Part shown: piece by piece, positions 1 to 46,942 of the stretch
Layout: every line of letters begins with the position of its first letter
How positions within the stretch are numbered: position 1 is the first letter of the stretch
DNA from: Clostridiales bacterium
GTDB taxonomy: Bacteria; Bacillota; Clostridia; Lachnospirales; Lachnospiraceae
Direction: 5' to 3'
Assembly (NCBI GenBank): GCA_012839085.1
Contig: DUNZ01000075.1
Location: 1-46,942, forward strand
Length of the DNA: 46,942 nt
Translations under genes and position numbers: made by a program
The notes under the pieces: model-generated
The model's input: the letters and a program-made list of their open reading frames with translations, nothing else
Told to the model about the DNA's origin: nothing
Databases searched by the model: none

Positions 1-30
1 ACTGGAGAACGTATAAGAAATATATATAAG

Positions 31-63
31 CACCCTATCATGTAAAAGTGGTAGGGTGTTTTT
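31..63 (+). terminator. Rho-independent terminator of a gene upstream of the window
   Basis: A 10-bp stem (31-40 with 49-58, one G-U pair) is followed by five T residues. It would end transcription of a plus-strand gene left of the window. Its arm sequence closely resembles the hairpin at 2002-2027. Confidence 0.75.
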
Positions 64-165
64 GTGATTCCTAAACTAACTGCAGAATTTAGGAATTATT
101 AAATAATGAAATATCTGTTTTACTACATGCAATAGAGGGTTTCCTCTATTGAGAGGTAAAGAAAA

Positions 166-565
166 TCATATTAAGATTTGTGGATGGCAGAAACCATTCC
201 CATCATTAACAGTGTTTTGAAAAATTGCTGCATCTTTAGCGAAGCTTAATAAGATATCATCAATAACGGTTGCATCTTTATTGTACTGTTCACCAGTATT
301 TGAAAGTTTATCATAGTCTAACAATACGGTTGTTTTTATAAATTCCAACATATTATTTGCATTGTTACTTAGCTCATTAACATATTTATAACAAAATCAT
401 TACTTTGTTGAATATGACTGACAGTATTTCTGGTGTTATCCGCCAAAACTCTAATTTCATTGGCTACAACAGCAAAACCTCTTCCTGCTTCACCGGCTCT
501 TGCTGCCTCAATGGAAGCATTGAGTGCTAATAAGTTGGTTTGTCCAGAAATGCTTCTCCACCCTA
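166..565 (-). pseudogene. Decayed methyl-accepting chemotaxis protein (C-terminal remnant)
   Basis: The minus strand encodes the conserved chemoreceptor signalling tip ([20 protein letters not shown], then [15 protein letters not shown]), which normally contacts CheA and CheW. The reading frame breaks near 385: one frame ends in a stop at 369-371, while the neighbouring frame carries the natural continuation ([14 protein letters not shown]) to a stop at 166. Everything N-terminal to the tip (sensor domain, membrane segments, HAMP) is missing; homology stops near 560, with no start or ribosome site. Both the truncation and the frameshift point to a dead gene. An intact chemoreceptor of a different sequence lies at 26091-28364. 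It is not clear which receptor this derived from. Confidence 0.85.
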
Positions 566-787
566 TTTTTGTCAATATAATAATTTACGCAACCTACTAG
601 AATATGGGTATATAACATATATAGTAAGTTGCGCTCTTTAATAATAAATTACTGCTGCATCTTTGTAAACTGACATAATATGCATTATTATTAGGAGGTA
701 TAAGTGTCGCTGTAATAGCAATTTGGTATGGAAAAATAAGTGCTTAATGTAGCAGGAGCTACATAAAACCCTTGGCTAATATGTTAG

Positions 788-877
788 TATAGTCATAGTG
801 GATATTATAGTCATAGCGGATATTATAGTCATAGTGGACATTAAATTCATAGTGGATATTATAGTTATTGTGGGGAG
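788..877. repeat. 18-bp tandem array, five degenerate copies
   Basis: Five units of exactly 18 bp start at 788, 806, 824, 842 and 860, consensus TATAGTCATAGTGGATAT. The last two units are the most diverged. The array lies in the 576-1010 gap between the chemoreceptor remnant and the hemerythrin-like gene. Apart from a possible 26-codon reading frame at 884-964, the rest of that gap shows nothing recognisable. Confidence 0.9.
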
Positions 878-883
878 TGTCTA

Positions 884-964
884 GTGATTGGAATCATAAT
901 TGACCAGGTATTCATGATAGGGATTTTATTTTTAGGATTATGGTGCTTTGACAGAGAAATTTAA
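884..964 (+). CDS. Possible 26-residue hydrophobic peptide
   Basis: A GTG codon at 884 sits six bases after GGGGAG and opens a 26-codon frame. The product would start with a GIII stretch and have a hydrophobic core (FMIGILFLGLWCF) ending in a charged tail (DREI), the shape of a single-pass membrane peptide. It lies 46 bases upstream of the hemerythrin-like gene on the same strand. Only the ribosome site and the composition support it. No homology is recognised, and a chance frame of this length in AT-rich DNA is quite possible. Confidence 0.25.
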   Translation: MIGIIIDQVFMIGILFLGLWCFDREI

Positions 965-1010
965 ATAAACTATATGATTACAATTATCGTTAGATAGTGA
1001 GGTAACAAGG

Positions 1011-1421
1011 ATGAATTTAAACAATTACTTGGAACAGCATAAGAGAGTGGAAGCAGAAATAACTACGATTAAATCACTTTTAAAGATTGATGACATTGAA
1101 GAGAATGCAGGAGAAATGGCAAGACACATAAGTACTCTTGCAGGAATCATAAAAATTCATTTATCTATGGAGGATAAATATTTATATCCTGGTTTACAAG
1201 ATAGTGAAGATGAAGGGGTAAAGGAATTAGCAATAGACTACCAAAATGAAATGGGAGATCTTGCAGAAAAATTCGTTCTTTATAAGGATAAGTATAATAC
1301 AAAAACAAAAATTTTACTGAATCAATCAAGCTTAAACCAAGATACGACAGATATCTTGCAGGCGATTGAAAAACGCTTACAAAGAGAAGAAGATGAACTT
1401 TATAAATTTATTGAAAATTAA
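1011..1421 (+). CDS. Hemerythrin-like HHE-domain protein
   Basis: The 136-residue product is predicted to be an all-helical four-helix bundle of the hemerythrin/HHE cation-binding type. These proteins bind a non-heme di-iron centre and handle oxygen, nitric oxide or iron in the cytoplasm. Candidate ligands are His10, His39, and His50 with Glu54 (H-x3-E) in the helix IKIHLSMEDKYLYP, plus the acidic EEDELY motif near the C-terminus. There is no signal peptide or membrane segment. The ATG follows a GAGG element at modest distance. A cupin gene lies about 110 bp downstream on the same strand. The family call is fairly safe; the exact ligand and role are not known from sequence. Confidence 0.75.
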   Translation: MNLNNYLEQHKRVEAEITTIKSLLKIDDIEENAGEMARHISTLAGIIKIHLSMEDKYLYPGLQDSEDEGVKELAIDYQNEMGDLAEKFVLYKDKYNTKTKILLNQSSLNQDTTDILQAIEKRLQREEDELYKFIEN

Positions 1422-1532
1422 TTGATTTTCTATCCATGGGTAGATGTGCAAATACCATGCCATAGAACATGATAGCATATCCTCTCTTTGGGTATATTAA
1501 TCTTTAAGCTTAAGTTAAAGGAGGGTTTTTTT

Positions 1533-1880
1533 ATGAACAAATATACTTTTAACGACTATTATCATGATCCTGAAGGAAAAATCGCCAAACGGATGATCTA
1601 CAAAAGTGATAATGTAATAGCCTTTGTTTTAAACATTGCAAAAGGTGAAATACTGCCGGGTCATACACATCTAGAATCAACGCTTTTACTCCAGGTCATG
1701 GAAGGGAATGCTAAGGTAGTTACGGATGGAAAAGAAAGCTCCTTGCAGGTGGGGCAGTTGATGCAGGTGGATGGACAGGAAAGTTTGCAGGTGATCAATA
1801 CCGGTGAAAATGTCTTGCGCCTTTATGTCACAATTTCACCAATCGGTTCAGAGGCTTTTGCAACAGATGCAAATGTTTAA
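1533..1880 (+). CDS. Small cupin-domain protein
   Basis: The 115-residue product is a single cupin beta-barrel. The first metal-binding motif is visible as LPGHTHLESTLLLQVMEG (two His and a Glu), followed by the second half, GQLMQVDGQESLQVINTGEN, in which the usual His is replaced (VDGQE). The ATG at 1533 is preferred over an upstream in-frame ATG at 1488 because AAAGGAGGG lies just ahead of it. It probably binds a metal ion or small ligand in the cytoplasm. The substrate is unknown. The terminator at 2002-2031 follows it. Confidence 0.75.
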   Translation: MNKYTFNDYYHDPEGKIAKRMIYKSDNVIAFVLNIAKGEILPGHTHLESTLLLQVMEGNAKVVTDGKESSLQVGQLMQVDGQESLQVINTGENVLRLYVTISPIGSEAFATDANV

Positions 1881-2001
1881 TGATTTACCTTAAGCTCTAA
1901 CAGTAGCTCTAACAGTTAAAGCTACAGGGATTAGTCCGGTAAGAAATAGGAAGTTATGAATAGACAGAATAGATTATCAATATAAAAGAAGTAAGCTAGC
2001 G

Positions 2002-2031
2002 GCACCTTATCAGAAATGATAGGGTGCTTTT
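2002..2031 (+). terminator. Rho-independent terminator after the cupin gene
   Basis: An 11-bp stem (2002-2012 with 2017-2027, one G-U pair) with a GAAA-type loop is followed by TTTT. It belongs to the same sequence family as the hairpin at 31-58. The rest of the 1881-2240 gap holds only the promoter at 2096-2125. Confidence 0.75.
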
Positions 2032-2095
2032 AAGATGTCCTTTAAACAAACCCTATTTCGGTACTGAAATTAGAACAACAATCTCCAATAAAGCA

Positions 2096-2125
2096 TTGAC
2101 ATTGTATAAATATAATCAGTATACT
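2096..2125 (+). promoter_or_regulatory. Sigma-A-type promoter for the Y-family polymerase operon
   Basis: TTGACA (2096-2101) and TATACT (2120-2125) are separated by 18 bp. The start codon at 2241 is about 110 bases downstream. I looked for a LexA/DinR box (GAAC-N4-GTTC type) around it and found none. Confidence 0.6.
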
Positions 2126-2240
2126 TTTTAATAGAAGAGGAAAGTTACCAGATAAAAAGTATAAAATTCAAATTATAGGAAATGCATGAAAGAAAATATC
2201 TATAAGAAACACGATTAAAATATAGAAGGAGGAGGTAAAG

Positions 2241-3632
2241 ATGTCAAATACAAAAGTAAGAGCCAGGAATCCTGTATATATTGCGATTGATTTGAAATCA
2301 TTTTATGCCTCCGTGGAGTGTATAGATCGAGGGTTAAATCCACTGACTACGAACCTAGTGGTGGCTGATCCCAGTCGAACAGAAAAAACCATTTGCCTTG
2401 CGGTCTCTCCATCTTTGAAGGCTTACGGCATACCAGGCAGAGCCCGACTATTTGAGGTTCAACAAAAGCTGAAGGAATATAAAGAGAAAACAGGGAAAGA
2501 GGTAGAATATATTATTGCACCGCCTCAGATGGCACGTTATATCGAAGTATCAGCAGAGATCTACTCCGTTTATCTAAAATATATCAGTCCGGAAGATATT
2601 CATGTATACAGCATTGATGAGTGTTTTATGGATGTGACTAATTATTTAGATCTTTACCAGCTGTCTGCAAAGGATCTGGCAGTAAAAATAATTCATGATG
2701 TATTAAAGGAAACAGGAATCACAGCAACTGCAGGTATTGGAAGCAACCTATACTTAGCAAAAGTGGCTATGGATATTGTTGCAAAGCATGTGGAAGCAGA
2801 TGCCAGAGGAGTGCGTATTGCCGAACTTGATGAGATGACATACCGCAGATTATTGTGGGATCACAGACCCCTTACGGACTTTTGGAGAATTGGAAGAGGG
2901 ATTGCTAAAAGACTTGAAAATAGCGGTATTTATACCATGGGTGATCTTGCTAGAGTCTCATTGCATAATGAGGATCTCTTGTATAAAATGTTTGGTATCG
3001 ATGCGGAACTTTTAATTGACCATGCATGGGGATATGAGCCCTGTACCATGAAGGAAATTAAATCCTATAAGCCCATGACCAATAGCATTTCTTCGGGACA
3101 AGTTTTACAATATCCCTATGATTTTCATAAGGCAAGAATTATTGTAAAGGAAATGACAGAGCTACTGGTTCTTGAACTTGTGGATAAGGGCTTGGTGACG
3201 GATAGTTTAACCTTGACCATCGGCTATGACAGAACTAGTCTTGATGATGGAAAATACAAAGGAGCGGTTACTTATGATCCTTATGGAAGGGCAGTACCCA
3301 AATCTGCCCATGGAACTGCAAATCTTGGTACCACAAGCAGTAGTACTAGGAAAATTATGGCAGCGGTTTTGGAGCTCTATGATCGAATCGTATCCAAGGA
3401 GCTCTTGATTAGACGAGTGACTCTTGGTGCCAATAATCTTGTGGAAGAAAGGTATGAGCAATACGATTTATTTACAGATCCCGTGGAACTAGAAAAAGAA
3501 CGTAAGATGCAAGAAGCCATGCTTCGTATAAAAAAGAAGTTTGGAAAGAATGCCATCTTAAAAGGGATCAATTTGGAAGAGGGCGCTACTACAATGGAAA
3601 GAAATAAGCAGATTGGTGGTCACAAAGCATAG
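2241..3632 (+). CDS. Y-family translesion DNA polymerase (UmuC/UvrX type)
   Basis: The 463-residue protein is a Y-family DNA polymerase that copies past damaged template bases. The palm-domain metal ligands are Asp17 (IAIDLKSFYASVE) and Asp126-Glu127 (YSIDECFMD). The thumb and helix-hairpin-helix region follows (WRIGRGIAKRLENSGI, about 215-230), then the little-finger domain. QYDLF at 407-411 is a good match to a sliding-clamp binding motif. It is longer than a typical DinB and, with the YolD-like partner immediately downstream, resembles the UvrX/YolD-type operons of Firmicutes. The ATG at 2241 follows GGAGGAGG. No LexA box is visible. Confidence 0.9.
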   Translation: MSNTKVRARNPVYIAIDLKSFYASVECIDRGLNPLTTNLVVADPSRTEKTICLAVSPSLKAYGIPGRARLFEVQQKLKEYKEKTGKEVEYIIAPPQMARYIEVSAEIYSVYLKYISPEDIHVYSIDECFMDVTNYLDLYQLSAKDLAVKIIHDVLKETGITATAGIGSNLYLAKVAMDIVAKHVEADARGVRIAELDEMTYRRLLWDHRPLTDFWRIGRGIAKRLENSGIYTMGDLARVSLHNEDLLYKMFGIDAELLIDHAWGYEPCTMKEIKSYKPMTNSISSGQVLQYPYDFHKARIIVKEMTELLVLELVDKGLVTDSLTLTIGYDRTSLDDGKYKGAVTYDPYGRAVPKSAHGTANLGTTSSSTRKIMAAVLELYDRIVSKELLIRRVTLGANNLVEERYEQYDLFTDPVELEKERKMQEAMLRIKKKFGKNAILKGINLEEGATTMERNKQIGGHKA

Positions 3633-3644
3633 GAGAGATTAGAT

Positions 3645-4118
3645 ATGGTAAAAAAGTTGCTTTCCTTGGAAGCTAAGGTTACAAATAAATACGATGATAT
3701 TATTCATATGGAATATCCCTTGAAAAGTTCCGATAGAATCAAACATCCGAGAATGACGATAGAAAACAGAGCAAAGATATTTGCTCCCTTTGCAGCCCTA
3801 AAGGGTTATGAGGAGGCAATTGCAGCCAAACAAAAAATCGTTGTAGCGCGGATCGAATTATCGGAGGAATCGAAAGAGTTTTTGGATTTACAACTGGGAA
3901 AGATGGAACAACTACTATCCAAAGGTCAACATCCAATTATAACAGTAGTATATTTTCAAAAAGATAAAGATAGCTTGGATGATAAGGGAGAGTATATACG
4001 TTTTACGGGTATGGTGTCTAAATTAGACTTGACTTCACGCATGATACAAATCGTAGAAAAAAGACTGCCCTTGGATGAAATCTATAAAATTGAGGGTGAG
4101 GATTTAGATACAATCTAG
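3645..4118 (+). CDS. YolD-like protein
   Basis: This 157-residue protein carries the YolD-like signature: HPRMTIENRAKIFAPFAALK at roughly 35-54, followed by a basic and acidic helix, then a C-terminal beta-rich half. YolD-like proteins are typically encoded next to Y-family polymerases in Firmicutes and are thought to regulate them or act with them. That fits here: the gene begins 12 bases after the polymerase stop with its own GGAGAG site. The biochemical role of the family is not settled. The C-terminus may fold like an SH3-type or Sm-type domain, which is a guess. Confidence 0.8.
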   Translation: MVKKLLSLEAKVTNKYDDIIHMEYPLKSSDRIKHPRMTIENRAKIFAPFAALKGYEEAIAAKQKIVVARIELSEESKEFLDLQLGKMEQLLSKGQHPIITVVYFQKDKDSLDDKGEYIRFTGMVSKLDLTSRMIQIVEKRLPLDEIYKIEGEDLDTI

Positions 4119-4145
4119 GAATCAACGGTTTAATACAGAGAAAAT

Positions 4146-4297
4146 ATACAGAAACAAACATACAAACAAATATACAGAAACCAATATACAGAAACCAATA
4201 TACAGAAACAGATATACAGAAGCAGATATACAGAAACAGATATACAGAAGCAAATATATAGAAACCAATATTATAGAAACAAATATACAGAAACAAA
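4146..4297. repeat. 14-bp tandem array after yolD-like gene
   Basis: About eleven degenerate units, consensus ATACAGAAACAGAT, run almost without interruption. Most are 14 bp, with single units of 12 and 15. Just downstream a second repeat pair appears: a 20-base segment at about 4302-4324 recurs at 4362-4384. The unit length is not a multiple of three, so an open minus-strand frame here is an artefact. The remaining part of the 4119-4480 gap holds the hairpin at 4416-4472. Confidence 0.9.
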
Positions 4298-4415
4298 GAG
4301 AGTTAAGTCAATATTTCTGAATTAATGTAGAAGTTTACTATAATCGACTTGAGGGAATAAAGAGAATTAAATCAATATTTCCGAGATTAGAAAAATAAAT
4401 CTACGATAAAAGTAG

Positions 4416-4472
4416 AGGCTGTGTCAAAATGTAAGGGAATTTTAGTACCCGAATAAACAATTGACACAGCCT
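4416..4472. terminator. Hairpin between convergent yolD-like and MATE genes
   Basis: A perfect 12-bp inverted repeat, AGGCTGTGTCAA (4416-4427) and its complement (4461-4472), encloses a 33-base loop. It starts eight bases beyond the MATE stop codon, so it probably terminates the minus-strand gene and perhaps the plus-strand operon too. No strong T-run follows on either strand, and the long loop is unusual for a terminator. Confidence 0.55.
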
Positions 4473-4480
4473 AAAACTAT

Positions 4481-5860
4481 TTACCTAGTAACGTTTTTTA
4501 ACCACTTCATTGTTTTGTAGCGTATCGTGGTTAATGGTAATTTTATAACTTCATCACTCATTAAAATCATATAAACGATTGGAACTGGTAACTTCCATAC
4601 AAAAGCTGCAAGGGCACCAAAGAAGATGGAACATCCCCAAAGGGTTGCAACATCAATAATTAAACCGAATCTGGTGTCGCCACCGGCACGAAAGACACCG
4701 ACTACCATGGTTGTATTATATGCTTGGCCAAGGGCAAAGTAGGACATAACAAAAATCATGAAAGTCAGATGGGATTTTGCTTCCTCACTTAGGGTTAGGT
4801 TTTGCTTCGCAATCTGCCCTACAATAAGAATCACAAAGGAAGAAAGAATTCCTAGTATAATGGTTAAGCGAACCAAACGTTTGGCATATAATTTTGCCAG
4901 GGCTTCTTTATTTTCTCCGATTGCTTTCCCGATGATGATAGCCGTTGCATTGGCTACACCAAAGGCGATGATCATGGATAATTGCCTTGTCACTTGGGTA
5001 ACAGAATTGGCTGCTACCACCGATTTACCTAGACGTCCAATAATAGCTGCATTAACAGAGGTTCCAGTACCCCAAATTAATTCGTTCATCATTACAGGTA
5101 TCGAATAGATAAGGAAATCCTTCATTAACAATCCATCTTTTAGGAATAAATCCTTTAGATGAAAGCGTACTACTCGGTTTTTAAATTTGGCATAGAAAAA
5201 AACGATAATAAATTCTACAATTCTAGCAACCAATGTAGCGAGAGCCGCACCTCTTAGGCCCATGGGCTCCAGACCAAACATTCCAAAAATCAAAATAGCG
5301 TTTAGTATAATATTAACAATAAGAGAAATCAGATAAACCAAGGTTGAAATGATAACCCGTTCCACACTACGCATGATATTTAGATATATAATAGTTATGG
5401 ATACAAATATATAGGAAAAGGCAATGATTCTTAAATATTCTACCCCTTGCTCAATGACATCCATTTCGTTAGAAAATATACGCATAACTGGAATGGGAAA
5501 TAATAATACAACAATGGTAAATAAAATAGATACGATCAAAGCAAATCGCATGGCTATGGCGAGCAGCTTCTCTATGGTCCGAATATCTCTCTTACCCCAA
5601 TATTGAGCTGTTAAAACTGCAGCCCCTGAGGTAATGCCGAATAAAATAAGTGTCATTATAAATTGTACCTGTCCAGCCAGTGAGGCAGCAGAGATAGAAG
5701 TTTCTCCTACTTTACCAAGCATGATTACATCGGCAGCATTTACACCTACATTGATGAGGTTTTGTAGTGCCATTGGTAGTACTAAGGAAAACACAAGCTT
5801 ATAAAAATGCTTTTTTTCATCCTTCATTAGATTCTTTTGTACTTCATTTTCGCCAGTCAT
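4481..5860 (-). CDS. MATE-family efflux transporter
   Basis: The 459-residue protein has about twelve hydrophobic segments in two related halves, as in MATE (multidrug and toxic compound extrusion) antiporters, which use a sodium or proton gradient to export cationic compounds. The N-terminal half contains LVLPMALQNLINVGVNAADV and MLGKVGETSISAASLAGQ, and the second half starts near YSIPVMMNELIWGTGTSVNA. Start ATG at 5860 follows AAGGTGAT. It is a single-gene unit facing away from the sugar operon. The substrate cannot be read from the sequence. A second MATE gene at 29124-30476 is only distantly similar. Confidence 0.88.
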   Translation of the reverse strand: MTGENEVQKNLMKDEKKHFYKLVFSLVLPMALQNLINVGVNAADVIMLGKVGETSISAASLAGQVQFIMTLILFGITSGAAVLTAQYWGKRDIRTIEKLLAIAMRFALIVSILFTIVVLLFPIPVMRIFSNEMDVIEQGVEYLRIIAFSYIFVSITIIYLNIMRSVERVIISTLVYLISLIVNIILNAILIFGMFGLEPMGLRGAALATLVARIVEFIIVFFYAKFKNRVVRFHLKDLFLKDGLLMKDFLIYSIPVMMNELIWGTGTSVNAAIIGRLGKSVVAANSVTQVTRQLSMIIAFGVANATAIIIGKAIGENKEALAKLYAKRLVRLTIILGILSSFVILIVGQIAKQNLTLSEEAKSHLTFMIFVMSYFALGQAYNTTMVVGVFRAGGDTRFGLIIDVATLWGCSIFFGALAAFVWKLPVPIVYMILMSDEVIKLPLTTIRYKTMKWLKNVTR

Positions 5861-6086
5861 TCTTTATCACCTTAATTTTATAATAGTATGCTTGGATTCT
5901 TGTTTGGTATTTTCGGCCTTGTGTAATCAATGAATCAAGCTTATTTATTTTATCAAAGTTTCACTACTTCTGCTAGACATGTTTCAAAATAATTATATCC
6001 AAATAGTATAAAATCCCGTTTTATAAAAATGTATTTGAAAATATTTTAAATATAATCAGGATGATTAAAGAAATATTATTTTTGTT

Positions 6087-6109
6087 GCGCAAAATATTGC
6101 GCTTTTTTT
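6087..6109 (+). terminator. Short GC-rich hairpin with T-run upstream of the sugar operon
   Basis: GCGCAA and TTGCGC (6087-6092 and 6097-6102) pair around a four-base loop and are followed by seven T residues. By shape it is a terminator, yet no plus-strand gene ends upstream. It may end a leader transcript that starts nearer 5.9-6.0 kb, or the inverted repeat may be a protein-binding site. Confidence 0.45.
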
Positions 6110-6167
6110 GCAAATTCTTTGTATGATTTTAACAAAAAAATACTTGAAAATATAATAAATTATACAA

Positions 6168-6195
6168 TTGAAATAATTCCATATAATGGTATAAT
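6168..6195 (+). promoter_or_regulatory. Promoter of the galactan-oligosaccharide operon
   Basis: TTGAAA (6168-6173), a 16-bp spacer and a perfect TATAAT (6190-6195) precede the first permease gene by about 75 bases of leader. The operator-like palindrome at 6206-6215 covers the expected start point. Confidence 0.65.
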
Positions 6196-6205
6196 AGAAT
6201 ATGAG

Positions 6206-6215
6206 CAACCGGTTG
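6206..6215. promoter_or_regulatory. Likely LacI-family operator
   Basis: The perfect palindrome CAACCGGTTG has the central CG step typical of LacI/GalR-family operators. It lies ten bases after the -10 box, where a bound repressor would block initiation. The natural candidate for the repressor is the LacI-type regulator at the end of the same operon (13309-14331). No second copy was seen elsewhere in the window. Confidence 0.55.
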
Positions 6216-6275
6216 AGCAATGTAATATAAGAATTTTATTTGATACAAACTTTGGGAGTGTTGGGGGAAAACAGA

Positions 6276-7196
6276 ATGAAAAAACATGGATTTTGGTATA
6301 AGGTGAAAAAATATCGGATATTTTTGCTGATGTTACTTCCTGCAGTCATATATACCTTGATATTTAGTTATGGACCTATGGTGGGAATTATATTAGCATT
6401 TAAAAAATATACATACGCTGGTGGAATTTTTAAGAGTCCATGGAATGGGTTTAAGAATTTTGAGTTCTTTTTTAAGTCGGGTCAGGCTTGGACAGTGACT
6501 CGGAATACCGTTTTATATAACTTGTTATTTATCGCGTTCAATACATTTCTCCAGATGACGGTAGCTATCCTTTTAACGGAATTGAAGAATAAGTATTTTC
6601 GAAAGATTTCACAATCTATTATGTTTCTTCCCTATTTCATTTCCTGGGTTATTGTATCCGTAATATCATTTAATTTATTAAGCTATGATTATGGTTTTGT
6701 CAATGGAATTATTTCTAAGCTTGGTGGAACAAAGATTAATTTTTATACCACAGGGGTTTTGTGGCCCTTAATTTTAACACTTTTTAATGCTTGGAAAGGT
6801 GTCGGATATGGATCGGTTATGTACCTTGCAGCCATTATGGGAATTGACACTTCCATTTATGAGGCTGCAGAAATTGATGGGGCGAATGTATTTCAACGTA
6901 TCTTTCGGATTACCATACCCCTCATGGCACCTACCGTAATGATCTTGCTTTTGTTAGCAGTGGGTGGAATTTTCCGCGGTAACTTTGATATGTTTTATAA
7001 TTTGGTTGGTAATAATGGTTTGCTTTATAACTATACAGATGTTATTGATACCCTGACATTCCGAGCATTAATTACCAATAAGGATTTTGGGATGTCTGCA
7101 GCTGTGGGTTTATATCAGTCAGTTCTTTGCTTTATTACTATACTGGCTGCAAATAAATTAGTAAGTGTTTATAGCGAAGATTATACCTTATTCTAG
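6276..7196 (+). CDS. Carbohydrate ABC transporter permease (LplB/CUT1 type)
   Basis: The 306-residue product is an inner-membrane permease of the CUT1 carbohydrate uptake family. It has about six membrane segments beginning at residue 10 (YRIFLLMLLPAVIYTLIF) and a clear EAA loop, YEAAEIDGANVFQRIFRI, the docking site for an ATPase. The ATG at 6276 is chosen because GGGGGA precedes it; the in-frame ATG at 6240 has no ribosome site. It pairs with the permease at 7207 and the binding protein at 8241. No ATPase gene is present, so a shared MsmX/UgpC-type ATPase encoded elsewhere is inferred. The LplB type often carries oligosaccharides. Confidence 0.9.
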   Translation: MKKHGFWYKVKKYRIFLLMLLPAVIYTLIFSYGPMVGIILAFKKYTYAGGIFKSPWNGFKNFEFFFKSGQAWTVTRNTVLYNLLFIAFNTFLQMTVAILLTELKNKYFRKISQSIMFLPYFISWVIVSVISFNLLSYDYGFVNGIISKLGGTKINFYTTGVLWPLILTLFNAWKGVGYGSVMYLAAIMGIDTSIYEAAEIDGANVFQRIFRITIPLMAPTVMILLLLAVGGIFRGNFDMFYNLVGNNGLLYNYTDVIDTLTFRALITNKDFGMSAAVGLYQSVLCFITILAANKLVSVYSEDYTLF

Positions 7197-7206
7197 GGAG
7201 GGCGCC

Positions 7207-8136
7207 ATGAAAAGAAATGTAGGAAAGATATCAAATAAAATCCGTAAAGGTAAGGATGAAAAAATACTTTCCTTCCTAGCCTATACAATCAATGGAATGG
7301 TAGCTTTATTTTGCTTAATTCCTTTTGTTATGGTGGTATCAGCTTCCTTTACATCGGAAGATGCAATCACAAAATACGGTTTTAGCCTTATACCGAAGGA
7401 GTTTAGTTTAAAAGCTTATGAAACAGTTTTTAAGGAACCGATTGTCGTGTTACGAGCCTATGGAGTGACCATAGGGCTAACCATCGTAGGTACTGTCATA
7501 GGATTGTTTATGCAGGTTATGACCGCATATGTTCTATCTAGAAAAGAATTCGAATGGCGAAATAAATTTTCTTTCTTTTTTTACTTTACAACGTTATTTA
7601 ACGGGGGATTGGTTCCATATTTTATACTGATGAATCGAGTATTAGGCTTGAAGGATAACTATTTGGCCATGTTGCTACCCTTATTATTTAGTGTTTTTAA
7701 TTTACTTATTATGAAAAGCTATATTATGGGAATTCCGGACTCTTTAATTGATGCGGCAAAAATCGATGGGTGCGGAGAATTTGGTATCTTGTGCAAAGTG
7801 GTAATTCCCTTAATTAAGCCTGCCATGGCCACAGTTGGACTATTTATAGCCTTGGCATATTGGAATGATTGGTATAGCGCTATGCTTTTTATTAATAAGG
7901 AAAAAATGTATCCATTACAGTACTTTCTATATCAGCAAGTAAATAATATAGAGGCCTATAAACGGATTATTGAATCCGGGCAGGTGAGTGGTTCCGTTAC
8001 ATCAGCGATGTCCTTACCGACTCAGTCCTTAAAGATGGCTTTGACCGTAGTGGTTACCGGTCCGATTATCTTTTTGTATCCCTTTGTGCAAAAATATTTT
8101 GTACAAGGGATTACCATTGGGGCAGTAAAGGGTTAG
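7207..8136 (+). CDS. Carbohydrate ABC transporter permease (LplC/YtcP type)
   Basis: The 309-residue permease is the partner of the gene just upstream, ten bases away. After a basic N-terminus it has six hydrophobic segments, the first being INGMVALFCLIPFVMVVSAS. The EAA-type loop is LIDAAKIDGCGEFGILCKVV. The ATG at 7207 follows GGGAGGG; a longer in-frame version from 7165 would overlap the upstream gene and lacks a ribosome site. Its C-terminus (YFVQGITIGAVKG) is characteristic of this subfamily. It would form the translocation channel as a heterodimer with the 6276 product. Confidence 0.9.
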   Translation: MKRNVGKISNKIRKGKDEKILSFLAYTINGMVALFCLIPFVMVVSASFTSEDAITKYGFSLIPKEFSLKAYETVFKEPIVVLRAYGVTIGLTIVGTVIGLFMQVMTAYVLSRKEFEWRNKFSFFFYFTTLFNGGLVPYFILMNRVLGLKDNYLAMLLPLLFSVFNLLIMKSYIMGIPDSLIDAAKIDGCGEFGILCKVVIPLIKPAMATVGLFIALAYWNDWYSAMLFINKEKMYPLQYFLYQQVNNIEAYKRIIESGQVSGSVTSAMSLPTQSLKMALTVVVTGPIIFLYPFVQKYFVQGITIGAVKG

Positions 8137-8240
8137 GAGTAGTTATCTTAAGGCAGATGCCCATGGGGTGGTTTTTAACTGTGATAAATCCCTAAGGATT
8201 TATAATAGAAAATATTTTATTTAATGTAAAGGAGGGTATT

Positions 8241-9857
8241 ATGAAAAGGAGATTGTTATCCATAGTCATGGTAATCGCTTTGCTTGTTGCTATGTTAGCG
8301 GGTTGTAAGTCAAATGACAAGGATAAAGAAACAAATCAACCTGTAACAACGGATGATAACAAGAAAACGGATAACGGTAAAACAAAAGATGATAATGATA
8401 CATCAGGGGGACTTACATATAAGGGCATAGATATTTCAAAAGAAGTAAAATTGAAGATGTATTTGTTGGGAGACAGAACAAAAGATTTTGATTTGGTATA
8501 TTCTGAAATCAATAAAATATTAAAAGAGAAAGTTAATGCAACGGTTGAGGTTGATTTCCTTTCTTGGAGTGATCATGATACAAGATATTCATTGCTATTT
8601 TCAGGTGGCGAGGACTTTGATTTGATTTTTACTGCTTCTAGCTGGGGGCATTATGAAGAAACGGCTTCCATGGGTGGGTTTTATGAACTTACCGAGGATT
8701 TTATTAAAACCTATGCCCCTGATATTTGGGAAGTTGTACCTGAAGCAGGTTGGAGCCAGGCCTTAGTGGATAATAAGGTATATATGGTACCGAATTATCA
8801 GAATGAATTTGCGGTTCATGTGCTGGCAGTTCGGGGCGATTTAATGGAGAAGTATGGATTTAGTGACATTACCAGTTGGAATCAATTAATTGATTTCTAT
8901 GAGAAAGTTGCGGAAAATGAAACAGGTATTACCCCCTTGGGCACCCAGGGAAGTGGCCTTCTCTATCCATTTTATTTACATAAAGGTGTAGATACTGTAG
9001 GTGGTACACCTGCTGAGTTATTTGTGTTTAATACAATCGATCCAGATGATTTATCTATTAGCTTTGCCCTAGATTGGGATGGTTTTATAGAATATGCAAA
9101 TGCGGTTCATGATATGTACAATAAAGGGTTCTGGTCTGCAGACTCCATGGCTACAACAGAAGAACGTCAGGACAGTTTCTTAAAGGGAACAGCAGCTTCC
9201 ATGGTATGGAACCTTGGTACTTGCCAGATGTATGCAAACCAGGCAAATCAGGAACATCCCGAATGGAAATGTACTGTTGTTGATATTGCCTCCCATATAC
9301 CGAAAGGAGTAAATCCTTATATTAATAATGGTATAGCAATTAATGCAACCAGTAAAAACAAAGAACGTGCCATGATGGTATTAAATGAGTTCTATACGAA
9401 TCCTGAAGTCTTTGACCTTGCCATGTTAGGTGTGGAAGGAGTTCATTGGGAAGCAGTTGGTGATGATCAGTTTATAGAATTAGAGAAATCCTCTGACTAT
9501 GGTGTAGACAGTAACTGTAACTGGGGTTGGACCAATATGGAGATCAAACGTACCAAATATAATGAAAACCCTACGATTCCAGATCTTAAAGCGATTGCTT
9601 TGACTGATTTATGGAACGAAAATGTTAAGCCAGACCATATCTATGATGGATTTACCTTTGATAGTTCAAAGGTAAGTTCTGAAATTGCTGCAGTGGACAC
9701 CGTATTAGCGCAATATTATAATCCAATTATTTATGGAATGGCAGGAGATGTTGATAAGGCCATTAGCGAGTTGAGAAAACAATTGGAGAATGCAGGAATC
9801 AATACAATTTATGAGGAAATAAAAGCTCAAGCTGCAGCCTTCGTTGATAATAATTAA
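8241..9857 (+). CDS. Extracellular solute-binding lipoprotein (LplA/YtcQ type)
   Basis: The 538-residue protein starts with a lipoprotein signal, LLVAMLAGC, with the acylated cysteine at residue 22, followed by a hydrophilic Asp/Lys/Thr-rich tether to about residue 50. The rest is a two-lobed family 1 solute-binding fold, longer than a maltose-binding protein, as usual for LplA/YtcQ. It would be anchored to the outer face of the membrane and deliver oligosaccharides to the two permeases upstream. The ATG follows AAAGGAGGG. Acidic surface residues and many Trp (for example NWGWTNMEI) fit sugar binding. The ligand, probably a galactan or arabinogalactan fragment, is inferred from the GH53 gene. 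Confidence 0.88.
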   Translation: MKRRLLSIVMVIALLVAMLAGCKSNDKDKETNQPVTTDDNKKTDNGKTKDDNDTSGGLTYKGIDISKEVKLKMYLLGDRTKDFDLVYSEINKILKEKVNATVEVDFLSWSDHDTRYSLLFSGGEDFDLIFTASSWGHYEETASMGGFYELTEDFIKTYAPDIWEVVPEAGWSQALVDNKVYMVPNYQNEFAVHVLAVRGDLMEKYGFSDITSWNQLIDFYEKVAENETGITPLGTQGSGLLYPFYLHKGVDTVGGTPAELFVFNTIDPDDLSISFALDWDGFIEYANAVHDMYNKGFWSADSMATTEERQDSFLKGTAASMVWNLGTCQMYANQANQEHPEWKCTVVDIASHIPKGVNPYINNGIAINATSKNKERAMMVLNEFYTNPEVFDLAMLGVEGVHWEAVGDDQFIELEKSSDYGVDSNCNWGWTNMEIKRTKYNENPTIPDLKAIALTDLWNENVKPDHIYDGFTFDSSKVSSEIAAVDTVLAQYYNPIIYGMAGDVDKAISELRKQLENAGINTIYEEIKAQAAAFVDNN

Positions 9858-9906
9858 GCTTAAATTCTGTCTGGTGTATAAACTTGCCAAGTTTTAAAAA
9901 AGTGGG

Positions 9907-9934
9907 ATATGGTCACTGCTTATGGTGACCATAT
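9907..9934 (+). other. Intercistronic hairpin after the solute-binding gene
   Basis: ATATGGTCAC (9907-9916) pairs perfectly with 9925-9934 across an eight-base loop. There is no T-run. Hairpins of this kind after binding-protein genes often stabilise the upstream message or partly attenuate downstream transcription, giving more binding protein than the rest of the operon. Confidence 0.5.
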
Positions 9935-10058
9935 ACTGCTTATACAGCTGCAAAGTAGACAATAAAATAAGAAACATATAACAAGAAAGTTCAGAACCAT
10001 GGGTTATTAAAGTTATTAAACCAGAAGGTTACAAAAATGAAAACGGAGAGAAGTTAAA

Positions 10059-11891
10059 ATGGATAAATTTGTTTTGAATATTATACATAGGCCTGAGATG
10101 GTTCCAGAATATGCTGAAAAGGTTACAGGTCATGGAAAACAGGAGGATATAACAAGAAAAGATTTACTAAAGGAATCTTTAGATATCTTTCGATTTCAGC
10201 AAGATACTGCACACAAATATGGTTTAAAAACAACGATTCAGATGACCTATGCCAGTTTGTTTAATGATGAAGCGGTTACAATAGCCAAAGAGCACCATGA
10301 AGTGTATGGTGACGAAATTGCCTTATCCTTGCTTGGTTTACCATGCAAAGAATTTAGGGATAAGTATAAAACGAAAGAATTTTGTATTTGGTTGTTTTCT
10401 CTGGAAGATAAAAAATCCATAGTAAATGATGTATTCGAAAAGTTTTATCAAAGATTTGGTTTCTATCCTCAATCCACGGGATCCTACTATATGGATGCAG
10501 ACCTGATTAATTATATCAAAGAAAAGTATCCTTCGGTAAAATGTGCTGTTGCATCCTGCTGGGAGGAGGGTCCTAAGGCTTATCATACATGCAATAATTC
10601 ATGGTATACTTTTTTGGACGGAGGTCCTTGGAACCCTTGGATACCGTCAAAACAAAATACTCATGCTCCAGCGGCGAATGAATTAGAGGATAGTGGAATT
10701 GTTGCAATTCCCCACTTGTCCCGTGATTTAATCGCTTGCTATGATGGGAATGGATCCAACTTTGGAACTCATCCACAAAATGTGCTTCGGGGGATGATTT
10801 ATAAGGATGGACAGTATCCTTATCTATATAATATTATTGATCAATACCGGCATCTGGCAAAGTTCAATAATGGTTTTGCTTATAATATGATGTTTGTAGG
10901 GCCGGGTTGGTTAAACAAGATGGGGAGATGGGAAGCACCCTATGAACTTTTAGCAAAGAGTTATGATGATGGTATGGCATACTATGGTCAGTTAAAAAAA
11001 GAAGGAAAACTCACGGATATGACCATGTCGGAATTTGCAGATTATTATCGACAAAAAAAGACCTATACAGAACCAGAATGTGCACTATGGAAGGATATTC
11101 TGTATGGTTCTGATAAGCAATTGTTCTGGTACTGTGATCCCTTTTTCCGAGCATGCGTGAATATGGATCAGGGGGGAGCGATTGTTGATCTTCGCCCCTA
11201 TGTAGCAAAACTAGTAAGACCAGTTGGGATTGGTACAAAGCATATCGCAGATGCATCATATCCGTTCTTAATACAAGAAAAATATCGGGCAGGATATTTT
11301 ACTCATTATGCCGGTGAAGGCACCATACGTAGTGCAAGGTTAACATACCAAGGTGAAGAGGTTGATCTTTGCTTATGTAGAACCAAGGCTACTTTTTCAC
11401 AGGAAGGTTCCGTGCGTATTCTAACACTAAAACCGGTAGAGATAGAGTTTTGTGATTTAACAATTAAGCTACAGACAAAGATTTATTTTGAAGAAGGAAG
11501 CTCTAGCATAAAAATTGAAAGAACCATCCTAGAGATGTCAGATTCCAAGGCTGAAGTACAATTAGATGAATATATGGTAGCCTGTTATGGTACAACAGAA
11601 TATCCAGAGGATATGACCGGAATACGTTTAGAGTGTAAAAATAATGAAGAAAGTAAGTTTATAGATTATCAGTATCGATGTCGTGAACATTTTCTAGAAG
11701 GGGCTACAATTACACAGGCAATTGTGCCACAGATTGAAACGAAAGTTTCCATGACTAGTAGTAAGGCCGAGGTTGTTGGATACATTAAGGAAGGTTATGC
11801 TTTTTCTCCGATGTTTACTTTGGGATATACTACGACATTGAAAGATAAGGAGGTATTTGCAACATGGCTCAATCTGGAAAAGGCAGATTAA
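10059..11891 (+). CDS. Uncharacterised 610-residue protein, predicted cytoplasmic carbohydrate-active enzyme
   Basis: I do not recognise the family with certainty. The protein has no signal peptide. The N-terminal half (about 1-370) looks like an alpha/beta barrel, with NodB/GH38/GH57-like features: LKTTIQMTYASLF, EHHEVYGDEIALSLLG, FGFYPQSTGSYYMDADLINY, and a Trp-rich loop (WYTFLDGGPWNPWIPS). The C-terminal part (about 380-610) alternates short beta strands, as in the beta-sandwich domains of such glycosidases. Conserved-looking His, Asp and Trp positions (IPHLSRDLIACYDGNG, FGTHPQN) could form an active site. It sits between a sugar-binding protein and an endo-galactanase, and its end overlaps the next gene by 28 bases. 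A relation to DUF3863/DUF3864-type proteins is possible but untested. Confidence 0.6.
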   Translation: MDKFVLNIIHRPEMVPEYAEKVTGHGKQEDITRKDLLKESLDIFRFQQDTAHKYGLKTTIQMTYASLFNDEAVTIAKEHHEVYGDEIALSLLGLPCKEFRDKYKTKEFCIWLFSLEDKKSIVNDVFEKFYQRFGFYPQSTGSYYMDADLINYIKEKYPSVKCAVASCWEEGPKAYHTCNNSWYTFLDGGPWNPWIPSKQNTHAPAANELEDSGIVAIPHLSRDLIACYDGNGSNFGTHPQNVLRGMIYKDGQYPYLYNIIDQYRHLAKFNNGFAYNMMFVGPGWLNKMGRWEAPYELLAKSYDDGMAYYGQLKKEGKLTDMTMSEFADYYRQKKTYTEPECALWKDILYGSDKQLFWYCDPFFRACVNMDQGGAIVDLRPYVAKLVRPVGIGTKHIADASYPFLIQEKYRAGYFTHYAGEGTIRSARLTYQGEEVDLCLCRTKATFSQEGSVRILTLKPVEIEFCDLTIKLQTKIYFEEGSSSIKIERTILEMSDSKAEVQLDEYMVACYGTTEYPEDMTGIRLECKNNEESKFIDYQYRCREHFLEGATITQAIVPQIETKVSMTSSKAEVVGYIKEGYAFSPMFTLGYTTTLKDKEVFATWLNLEKAD

Positions 11892-12076
11892 ATTACAGAT
11901 GTCCTTCATGTTTCATGAGAGACATCGATATCGATATGTTTTATGATAAGGAGAAGGACGAATACTATTGCTTGCGTTGTCAATATATTGGAGATGAAAA
12001 GGATGTCTTAGAGAAAAATGAAATGGTGCGATTTCGATATCGCAGAATGCTGGATCGAATTACGGAATTTGATTAA
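11864..12076 (+). CDS. Small zinc-ribbon protein coupled to the 610-residue protein
   Basis: The 70-residue product has two CxxC knuckles, CPSC at about 14-17 and CLRC at about 37-40, separated by 19 residues: a minimal zinc ribbon. The C-terminal 25 residues are a charged helix (EKNEMVRFRYRRMLDRITEF). A strong AAGGAGG site lies ten bases before the ATG, inside the end of the upstream gene, and the two reading frames overlap by 28 bases, which suggests translational coupling. It could bind nucleic acid or another protein, or stabilise its partner. No named family is recognised. Confidence 0.75.
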   Translation: MAQSGKGRLNYRCPSCFMRDIDIDMFYDKEKDEYYCLRCQYIGDEKDVLEKNEMVRFRYRRMLDRITEFD

Positions 12077-12166
12077 ATGCAGGATGATTAAAATAATTAA
12101 TATATGGAATCAATAAAATCGGATTATATGATCGTATATAATTATTAATATTAAAGGAGGATTAAC

Positions 12167-13207
12167 ATGAGTAACCCAAACAAAACAGGTAGTAATTTTG
12201 CATACGGTGCCGATGTGGGTTGGTTAAGCCAACTGGAAGATCAGGGAGTAATCTGGTTGGATCATGAGGGTGAGCCGAAAGATGCATTACAGATACTAAG
12301 GGATTTTGGGATCGATTCCATTCGGCTACGGGTCTTTGTCAATCCTCCTTCTAGTTTTCAGTGGAAGAAGAATAATGGGGTAACCTGTTATTTGGGATAT
12401 ACAGACACACATTCCTTATTAAAGATGGCTCAAAGAGCCAATGGAATGGGCTTTCGGATTATGGTGGATATTCACTACAGCGATCATTTTGCTGATCCAG
12501 AGTATCAAGACATTCCCGAGGCTTGGTTGACCCATTCATTTTCTGAGTTAGTGCAGGATGTCTACAATCACACCCATGATGTAATGTCAAAGTTGGTTGA
12601 TTTGGGAATCTATCCTGAGTGGGTTCAGGTAGGCAATGAGATTAATAGTGGAATACTTTTGCCCCATGGGGCGAGCAATGATAATAATTTTTCTCATTTG
12701 ACTGAGTTGCTAAACAGCGGCTATGATGCTGTTAAAAGTGTCAATGAAGCATCAAAAGTGGTGACTCATTTGGCAGATGGACATAATAATGCTACCTTTC
12801 GTTGGTTTTTTGATAATTTCCTTAAGCACCATGGCGGTAAAACAGATGTGATTGGTTTCTCATATTATCCATATTGGATTGGAACGGATTACAAGGAGAA
12901 TATGGATGCCTTAAAAAACAACTTGAACGATGTAGCTTCAAGTTATCATAAAGAAGTTATGGTTTGTGAAGTGGGTGGTTATGATTCCGATGAAACAAAT
13001 ACATATCATCTCCTTCGTGCAACCATTAATGCGGTCAAGTGTGTTCCTGGGGGTAGAGGATCTGGAGTGTTCTATTGGGAGCCGGAAGCAAATGCATCGG
13101 TGCTACCCGATGGTTATCCCTTGGGAGCATCAAGGGAGATTTCACCCAAGGTATTAAAGATTTCCAAGGCAATGAAAGCCTTTCGTGATAGCCAATTGGA
13201 TGATTAA
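12167..13207 (+). CDS. GH53 endo-beta-1,4-galactanase, no signal peptide
   Basis: The 346-residue protein is a glycoside hydrolase family 53 (arabinogalactan endo-beta-1,4-galactanase) barrel. It starts directly with the family opening (FAYGADVGWLSQLED) and continues with DSIRLRVFVNPP and MVDIHYSDHFADP. The catalytic acid/base is Glu158 in VQVGNEINSG and the nucleophile Glu268 in VMVCEVGGYDS. The length is that of the catalytic domain alone. There is no signal peptide, so it should work in the cytoplasm on imported beta-1,4-galacto-oligosaccharides. This is unusual for the family, whose members are mostly secreted. The ATG follows AAAGGAGG. Confidence 0.93.
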   Translation: MSNPNKTGSNFAYGADVGWLSQLEDQGVIWLDHEGEPKDALQILRDFGIDSIRLRVFVNPPSSFQWKKNNGVTCYLGYTDTHSLLKMAQRANGMGFRIMVDIHYSDHFADPEYQDIPEAWLTHSFSELVQDVYNHTHDVMSKLVDLGIYPEWVQVGNEINSGILLPHGASNDNNFSHLTELLNSGYDAVKSVNEASKVVTHLADGHNNATFRWFFDNFLKHHGGKTDVIGFSYYPYWIGTDYKENMDALKNNLNDVASSYHKEVMVCEVGGYDSDETNTYHLLRATINAVKCVPGGRGSGVFYWEPEANASVLPDGYPLGASREISPKVLKISKAMKAFRDSQLDD

Positions 13208-13308
13208 AAAGTTTTTTTATGAGATGAAATGGCAATCAAATTGAGTTAGAATATTCTTAATACATAAATCTTTGTGAAAATCGAATGAACAATGAAAGAG
13301 GAATATGA

Positions 13309-14331
13309 ATGGATCAAAATAATAAAAAAGTGGATAATCAAAAACGATTAACCATAAGTGATGTTGCAAATGCTCTGGGTGTTTCAAAGTCAACCGTGTC
13401 CAGAACCCTATCGGGAAATGGTAGAATTAGTGAAGCGACTAGAAAAAGAATATTGCAATATATCAAGGAGCATAACTATACCCCAAACTTTATTGCTAAG
13501 AGTCTGGCAGAATCAAAAACCTTCAATATTGCAGCAGTCATTCCGAGAGATTATAATCTAGTAGATTTACCGTTTTTCCAGGAATGTATGATTGGAATTA
13601 GTGAATATGCATCATCACAAAATTATGATGTATTTATGTGTATCTGTTATGAAGATGATATGTCTCAACTGGAACGTATTGTTGAAAACCATAAGGTGGA
13701 TGGAGTAATTTTAACCAGAACCCTTTTTGACGATAAAAAAGAACAGTACTTATTAGAAAAGAAAGTTCCCTTTGCTACCATCGGAACATCGATTAATAAA
13801 GAGGTTATTCAAGTTGACAATGACCATAGAGAGGCTTGCAAGGAAATGACCTCATATTTAATAATGAAGGGATTTCGCCGCATTGGCTTAATTGGTGGTA
13901 GTGAAACCCATATTGTTACCTTAAACCGATATAGGGGTTATGAAGATGCTCATAAGGAACATGGTTTATCAGTGGATAAGCAAATTGTTTATATGAATGC
14001 ACAAAACAGTATTACCATAGAAAAATATGCTATGGAGTTAGTGAAACAAGATGTGGATGTAATTGTGTGTATGGATGATTCAATATGCACAAATGTACTT
14101 AAGGTTTTCAAAAAAGAAGGTATTAAAGTACCCCAAGATATAAAATTAGCATCATATTTTAATAGTACAATGCTTGAAAATCGGACACCATCGATTACCA
14201 CCTTACAATTTAACATCAAAGAGTTAGGTATTGAAGCCTGTCGGGCCTTGTTTAGTCGAATTAATGGAGATATGAATTGTAGCAAAATTATTAAGAAATA
14301 TGAAGTAATATTAAAGGAATCCACAAAATAG
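13309..14331 (+). CDS. LacI-family transcriptional regulator of the galactan operon
   Basis: The 340-residue protein has the LacI DNA-binding head at about 14-60 (LTISDVANALGVSKSTVSRT, then hinge NYTPNFIAKSLAES) followed by a periplasmic-binding-protein-like effector domain. It is the last gene of the operon, 101 bases after the galactanase, and probably binds a galactose-containing sugar and represses or activates the operon through the palindrome at 6206-6215. The ATG is preceded by GAGGAA. The terminator at 14348 follows. Confidence 0.9.
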   Translation: MDQNNKKVDNQKRLTISDVANALGVSKSTVSRTLSGNGRISEATRKRILQYIKEHNYTPNFIAKSLAESKTFNIAAVIPRDYNLVDLPFFQECMIGISEYASSQNYDVFMCICYEDDMSQLERIVENHKVDGVILTRTLFDDKKEQYLLEKKVPFATIGTSINKEVIQVDNDHREACKEMTSYLIMKGFRRIGLIGGSETHIVTLNRYRGYEDAHKEHGLSVDKQIVYMNAQNSITIEKYAMELVKQDVDVIVCMDDSICTNVLKVFKKEGIKVPQDIKLASYFNSTMLENRTPSITTLQFNIKELGIEACRALFSRINGDMNCSKIIKKYEVILKESTK

Positions 14332-14347
14332 AAAAAGAAAAAATGCT

Positions 14348-14388
14348 GGCATCTTACCAGAGTAAATGGTAGGATGCCAAATTTTTTA
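14348..14388 (+). terminator. Terminator of the galactan operon
   Basis: A 12-bp stem (14348-14359 with 14367-14378, one G-U pair) with a seven-base loop is followed by AAATTTTTTATTT. It ends the operon after the LacI gene. Confidence 0.85.
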
Positions 14389-14560
14389 TTTAACTCAGAA
14401 GCTAGATTAGGAACATCCTTTTTATAAAGATCCTTTCTTTCCTAAAACTTAGTTTACTGTATCTACTAGATCAATAACATTCTTGTTATAGAAAGGCCTG
14501 GATTGAATTATGTCGAATTATGGTATATCATACAAAGGTTGCTAAAAAAGGAGGATTAGA

Positions 14561-15147
14561 ATGAAGAAAAAGATTTTGTTATATGGTTTCATTTTAACAA
14601 TGATTATTACCCTTTTATCGGGATGTTCATCCAGTGGAAGAAAGGATATTATTGGGAAATGGACAGTTACCAATATAGAAACAAAAAGTTCTAATAATTT
14701 TTTAGAAAGTCTACAGTACAGTCTTTTGAAAATGCTTTTCTCACCGGGAACAGTAATGGAATTTTATGATACGAAAGTTAGCGTTGCCATGAATAGCATG
14801 GACTATAAATGGATCAAGGAGAATACCATTCAAATTGGAAATGATAAGGGAGAAGATGCACCTATCATATTTGATGTGGAGATAGACAAAGAATCCATGA
14901 CCTTGTCAAATTCAATGGTTTCTATATATTTGGTAAAAGGGGAAAGTGATCATATAGGTGAAGACAAGGCTTCCCTTGACAAAGACTCTCTTTTATTTAT
15001 GAGAATGCCTATAAGAATCCGATGGCTCCTAAATTCAGTGACGATGGTGTTGTTGTCTTTCATGTGGCTGAATTGAGCGATGAATATTTGCTACAAATCC
15101 ATAACATAAATTCTAAGGATGAAGTAGCATATATCCGTATAAAGTAA
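14561..15147 (+). pseudogene. Small lipoprotein gene with a frameshift
   Basis: The frame opens with a lipoprotein signal (ITLLSGC, cysteine at residue 22) after a GGAGG site, then a GKWTVTNIE start typical of lipocalin-like lipoproteins. The frame in which it starts ends at 15076 with a hydrophobic tail unlike the preceding sequence. In the -1 frame, from about 14990 to 15147, a sensible continuation appears (ENAYKNPMAPKFSDDG, VVVFHVAELSDEYLLQI, ending AYIRIK). A single missing or extra base near 14985-15005 explains both. The intact protein would have about 195 residues. It may be a true pseudogene or a sequencing error. Its function is unknown. Confidence 0.7.
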
Positions 15148-15181
15148 TTAACTAGTAAATAATCAACATATGATAAAACAC

Positions 15182-15210
15182 TTGAAAACTGGTATGATTT
15201 AGTTTATATT
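15182..15210 (+). promoter_or_regulatory. Promoter of the FGGY kinase gene
   Basis: TTGAAA (15182-15187) and TATATT (15205-15210) are separated by 17 bp and precede the kinase ATG by about 50 bases. No operator-like palindrome is obvious next to it. Confidence 0.6.
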
Positions 15211-15258
15211 TTAATTAGACATGTAATAAAAAATGAATAAATATGGAGGATTTCAAAC

Positions 15259-16863
15259 ATGGGATTCGTAGCATCTGATATTAAAAATTCCATCATCAAT
15301 GGAAAGACAGCCCTTGGTATTGAGTTTGGTTCTACCCGAATAAAAGCAGTACTAATTGGTGAGGATAATTCACCCATTGCTTCCGGTAGCCATGAATGGG
15401 AAAACAGCTATATTAACAACATCTGGACTTATAGTTTAGAAGACATCTGGACAGGTTTGCAAGATAGTTATCAAAAGATGAAAGAAGATGCAAAAGAAAA
15501 GTATGGTGTAACCATTGAAACCGTTGGTGCCATTGGTTTTAGTGCTATGATGCATGGCTATATGGCCTTTAACAAAGATGGCGAGCTTTTAGTGCCATTC
15601 CGTACTTGGAGAAATAATATTACAGAGGCCTCATCAAAGGCGTTAACAGAGCTATTTCAGTTTCATATTCCTCAAAGATGGAGTATTGCCCATTTATACC
15701 AGGCAATTTTAAATGAGGAAGAACATATTTCCGATATCGATTACTTGACTACTTTAGCAGGATATATTCATTGGAAATTAACTGGTCAAAAAGTTTTGGG
15801 CGTTGGTGAAGCATCGGGAGTATTCCCCATTGATTTAGCAACCAAAGATTATAATGCTCGTATGATTCAACAATTCGATGATTTAGTTGCTCCTAAAAAC
15901 CTTCCATGGAACTTAGGGGATATTCTACCTAAGGTATTATTAGCAGGTGAAAAAGCAGGTGAACTTACAGAAGAAGGAGCAAAGTTACTGGATCCTTCAG
16001 GAGATTTAAAAGCAGGAATTTTACTTTGTCCTCCAGAAGGAGATGCAGGTACTGGTATGGTAGCAACCAACAGTATTGCACAGCGTACAGGTAATGTGTC
16101 TGCAGGTACATCCGTATTTGCTATGATTGTACTGGAGAAGGAATTGTCCAAAGTACATCCTGAAATTGACCTAGTTACAACACCAACTGGTAACTTGGTA
16201 GCTATGGCTCATTCCAATAACTGCTCATCCGATATCAATGCATGGGTAGGACTGTTCAACGAATTTGCAAAAGCTATGGGTCTTGAGTGTGACGCAAATC
16301 AATTATTTGGCACCTTATTTAACAAGGCATTAGAGGGAGATAAAGATTGTGGTGGTTTATTGTCTTATGGTTATCTTTCCGGTGAGCATATCACAGGCTT
16401 TGAAGAAGGTCGTCCACTCTTTGTTCGTTCCTCTGATAGCAAGTTTAACTTAGCGAATTTCATGAGAGTTAATCTATATACCGCATTAGGAGCCCTGAAA
16501 ATTGGCTTAGATATTCTACTAAAAGAAGAAGGGGTTAAACTAGACAAAATCCTTGGCCATGGTGGATTATTCAAGACCAAAGGAGTTGGCCAAAGCATTA
16601 TGGCAGCAGCAATTAATGCTCCTGTTACGGTAATGGAAACTGCTGGTGAAGGTGGAGCATGGGGTATTGCTTTACTTGCTTCCTTTATGATTAACAAGGG
16701 AGAGAACGAAAGCTTAGAAGATTATTTGAACAATAAGATTTTTGCTGGTAAAATGGGAGAAACCATGAATCCAGATCCCGAGGATGTGGAAGGCTTTAAT
16801 GAGTTTATGAAGCGTTACATCAAGGGACTTGCTATTGAAAGAGCAGCAGTTGAAAATCTATAA
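15259..16863 (+). CDS. FGGY-family carbohydrate kinase, L-ribulokinase-like
   Basis: The 534-residue protein shows the FGGY kinase nucleotide fold: the phosphate-binding loop [16 protein letters not shown] (18-33), [14 protein letters not shown], and the second half with [29 protein letters not shown] and [10 protein letters not shown]. It closely resembles, from memory, the 530-residue kinases of Bacteroides arabinose clusters, which phosphorylate L-ribulose; it is not the classical AraB type. It has its own promoter and a GGAGG site. Near a galactanase it fits use of the arabinose side chains of arabinogalactan. No isomerase or epimerase gene is in the window, so the substrate is inferred. 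Confidence 0.82.
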
Positions 16864-16882
16864 AATGAGGCAATCAAAGATA

Positions 16883-16913
16883 AATAATGCATCATTCATA
16901 ATGATGCATTATT
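16883..16913 (+). terminator. Perfect hairpin after the kinase gene
   Basis: AATAATGCATCATT (16883-16896) is perfectly repeated in inverse at 16900-16913 with a three-base loop, beginning about 20 bases after the kinase stop. The T-run is short (TTTG), so termination may be weak. Its GCATCATT core recurs in the tandem units that follow. Confidence 0.6.
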
Positions 16914-16915
16914 TG

Positions 16916-16997
16916 TAATATTACATTATTCGTAATATTAAATCATCTATAATATTACATCATTTAAATATTACATCATTTAAATATTGCATCATTG
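16916..16997. repeat. 17-bp tandem array after the kinase gene
   Basis: Five degenerate units start at 16916, 16933, 16950, 16967 and 16983, consensus TAATATTACATCATTTA, with units of 16-17 bp. The core ACATCATT also resembles the arms of the adjacent hairpin, so the array may have grown from it. The 16864-17312 gap also holds the nested palindrome and a second array, described separately. Confidence 0.85.
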
Positions 16998-17060
16998 ATA
17001 TAGGATAACTTGTAATAAAGATCAACCTTCACTGCAGGGTCAGTTATTATAAATATATAG

Positions 17061-17185
17061 GGGTACATAGATATAACCATACACAGTGTGTTTGAACTGC
17101 TCCCTCCGAAGTGACAAGTTTTTGTTATTTCACTTGTCTACGTAGTAGGGAGCAGTTCCTTGGTTCATATCTGCGTACCCTTTTC
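17061..17185. other. Nested palindromic element, possible miniature insertion in a terminator
   Basis: An outer imperfect inverted repeat (17061-17079 with 17161-17180) encloses a perfect 12-bp one, GAACTGCTCCCT (17094-17105) with 17147-17158, which encloses a third small stem near 17109-17138. The outer right arm ends in CCCTTTTCAATTTT, like a terminator for the kinase side. The inner part has abutted terminal-repeat character, so a small insertion element sitting in the loop of an older terminator is one reading. A structured RNA is the other. Confidence 0.55.
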
Positions 17186-17224
17186 AATTTTCTATCAGAT
17201 TCTTCCTATTTCAACGGAGCAATT

Positions 17225-17330
17225 AAACATAAATCAGCTTTTAACTTAACAATAAACATATAACAGCTTTCAATGTAACAATAAAACATATATCAGTTTT
17301 CAACTTAAATAATCAAACATAAATCAGCAT
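17225..17330. repeat. 29-bp tandem array running into the 3' end of the dapA-type gene
   Basis: Units start at 17225, 17254, 17283 and 17315 (29, 29, 32 and a partial 16 bp), sharing AAACATAAATCAGC. The last partial unit lies inside the dapA-type coding region, where it encodes the final residues (MLIYV). The other units lie beyond the stop, so the array appears to be copied from the end of the gene. Confidence 0.85.
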
Positions 17331-18200
17331 TTTCTCTAATACAGTTTGATCCAACTGTTTTTTTAAGGATTCTGTTATCTGGGTTAATGGAAGTCTTACT
17401 TCAGGAGATTGGATGAGGCCTTGTTCTGACAAGCAGTATTTAATTGGAGTAGGATTAGGCTCTTTGAATAATAATGGAATGAAGTCGTAGAGTTCTTTCC
17501 AGAGATCAAAGGCAGCCTCATGATCATTTTCTTCTTTGATCTTTTTATATACCTTAACAAACAATTCGGTTTTTATATGGGAGGATGCAAGAATTCCTCC
17601 ATGACCTCCCATGGTTAGAGTGAGGTAGAAAAAGATATCTTCCCCAGTTAGAATGAAAAAATTCTCTGGAGGTTCCATTAGTAAGGACATTGTTTGTTTT
17701 ATATCCCCACAAGCATCTTTTAAACCGATAATATTTTTGATGGCTGCTAATCGGTGGATGGTTTCGTTTTCTATATTCACACCAGTACGGTAAGGGATAT
17801 TATATAATATAATATTTAAATCGGTCTCTTCTGCTATGGCTTTAAAATGTTGATAAATTCCTTCTTGGCTTGGTTTATTGTAATAAGGACATACCGATAG
17901 GATTCCTTGTATATCATAATATTCAGCGATTTGAATCTTCTTTAGTACTTTTGCAGTATTGTTTCCTCCCACACCTACATAGACGGGAAGTTTTCCGTTT
18001 ACATATTCCATGGTCATTTCGATCATTTCTTCGAATTCAAAATCACTAAGGGTTGGGACTTCTCCGGTAGTACCTAGGGGAATGATCCCACTGATTCCTG
18101 TATTCATATAATGATCAATTAAATTCTTATATGAGTCAAAATCTATCTTACCATTTTTAAAGGGAGTTATGATGGGAAGCCAAACACCAGTCAGTTGCAT
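17313..18200 (-). CDS. dapA: 4-hydroxy-tetrahydrodipicolinate synthase
   Basis: The 295-residue (beta/alpha)8 aldolase condenses pyruvate with aspartate semialdehyde, the first committed step to lysine and diaminopimelate. All key positions of the E. coli enzyme are present at the same numbers: Thr44-Thr45 (GTTGE), Tyr107 (PYYNKP), Tyr133 and Arg138 (YNIPYRTG) and the Schiff-base Lys161 (GLKD). Arg138 separates it from N-acetylneuraminate and keto-deoxy sugar-acid lyases. The start at 18200 follows AAAGGAGG; an upstream frame to 18254 lacks a ribosome site. It stands alone between two sugar loci, so it may be a second copy or have a role outside lysine synthesis. Confidence 0.82.
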   Translation of the reverse strand: MQLTGVWLPIITPFKNGKIDFDSYKNLIDHYMNTGISGIIPLGTTGEVPTLSDFEFEEMIEMTMEYVNGKLPVYVGVGGNNTAKVLKKIQIAEYYDIQGILSVCPYYNKPSQEGIYQHFKAIAEETDLNIILYNIPYRTGVNIENETIHRLAAIKNIIGLKDACGDIKQTMSLLMEPPENFFILTGEDIFFYLTLTMGGHGGILASSHIKTELFVKVYKKIKEENDHEAAFDLWKELYDFIPLLFKEPNPTPIKYCLSEQGLIQSPEVRLPLTQITESLKKQLDQTVLEKMLIYV

Positions 18201-18423
18201 GATGATTCCTCCTTTAATAGAAATTCTATCTTGTAATTCTATTATATAAAACACTTTATTGTAAAAATATAACTAAAATGCTATGAAACTTGCATATAAT
18301 GCTATATAATTATTTATAAGTGGCTATGGGTTATAAACTTTGTCGAATAGGGGAGATAACCAAGCTTGCATTAAGTAAGTGTGCTAAGGAGCCTGCCTTT
18401 TTAAATATATACAAATGATTTGC

Positions 18424-18740
18424 GAACGATTGGGAATGAATATAGAACGATCGGGAACAGCATTTTGAACGATTGGAAGTAATTTATTGAATGATTGGGA
18501 ATGATTTGCTGAATGATTGAAAGTGAATTGTAGAACGATTGGAAGTGATTTGTAGAGGGATTGGAAGTGATTTGTTGAACATATGTATATGAATCGTAGA
18601 AGGATAGGAAGTTATTTGTTGAACGGTTGAACGCTTGTAAATGAATTGTAGAAGGATTGGGAAGGGCTTTTTGAATGATTGGAAACGATGGTTGAGAATA
18701 ATTGAAAATGATAGTTGAGAGTAATTGAAAAATGATTAGA
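18424..18740. repeat. 22-bp tandem array upstream of an AraC-type gene
   Basis: About thirteen units, consensus GAACGATTGGAAGTGATTTGTA, start at 18424, 18445, 18467, 18489, 18511, 18533, 18555, 18577, 18599, 18621, 18651, 18673 and 18694. Most are exactly 22 bp, and the one at 18621 is 30 bp. The 18201-18767 gap, between divergently transcribed genes, otherwise contains only AT-rich sequence. Every unit keeps the same face of the helix, since 22 bp is close to two turns. Confidence 0.9.
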
Positions 18741-18767
18741 TGAGTAAATATAGAATGGAGATTTCAT

Positions 18768-19610
18768 ATGAATGATTTTCAAAAACTAGGATACCTAGAG
18801 GATGATTTCAAAATATTTCACATTCTTGATAAAGAAAGGAAAGAATTTTCCTTTCACTATCATGATTTTAATAAAATCATGATATTACTTAAGGGAAATA
18901 TTAATTACTCCATTGAAGGGAAGAATTATTTATTAAAGCCATATGATATCGTTTTAGTAAATGCGGGAGAAATTCATCGACCTACCATTCTAGATAATTC
19001 TGAATATGAAAGAATTATTTTTTACATATCTCCTCAATTTCTTGATGCCTATTCATCGGAAAATTATTGTTTGAGTTATTGCTTTACGAGAGCGAAAGAA
19101 GAACATTCCAATGTACTCAGAATTCATTCCATTGATAAGAGTAAGCTTTATCAAGTTTGTCAAGAGTTAGAGCACTCATTTTCCGATCATGCTTTTGCCA
19201 AGGAGTTATATCAGAAGATATTATTTCTGGAGTTTATGATTCAGCTAAATCGAACAGCCATATCCAATCATATCAATTATCTAGATTCCAACAAGGGAAA
19301 TCCCAAGATACTTCAAATTATTGATTTTATTAATGAACATTTAACCGAGGATATCACCATAGATCGACTATCAGAAGAATTCTTTATAAGCCGATATTAT
19401 CTGATGCATTTTTTTAAAGAACAGACTGGCTATACCATAGGCAATTATATTACGGAAAAGCGATTGTTATTGGCTAAAAATCTTGTACAGAATGGGATGC
19501 CTATTACCCAGGCCTGTTATCAAAGTGGATTTAAAAACTACTCCACTTTTTCAAGAGCTTTTAAAAAAACATATAATACGGTACCCAAAAATGCTCAGTA
19601 TCTTGATTAA
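18768..19610 (+). CDS. AraC-family regulator with cupin sensor domain
   Basis: The 280-residue protein has an AraC-type cupin arm at about 25-110 (FHYHDFNKIMILLKGNINYS, PYDIVLVNAGEIHRP) that would bind a sugar, and two C-terminal helix-turn-helix units at about 185-280 (DITIDRLSEEFFISRYYLMH and PITQACYQSGFKNYSTFSRA). It is transcribed away from the dapA-type gene and toward a LacI-type gene. The ATG is preceded by GGAGA. The target is probably the nearby transporter or its own locus; no effector can be read from the sequence. Confidence 0.88.
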   Translation: MNDFQKLGYLEDDFKIFHILDKERKEFSFHYHDFNKIMILLKGNINYSIEGKNYLLKPYDIVLVNAGEIHRPTILDNSEYERIIFYISPQFLDAYSSENYCLSYCFTRAKEEHSNVLRIHSIDKSKLYQVCQELEHSFSDHAFAKELYQKILFLEFMIQLNRTAISNHINYLDSNKGNPKILQIIDFINEHLTEDITIDRLSEEFFISRYYLMHFFKEQTGYTIGNYITEKRLLLAKNLVQNGMPITQACYQSGFKNYSTFSRAFKKTYNTVPKNAQYLD

Positions 19611-19634
19611 TTAACTAATTTTCTATGGTTTATG

Positions 19635-19663
19635 TTGACAAATTTAACCCCATTTATTAGAAT
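19635..19663 (+). promoter_or_regulatory. Strong promoter for the LacI-type gene
   Basis: TTGACA (19635-19640), a 17-bp spacer and TAGAAT (19658-19663). An AATTAAGTTAAGTAAATTAA tract with inverted TTAA/TTAACT segments follows, which could carry an autoregulatory site. Confidence 0.7.
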
Positions 19664-19721
19664 TAAGTTAAGTAAATTAAAGTTAAAATTAACTAAAAAA
19701 TAAAATGGGGGTGGGGGTCTT

Positions 19722-20744
19722 ATGGGGAAGAAAGTCAAGATGGCAGATATCGCTGCTAAACTAAATGTAAGTACAGTTACGGTCTCGAAGGCTTTGTCCG
19801 GACAGAAGGGTGTTAGCGATGAGATGCGCGAAAAGATTAAGGCTTTAGCGAAACAGTTGGGTTATAAACAACCATCTCAGGTTAAAAATTCCAAGAAAAA
19901 TGGTGGTTACAATATAGGAATCATAGTTCCTGACAAATATTTCGGTAAGTATGAGTCTTTTTATTGGATGATGTATCAGGAATTGGCAACTATAGCTGTT
20001 CGAAAAGAATGTTTTACTATGTTGGAAGTAATAAGTCCAGAGGATGAAAATGAGAAAGTCTTACCCAAACTCCTTAAGGAGAGAAAAGTCGATGGAGCAA
20101 TTCTTTTGGGACGACCAGAAAGTGGATACATTAATAAATTAAGAGCAGAAGTAGATATTCCCATCGTTTGCCTTGACTTCTTTGATGAGTCCAGTAATTG
20201 CGATGCAGTAATTTCCGATGGTTACTATGGCACTTATATGCTGACCAATCACCTTTTTGATATGGGTCATGAAGATATCGCGTATGTGGGGACACTTCTA
20301 TATACAAGTAGTATTACAGATCGGTATTTTGGATATTGCAAATCCATTATGGAGCATGGAAAAAAGGTCTTAAAGGAATGGGTCATCGATGACCGGGATT
20401 GGGAAACTGGGGATGTGAATTTATTTAAAATACAGTTGCCTAATCCAATGCCTACCGCCTTTGTATGCAATTGTGACCTGACGGCTAGTATATTAATTAA
20501 GACTTTAAGGGAACATAATTATAAAGTTCCCCATGATATATCTGTAGTTGGTTTTGATAATTATTTATATCCAGGTCTTTGTGATATTGGTATTACTACC
20601 TATGATGTAAATGTTAAGGAAATGGCTCGTAGATCCATTAAAATATTGCTCAAAAAAATAAACAAAGAAATCTACAAATCAGGTGTTAGTATTGTTGAAG
20701 GAACGATAGTATATAAGGATAGTGTAAAAAAGAGAAACAGTTAA
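19722..20744 (+). CDS. LacI-family transcriptional regulator
   Basis: The 340-residue protein carries the LacI head at 5-55 (VKMADIAAKLNVSTVTVSKA, hinge LGYKQPSQVKNSKK) and a sugar-binding effector domain (NIGIIVPDKYFGKYESFYWM, VDGAILLGRP, VVGFDNYLYPG). Its ATG follows GGGGGTGGGGG. It is preceded by its own strong promoter and ends one base from the end of the convergent AraC gene. It differs clearly from the LacI protein at 13309. A role in controlling the downstream transporter at 21986-25891 is likely but not proven. Confidence 0.88.
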   Translation: MGKKVKMADIAAKLNVSTVTVSKALSGQKGVSDEMREKIKALAKQLGYKQPSQVKNSKKNGGYNIGIIVPDKYFGKYESFYWMMYQELATIAVRKECFTMLEVISPEDENEKVLPKLLKERKVDGAILLGRPESGYINKLRAEVDIPIVCLDFFDESSNCDAVISDGYYGTYMLTNHLFDMGHEDIAYVGTLLYTSSITDRYFGYCKSIMEHGKKVLKEWVIDDRDWETGDVNLFKIQLPNPMPTAFVCNCDLTASILIKTLREHNYKVPHDISVVGFDNYLYPGLCDIGITTYDVNVKEMARRSIKILLKKINKEIYKSGVSIVEGTIVYKDSVKKRNS

Positions 20745-20745
20745 T

Positions 20746-21645
20746 CTAATCGTTCGTAACCGGTGTCTGCTTCCGATAAACCAAGGGAGTAAGCCCGGTT
20801 TTCTTTTTGAACTGGCGAATCAAGTGGTTGGTATTTTCATATCCCACCATTCTTCCAATTTCATGAATTTTTTTATCTGAATGGGTCAAGGCATACTTTG
20901 CTACCTCAATTCTTTTGTTGTTCAGATACCTCATTGGTGAAATACCAAAAAACTGCGTAAACTCTCGGCATATCCGATATTTGCTTATATGATACTTTCC
21001 TTCCAAAGCTTCCAGTGAAAATACCTCTTGATAATGTTGATCAAAAACTTCTTTGATTTCTCGCAAATAGTTTGGAATATAAGGGCTCCCAGTTCTGTTT
21101 TGTTCTAGCATGATTTCAAATAATATATCCAGAATGAGTTTTGAGGATTTGAGTCTATAATAGTAGGTATCCAAACTTAAATATTTGTATAACTGCTGAA
21201 GAAATATGGGAATTTTAGAATCTTTCTCCATATAAATGAGATTTCCTTGCTGGGCAACAATTTTTTGATAGAGGTAAGGAAGAAGAGGTCCATTCATATA
21301 GAAAACTTTATAAATCCAAGGGGATTGTTTGATTTCTATTCTGTGTGGTTCCATACAATCGATGAGCAAGAGGGTACCAGAGGAAAGGATCTGAGAGTCC
21401 TTGTCGAAAATATAAGATCCGGATCCACTCTCGGTATAAAGGCAACAAAAAGATGAGAGCTGGGATATCTCATAATAGTAAGGAAAAAGGGCATGGATAT
21501 GACCAAAGGCTTGGACATAGGGTAAATTATCTATGGCCTCTTCCCAGGGTGTAGTAAAGTGAGGGAAATAATTATCTAAGGAAATTGTTTTGGTAAGCTT
21601 GGTATTGCTTTGCAATGCTTTCAAAAAGGATTGTTTGAACTCCAA
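20746..21645 (-). CDS. AraC-family regulator, TTG start
   Basis: The 299-residue protein has an N-terminal arm with cupin features (SGSYIFDKDSQILSSGTLLL, MEPHRIEI) and the paired helix-turn-helix of AraC proteins at about 200-295 (EALEGKYHISKYRICREFTQ, IHEIGRMVGYENTNHLIRQF). The start codon is TTG at 21645, placed seven bases after AGGGGTG; no ATG is available in frame. It is transcribed divergently from the sugar ABC operon at 21986, the classical position for its activator. Confidence 0.85.
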   Translation of the reverse strand: MEFKQSFLKALQSNTKLTKTISLDNYFPHFTTPWEEAIDNLPYVQAFGHIHALFPYYYEISQLSSFCCLYTESGSGSYIFDKDSQILSSGTLLLIDCMEPHRIEIKQSPWIYKVFYMNGPLLPYLYQKIVAQQGNLIYMEKDSKIPIFLQQLYKYLSLDTYYYRLKSSKLILDILFEIMLEQNRTGSPYIPNYLREIKEVFDQHYQEVFSLEALEGKYHISKYRICREFTQFFGISPMRYLNNKRIEVAKYALTHSDKKIHEIGRMVGYENTNHLIRQFKKKTGLTPLVYRKQTPVTND

Positions 21646-21985
21646 GATATCACCCCTAAACCCTATTATAAATAAATTAAAATATTATATAAGTAAATCA
21701 TAAAGGAAATTTCTCTTTCTGGCAATAGAAATTCATAAAATATAAAAAATTAAGTTGAATATTTAATCTATAAATCGGGTTATAAAAGCTAAAAAAAATG
21801 TAATAAATTGAAATAATTCATCAAAGTTCTTGAATAATTTAAAAAAATATATGAATAATGCATAATATTTGCAAAAAATGAATATTAATTGCAATAATTA
21901 ATGATGACTAAAAATTGATTTACTATATAATAAAATTAAGTTGCTATTTAGCATCTAATCATTAAATGAGGAGGTTATATTTAAG
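21646..21985. other. AT-rich divergent control region between AraC and the ABC operon
   Basis: This 340-base gap holds the promoters of the AraC gene (leftward) and of the sugar ABC operon (rightward). A TATAAT at 21926-21931 has only a weak -35 (ATGACT, 16 bp upstream). TTGCAAAAAATGAATATTAA and related A-tracts occur around 21870-21895. No clear operator palindrome was seen. Confidence 0.4.
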
Positions 21986-23467
21986 ATGAAGATTAAAAAA
22001 GTCTTAGCTATTTTCTTGGCTGTTATTCTTGCATTTTCATTGGTAGCTTGCAAGGGCGAGGATGACAAAGAGGCGGATAAGAAGCTATCCGATGAGTCTG
22101 ATTCTAGTTCTGATAAGTCCGGTGATTCAAAGAAGGATGCCAAAGATAATGGAAATGATAGGGCAAAAGATGAGGGAAAATCGAATTTTTCAGGTACTAC
22201 CCTTCGGGTTTATACCCATATGGGGAACCGAGTATTAGGGGAGGAAAAGAAAGATGAGAATGGTAATACTTACCGAGATGAATCTTATGCTTATTTAAAA
22301 CATTTGACGGATCGCTTTATGGAAGAGACTGGAATGATTGTTGAGCTAAATGTTATTACCAATGAAGATGAGCTAAGACCTCTGTTCCAGGTTAAGGATG
22401 ACAGTGTAGATGTATATACAGCGCCAAACTGGAGTCTGGAAGAATGGGCTGCTTATGCGGAACCATACTTTACAGTTGAAGAAGGAATAGAGCAGTATGG
22501 TGAATATGCTCTAGCAATGCCTACCGTTGGAGATTATATCTATAGTGTTATGCCCGGAAGAGCATATAATCAAGCGGTTGTATATAATGAAGAAGTTATA
22601 AAAGCAGCAGGATATAATGAGATACCAGCTACTTTAGCAGAGTTTAATGATATGTGTGAAGCCATTAAGGCCATGGGTGTTACCCCGATATCCTTACATA
22701 GAATAGAAAATTGGCCTTTGGCCACAGTTCAGGATTTTGCAGGTTATGTGGCAGGGAATGCTAATGTATTTGCAGAATGCTTAAAGACAGAGAATCCATT
22801 TAGTGAAGATGCACCTTTTGGTAAGACCATTAAGATGTATACAGAGTGGAAGGCAAAAGGCTACTTTGAGCCTGAAATCTATACAGATTTTGGTGTGGCT
22901 ATGGATAGTGTGGCTTATGGAAGAGCAGCTATGATGTTATTTGGTTCATGGGTTGTACCTCAAATTCAAGGACGTGTACCAGATGGCAAGGATCCTTCCA
23001 TAATAAAATTTGCACCAGCTCCAGATTTTGGCCAAGGTAGGTATGTACTAGCAGCTCCTGCTGATAACTGGGCTATATCTAAATTCTCTAAGAATAAAGA
23101 AGCAGCAAGAGAATATATTGAATATATCGCCAATGATGCTAAATTTATTGCGGACAGTGGATTTATTGCCAATAAGAAGGGTGTAGAACCAATTGTTCCA
23201 GAGCTGTATGCTATCATTGATGAAATGGTAGAAGCAGGAAAATGTAATGTGCTACTTTCTCCAGCACAGGATGAAAACTATCTGGCTAATCAAGAAATTT
23301 TAACGGAAGCTGGTTTATGGGCAGATTATAAATATGTGGGCTTATTATTTGATGCTCTTGATATGGCGAATCCGAATGATTGGTCAGCTTATGAAAAACA
23401 AGTAGAGGCACAGAATAAGGCGTATGCAATGTATAAAGAAGAACTTGGCCTTGAATGGAAAGAGTAA
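21986..23467 (+). CDS. Sugar ABC transporter solute-binding lipoprotein
   Basis: The 493-residue protein begins with a lipoprotein signal (FSLVAC, cysteine at 22) and a long tether rich in Asp, Ser and Lys (to about residue 65), followed by a family 1 binding protein fold (TTLRVYTHMGNRVLGEEKKD, NPFSEDAPFGKTIKMYTEWK). It would capture a sugar at the cell surface for the permeases at 23576 and 24441. The ATG follows GAGGAGG. It is unlike the LplA-type protein at 8241, so the two systems probably take up different sugars. Confidence 0.9.
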   Translation: MKIKKVLAIFLAVILAFSLVACKGEDDKEADKKLSDESDSSSDKSGDSKKDAKDNGNDRAKDEGKSNFSGTTLRVYTHMGNRVLGEEKKDENGNTYRDESYAYLKHLTDRFMEETGMIVELNVITNEDELRPLFQVKDDSVDVYTAPNWSLEEWAAYAEPYFTVEEGIEQYGEYALAMPTVGDYIYSVMPGRAYNQAVVYNEEVIKAAGYNEIPATLAEFNDMCEAIKAMGVTPISLHRIENWPLATVQDFAGYVAGNANVFAECLKTENPFSEDAPFGKTIKMYTEWKAKGYFEPEIYTDFGVAMDSVAYGRAAMMLFGSWVVPQIQGRVPDGKDPSIIKFAPAPDFGQGRYVLAAPADNWAISKFSKNKEAAREYIEYIANDAKFIADSGFIANKKGVEPIVPELYAIIDEMVEAGKCNVLLSPAQDENYLANQEILTEAGLWADYKYVGLLFDALDMANPNDWSAYEKQVEAQNKAYAMYKEELGLEWKE

Positions 23468-23491
23468 TAAGTGAAATAAAGTAATAAAAGG

Positions 23492-23553
23492 GGGGGTTGC
23501 ATTACGTTTTGTATGTGATTACTTAGGCATATATGTTACGTTTTGCAACCCCC
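23492..23553 (+). other. Hairpin between binding-protein and permease genes
   Basis: GGGGGTTGC (23492-23500) pairs with 23545-23553 around a 44-base loop. It lies between the binding protein and the first permease, where a stable hairpin would protect the 5' message or cause partial termination, producing more binding protein than permease. An internal ACGTTTTG repeat (23514, 23538) lies inside the loop. Confidence 0.6.
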
Positions 23554-23575
23554 TATGATTTGAAAAGGAGAAGAT

Positions 23576-24448
23576 ATGAAAAAAACAAAAAGTAGTAAAA
23601 TTCTTATTATTACCTTTCTAGTCATACCTGTGCTTCATTTGCTTATATTCTCCTATATTCCAATCATAAGCAATGTTTATCTGAGTTTTACAGATTATCG
23701 AGGAACAGGGGTACCAAAGTGGGTCGGACTCAGAAATTATCGTAGGCTTTTGACCGATCCACAGTACATAATGATATTTAAAAACTGTCTTTGGTATATG
23801 GTGGTGGCAATCCCTCAATTGATATTTGCCTTTGTATTGGCAGTCTTTGTGAATGGTAAATTCCGGGGATTAAACCTATTTAAAAGCATTTTAATCATAC
23901 CATACCTCTTGAATGGGGTAATTGTATCAACCATATTTATTATATTTTTTAATAATTCCGGTACTTTAAATACAATTTTAGAAGCCATAGGGCTTACTGG
24001 TTTAAAGCGACAATGGCTGCAAAGTTTAAAATTAGTCAATCCATCGATTGCCTCCATTAGCATTTGGAGATACTATGGGATGAATTTTATAATGTTTTTT
24101 GGTGGTCTTCAAACGGTTCCTGCCGAACTATATGAAGCAGCTGCAGTGGACGGTTGTTCAAAATGGAAAGAAATCCGATATATTTCTATACCGTCCATAA
24201 GAAACATACTATTTATCAATATTTTACTTAGTATCTCAGGGTCGATCCAGGTATTTGAGATTCCTTATATTATGATGAATGGCTCCAATGGAACAGTAAC
24301 TCCTGTTATACAAATCCAGCAGAGTGCATTTTCAGATAATAGGGTCGGCTTTGCCGCTGCCTTGTCGATCATGGTATTTATTATCGTAGTGATTGCAGTC
24401 GGGTTACAGAGTATCGTTAATAAGAGAGGGGAGGAGGACTTTGCTTAG
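23576..24448 (+). CDS. Sugar ABC transporter permease (MalF/UgpA type)
   Basis: The 290-residue CUT1 permease has six membrane segments from residue 8 (ILIITFLVIPVLHLLIFSYI) and an EAA loop, YEAAAVDGCSKWKEIRYISI, for docking the ATPase. The ATG follows AAAAGGAG. Its end overlaps the next permease by eight bases. It pairs with that product to make the channel fed by the 21986 lipoprotein. Confidence 0.9.
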   Translation: MKKTKSSKILIITFLVIPVLHLLIFSYIPIISNVYLSFTDYRGTGVPKWVGLRNYRRLLTDPQYIMIFKNCLWYMVVAIPQLIFAFVLAVFVNGKFRGLNLFKSILIIPYLLNGVIVSTIFIIFFNNSGTLNTILEAIGLTGLKRQWLQSLKLVNPSIASISIWRYYGMNFIMFFGGLQTVPAELYEAAAVDGCSKWKEIRYISIPSIRNILFINILLSISGSIQVFEIPYIMMNGSNGTVTPVIQIQQSAFSDNRVGFAAALSIMVFIIVVIAVGLQSIVNKRGEEDFA

Positions 24449-25268
24449 GGAAAGTAAATTATACAGGGTATTACGCTATGTCTTCTTAATTGCAGCTTGT
24501 CTATTTGTTATTATACCGATCATACCCCTGGTATTTATGGCCTTCAAAACAGGAGCAGAATATTCAACAACCGATGTCCTTACTCCGCCAAACAATTGGT
24601 TCAATACATATAATTTTCGCTATGCCATCCGTGTGGGTAGATTGCCTCAAGCATTGCTAAATACGGCTATCATATTGGGAGTATCCTTATCAATACAGGT
24701 GCTTTTTACAACCATGGTTTCCTATGTCCTTCACCGATTTGAATTTAGGGGTAAGAAAATTATTTATGGCCTGTTTACATTAACTATGTTTATACCAGTG
24801 GTTACTACTCAAACAGTGGTGTTCCAGATTGTCTATCGATTAAAATTGGTTAATAAAATGCCCAGTGTAATTCTGCTTTATTCTGGAGTTGGTATTGTTG
24901 GTATTTATATTATGCTAAATTTATTATCTTCCATATCAAAAGAGTTAGACGAATCTGCTCTAATCGATGGAGCCAACTATTTTCGAATTTATCGCAGTAT
25001 TATATTGCCTTTATTAAAGCCAGCCTGTACCACCCTAGTCATATTAAATGGAATTGCCTATTATAATGATTTTTATATCCCTAACTTGTATTTAAATAAA
25101 GATGTACAGACATTTACGGTTGCCTTATATGAGTTTTTTGGAAATATGGCTACACCATTTGAAATTGTTTCTGCGGCAATCTTACTGGGGATTGTACCTA
25201 TCGGTATTGCCTATTTATTCCTGCAGAAATACATTTTCTATGGTCTTTCAGGAGCTGTAAAATCATGA
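24441..25268 (+). CDS. Sugar ABC transporter permease (MalG/UgpE type), TTG start
   Basis: The 275-residue permease has six membrane segments, from VLRYVFLIAACLFVIIPIIP, and the EAA-type loop DESALIDGANYFRIYRSIIL. I place the start at TTG 24441, directly after GGGGAGGAGG; a longer version from 24393 would overlap the upstream gene by 56 bases without a ribosome site. The two genes overlap by eight bases and this one overlaps the next by four (ATGA). The tail IFYGLSGAVKS is typical of the subfamily. Confidence 0.85.
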   Translation: MLRESKLYRVLRYVFLIAACLFVIIPIIPLVFMAFKTGAEYSTTDVLTPPNNWFNTYNFRYAIRVGRLPQALLNTAIILGVSLSIQVLFTTMVSYVLHRFEFRGKKIIYGLFTLTMFIPVVTTQTVVFQIVYRLKLVNKMPSVILLYSGVGIVGIYIMLNLLSSISKELDESALIDGANYFRIYRSIILPLLKPACTTLVILNGIAYYNDFYIPNLYLNKDVQTFTVALYEFFGNMATPFEIVSAAILLGIVPIGIAYLFLQKYIFYGLSGAVKS

Positions 25269-25891
25269 TGAGAGAAAATTTGCTTTACAAAATATTATCA
25301 ACGATTCATCTTGCTTTCTTTACCAGCCTTCTGCTCTTTAGCACGATTTTTCTATCGGCAAGCTTTATGACCTTGCCGGGACTTTGTGCTGTTTATCAAA
25401 TAGGGCGGGATTATCTACATAAAAAAATAGACATTACCGATAGTATAATTAAAAAATATTTTTCTTATTTCAAGAGTTCCATCAGGACCATGAAATATGT
25501 TGGGGTAAATTTTATTTTACTCCTAAATGTGTTAGGAATGTTGGTGGCCTTTGAAAGTGGGAGGATAATCTTTGCCTACCTATGTCTAGTTATTATGACT
25601 TTTTTAGTCGTGTTTTTATTATATATCGCAGGAGTTTATACCTTTATTGGGAAAGAAATTGATTGTATAGAAGTGATTTTTATCATGTTCTTGAAACCTC
25701 TTAATCTGATACCAGTATTTATTACGGTATTGCTAGCAACCATATTCTTTTCTAAAATCCTTATGATTGTCTTCCTGCTTTTTGGAGCTGTCCTTTCCTA
25801 TTGTTTAGAACTAGTGATTTTATTACCAATCCTTCATTATAAAAATATAACAGGGATATCCTCAGCACAGGGGCATAAGATTGAAAAATGA
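25265..25891 (+). CDS. YesL-type DUF624 membrane protein
   Basis: The 208-residue protein has about six hydrophobic segments and starts with a short cytoplasmic N-terminus, then FFTSLLLFSTIFLSASFMTL. It resembles the YesL/DUF624 family, small membrane proteins often encoded next to CUT1 transporters of plant polysaccharide loci; their role is unknown. Translation is coupled to the permease by an ATGA overlap. Its stop codon is inside the terminator stem at 25860-25913. Confidence 0.75.
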   Translation: MMRENLLYKILSTIHLAFFTSLLLFSTIFLSASFMTLPGLCAVYQIGRDYLHKKIDITDSIIKKYFSYFKSSIRTMKYVGVNFILLLNVLGMLVAFESGRIIFAYLCLVIMTFLVVFLLYIAGVYTFIGKEIDCIEVIFIMFLKPLNLIPVFITVLLATIFFSKILMIVFLLFGAVLSYCLELVILLPILHYKNITGISSAQGHKIEK

Positions 25892-25913
25892 CCCCAAGGT
25901 GCTGAGGTTTTTT
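25860..25913 (+). terminator. Terminator of the sugar ABC operon, starting inside the last gene
   Basis: CCTCAGCAC (25860-25868) pairs with GTGCTGAGG (25899-25907), followed by TTTTTT. The second pairing GGGG/CCCC lies inside the loop. The left arm overlaps the last codons of the YesL-type gene. Confidence 0.88.
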
Positions 25914-26014
25914 CCATATACCGGACTATGTTTCTTTAATAAGGTAAAAACATGCTTGTTTTTATTCTTAAAATTAAAAAAAGATAAAACAAGGTAAAAT
26001 ATTGTTGCAAATTG

Positions 26015-26043
26015 TTGCTTTATTACGGCAATATTGTTAAAAT
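26015..26043 (+). promoter_or_regulatory. Promoter of the chemoreceptor gene
   Basis: TTGCTT (26015-26020), a 17-bp spacer and TAAAAT (26038-26043) lie about 50 bases upstream of the start. A sigma-D type motif was looked for and not convincingly seen. Confidence 0.5.
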
Positions 26044-26090
26044 ATATATATTAGTAAATAAAATGGTGGCGGTATATGGAGGAGAGGAAC

Positions 26091-28364
26091 ATGAGAGAAC
26101 GTTTAAAGAAAAGAGTTTTAAAGAAAAATGTGTTTCAAAATTCAAATGAAAAATCGGCTCATGAAGATTCTACTGGTAATAGGAAGGAAAAAACAGGAAT
26201 GGGTAAGGAGGGATTATTAAATCGGTCGGTCGGTTTCGTTGGTAAGATGGGACGCAGCATCCGTGTCAAACTAATTGTAGTGTTTCTTATTCCGATTGTA
26301 TTTATTGTAATCTTAGGACTTAGTGCTTATGTAAAGTCCGCTAATACGGTAGTAGAAACCTATAAAAAATCTACCATAGATTTAGTAGATTCTACGGCCA
26401 GTTATTTTGCTGTTATTATGGATAATCTACAAGGAAAAGCTACACAACTATCCATTGATAACGATGCCAAGGAATATTATCATGGAACTGATACAGAATA
26501 CAAAACAGAAGATGAAAAGACTAGGGCAGAAAACAAATTGATTGATAAATATAGAAAAGCTGTGAAAAATATGCAGGTGGTGGATAAACGTATCGGGAAT
26601 ATCGCGGTATTTACCTCCAGCGGTTTTCCGGTTACTACCTATGGATCCTTTTCATCGGACAATCACTTCGAGGGAATTATGGCTACTGAAGAAGGAGAGT
26701 TGTTTAATAACAAGGATCAATTATGGACGGGCTATCATAAATATATTGATGAGCAGTTAGGAATTGATACTTCAAAATATGCCATTACCTTAACCAAGCA
26801 GTATTTAGGTAAAAACAATAAGCCTATGGGTTTTATACATATTGACATTGATATGAATTATGTTACTGATGCATTAATTGATATGCAGCTTCCGGAAAAT
26901 AGTAAGGTGGCATTTATTTCTTATGACGGAAGAGAAATCTCTACAATGGGAGATGTAGAAGAGAGTTTATTTATCGGTCAACCATTCTTCGAAGAAGCAG
27001 TTAATTCAGATAGTAAGAATTTTTATAAAACTGTTTCTTACAATGGTAAGGATCATTTGTTTATATTTTCAAAAGTTATGATAGAAGAACCTATCAAAAA
27101 GAATGCATTAACTGGGGAACTGATTTATCCGGATCCTTCCAATGCAAAAGATACTGGTGCGGTTGTTGCTGCCTTGATTCCTCAGAATGCTATTGCAGGC
27201 CAAGTTAATTCGATTAAAACCTTAACAGTTATCTCTGTTATTATAGCATCCTTGGTTTCTGGTATTCTAGCTGTGATTGTTGCTTCCGGTATCGGTATAG
27301 CAATTAGGGGAATTATTGCAACCTTATCTAAGGTTACGGAAGGAGATTTAACGGTATCTGTAAAAACGAAACGTAAAGATGAATTCCGTGTTCTTTCTGA
27401 CAGTATTAATAACATGATTTCAAACATGAAGGAATTAATTGCCAAATCATCCAAGGTAGGAAACAATGTTATTGAATCTACAGATAATGTAACCAAGAGT
27501 TCGGAAATGTTATTAGCAGCATCAAAAGATATTTCCCAGGCAATCAGCGAAATCCAACAGGGTATTATCCAACAAGCATCGGATGCTGAACAATGCTTGC
27601 ATCAAACAGATCGCTTAGCAGAAAAAATTGACATGGTTCAAGAAAACTCTGTTGCAATTGAAAAGATTTCAACCAATACCAAGAACATTGTAAAAGATGG
27701 TATTGGTTATGTGGATGAGTTGGATGAAGCAACCAAGGCCAACATTGAAATTACCAATGCTACGATTAAAGATATTGAAGAACTTGATGTAGAATCTCAA
27801 GCAATTACAGAGGTAATCGCAGTTATTAATGGTATCGCAGAACAAACCAATCTCCTGTCCTTAAATGCTACCATTGAGGCAGCAAGAGCTGGTAGTACAG
27901 GTAGAGGTTTCTCTGTAGTAGCGGATGAGATCAGAAAACTTTCAGAAAAATCCGTTAGCTCAGCAGCTGAGGTTGAAAAAATCATTAGCCGAATTACTGA
28001 AAAAACAAGCAATACAGTGAATACTGTGAAAAAGGCTGAGACGATTTCTAAGGAAACAGAAGTTAAACTTAGAGATGTAGTTCAATTATTCCATAACATT
28101 AACGTTCATGTAGATGATTTATCCAACAAAATGAGCGCAATTGCCGATAGTATTAATGATATTAATACAGCTAAGAATGATGTATTGAATGCAATCGAAA
28201 GCATATCTGCTATAGCGGAAGAAACATCCGCTGCATCACAAGAAGTTGATGCTACAGCACAACAACAGCTAGAGGCAGTTATGAAGTTAAATCAAGCTTC
28301 AAAAGCTCTCGATCAAGATGCTACGGATCTTAAGGCTTCCATCGAGATGTTCAAGACAGAATAA
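26091..28364 (+). CDS. Methyl-accepting chemotaxis protein with periplasmic-type sensor
   Basis: The 757-residue receptor has a basic N-terminal segment of about 58 residues, a membrane helix ([20 protein letters not shown], about 60-80), an extracellular dCache-like sensor of about 290 residues ([12 protein letters not shown] near 275), a second helix ([18 protein letters not shown], about 375-392), a HAMP domain and the signalling hairpin with [20 protein letters not shown]. The start at 26091 is supported by GGAGGAGAGG just upstream; the in-frame ATG at 26076 has a weaker site. It follows the sugar operon, so it may sense that sugar. The 58-residue N-terminal extension is longer than usual. 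Confidence 0.88.
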
Positions 28365-28411
28365 TTACTGCATTAAGTAAAATAGAATATTGATAAAGTA
28401 AATCTTATGAA

Positions 28412-28447
28412 AAAGGACTGTCCATGGTTTAGTGCGACAGTCCTTTT
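28412..28447 (+). terminator. Terminator of the chemoreceptor gene
   Basis: AAAGGACTGTC (28412-28422) pairs with GACAGTCCTTT (28436-28446) and continues into a T-run (TTTTC). Confidence 0.88.
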
Positions 28448-28511
28448 CTGCATTTATTTTCATAATTTGCAAACCCTAATTAGGACAAAATTTGAAAAAA
28501 GGGGTCTTATT

Positions 28512-29144
28512 ATGAAACAGAATGCGAATAGCTTAAGGCTAACCATTCAATATATCTTGGCCAATCATTGTATGCCTACCTTGTTCCATTGGAAACCTTC
28601 TAATCTAGTGAATGTTGATAGAATATATTTTAATGATGAGAAACTTTTTTTTATGATACTGAGTAAGGAGCTGGAGAGATTTTCTTGCCGTTATTTTATT
28701 GTATATAAGGATGAAGGATCAATTCTACTTCTTATTTATTACTACGATTTGCTAAAAGAGATCATTGGAAAAAAGGATGTTGAAAACATCTTGAAATCAT
28801 ACGGATATGGGATAAATCATAGGTCAATCTTGAAAGGGATAGAAGGAGAAGGGGAGTTGGATTCGGTTTTTTGTTGTTTGGAACATTTAAGAATGAGATA
28901 TGCAAACTATAGAAAGACAAGGGATGGCTTTCCCCATGAGATTGGGCTTATTTTAGGATATCCTATAGAGGATGTGAAAGATTTTATAAAGTATAAGGGG
29001 AAGAAGTATTTATGCAATGGATTCTGGAAAGTATACCATGAACCTGATAAGGCAAAACAGTTATTTAGCGCCTTTCAAAATCTTAGGGAATTAGCTCTTC
29101 GTAATGTCTTATCAGGCAATGGTTTAGAGTTCTTTGACTTTTAA
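28512..29144 (+). CDS. DUF3793 family protein
   Basis: The 210-residue protein resembles the DUF3793 family found in Clostridia, whose function is not known. Typical features are a C-terminal block with FPHEIGLILGYPIEDVKDFI and YLCNGFWKVYHEPDKAKQLF, and no membrane segment. The ATG at 28512 is chosen because AAGGGGTC precedes it; the upstream in-frame start at 28407 lies inside the terminator of the previous gene. It ends 21 bases inside the convergent MATE gene. Confidence 0.72.
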   Translation: MKQNANSLRLTIQYILANHCMPTLFHWKPSNLVNVDRIYFNDEKLFFMILSKELERFSCRYFIVYKDEGSILLLIYYYDLLKEIIGKKDVENILKSYGYGINHRSILKGIEGEGELDSVFCCLEHLRMRYANYRKTRDGFPHEIGLILGYPIEDVKDFIKYKGKKYLCNGFWKVYHEPDKAKQLFSAFQNLRELALRNVLSGNGLEFFDF

Positions 29145-30476
29145 TTCCCGTCGTACCAGTACAATCATAGTGAAAAAGCAAGCGGATCCACCGATGAAAT
29201 TTGATATGGGCTCCGCTAAGAAAACGCCTGTTGAGCCAAGTCCATATAACTGGGGTAATATTATGGTCAAAGGGATCACAATAATGGCTTTTCTGAGTAA
29301 GGAGAAAAAGACTGCTTGTTTTGATTTCCCCAAGGCAACAAAAACACATTGGCCTGCAAATTGTAAGGACATCATAAAAAAACCAAAGAAATATATACGG
29401 AGGGAACTAAGGCCAGCGTCGATAATCTTAGGATCTCGATTAAATATTTGAATAAAGAAATGGGGAAAGGTATGTAATATTCCCCAAGCAATAACCGTAT
29501 AGGAAATACAACCTATGGACATGAATTTTATAGCTTTACGAACCCTTTTATAAGAGCCGGCTCCATAATTAAATCCAATAACAGGTTGAGCGCCATTGGT
29601 CAAGCCAGTTACTGGCATACTTATAATTTCTCGTATGGAATTGATCACAGTCATTACACCAATATATAGGTCTCCTCCATAATATTTTAACTTTGCATTA
29701 CAGACAATCTGGACTGCGCTATTGGTTACTGCCATGACAAATCCTGAAAGACCCAACATAGTTATTCTCATTACTATAATTTTATTTAATTTAAAATTAT
29801 TCACTCTTAATTTTAATATGGTTCTCTTCCCGGTTAAGAAACGCAAAACCCAAAGGGCAGACACCGATTGTGAAATTACAGTTGCTAGAGCAGCCCCTTT
29901 TACCCCCATATCAAATAGAAAGATAAAAATAGGATCTAATATAATATTTATGATTGCCCCAATCAGTACGGATATCATTCCGGTTTTAGCAAATCCTTGG
30001 GAATTGATAAAGCTGTTCATACCTAAGCCAATCATGACAAAGATGCTTCCCATCAGATAGATGGTAATATACGCATTGGCATATACATAGGTATCAGGAC
30101 TGGCACCAAAGAAGTAGAGCATGGGTTTCTTAAAGATTAAGCCTAAAATAGTTAAAATAATTCCTGAATATACTAAGAGGATAAAGGAGTTACCCATAAT
30201 CTCTTCCGCTTGTTCTTTATCCTTGTGTCCTCGAGCAATGGAAGAAAGGGGAGCCCCTCCCATACCAAAGAGGTTTGTAAATGCTGCAATCATAGTTATG
30301 ATAGGCAAGGTAATCCCCATACCTGTCATAGATAGAGTAGCGTTTTCCGGGAGCATTCCTATATAGATTCGGTCAACGATATTGTAGAGTACATTAATTA
30401 ATTGGGCTAGTGTCATTGGAAAGGCGATTTTTAAAATATTACTAACTACACTACCCTTGGTAAAATCATTTTTCAA
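29124..30476 (-). CDS. MATE-family efflux transporter, TTG start
   Basis: The 450-residue protein has about twelve membrane segments of the MATE family. It begins with SVVSNILKIAFPMTLAQLIN and VLYNIVDRIYIGMLPE, close to the MepA-like branch. The start is TTG at 30476; an in-frame TGA lies only three codons upstream, and no ATG is available nearby. The ribosome site is poor (AGAG at distance). The 3' end overlaps the convergent DUF3793 gene by 21 bases. Its substrate is unknown. Confidence 0.82.
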   Translation of the reverse strand: MKNDFTKGSVVSNILKIAFPMTLAQLINVLYNIVDRIYIGMLPENATLSMTGMGITLPIITMIAAFTNLFGMGGAPLSSIARGHKDKEQAEEIMGNSFILLVYSGIILTILGLIFKKPMLYFFGASPDTYVYANAYITIYLMGSIFVMIGLGMNSFINSQGFAKTGMISVLIGAIINIILDPIFIFLFDMGVKGAALATVISQSVSALWVLRFLTGKRTILKLRVNNFKLNKIIVMRITMLGLSGFVMAVTNSAVQIVCNAKLKYYGGDLYIGVMTVINSIREIISMPVTGLTNGAQPVIGFNYGAGSYKRVRKAIKFMSIGCISYTVIAWGILHTFPHFFIQIFNRDPKIIDAGLSSLRIYFFGFFMMSLQFAGQCVFVALGKSKQAVFFSLLRKAIIVIPLTIILPQLYGLGSTGVFLAEPISNFIGGSACFFTMIVLVRRELKVKEL

Positions 30477-30616
30477 TTCAAGTCAACTCTCTATTTAATA
30501 ATATTTTAGTCCGTAATAATTATTGTAACATAAAAGGAAATTAAGTAAAAGTGATTTCTAGGTATCCCTTGTGGTGAAAGTTGCATGGAAGATAGAACCT
30601 TTTTTTGATTTCTTAC

Positions 30617-30630
30617 TATACTATAGTATA
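30617..30630. promoter_or_regulatory. 14-bp perfect palindrome upstream of the ZIP transporter
   Basis: TATACTATAGTATA is a perfect palindrome about 90 bases ahead of the ZIP gene start. It could be a promoter/operator, perhaps for a metal-responsive repressor. A weak hairpin (TGGATATCCA at 30650 with TGGTATCCA at 30671) follows. This is sequence pattern only. Confidence 0.35.
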
Positions 30631-30717
30631 AAACTGCGTTTATTTTTAATGGATATCCAAACAATAGTAGTGGTATCCAGAAAATCGGGAAATTACTGTA
30701 AAAATAGGAGGTAACAG

Positions 30718-31527
30718 ATGGATTGGTTTTTATCTTTGGATCCTGTGGTTCAAGCTCTCATAGCTACCCTGTTTACATGGTTTGTAACAGCACTAGGATC
30801 AGCTACCGTTTTTGTTTTTAAAACAATAAATAGAAGAATTTTGGATGGTATGTTGGGCTTTGCCGCAGGAGTAATGATAGCAGCCAGTTTCTGGTCATTG
30901 TTAGCTCCAGCAATCGAGATGGCAGAAGAAGCAGGAAAGATTGCATGGGTTCCTGCAGTAATAGGTTTTTTGGCAGGTGGAGCTTTTCTATGGTTAGTGG
31001 ATATCATAATCCCTCATCTTCATATCGGAGTACAAGACGAGCCAGAAGGTATGAAAACCAGTTGGCAACGGAGTGTTCTTTTGGTTTTGGCTATTACCTT
31101 GCATAATATTCCAGAAGGATTAGCAGTTGGGGTTGCCTTCGGTGCTATAGCTGCAGATATACCAGCGGCTTCTGTAAGTGGTGCCATTGCCCTAGCCATC
31201 GGCATAGGCTTACAAAACTTCCCGGAAGGTGCAGCCGTATCCGTTCCCCTTAGGAGAGAGGGGCTATCCAGGTGGAAAAGTTTTATATATGGTCAGTCAT
31301 CTGGGATTGTTGAGCCCATAGCAGGAGTAATCGGGGCTGCTGCTGTTATTGCAATGAAACCAATTCTACCTTATGCCCTTTCTTTTGCAGCGGGAGCCAT
31401 GATCTATGTAGTTGTAGAAGAACTTATTCCGGAAGCACAGCAAGAGAAACATCATTCCAATGTTGGAACCATTGGCGCTATGTTTGGATTTTCCATTATG
31501 ATGCTCTTGGATGTGGCCTTGGGATAG
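30718..31527 (+). CDS. ZIP-family metal transporter
   Basis: The 269-residue protein is a ZIP-type divalent-metal importer of the GufA/ZupT kind. It has eight hydrophobic segments and the metal-binding helices IV and V, seen as [15 protein letters not shown] and [17 protein letters not shown] short His-containing loop (PHLHIG) links the earlier segments. The ATG follows AGGAGG. The likely substrate is zinc or another transition metal. A hairpin at 31649 follows. Confidence 0.88.
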
Positions 31528-31630
31528 AAGAAAGATTTGCATAGGACTTTATCTTTATCAATAAAATAGATTATGGAAGTTAAGGAATAATCATAGAAAA
31601 TAAAAATAAAAGAATTTCCTATGAATGGGA

Positions 31631-31659
31631 TTGACTTAATATAAGGAAGCGTGTATATT
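31631..31659 (+). promoter_or_regulatory. Possible promoter for argC, overlapping a hairpin
   Basis: TTGACT (31631-31636), a 17-bp spacer and TATATT (31654-31659). The -10 lies inside the left arm of the hairpin at 31649-31688, so transcription would start in its loop. The leader to argC would be about 170 bases. The 31528-31835 gap has nothing else recognisable. Confidence 0.45.
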
Positions 31660-31694
31660 AATAATACAAAATGTATAAATATACACGCGTTTTT
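31649..31694 (+). terminator. Terminator after the ZIP gene
   Basis: GCGTGTATATT (31649-31659) pairs with AATATACACGC (31678-31688) across an 18-base loop, followed by GTTTTT. It lies about 120 bases beyond the ZIP stop. Confidence 0.7.
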
Positions 31695-31835
31695 CATTTA
31701 TTAATATTTCTATTCATTCGTTACATTTTATTACATTATACATTATTTTAATGATAAATACATATCTATTCATAAGTTTTAGGTATTTAACAAAGTAAAG
31801 ATCTAATATAATCCACGAAACAAGGAGGTTTTGAA

Positions 31836-32789
31836 ATGAAGAAAGTATTTGTTGATGGTCTAACTGGAACTACTGGTCTTAAAATTCATGAAAGGCTAAG
31901 TCTTTATTCAGAGATTGAACTGATTGAGATAGAATATGAAAAACGGAGGGATCCCAAAGAAAGAGCTCGTTGCTTAAATGAAGCGGATATTGTATTTTTA
32001 TGTTTACCAGATGATGCAGCCAGGGAAGCTGTGGAACTGGTGACTAACCCCAATACCAAAATCATTGATGCTAGTACCGCCCATCGTACGGATAAAAACT
32101 GGACTTATGGAATTCCTGAATTATCGAAAGAGCATAAAGAGGCAATCAAAAACAGTAAGAGAGTGAGTAACCCAGGCTGCCATTCAACTGCCTTTATACT
32201 TTCCCTATATCCCCTAGTTAATCAAGGGATTATGCCAAGGGATTATCCTGTCTCTTTTCAAAGTCTTACTGGATATAGTGGTGGTGGAAAAAGCTTAATA
32301 GAAAAATATGAAGCCAATATGGGTAAGAATGAATATACAAAAGCAGCAAGACCCTATAGCTTGTCATTAAACCATAAGCATCTTCCGGAAATGACCATAC
32401 ATACAGGGCTTAGCAAGAACCCAGTATTTATACCGGTCCTAAGTAATGTATATCAGGGGTTAGCAACCATAATCCCAATTCATATGGATTTACTTACAAA
32501 ACCCCTAGAGCCAAAAGCAATCCATGACTTATTATCTGACTATTATTCAGAAGAGAAATTTGTGAAGGTCATGCCCTATAAAGATGAAAGTTATCTTTTT
32601 GATGGAGGTTTTGATATCACAGGATGTAACAATACAAACCGTGCTGAAATCTTTGTCTTTGGCAATGAAGAGAAGGGGAGTGCGGCAATCATAACCAGGT
32701 TGGATAACTTAGGAAAGGGAGCCTCTGGTGCTGCAATTCAAAACATGAATCTTATGTTAGGGTTGGAGGAAGATTTGCATCTTCAATAA
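31836..32789 (+). CDS. argC: N-acetyl-gamma-glutamyl-phosphate reductase, short type
   Basis: The 317-residue enzyme reduces N-acetylglutamyl phosphate to the semialdehyde using NADPH, the third step of arginine synthesis. The cofactor loop is FVDGLTGTTGLKIHERL (5-21), the catalytic Cys115 sits in NPGCHST, and a TGYSGGGKSL motif follows near 145. It is the shorter class of ArgC found in many bacteria. The ATG follows AAGGAGG. No other arginine gene is in the window. A tandem array begins inside its last codons. Confidence 0.88.
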   Translation: MKKVFVDGLTGTTGLKIHERLSLYSEIELIEIEYEKRRDPKERARCLNEADIVFLCLPDDAAREAVELVTNPNTKIIDASTAHRTDKNWTYGIPELSKEHKEAIKNSKRVSNPGCHSTAFILSLYPLVNQGIMPRDYPVSFQSLTGYSGGGKSLIEKYEANMGKNEYTKAARPYSLSLNHKHLPEMTIHTGLSKNPVFIPVLSNVYQGLATIIPIHMDLLTKPLEPKAIHDLLSDYYSEEKFVKVMPYKDESYLFDGGFDITGCNNTNRAEIFVFGNEEKGSAAIITRLDNLGKGASGAAIQNMNLMLGLEEDLHLQ

Positions 32790-32852
32790 TGCCATCTTCA
32801 TTAATGCCTTCTTCATTAAAGCCTTCTTTTATAAATCCTTCTTTTATAATTC
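32778..32852. repeat. 15-bp tandem array seeded in the end of argC
   Basis: Units of exactly 15 bp start at 32778, 32793, 32808, 32823 and 32838, initial form CATCTTCAATAATGC. The first one spans the last codons and stop of argC; the others extend beyond it and drift in sequence. The third and fourth form the left arm of the terminator that ends the gene. Confidence 0.9.
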
Positions 32853-32885
32853 TTTCTATAAGGTTTATAAAAGAAGGCTTTTTTT
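32819..32885 (+). terminator. Terminator of argC, 17-bp perfect stem
   Basis: AAGCCTTCTTTTATAAA (32819-32835) pairs perfectly with 32864-32880, followed by a run of T residues. The left arm is made from array units, so the terminator and the repeat share sequence. Confidence 0.85.
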
Positions 32886-32969
32886 CTAGTAACACCATAT
32901 TTGCAAGGAAATCAGAGTAATGATTCAATAAATCTGTGAAATGAAATGATTTAATTTAGCAGAAAAACA

Positions 32970-32978
32970 TGCTATACT
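32970..32978 (+). promoter_or_regulatory. Extended -10 promoter for ogt-pepF
   Basis: TGCTATACT at 32970-32978 fits an extended -10 (TGn plus TATACT). No good -35 lies 17 bp upstream. Confidence 0.45.
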
Positions 32979-33045
32979 ATCCACAAGAATTAAAAAATAA
33001 TTATAAGAACTTTCCATAATCTAATAGTTTTACTAGGAGTGGGGG

Positions 33046-33531
33046 ATGATAATGAAGTACGCATATATTTATGAAACGAAGTTGGGAAAGGTCATGATTG
33101 CACAGGATGGGGATAGTATTTCAAAATTGGATCTTAGGGATGAAATTCCTACGGATGACTACCTATTGGGAGAAACACCATTGATACATGAAGCGTCAAA
33201 ACAATTATTGGAATACCTTGATGGCAAAAGGGAGCAGTTTACGGTGAAATTAAGACCTGAAGGAACCGACTTTCAGAAAAAGGTATGGGAAGTGTTAAAA
33301 AGTATCCCCTATGGAACTACTGTAAGCTATGGTGAAGTTGCGAAAGCCGTGGGAAATCCCAAAGCTTGTCGAGCAGTGGGGATGGCCAATAACAAAAATC
33401 CCATTATGATTATGATTCCTTGTCATAGGGTCATTGGTGCTAATGGAAAATTAGTTGGTTATGGCGGAGGATTAGAAATAAAGGAATGGTTACTATCCTT
33501 AGAGAAAGAAAGGAAGGCTTCAAATGAATAA
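33046..33531 (+). CDS. ogt: Methylated-DNA-[protein]-cysteine S-methyltransferase
   Basis: The 161-residue suicide repair enzyme transfers the methyl group of O6-methylguanine to its own cysteine. The active site is Cys126 in IPCHRVIG, and the DNA-binding block is RAVGMANNKNPIMIM. The ATG at 33046 is six bases after AGGAG; a second ATG two codons later is an alternative start. It overlaps the peptidase gene by eight bases. Confidence 0.92.
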   Translation: MIMKYAYIYETKLGKVMIAQDGDSISKLDLRDEIPTDDYLLGETPLIHEASKQLLEYLDGKREQFTVKLRPEGTDFQKKVWEVLKSIPYGTTVSYGEVAKAVGNPKACRAVGMANNKNPIMIMIPCHRVIGANGKLVGYGGGLEIKEWLLSLEKERKASNE

Positions 33532-35278
33532 AGAATGGTCATTAGATGAGTTATATCATAGTTATGAGGATGCAAAATACAAAGAAGACAAGAAAGAATT
33601 AGAAAAACTAACACATGAGATTTCTGCATTTAGCGAGAAGTTAAAAAAAAGCAAGAGTGAAGAAGATAATTTATTAGAGGCAACTGATTATTTGGAGAGA
33701 TATCAGGAACTAGTAACTAGGCTTTATACCTATGTGAATTTAAGACAAACAGTAAATACTTCGGATGGAGAAACCGTAAATCAGCTAAATATCATGGATC
33801 GTTTTATCAGTGAGGCCTCAAAACCTATGACGATCATTCAAAAATACCTTGCTAATTTTGATGATCTAAGCTCTTACCTAGAGAAGTATCCTAAGCTAAA
33901 AGTGTATGAATATTATTTTAGTATCTTAAAAAGGGATGCAAAGTACCTTTTAAGCGACGACACAGAAGAAGTAATTGCAAAATTAAATATCAGCGCTGGT
34001 GCAGCTTGGAATAGCATGCAAAGCTATCTGACCTCTAGCTTAGAAGTAGAATATCAAGGTGGTCTAGTAACCTTACCGGAAATCAGAAACTTAGCATATA
34101 GTGAGGATTCAAAGGTTCGACAAGAGGCTTATGAAGCAGAGCTTAAAGCCTTGGAAAAGATTAAAGATGCCGTTTGCTTTTCCCTAAATAATATTAAAAA
34201 GCAGGTAAATACCATCTGTGATTTAAGAGGTTATGAATCCCCTCTTGATATGACCCTACAGCAATCCCATATGAAAAAGGAAACCTTAGATGCCTTGCTG
34301 CAAGCGATACGAGAATATTTACCGGCATTTCATCGGTATTTAAGACATAAAGCAAAATTACTGGGTCATAAAGATGGCCTGCCTTGGTATGATTTATTTG
34401 CCCCTATAGGAGAAACTAGCAATCAGTTTACGATTGAGGAAGCCAAAGACTATTTAATGAAGCGTTTTCGGAGTTTTTCTAAAGATTTGGCAGACATGGT
34501 GGAAGAAGCCTTTGATCATGCCTGGATTGATTTTTATCCTAGAAAGGGTAAAGTAGGAGGAGCTTTTTGTGAAAACATTCCTACCATTAAACAGAGCCGG
34601 ATTCTTATGAATTTCACAGGAAATTTTAGCGATGTGGTAACCCTTGCCCACGAACTGGGTCATGCTTATCATGGAATGTTAATCCAAGATCATCTTCCCT
34701 TGAATAGAGACTATAGTATGCCGGTTGCGGAGACAGCTTCTACCTTCAATGAGGCTATTGTTATGGAAGCAGCAATCAAGGAAGCGGATGATAGAGAAAA
34801 GATTGCCCTGATTGAAGGTCAATTGCAAGATGTAACACAAATTATTTGCGACATTTATTCCAGATATCTCATAGAAAGTGCTGTATTTGAAAAGAGTAAA
34901 GAAGGATTTTTATTCGCAGATGAGATCAGTCAAATTATGCTAGAGGCACAAAAAGAAGCATACGGTGACGGCTTGGATCACAAGTATTTACATCCCTATA
35001 TGTGGGTGGTAAAAAGCCATTATTACAGTGAAAATTTAAGTTTTTATAATTTCCCATATGCATTTGGAGGATTATTTGCCAGAGGCTTATATGAAAAATA
35101 TAAAATGGAAGGAGAGGATTTCCTTCCAAAATATAGAGCCTTATTAAATGCTACCACAGTTATGAGTGTGGAGGATTCTGCAAAACAGGCAGATATTGAT
35201 TTGGAAGATCCACAATTTTGGAGAACGAGCTTGAAAGCTTATGAAACATTAATTGATGACTTTATTGCCCGTTCATAG
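33524..35278 (+). CDS. pepF: Oligoendopeptidase F-type M3 metallopeptidase
   Basis: The 584-residue peptidase cleaves short peptides in the cytoplasm. The zinc motif is His376-Glu377-x-x-His380 in LAHELGHAYHG, and the third ligand is in the FNEAIVMEA segment about 27 residues on. The N-terminal helical domain and the late YKMEGEDFLPKYRALLNAT block fit the PepF family. The ATG lies inside the end of the ogt gene, preceded by GGAAGG, so the two are cotranscribed. Confidence 0.9.
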   Translation: MNKEWSLDELYHSYEDAKYKEDKKELEKLTHEISAFSEKLKKSKSEEDNLLEATDYLERYQELVTRLYTYVNLRQTVNTSDGETVNQLNIMDRFISEASKPMTIIQKYLANFDDLSSYLEKYPKLKVYEYYFSILKRDAKYLLSDDTEEVIAKLNISAGAAWNSMQSYLTSSLEVEYQGGLVTLPEIRNLAYSEDSKVRQEAYEAELKALEKIKDAVCFSLNNIKKQVNTICDLRGYESPLDMTLQQSHMKKETLDALLQAIREYLPAFHRYLRHKAKLLGHKDGLPWYDLFAPIGETSNQFTIEEAKDYLMKRFRSFSKDLADMVEEAFDHAWIDFYPRKGKVGGAFCENIPTIKQSRILMNFTGNFSDVVTLAHELGHAYHGMLIQDHLPLNRDYSMPVAETASTFNEAIVMEAAIKEADDREKIALIEGQLQDVTQIICDIYSRYLIESAVFEKSKEGFLFADEISQIMLEAQKEAYGDGLDHKYLHPYMWVVKSHYYSENLSFYNFPYAFGGLFARGLYEKYKMEGEDFLPKYRALLNATTVMSVEDSAKQADIDLEDPQFWRTSLKAYETLIDDFIARS

Positions 35279-35331
35279 TTGATGAAAAGAATAATAAATT
35301 AAATTAAAAAATAATTTATAGAGAAGAAAAA

Positions 35332-35365
35332 ATCATCAGTGGGGAATACATCCTCCACTGATGAT
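35332..35365. terminator. Bidirectional terminator between pepF and degV
   Basis: ATCATCAGTGG (35332-35342) pairs perfectly with 35355-35365 across a 12-base loop. It is flanked by A-rich sequence on the left and lies eight bases beyond the degV stop, so it can serve both convergent genes. Confidence 0.8.
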
Positions 35366-35373
35366 ACTTATCA

Positions 35374-36243
35374 TTATCTTGGATTACCCATAAAGAACAA
35401 GGCTACGGTTCCGGGACCAGAATGAGCTCCGATGGTTGGACTTACGTAGTTGATTAGAATATTTTCTATACCAAAACGATCCTTTATCAAAGAGGCTACA
35501 TATTTTGCATCATCTTCACAATCCCCATGACTGATAAAGACAATGTCATTCTGATCATCAAAACCAGAGATTCGTTTCTCCATTTGATCAACAAGAGTTA
35601 CTAGAGATTTCTTTCTTCCTCTAACATTAGTTAATGGAATTAATCGACCTTCATTATCAACATGAAGAACTGGCTTTACGTTGATTAGGGTGCCGATAAT
35701 AGCAGTCGTCTTGGAGACCCTACCTCCTCGATGTAGATGATGAAGATCATTAACCGTAAATACATGGCAAAGATTCAATTTATTTTCTTCTAACCACTGG
35801 GCTATTTCATCTATGGATTTTCCGTTTTCCTTTAGCATGACTGCTTTATGAACGAAAAGACCCTCACCTAAGGATGCGCACAGGGAATCGATTACAATTA
35901 TTTTAGCCTCTGGGTTTTCTTCACATAGTTCTCTTGCTGTGGTTGCAGCAGAAGAGCAGCTACCACTGAGGGCAGAAGAGAAGGCGATATGTAAGATATC
36001 GTAACCTTCTGCCAGTAAATTAGAAAATACATCTTTGGCTGTATCAGGATTTACTGCCATGGTTGTTGGCATGGCACCATTCCTCATCTTATCGTAGAAC
36101 TCTTTTGGCTCCAGTATATTTGTATCACCATAGACGGTACCATTAAAACTGTAGTATAGTGGTAATAATCGAACCTTGTGCTCTTTTAAATATTCTTCTG
36201 GTAAATCGCAGGTAGTATCCGTTGTTATGACAAAATCCCTCAT
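35374..36243 (-). CDS. DegV-family fatty-acid-binding protein
   Basis: The 289-residue protein is a DegV-type protein, which binds a fatty acid and, as FakB, presents it to the kinase FakA in Firmicutes. The N-terminus ITTDTTCDLPEEYL and the fatty-acid pocket motif AFSSALSGSCSSAATTAREL are visible, as is the late HGDCEDDAKYVASLI. The start at 36243 follows GGAAGGA; an upstream frame lacks one. It has its own promoter. Confidence 0.87.
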   Translation of the reverse strand: MRDFVITTDTTCDLPEEYLKEHKVRLLPLYYSFNGTVYGDTNILEPKEFYDKMRNGAMPTTMAVNPDTAKDVFSNLLAEGYDILHIAFSSALSGSCSSAATTARELCEENPEAKIIVIDSLCASLGEGLFVHKAVMLKENGKSIDEIAQWLEENKLNLCHVFTVNDLHHLHRGGRVSKTTAIIGTLINVKPVLHVDNEGRLIPLTNVRGRKKSLVTLVDQMEKRISGFDDQNDIVFISHGDCEDDAKYVASLIKDRFGIENILINYVSPTIGAHSGPGTVALFFMGNPR

Positions 36244-36364
36244 CTTTCTATCCTTCCTTTCCCATGAAAAATCGTAATTCAATAATATATTAATTTTTTA
36301 TTTATAATTTCTTGTAAAATGCTTTTTAGAGTCTTTATAAGTGGTTTTGATTACGACATAACAT

Positions 36365-36394
36365 ATTATACCATACTATACACAATAGTTTCAA
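36365..36394 (-). promoter_or_regulatory. Promoter of the degV gene
   Basis: On the minus strand TTGAAA (36394-36389) and TATAAT (36370-36365) are 18 bp apart, about 120 bases upstream of the degV start. It is divergent to the recJ promoter at 36460. The 36244-36562 gap contains these two promoters and no other feature I can identify. Confidence 0.65.
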
Positions 36395-36459
36395 TATAAT
36401 TCCCAAAATAATCAATTATTTCATTATTATAGATTTGCAATAAAGGTTTTTAATATACA

Positions 36460-36489
36460 TTGACAGAAGTAACAAGTTAGAATTATTAT
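36460..36489 (+). promoter_or_regulatory. Promoter of the recJ operon
   Basis: TTGACA (36460-36465) and TATTAT (36484-36489) have an 18-bp spacer; a TATAAT alternative lies five bases beyond with poorer spacing. It is about 75 bases upstream of recJ. Confidence 0.6.
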
Positions 36490-36562
36490 ACTATAATAAT
36501 GATGTATAGATTTGCAAATCCAAAGTAGAAACAAAAATAGACAAAGGAAGCGTGTTATAACA

Positions 36563-38320
36563 ATGGAAAAATGGGTAATTAAAAATAGAAAAGCTGATTT
36601 TATGAAAATAATGGAGGCTTTTGGGGTTAGTGAAGTATTGGCACGCTGTCTGGTTAACAAAGGAATTGACGATCTTAATAAAATTAAAAAATTTTTACAT
36701 CCAGAAATCATTGGATTAATAGATCCGAAGAAGATGAAGGATCTACAAAAGTCTTGTGATATCCTATGGGAGAAAATAAAATCCCAAAAGCATATTCGAA
36801 TTATCGGTGATTATGATGTAGATGGTGTGGTTGCCACTTATATCCTATATCGAACATTAAAGCAAGTAGGGGCAAAGGTAGATTATGAGATTCCAGATCG
36901 TATCAAGGACGGTTATGGGATTAATATTAATATGGTAGAAGAAGCCTATAAGGATCAGGTGGATACCATTTTAACCTGTGACAATGGAATTGTAGCAATG
37001 GAGCAGGTGGAAAAAGCCAAAGAATATGGGATGACAGTAATTATAACGGATCATCATAATCTTTATGAAACAGAGGATGGGGATACCATACTTCCCATAG
37101 CGGATGCCATCATTAATCCAAACCAAAGGGATTGTGGCTACCCATTTAAAGGACTCTGTGGGGCTGCTATTGCTTATAAACTAATGGTTGCTCTTATAGA
37201 GGATTTTCCTTTTGAAGGAAAAGAAGAATATCAATTAGAACTCCTTTCCTATGCAGCCATTGCTACGGTATGTGATGTTATGGATCTTGTGGAGGAAAAT
37301 AGGATTATTGTCAAATGCGGCTTGGAAGTCCTAAGGGAAACAAAGAATTTGGGATTACAGGCACTGATGGAAGTTTGTAAAATAGAACCTAAGGAATTAG
37401 CCACTTATCATCTTGGATTTATTATTGGACCTTGTCTCAATGCCTCTGGAAGACTAGACACAGCTAAAATCGGTCTAAATTTATTACTAGCGGAGAATAA
37501 AGAAGAGGCTCTCTTATTGGCTACCCAAGTTCGAGACTTGAATAATCAGAGGAAGGATATGACCGCTGAAAATGTAGAAAAGACCATAGAACTAATAGAA
37601 AATAGCTCCTTAAAAAATGATAAGGTTCTTGTGGTATATTTGGAAGATTGTCATGAAAGTATTGCAGGTATTATTGCAGGTCGAGTAAAAGATTGTTATC
37701 ATAAACCAACAGTGATCCTTACGGATTCAGAAAATGCTGTCAAAGGTTCTGCTAGATCAATAGAAAGCTATAACATGATAGAAGAATTATCAAAATGTAG
37801 AAATCTAATATTGAAACTGGGAGGACATCCTATGGCAGCGGGTCTATCCTTGGAAAGAGAACGAGTGGATGAATTTCGAAAGCAGTTAAATGAGAATGCC
37901 ACTTTAACAGAGGAAGATTTGGCCCCAAAAGTAACCATAGATATTTTACTACCTTTTGGCTATATTTCTGAGGAGTTAGTTCAGGAATTAAAATTGCTTG
38001 AGCCCTTTGGGAAGGGAAATGAAAGACCCTTATTTGCAGAAAAGAATGTTAAAATCAAATCGGCTTATTTGATTGGGAAGAATGGTAATGGGATTCGATT
38101 TCGACTGGTCAATCAGTATGGAAGAGAAATGGAAGCTCTCTATTTTGGGGATATCGATCGTTTCTTTACATATATGACGAAACAGTATGGTGAAGAAGAG
38201 GTTAAGAAGATGAAATCCGGTCGACGTCCTAATATTGAATTTACTATTACATATTATCCAAGAATAAATGAGTATAATGGTTTTAGAAATTTACAAATTA
38301 TGATTCAAAATTATCGATAA
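36563..38320 (+). CDS. recJ: Single-stranded-DNA-specific exonuclease RecJ
   Basis: The 585-residue nuclease degrades single-stranded DNA 5' to 3' in recombination and repair. DHH-family motifs are visible: IIGDYDVDGVVATYIL, the DHH signature itself (IITDHHN), and the DHHA1 motif with GGHPMAAGLSLE. The C-terminal OB-like domain (ITYYPRINEYNGFRNLQI) follows. I place the start at 36563 because GGAAG precedes it at 13 bases; a frame from 36512 is longer without a site. It heads the recJ-apt-rel order common in Firmicutes. Confidence 0.9.
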   Translation: MEKWVIKNRKADFMKIMEAFGVSEVLARCLVNKGIDDLNKIKKFLHPEIIGLIDPKKMKDLQKSCDILWEKIKSQKHIRIIGDYDVDGVVATYILYRTLKQVGAKVDYEIPDRIKDGYGININMVEEAYKDQVDTILTCDNGIVAMEQVEKAKEYGMTVIITDHHNLYETEDGDTILPIADAIINPNQRDCGYPFKGLCGAAIAYKLMVALIEDFPFEGKEEYQLELLSYAAIATVCDVMDLVEENRIIVKCGLEVLRETKNLGLQALMEVCKIEPKELATYHLGFIIGPCLNASGRLDTAKIGLNLLLAENKEEALLLATQVRDLNNQRKDMTAENVEKTIELIENSSLKNDKVLVVYLEDCHESIAGIIAGRVKDCYHKPTVILTDSENAVKGSARSIESYNMIEELSKCRNLILKLGGHPMAAGLSLERERVDEFRKQLNENATLTEEDLAPKVTIDILLPFGYISEELVQELKLLEPFGKGNERPLFAEKNVKIKSAYLIGKNGNGIRFRLVNQYGREMEALYFGDIDRFFTYMTKQYGEEEVKKMKSGRRPNIEFTITYYPRINEYNGFRNLQIMIQNYR

Positions 38321-38365
38321 AGGAATGTAAATTGTAGATAAATAGAGAATTAGAGGAAATTTTCT

Positions 38366-38394
38366 TTGCCTACTATGGATTATAGTGTTATAAT
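38366..38394 (+). promoter_or_regulatory. Promoter ahead of apt
   Basis: TTGCCT (38366-38371), a 17-bp spacer and a perfect TATAAT (38389-38394). The leader to apt is about 125 bases. It may add to read-through from recJ. Confidence 0.6.
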
Positions 38395-38522
38395 AGACTT
38401 TTGTAAGATAGGATTATTTATAATAGGAATGAAACCCTATTAATATGAAAGAATATAATATGCAATACGAATGGATGATGGTGATTATAAACAATCGCTA
38501 AGTCAGAAAGAGGTAAATAAGG

Positions 38523-39047
38523 ATGAAAAGATTAGAAGACTATGTAAGGACAATACCAGATTTTCCAGAACCAGGAATTATGTTTCGTGATGTAACCAGT
38601 GTATTACAAAATAAAGTTGGATTAAAACTGGCTATAGAGAAGATGCAAGAATTATTGGATGGTGTTGAATTTGATGTAATCGTTGGTCCGGAATCCAGAG
38701 GATTTATTTTTGGTGTACCGATTGCATACAACCTAAATAAAGGATTCATTCCCGTAAGGAAAAAAGGGAAATTACCTTGTGAAACGGTTTCTATGGATTA
38801 TGATTTAGAATATGGTCAAGCGACCATCGAGATGCATAAAGATGCGATCAAACCTGGACAGAAGGTTGTAATTGTGGATGATTTAATTGCTACTGGCGGA
38901 ACCATTGAAGCTATCACCAAACTGGTAGAAATGCTCGGTGGAGAAGTGGTTAAGATTATATTCTTGATGGAACTAAAAGGCCTAAATGGTAGAGATAAAT
39001 TGGATGGCTATGATGTAGAAGCAGTAATTCAATATGATGGAAAATAA
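38523..39047 (+). CDS. apt: Adenine phosphoribosyltransferase
   Basis: The 174-residue enzyme salvages adenine with PRPP to make AMP. The PRPP-binding loop is VVIVDDLIATGGT (115-127), and the IPDFPEPGIMFRDVT start and GPESRGFIFG segment are typical of Apt. The ATG follows GAGG at some distance. It sits between recJ and rel, a common order in Firmicutes, and a tandem array follows it. Confidence 0.93.
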   Translation: MKRLEDYVRTIPDFPEPGIMFRDVTSVLQNKVGLKLAIEKMQELLDGVEFDVIVGPESRGFIFGVPIAYNLNKGFIPVRKKGKLPCETVSMDYDLEYGQATIEMHKDAIKPGQKVVIVDDLIATGGTIEAITKLVEMLGGEVVKIIFLMELKGLNGRDKLDGYDVEAVIQYDGK

Positions 39048-39067
39048 GATCTTTATGTAAGATACGA

Positions 39068-39280
39068 TATACAAAAGAAAAAATATAAAAAGAATATATA
39101 AAAAAGAAAAAATAAAAAGCAAAAGATATAAAAAACAGAAGATATAAAAAAGCAGAATATATAAAGCAAAAGATATAAAAAACAGAAGATATGTAAAGCA
39201 AAAGATATAAAAAGAAAAGATATAAAAAAGTTTAACAAATATCTGTATGATAGGAAAAAAGATATAAAAAGATATAAAAT
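39068..39280. repeat. A-rich 15-16-bp tandem array between apt and rel
   Basis: Units of the type GATATAAAAAACAGAA and GATATAAAAAGCAAAA recur about ten to twelve times with 14-17 bp spacing, cleanest at 39127-39230. It fills most of the gap between apt and rel (39048-39357). The minus-strand open frames here (very Phe/Tyr-rich) follow from the composition and are not genes. Confidence 0.8.
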
Positions 39281-39357
39281 AAGATATTGCAAGGCAAGAC
39301 TAGGATAAGGTAAACTTAAATATTATACAATGAAATGTCTGGACAGGTGGTGATATC

Positions 39358-41655
39358 ATGGAAGACGATAAAAGGAACATTGAAATTAGCACATTTGAGA
39401 AGCGGGCGACAATTCCAGCTCCTGCTGATTTTACTGCGCCCGAAAATCTTTATAATAGATTAATTGATATCATTCGAAGTTATCACCCTTCCACGGATAT
39501 TTCTATGATTGAGAAGGCATATCAGCTGGCCAACAACGCCCACAAAAATCAATTTCGTAAATCCGGAGAACCCTATATTATCCATCCTTTATGTGTGGCA
39601 ATTATTTTGGCAGAACTGGAATTGGATAAGGAAAGTATAGTAGCGGGAATTCTTCATGATGTGGTAGAAGATACCGATTATACCTTGGATCAAATATCGG
39701 AGATGTTTTCTAGCGAGATCGCCTTATTGGTGGATGGAGTTACCAAATTAACCAAATTGAATTATTCCATGGATAAAGTAGAATTACAGGCGGAGAACTT
39801 AAGAAAAATGTTTCTTGCCATGGCTAAGGATATTCGTGTAATTTTGATTAAACTGGCTGATCGACTTCACAATATGCGAACTTTAAAATATAAAGAACCT
39901 GTAAAACAAAAGGAAACTGCCAGAGAAACCATGGACATTTATGCACCCATTGCTCAAAGGCTGGGTATTTCCAAAATTAAGGTAGAGCTAGATGATTTAT
40001 CCTTAAAATATTTGGAACCGGAAGTGTATAAGGACTTGGCTGAAAAAATAGCTACAAAAAAAAGTGAGCGCCAAGCCTATATTGACAGTGTGGTGAACGA
40101 GGTAAGATCTCATATCGATGCCTCTGGAATAGAAGCCAAGATTGATGGTCGTATCAAACATTTCTTTTCCATATATAAAAAGATGGTGAACCAGAGCAAG
40201 ACCCTAGAACAGATTTATGATCTTTTTGCTGTTCGCATTATTGTTGAAACAATTAAAGATTGTTATGCAGCCCTGGGTGTGATTCATGAGATGTATAAAC
40301 CGATTCCAGGGCGGTTTAAAGACTATATCGCTATGCCCAAACCCAATATGTACCAGTCTCTTCATACGACATTGATTGGACCTAAGGGACAGCCTTTTGA
40401 AATACAGATTAGAACTTATGAGATGCATCGTACCGCAGAATATGGTATTGCAGCTCACTGGAAGTACAAAGAAGGTCAGGATGGTAAGGGTAGCTCTACA
40501 AGGGCAGAAGAAGAGAAGCTTACTTGGTTGCGTCAGGTGTTGGAGTGGCAAAGAGATCTGTCGGATAATAAAGAATTTTTAAGTCTGATAAAGAATGACT
40601 TTGACTTGTTCTCAGACAGTGTTTATTGCTTTACTCCCACAGGGGATGTTAAGACATTACCTACTGGTTCAACCCCCATTGATTTTGCCTATAGCATTCA
40701 TAGTGCTGTTGGTAATAAAATGGTTGGAGCCAGGGTGAATGGTAAACTAGAACCCATTGATTATGTAATTCAAAATGGTGACCGAATTGAGATTATCACT
40801 TCACAGAATTCTAAAGGTCCTAGCCGTGATTGGCTCTCCATAGTAAAGAGTACTCAGGCTAAGAATAAGATTAATCAATGGTTTAAATCTGTATTAAAAG
40901 AGGATAATATCATCCGAGGCAAGGAGTTACTCAGTAATTATTGCAAAGCAAAGAGCATAATTTTAAGTGATTTATTAAAATCGGAATTTATGAGTGTGGT
41001 AATGCGCAAATATGGATTCCGGGATTGGGACTCTTTATTAGCTGCGGTTGGTCACGGAGGTCTGAAGGAAGGACCTGTGGTGAATCGTCTTTTAGAGGAA
41101 TATAAGAAAAAGAATAAAAAAGAAATCACCGATAACAACGTTTTGGATAGTATATCCGAAATTAGGGAGCATAGGCTTCCTCGTAAGAAATCCAAAAGTG
41201 GAATTATTGTTGAAGGAATTCATGATGTAGCAGTTCGTTTTTCTAAATGCTGTAGTCCAGTGCCGGGAGATGAGATCGTCGGTTTTGTAACTCGGGGTAG
41301 AGGAGTATCCATTCACCGGACAGATTGTATTAATATCATGCATCTACCAGAGGATGATCGGGCTAGATTAATTGATGCCGAATGGAATATGACCGATGGA
41401 AAAGAACCCAATGGTCTTTACACAGCGGAAATAAAAATCTATGCCAATAATCGAACTGGAGTGTTGGTGGATGTTTCCAGGGTATTTACAGAAAATAAGA
41501 TTGATGTTACATCAATGAATGTAAGAACCAGCAAACAAGGAACAGCAACCATTAGCGTTGGATTTGAGATTAATGGGGTTGGCCAATTAAATGATATTAT
41601 TGCTAAAATCCGTAATGTAGAAAGTGTAATCGATATCGAACGTACCGCTGGTTAG
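39358..41655 (+). CDS. rel: Bifunctional (p)ppGpp synthetase/hydrolase
   Basis: The 765-residue protein controls the stringent response. The N-terminal HD hydrolase has His76 and His100-Asp101 (AGILHDVVED). The synthetase core follows, with GRIKHFFSIYKKM, YDLFAVRIIV and GRFKDYIAMPKPNMYQSLH. A TGS domain (VYCFTPTGDVKTLP, about 420-480), a Cys-containing zinc-finger-like part (SKCCSPVPGDEI), and a C-terminal ACT domain (about 690-765) complete the long RSH form. Both active sites appear intact. The ATG is preceded by GGTGGTGAT. Confidence 0.95.
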   Translation: MEDDKRNIEISTFEKRATIPAPADFTAPENLYNRLIDIIRSYHPSTDISMIEKAYQLANNAHKNQFRKSGEPYIIHPLCVAIILAELELDKESIVAGILHDVVEDTDYTLDQISEMFSSEIALLVDGVTKLTKLNYSMDKVELQAENLRKMFLAMAKDIRVILIKLADRLHNMRTLKYKEPVKQKETARETMDIYAPIAQRLGISKIKVELDDLSLKYLEPEVYKDLAEKIATKKSERQAYIDSVVNEVRSHIDASGIEAKIDGRIKHFFSIYKKMVNQSKTLEQIYDLFAVRIIVETIKDCYAALGVIHEMYKPIPGRFKDYIAMPKPNMYQSLHTTLIGPKGQPFEIQIRTYEMHRTAEYGIAAHWKYKEGQDGKGSSTRAEEEKLTWLRQVLEWQRDLSDNKEFLSLIKNDFDLFSDSVYCFTPTGDVKTLPTGSTPIDFAYSIHSAVGNKMVGARVNGKLEPIDYVIQNGDRIEIITSQNSKGPSRDWLSIVKSTQAKNKINQWFKSVLKEDNIIRGKELLSNYCKAKSIILSDLLKSEFMSVVMRKYGFRDWDSLLAAVGHGGLKEGPVVNRLLEEYKKKNKKEITDNNVLDSISEIREHRLPRKKSKSGIIVEGIHDVAVRFSKCCSPVPGDEIVGFVTRGRGVSIHRTDCINIMHLPEDDRARLIDAEWNMTDGKEPNGLYTAEIKIYANNRTGVLVDVSRVFTENKIDVTSMNVRTSKQGTATISVGFEINGVGQLNDIIAKIRNVESVIDIERTAG

Positions 41656-41688
41656 GATTCGCAGGTCGAATGTTTAAGCGATTATAAA

Positions 41689-41960
41689 GCGATGGATTAA
41701 GTGCTGATAAAGTGCTGATTGAGTTACTGATAAAGCGATTGATAGAGTGACCGAAAAGAGATGGATTAAGTGACTAAATAGCGATGGATTGAGTGCTGAT
41801 AAAGTGCTGATTGAGTTACTGATAAAGGTTGATAGAGTGACCGAAAAGAGATGGATTAAGTGACTGAATAGCGATGGATTGAGTGCTGATAAAGTGCTGG
41901 TTGAGTTACTGATAAAGGTTGATAGAGTGACTGAAAAGCGATGGATTAGTGACTAAATAT
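41689..41960. repeat. 90-bp higher-order tandem array after rel
   Basis: Three copies of a 90-92-bp unit start at 41689, 41781 and 41871, each opening with GCGATGGATT. They are nearly identical (a few substitutions, one 2-bp indel). Inside each, shorter motifs (GAGTGCTGATAAAGTGCTGA, GAGTTACTGATAAAG) recur at 12-16-bp spacing. The tail to about 42000 is degenerate. It fills the gap between rel and the MBL hydrolase. Confidence 0.93.
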
Positions 41961-42022
41961 CGATTAATTGACTGATAAAATGATTGATAAAGTGATTGAT
42001 ATAGAAAGGTGGGAAGAATCCT

Positions 42023-42670
42023 ATGAAAACATTAAAGATAGATACTTTGGTTTTAGGGATGGTAGAGACGAATTGCTATATTATAAGCAATCCCGTAACT
42101 AAGGAAGCAATTGTTGTTGACCCAGGGGATCATGCCCATAAAATTGCAGACTTCTTAAAAGAACAAGAGCTTACTTGCCTTGGAATTCTTCTCACTCACG
42201 GTCATTTTGACCATATCCTGGCTGTAAGTGAGTTGTCAGATCTCACAGGAGCAAAAGTATATGCCCATGAGGCTGAAATGGTTCTTCTCCAGGATCCTAA
42301 GCTAAATGCATCCTCCCATATTCGAGCAGAATGTAGCTTGACTCCGGATGTATTACTTAAGGATGGACAAGAACTTTCTCTGGCAGGTTTTTCAATCAAA
42401 GTAATCCATACCCCAGGTCATACGGGGGGAGGCGTATGTTATTATTTCCCTGACTATCAAGAACTGTTTAGTGGAGATACCTTGTTCTTAGAGGATATTG
42501 GTAGGTCGGATCTTCCTACGGGAAATGGAAGGCAGCTGGTGGAATCCATACGAACTAAATTAATGACCTTGGAGGATGAAGTGAAGGTGCATCCAGGTCA
42601 TGGTGAGTCAACCACCATCGGCCATGAAAAAGTATATAATTTTTATCTTAGGGATAATGGATGGGAGTAA
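42023..42670 (+). CDS. MBL-fold metallohydrolase (glyoxalase II-like)
   Basis: The 215-residue enzyme has the metallo-beta-lactamase signature THGHFDH (58-64), then His133 (TPGHTGG), Asp152 (FSGDTLF) and a late PGHGES motif. It hydrolyses a thioester or related substrate using zinc or iron. The product resembles the YcbL/glyoxalase II-like proteins often encoded next to hemZ and hisS in Clostridia. The ATG follows AAAGGTGGG. Its stop is two bases before the hemZ start. Confidence 0.85.
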   Translation: MKTLKIDTLVLGMVETNCYIISNPVTKEAIVVDPGDHAHKIADFLKEQELTCLGILLTHGHFDHILAVSELSDLTGAKVYAHEAEMVLLQDPKLNASSHIRAECSLTPDVLLKDGQELSLAGFSIKVIHTPGHTGGGVCYYFPDYQELFSGDTLFLEDIGRSDLPTGNGRQLVESIRTKLMTLEDEVKVHPGHGESTTIGHEKVYNFYLRDNGWE

Positions 42671-42672
42671 AT

Positions 42673-44238
42673 ATGATCGAGATTATTCTGTCCAATCAAG
42701 CATATTACAATGATGTCTATCCCTTGGTAAAAGCTTTTTATCCTGAAGAAGAAATTCGTTTGGTTTCCAGGGAAGAAGCCATTTCAGAAGAATTACTTAC
42801 ATCAGAAGAAACATTTACAAGGGGTGTTAAAAAATATAAGCTAGAGGAAGCGACAAATCTACTTGCTAGTATACCAGAACGGATCGGAATTGACTTAGAC
42901 AGTGAAAATATTAAAATGGTCATTGATTTTATAGAGCATGATTGTCATAGAAAGACTACCATTTTCAGAGATCTTAAACTAGAGGAAATAGAGGACCAGA
43001 AAGCCTATAAAAATGCCATGAAACGGCATCTTTATGAGATTTTTTCTAAAGCTTCTAATAAGACTCTGCCTTGGGGAATTCTAACTGGAATACGACCAAC
43101 AAAAATTGTTTATGAAATGCTGGAACGAGGGATGGAGGAAGCTGAGATTTTCATCCATATGAAAGAGGAATACCTATGCTCCGAAGAGAAGGTGGCCATG
43201 AGTATAGGGATTGCAAAAAGGGAGAAAGAGTTGCTGGAGTCCATGGATTATAAAAATGGCTACAGCATTTATATTGGGATTCCCTTTTGCCCTAGTACAT
43301 GCCTCTATTGTTCCTTTACTTCCTATTCCATAACAAAATTTGAGAAGGAAGTGGAGAGGTATCTGGAGGCTTTGGAAAAAGAACTCCTCTTTGGATCCAC
43401 CTGTTTTCCTAATAAGAAATTAACCACAGTTTATTTAGGAGGGGGAACCCCTACCACCTTGACTGCCAAGCAGTTGGATCGCTTACTAGGATTTTTAAAG
43501 AAGCATTTTGATTTTTCTCAGGTTAAGGAATTTTGTGTAGAGGCCGGAAGACCGGATAGTATTACTAAGGAAAAGCTAGAGGTTTTAAAAAAATGGGGTG
43601 TCGACCGGATTTCTATTAATCCTCAAAGCATGCAGCAAAAAACCCTAGATTTAATCGGAAGAAAACATACTGTGGAAGAGGTTAAGGAAGCCTTTTGGCT
43701 GGCCAGAGAAACTGGACATGATAACATAAATATGGATATAATCATCGGACTTCCGGGAGAGAAACCAGAGGATGTTTTGGATAGCTTGAAGCAGATTCAG
43801 GAACTTAATCCGGATAGCCTTACGGTTCATACCTTAGCCTTAAAAAGAGCAGCTCGGCTGAACATGGAAAAGGAACAATATGAAGACCTTAAGGCTCAGG
43901 GGGTATCCAAGATGATGGATATGACCATGAGATTTGCAGAAGACAATCATTATCTGCCCTATTATCTATATAGGCAAAAGAATATGGCGGAGAACCTTGA
44001 AAATATCGGTTATGCCAGATATGGGAAAGAGGGTATATACAATATCCTAATCATGGAGGAACAACAAACCATCTTGGCCTTTGGTGCAGGAGCCTTATCG
44101 AAGTTTGTATTCCATGAGGAACATAGAATTGAACGGGTTGATAATGTGAAAAGTATTACAGATTATATTGGAAGAATTGATGAAATGATAGAAAGAAAGC
44201 GCCTTTTCTTGGAGCGCAGTGGGATAGGAGGAATATGA
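42673..44238 (+). CDS. hemZ: HemZ-type coproporphyrinogen dehydrogenase, radical SAM
   Basis: The 521-residue radical SAM protein carries the CX3CX2C cluster motif in [16 protein letters not shown], the SAM-binding GGGTPTTLT, and the HemN-like [15 protein letters not shown] and [10 protein letters not shown]. The N-terminal 190 residues are the HemZ-specific domain. The start at 42673 is chosen because GGGAG lies just ahead; an in-frame ATG at 42661 has none. HemZ proteins oxidise coproporphyrinogen in heme synthesis, although in organisms lacking heme the role is uncertain. It overlaps hisS by four bases. Confidence 0.85.
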
Positions 44239-45482
44239 TGATAACACAAAGACCAAAGGGAACACAGGATTGGTACGGCTTAGCAATGCATAAACGCAAC
44301 ATCATAGAAGGAATTGCTAGAAAGTTATGTAAGACCTATCATATTAAGGAGATTATAACACCTGTCTTTGAACATACCATCCTATTCCAAAGAGGTGTAG
44401 GGGAAACAACGGATGTTGTTCAAAAAGAAATGTATACCTTTGATGACAAAGGAAATCGTAGCATTACCCTAAAACCAGAAGGAACTGCTGGAGCGGTAAG
44501 AGCCTATCTGGAAAATGGTTTATATGCAGAGAGTCAGCCAACCAAGCTATTTTACTTTACCCAGGCCTTCCGTTATGAAAAACCTCAAAGTGGTAGATTA
44601 AGACAGCATCATCAATTTGGTATTGAGTTTTTTGGCTCAGGATCCCCTTTAGCAGAGGTGGAATTAATCACCCTTTTAACCGAGTTTATGAAAGAATTAG
44701 GCTTAAAAGGTGCAAAGCTTCACATCAACAGCATCGGTTGTGGCAATTGTAGGAAGATATATAATGAAGCACTATTGCAATATTTGACCCAACATGAGGA
44801 TCAGCTTTGTCCTACTTGTAAGGAAAGAATGCAAAAAAATCCCTTACGTATTCTGGATTGCAAAAATGATTCTTGTAAGATTCTAATCAAGGATGCTCCA
44901 AGAACCATAGAATATCTGGATGATGAATGTCGGGATCATTTTGAGGAATTAAAAGAACTACTTACGGAAATGGACATCCCCTTTGAAGTGGATACAGGCA
45001 TTGTAAGAGGCTTGGATTACTACACCAAGACAGTGTTTGAGTTTGTCAATGCCGAGGGCTTTACCCTATGCGGTGGAGGTAGGTATGATAATTTAGTCCA
45101 TGAAATTGATGAAAAACAGAATATTCCAGCGGTTGGTTTCGGTTTTGGAATTGAAAGAATCATCAATGAACTGGAAGCGGAAGGTGTAGAATTAGAAGCG
45201 GAACCTGCTGTAGATTTGTATGTTGGTATTCTTGGGAAAAAAGCCAAGGCCTCTGCTTATCAATTCGTTCAAAGATTAAGAAAGGCTGGTCTGATTGTAG
45301 AAACGGACTACTTAGACCGCAGTGTAAAAGCTCAGATGAAGTATGCCAATAAAATTGGAGCCAAGAATACCGTAATTATTGGTGAGGATGAGCTGTTACA
45401 AAATAAGGCAAAATTAAAGAATATGGAAACTGGTGAACAGACGGAAGTTCCCTTAGATCAAATCGAAAAATTATTTCTTTAA
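44235..45482 (+). CDS. hisS: Histidyl-tRNA synthetase
   Basis: The 415-residue class II synthetase charges tRNA-His. Motif 2 ([20 protein letters not shown]), the His-specific [13 protein letters not shown] and GGGRYDNL, and motif 3 (GFGFGIERI) are complete. The C-terminal anticodon-binding domain follows ([14 protein letters not shown]). It starts inside the hemZ stop (ATGATG overlapping TGA) after AGGAGG. It ends the housekeeping run. No T-box leader is present. Confidence 0.95.
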
Positions 45483-45535
45483 AAGCAAAATTAAATATTA
45501 TCAGTGGAGAAGATTTACCAATATACTACAATGAG

Positions 45536-45579
45536 AAAGGAGGAGGCAGTCTCCTCTCATGAGTTTCATGGGTCTTTGA
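45536..45579 (+). other. Possible leader: strong ribosome site, small hairpin and six-codon frame
   Basis: AAAGGAGGAGG is followed by a small palindrome (AGGAG/CTCCT at 45541-45555) and ATGAGTTTCATGGGTCTTTG, a six-codon frame ending in TGA at 45577. The hairpin would mask the ribosome site. This sits just ahead of the PAS-kinase gene, which itself has no good ribosome site. A leader peptide that couples to the kinase gene is one reading. Confidence 0.35.
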
Positions 45580-45592
45580 CTGTGGTTTTAAC

Positions 45593-46942
45593 ATGGCATT
45601 TCATAATTCAATGGATATGTTTAAACATTCGATCACATCTTGTTGTAACTTCAAAGGTGCTCTCATCACACTAGATAATAAATACAGAATCATCCATATG
45701 AATAAAGAAGCCGAACTTCTTGTAAATAAAGACACAGCTTCGGTAAAAGGTAAAAGTTATAAAAGTATTTTCACCACCAGTGGTTACCGTTCTATGTATC
45801 GACTTCATAGTTATATGCGAATGGTAGGTAGACAGCATGTAACTCTAAATTTAAATCCCTGTGAGATATATTTTGTTGATAGGAAAACCTACGAAAAGAA
45901 AAATCTTACGCTTGCTCCTGCTTTCTTAGCAGGGGGAAGCGTTATTGGCATAAATATTTTTATAAGCTGTCAATTAGATCTGGAGCATAGGGCTTTGAGG
46001 CGATGTAATCGTTCTGGTTGTCACAATTGTTATTATATTGATGAAATACCCAGTGGTGTTTGGATTCTTGATAATGAACTTCGCTTACAATACATCAATA
46101 AAATGCTATTACAATTTACGGGAGAAACCTTTGAAAGCTTATCTGGGGATGGTTGGTATAAAATTTTGCATCCAGAGGATGTGGAGTTATTAAGGGAGGA
46201 AACCTTAGGCGGAATCTTACGAAGGGGATATGTTTTACATGAGATACGCCTACTAAGGTATGATGGGGTTTATCGGAATTGTAGAGTCTTAGGCACAATA
46301 CATTTGGATACTAAGAGAAATGTTGCAGGAGTGATAGGAGTTCTTTCAGATATTAGTGAACAGAAAGATGCAGAGAAAAAAGTCTTTCGTGGACAAACAA
46401 AATATCGCTCCCTCTTTAATAATATGGAAAGTGGTTATGCATATTTTAAAATAATATATAACGATCATGGTGAAGTTGTTGATTTAATATTTCTAGAGAC
46501 AAATTGCGAATATGAAAGATTAGCAGAACAAAACCAAGAAAATTTTATTGGAAAATCCATTAAAGAGTTCTACTTAGATAAAAGTGATGAGTTCTTGGCA
46601 TACATCAATGAAAATCTCCATAGGCTTTTGAAAGGGCAAACCTTAAAAATTGAGGAATATTATGAAGAAGTACATAAAAAATGGTGTCGGTTTATTATTT
46701 ATACAATTGAAAGCAATCGACTCGTTCTTATTGCTACAGATATTAGCTATTTGAGAAAGCCAATCAGGGAAAAAGTGAATTTTTAGCAGAAATGAGCCAT
46801 GAAATACGGACACCAATCAACGGCATTGTGGGAATGATTGATTTAACTTTGATGTCTGATTTGACAAAAGAGCAAAAGGAAAAGTTAAAGATAGCCAAAT
46901 CCAGTGCCAATTCATTAATAAGAATCATTAATGAGATCTTGG
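45593..46942 (+). pseudogene. PAS-domain sensor histidine kinase, frameshifted, partial at window end
   Basis: The first frame (397 residues to 46786) has three PAS-type domains: about 20-60 (ALITLDNKYRIIHMNKEAEL), 145-265 (SGVWILDNELRLQYINKM, then DISEQKDAEK) and 268-390 (LFNNMESGYAYF, ending ATDIS). A CNRSGCHNC cluster precedes the second PAS domain. It stops at 46786, but the -1 frame continues from about 46755 as [20 protein letters not shown], the HisKA phosphorylation box, and stays open to the window end. The linker between the two is also shorter than usual, so a deletion with a frameshift is likely. An assembly error is possible. The kinase's ATPase domain lies outside the window. 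Confidence 0.75.

Follow-up and report, generated by a model that had tools for sequence, protein, structure and literature searches.

Within the window, that is, the whole 46,942-nucleotide stretch of DNA that was analysed, a 610-residue protein (P610) is encoded together with a 70-residue zinc ribbon (ZnR), a GH53 endo-beta-1,4-galactanase and the components of an ABC sugar importer (Table 1). The original prediction had described this operon context, with a binding protein, permeases and GH53, and the ORF list and Pfam reproduce it; also recovered were the 610-residue frame and the 28-base overlap with the frame of the 70-residue zinc ribbon. The ribosome site of ZnR, which had been called very strong, is an AAGGAGG motif that covers P610 codons K597 and E598 and runs into V599, ten bases before the ZnR ATG; it is kept at this spacing in 98 of 104 loci, more than chance would give. 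The observation made at this locus is real, and wider than first reported. An inverted repeat upstream of P610 might form a hairpin in the mRNA, and the LacI-family gene downstream of GH53 probably regulates the cluster.

Table 1. Features of the P610 locus (coordinates are those of the window)
Feature	Coordinates	Strand	Basis or remark
ABC sugar permease 1 (BPD_transp_1)	6240..7196	+	Pfam; listed TTG start possibly too far upstream
ABC sugar permease 2 (BPD_transp_1)	7165..8136	+	Pfam; listed GTG start possibly too far upstream
Solute-binding lipoprotein (SBP_bac_8 + DUF3502)	8241..9857	+	Pfam
Inverted repeat, 17-base, 82% complementary, 8-base loop	9900..9941	+	Between binding-protein gene and P610
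P610, 610 aa, predicted cytoplasmic carbohydrate-active enzyme	10059..11891	+	ORF, predicted fold; no Pfam family
Shine-Dalgarno AAGGAGG (11847-11853) and 10-base spacer of ZnR	11847..11863	+	Within P610 codons from K597 on
ZnR, 70-residue putative zinc ribbon, CX2C-X19-CX2C, charged C-terminal tail	11864..12076	+	ORF; start codon inside P610
GH53 endo-beta-1,4-galactanase, 346 aa, no signal peptide	12167..13207	+	PF07745, solved GH53 matches
LacI-family regulator	13309..14331	+	Pfam
FGGY kinase	15259-16863		66% identical to FGGY kinase of L215 cluster

P610 had been put forward as an unrecognised protein, and searched alone it indeed gave no match in Pfam, NCBIfam or PDB sequences, nor did the sequence and profile searches link it to any characterised family with an unrelated role. 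A 15-row P610 profile found nothing in the PDB; the P610 family profile retrieved 3LM3 (E=1.6e-7) as the sole significant PDB sequence. An earlier AlphaFold model, built from 15 mostly close homologues, had a pLDDT of 64.6 and was redone with 34 more diverse alignment rows, giving an AlphaFold2 model with a pLDDT of 84.7 and a pTM of 0.87. When this model was compared with the PDB using Foldseek, the best match was again 3LM3 (E=3.3e-16), followed by the GH57 structure 1K1X (E=1.2e-14), and there were further matches to galactose mutarotases and to the GH38 enzymes Bl_Man38B (E=4.8e-8) and Bl_Man38C (E=1.7e-6); whole-length TM-scores were modest (query-normalised, 0.43 for 3LM3 and 0.30 for 1K1X, the latter ranging over 0.28-0.30). 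In BFVD, a fold search yielded four uninformative matches at E<=0.001. The model places a NodB/GH57-type barrel in the N-terminal half (about residues 1-335) and a mutarotase-like beta super-sandwich in the C-terminal half (about 336-610), in agreement with the proposal of a GH38/GH57-like protein made of a barrel and a beta-rich half.

The protein of known structure that comes closest to P610, by fold and by family profile, is BDI_3119 of Parabacteroides distasonis (3LM3), a DUF3863/DUF3864 protein annotated as 'putative glycoside hydrolase/deacetylase'; the domain assignment agrees with a Parabacteroides protein that carries both domains in Pfam and whose match to 3LM3 extends over 448 residues. 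BDI_3119 is shorter than P610, and we know of no ZnR associated with it. P610 obtained no score against Pfam PF12979 (DUF3863) or PF12980 (DUF3864), and its relative L053 reached PF12979 only below the cut-off (E=0.039, 13.2 bits against 27). In a literature that included few subscription journals, no paper on DUF3863/DUF3864 was found. The 4-alpha-glucanotransferase of Thermococcus litoralis (1K1X), from GH57, has a barrel followed by a C-terminal super-sandwich, in the same order as predicted for P610, and the resemblance to the GH38 alpha-mannosidases is likewise one of fold. At the level of Pfam, P610 did not match GH57 (PF03065), with one of the 34 members of the alignment (A3, in which L225, L213, L228 and L229 are not among the rows) at E=0.084 only, and neither P610 nor any A3 member matched GH38 at E<=1.

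Two poorly predicted loops of P610, 176-184 and 411-418, have a mean conservation of 99.8% and 99.4%, against 89% overall, which is compatible with the absence of a partner or ligand from the model. His 10, 52, 219 and 238 are invariant in the 26 alignment rows of the ZnR-bearing clade but not in ZnR-less relatives, and could be part of an active site or a metal site. GH57 and GH38 signature motifs were not recognised in P610, and no catalytic pair could be assigned: D146, which sits on the right strand, is not kept in relative L226, and in the alignment A3 no invariant acid was seen at strand 7 of the ZnR clade, the strand that bears the catalytic Asp in GH57 (the catalytic Glu being on strand 4). 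By eye in A3, neither the GH38 HxD zinc motif at strand 1 nor the NodB Asp-His-His metal triad in the barrel was seen. The latter result bears on the possibility that P610 uses the same fold for something other than hydrolysis, as a phosphorylase, transglycosidase, deacetylase or lyase. Such a role would suit a second-best fold match that is a glucanotransferase, a barrel that is common to deacetylases, and the double label of 3LM3 itself; nevertheless we regard it as unlikely, as the missing triad speaks against a deacetylase and no marker of phosphorolysis is present among the genes identified in the clusters.

ZnR can be classified as a putative zinc ribbon from its two CX2C knuckles. The CX2C-X19-CX2C pattern occurs in 102 of the 104 loci examined, the other two sequences being cut short, and the spacing between the knuckles ranges from X17 to X20 in deep relatives. 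Codons 11-64 are under protein constraint (median pN 0.12 against pS 0.89, from 800 random pairs among 92 sequences). Among curated zinc-ribbon families the best scores, both below cut-off, were for DUF5092 (E=0.0054) and Zn_ribbon_DnaG (E=0.025).

Of 106 loci, 105 have ZnR after P610, and the one that does not lies at a contig end; these counts omit L028/L052, L053 and L058, distant relatives in which P610 is not matched over 300 residues. In a sample of 200 Lachnospiraceae genomes, ZnR and P610 of the ZnR-associated type occur in the same 27. Among deeper relatives, a set that omits G000 and G060 (already included), G876 and G1195 (both fragmentary and interrupted by internal stops) and G984 (a weak match spanning 76 profile positions), ZnR lies beside all 18 that score above 440 bits with the family profile and beside none of the eight below 370 bits, and both pairing and overlap are kept down to 33-39% identity with P610. 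In a tree of the 34 rows, the 26 ZnR-bearing ones all fall on one side of a single branch with a support of 100/100. Gene overlaps are common in operons, and ZnR might have a small, unrelated role and be kept only by co-transcription with its neighbour. This is very improbable given the shared set of genomes, the single branch, the persistence of the overlap in diverged pairs and the constraint on ZnR. Pairwise distances of P610 and ZnR are correlated as well (r=0.95 over 17 deep pairs, with none of 2000 permutations as high), but part of this correlation does not reflect contact, since neighbouring genes share their history and the control with GH53 comes close to the same value: over 73 shallow loci the values are 0.79 for P610-ZnR, 0.74 for P610-GH53 and 0.59 for ZnR-GH53.

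The original prediction had P610, zinc ribbon and GH53 as one unit, and the trio recurs in many of the loci inspected, so that the neighbourhood cannot be said to lack conservation. The part of that claim concerning P610 and ZnR holds; GH53 is not obligate, its match being absent from four of the 27 pair-bearing genomes. The conserved unit is P610 with ZnR, because diverged pairs adjoin other sugar enzymes (GH29, GH31, GH78 or PL8); GH53 accompanies it in one large subfamily. The constancy of the pair also bears on whether ZnR could instead bind nucleic acid and regulate the operon or its mRNA, being translationally coupled to P610 rather than a subunit of it. The best PDB match of ZnR is indeed a TFIIB zinc ribbon, although it is non-significant (E=0.055). 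However, ZnR stays with P610 while the remaining cluster changes, it is absent beside the eight sister-group relatives, and 53 of the 80 named loci already contain a LacI-type gene, all of which makes a regulatory role quite unlikely. P610 most likely belongs to an undescribed family, acts as a glycosidase in the cytoplasm and has ZnR as its obligate small subunit, its activity, its substrate and the contact between the two being presumed.

In the subfamily of the window, the pair is associated with GH53. The window's GH53 scores 311.8 bits against PF07745 (E=6.9e-93; cut-off 24) and matches solved GH53 galactanases (best E=1.6e-57). It had been taken as cytoplasmic, and this stands, because the open frame has 350 codons for a protein of 346 residues and therefore leaves no room for a signal peptide. 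GH53 lies directly downstream of the pair in 81 of 106 loci and is without a signal-like N-terminus in 61 of 63; L060, a pair-bearing locus of Lachnoclostridium phytofermentans, and L063, whose GH53 proteins are the closest to the window's among the named loci (68-69% identity), do have signal-like N-termini. GH53 scores above the Pfam cut-off in 23 of the 27 genomes with the pair and in 22 of the 173 without it (Fisher p=5e-14). Many of the 80 named loci also hold LacI, permeases, a binding protein, and GH42 or GH2. Roseburia hominis A2-183 and R. faecis M72/1 have been described as carrying an arabinogalactan gpPUL in which three genes encode GH53 (PMC5320581); the available portion of that account names no zinc ribbon.

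That P610 supplies the only beta-galactosidase is made less likely by a GH2/GH42-type gene near the pair in 41 of the 80 named loci, where a further galactosidase is not obviously needed, and by five GH2 matches elsewhere in the window's own genome, which is 89.9% complete and has no GH42 match. The GH2/GH42-type genes near the pair would suit an enzyme that strips type I arabinogalactan oligosaccharides of side chains such as L-arabinose and leaves the backbone to GH53, GH2 and GH42. The L215 cluster runs on into L-arabinose isomerase, L-ribulose-5-phosphate 4-epimerase and FGGY kinase, the last with its 66% identical counterpart in the window. Yet araA/araD-like genes were found in none of the 80 named loci (up to about 8 kb on each side, 51 of 80 at full length) and, among the other loci scanned, in L215 alone, so that the link to arabinose is not general, and the variety of enzymes beside diverged pairs ties no single sugar to the family. 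That P610 acts on side chains and is not a galactosidase is consequently doubtful.

We propose that P610 and ZnR together make up a cytoplasmic glycosidase of two components which, in the subfamily of the window, serves the use of beta-1,4-galactan, a reading whose prospects we regard as evenly balanced. An extracellular galactanase would presumably cut the polymer, the ABC importer would carry oligosaccharides into the cell, GH53 would shorten them in the cytoplasm, and P610-ZnR would take off terminal or side-chain sugars; the suggested activity on galacto-oligosaccharides follows from the neighbouring genes. The active site would lie in the NodB/GH57-like barrel, ahead of the mutarotase-type beta super-sandwich. 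With a conserved Shine-Dalgarno site of its own, ZnR would be made at the 3′ end of the P610 gene; it may bind P610 while the latter is being synthesised and be needed for the fold, loops or activity of P610. A broader proposal, towards which we lean slightly less, is that P610 founds an undescribed glycoside-hydrolase family in Lachnospiraceae and other Clostridia, all members of which work only when complexed with a ZnR that completes or gates the active site. If ZnR is obligate, P610 expressed alone is predicted to be inactive or unstable.

The gan operon of Bacillus subtilis, which serves galactan use, encodes an importer, GH42 and GH53. P610 loci share with it the importer and GH53 close to a LacI gene, and some of them GH42 as well, but their GH53 is mostly without a signal peptide, unlike in gan, which to our knowledge has neither P610 nor ZnR. 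That a metabolic enzyme can have a small zinc-ribbon protein as its partner is known from the DUF35 proteins co-encoded with thiolases, although there the enzyme is unrelated and the partner has an additional OB fold. No description of the P610-ZnR pair was found in the literature consulted, which consisted mostly of abstracts and included few subscription journals. An obligate zinc-ribbon partner would, if true, be a new way of building a glycosidase. The galactan of pectin is common in dietary fibre, and the Lachnospiraceae are among the dominant fermenters of the gut; P610 and ZnR look like an overlooked two-part tool for the intracellular digestion of plant-fibre sugars, in gut bacteria usually found beside a galactan-cutting enzyme.

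P610 has no Pfam or NCBIfam name, yet one scan of 84,980 species genomes gave at least 548 matching stretches encoding P610 relatives, with the proviso that two neighbouring patterns were used and one gene may count twice; the 80 named loci kept among the matches listed are all distinct. No P610 relative was found in viral contigs by a pattern-based scan, and no ZnR in phage records by tblastn. In one plasmid record, from Parabacteroides distasonis, a relative with 24.6% identity has a DUF3863 protein and genes of the SusC/SusD type as neighbours.

The forward strand of the window carries genes for two sugar permeases, a solute-binding lipoprotein, the 610-residue protein P610, a 70-residue zinc ribbon (ZnR) whose gene overlaps that of P610, a GH53 enzyme and a LacI regulator. 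The motif AAGGAGG lies 10 bases upstream of the ZnR start, within the P610 gene. The GH53 enzyme is a clear PF07745 member by Pfam and is kin to solved arabinogalactan endo-galactanases; since its open frame comprises 350 codons, there is no room for a signal peptide. Searches with P610 itself found no match, neither in Pfam and NCBIfam (E<=1) nor among the sequences of PDB (E<=10). The interval from the binding-protein gene to P610 contains a 17-base inverted repeat, possibly an mRNA-stabilising or attenuating hairpin.

Coordinates of features in the window and in loci with P610 relatives (L-numbers)
Feature	Sequence	Coordinates	Strand
Inverted repeat	window	9900-9941	
P610	window	10059-11891	+
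AAGGAGG motif	window	11847-11853	
ZnR	window	11864-12076	+
GH53	window	12167-13207	+
FGGY sugar kinase	window	15259-16863	
P610-barrel relative and DUF3863 protein	L176, plasmid NZ_OY725801.1	5587-8710	
P610-ZnR and raffinose-synthase-like enzyme	L226	10062-17798	
P610-ZnR and LeuA/HMGL-type protein	L221	11139-14991	
385-residue protein	L190	60-1217	

Of the 106 loci whose match to P610 is over 300 residues (104 nearly full length, some loci included twice), 105 have ZnR next to it on the downstream side, and the stretch of the exception stops 7 bases past the P610 match. The offset between the two is the same in 103 loci and differs by 6 bases in L131; at L051 the BLAST match starts late, yet the P610 and ZnR reading frames share a 31-base overlap. 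The Shine-Dalgarno motif of ZnR and its spacing are conserved in 98 of 104 loci, and ZnR is under constraint at the protein level. Searching 200 genomes of the family for ZnR returned exactly the 27 that carry ZnR-type P610. Among 26 loci, consisting of L177 and 25 found by the class search, ZnR overlaps the P610 end in all 18 with a P610 score >440 bits and was found in none of the eight scoring <370 bits, searched up to 4 kb downstream. In a 34-row tree all 26 ZnR-bearing rows fall to one side of a single branch (support 100/100). P610 and ZnR distances are correlated both in 17 deep pairs (r=0.95, reached in 0 of 2000 permutations) and in the 98 shallow loci that form the non-redundant set with a full ZnR (0.88). 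In 73 loci with GH53 the correlation is 0.79 for P610-ZnR as against 0.74 for P610-GH53 (0.59 for ZnR-GH53), and much of it therefore reflects shared history.

An AlphaFold2 model of P610 from 34 diverse rows (pLDDT 84.7, pTM 0.87) was ranked by Foldseek closest to 3LM3 (E=3.3e-16), the DUF3863+DUF3864 protein BDI_3119, and next to the GH57 enzyme 1K1X (E=1.2e-14), followed by galactose mutarotases and YidC domains, the GH38 enzyme Bl_Man38B and a NodB-type deacetylase. The P610 family profile reaches 3LM3 by sequence too (E=1.6e-7). Over the whole length, TM-scores reach modest values (3LM3, 0.43; 1K1X, 0.30), and the match is thus one of fold class, not a family assignment. On this model P610 appears to be an enzyme of glycosidase-like type whose fold is already known. 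Four segments with pLDDT <50 are highly conserved (18-26, mean 94.3%; 176-184, 99.8%; 224-245, 96.2%; 411-418, 99.4%; P610 overall, 89%), a pattern that could be explained if a partner, metal or substrate absent from the model orders these loops. Residues that never vary in the 26 rows of the ZnR clade and are not invariant in ZnR-less relatives include H10, H52, E170, H219, R222 and H238; E169 and D223 are shared by both. A catalytic pair cannot be assigned with confidence.

We found no literature on DUF3863/DUF3864 or BDI_3119; judged by their titles, the papers found to mention 3LM3 deal with S. aureus genomics and with a method for protein surfaces. In the literature surveyed for zinc ribbons in combination with galactan, GH53, operons and Lachnospiraceae, we met no description of the P610-ZnR pair. 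We know of no precedent for a zinc-ribbon partner of such a glycosidase-like enzyme.

Within the family, 29 genomes in a sample of 200 encode P610 or a relative; two of the 29 (G003, G051) hold distant relatives only. A single-sequence search of 398 phylum-sampled genomes matched the window's own genome alone. In a class-wide sample of 391 genomes, 28 matched a profile from near and far relatives. Scanning named species genomes gave at least 548 stretches encoding a P610 relative, in which the same gene may be counted twice because two neighbouring patterns were used. Among the matches listed, 80 distinct loci were kept, titled mostly Lachnospiraceae with a few other labels; hosts include Roseburia hominis An869, Lachnoclostridium phytofermentans, Anaeromicropila populeti and Mediterraneibacter species. 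On a Parabacteroides distasonis plasmid (L176), a P610-barrel relative, annotated 'hypothetical protein' and without a Pfam match, and a DUF3863 protein form a tandem that comes after SusC/SusD-type genes; judging from this locus, the superfamily serves Bacteroidota polysaccharide loci too.

GH53 lies immediately downstream in 81 of the 106 loci; counting all the sequence retrieved for each locus, it is present in 97. Where it comes directly downstream, its identity to the GH53 of the window is either 68-69% (L031, L057, L060, L063) or 29-35%, and thus two GH53 lineages occupy the same place. GH53 exceeds the cut-off in 23 of 27 genomes with the pair versus 22 of 173 without it (Fisher p=5e-14). 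Among the named loci, GH53 comes directly downstream in 63; by a crude hydropathy test with heuristically chosen start codons, its N-terminus shows no signal-like stretch in 61 of them. A cluster analysis of the 80 kept loci placed GH53 in 71, LacI in 53 and GH2 LacZ in 15, GH42 in 20 and 10, and each of two permease clusters and a binding-protein cluster in 40-42.

Diverged pairs adjoin varied sugar enzymes, namely GH29 (L051), GH31, GH78 and GH42 (L224), PL8 (L220), and GH2 with an MGH1-like enzyme and an epimerase (L177); P610 and ZnR are therefore a common unit acting mostly in sugar breakdown, the large GH53-linked subfamily of which is specialised for what we infer to be galactan oligosaccharides. 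Oligosaccharides released by extracellular galactanase action, for which a second GH53 elsewhere in the genome (1492-codon open frame) is a candidate, would be imported by the ABC importer and shortened by the cytoplasmic GH53, and P610, presumably in contact with ZnR, would cleave terminal or side-chain residues. Synthesis of ZnR at the P610 gene end would favour complex assembly. Against the galactan proposal count the short length of the window's GH53, the signal-like N-termini of its nearest relatives in named loci (L060, L063), GH2/GH42-type genes within reach in 41 of the 80 kept loci, five GH2 matches in the window's genome (89.9% complete; no GH42 match), and four of 27 genomes with the pair and no GH53 match (G015, G030, G057, G148). 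In two of these, P610-ZnR were observed at 73-74% identity (L048 in G148, L049 in G015).

Some further neighbourhoods were noted. The pair adjoins a raffinose-synthase-like enzyme by Pfam scan at L226, where two further gene pairs resemble, by eye, glycyl radical enzymes and activases. Neither of the two neighbours scanned at L219 matched Pfam. The downstream neighbour scanned at L221 is not a sugar enzyme but a LeuA/HMGL-type protein, making this the clearest case of a pair without an adjoining sugar enzyme. At L190 a 385-residue protein follows P610-ZnR and resembles, by eye, a uroporphyrinogen-decarboxylase/corrinoid methyltransferase relative. In the window, the best NCBIfam models for the FGGY kinase are xylulokinase/ribulokinase, under cut-off; it is 66% identical to the kinase of an araA-araD cluster adjoining P610 in L215 and may link the locus to arabinose.
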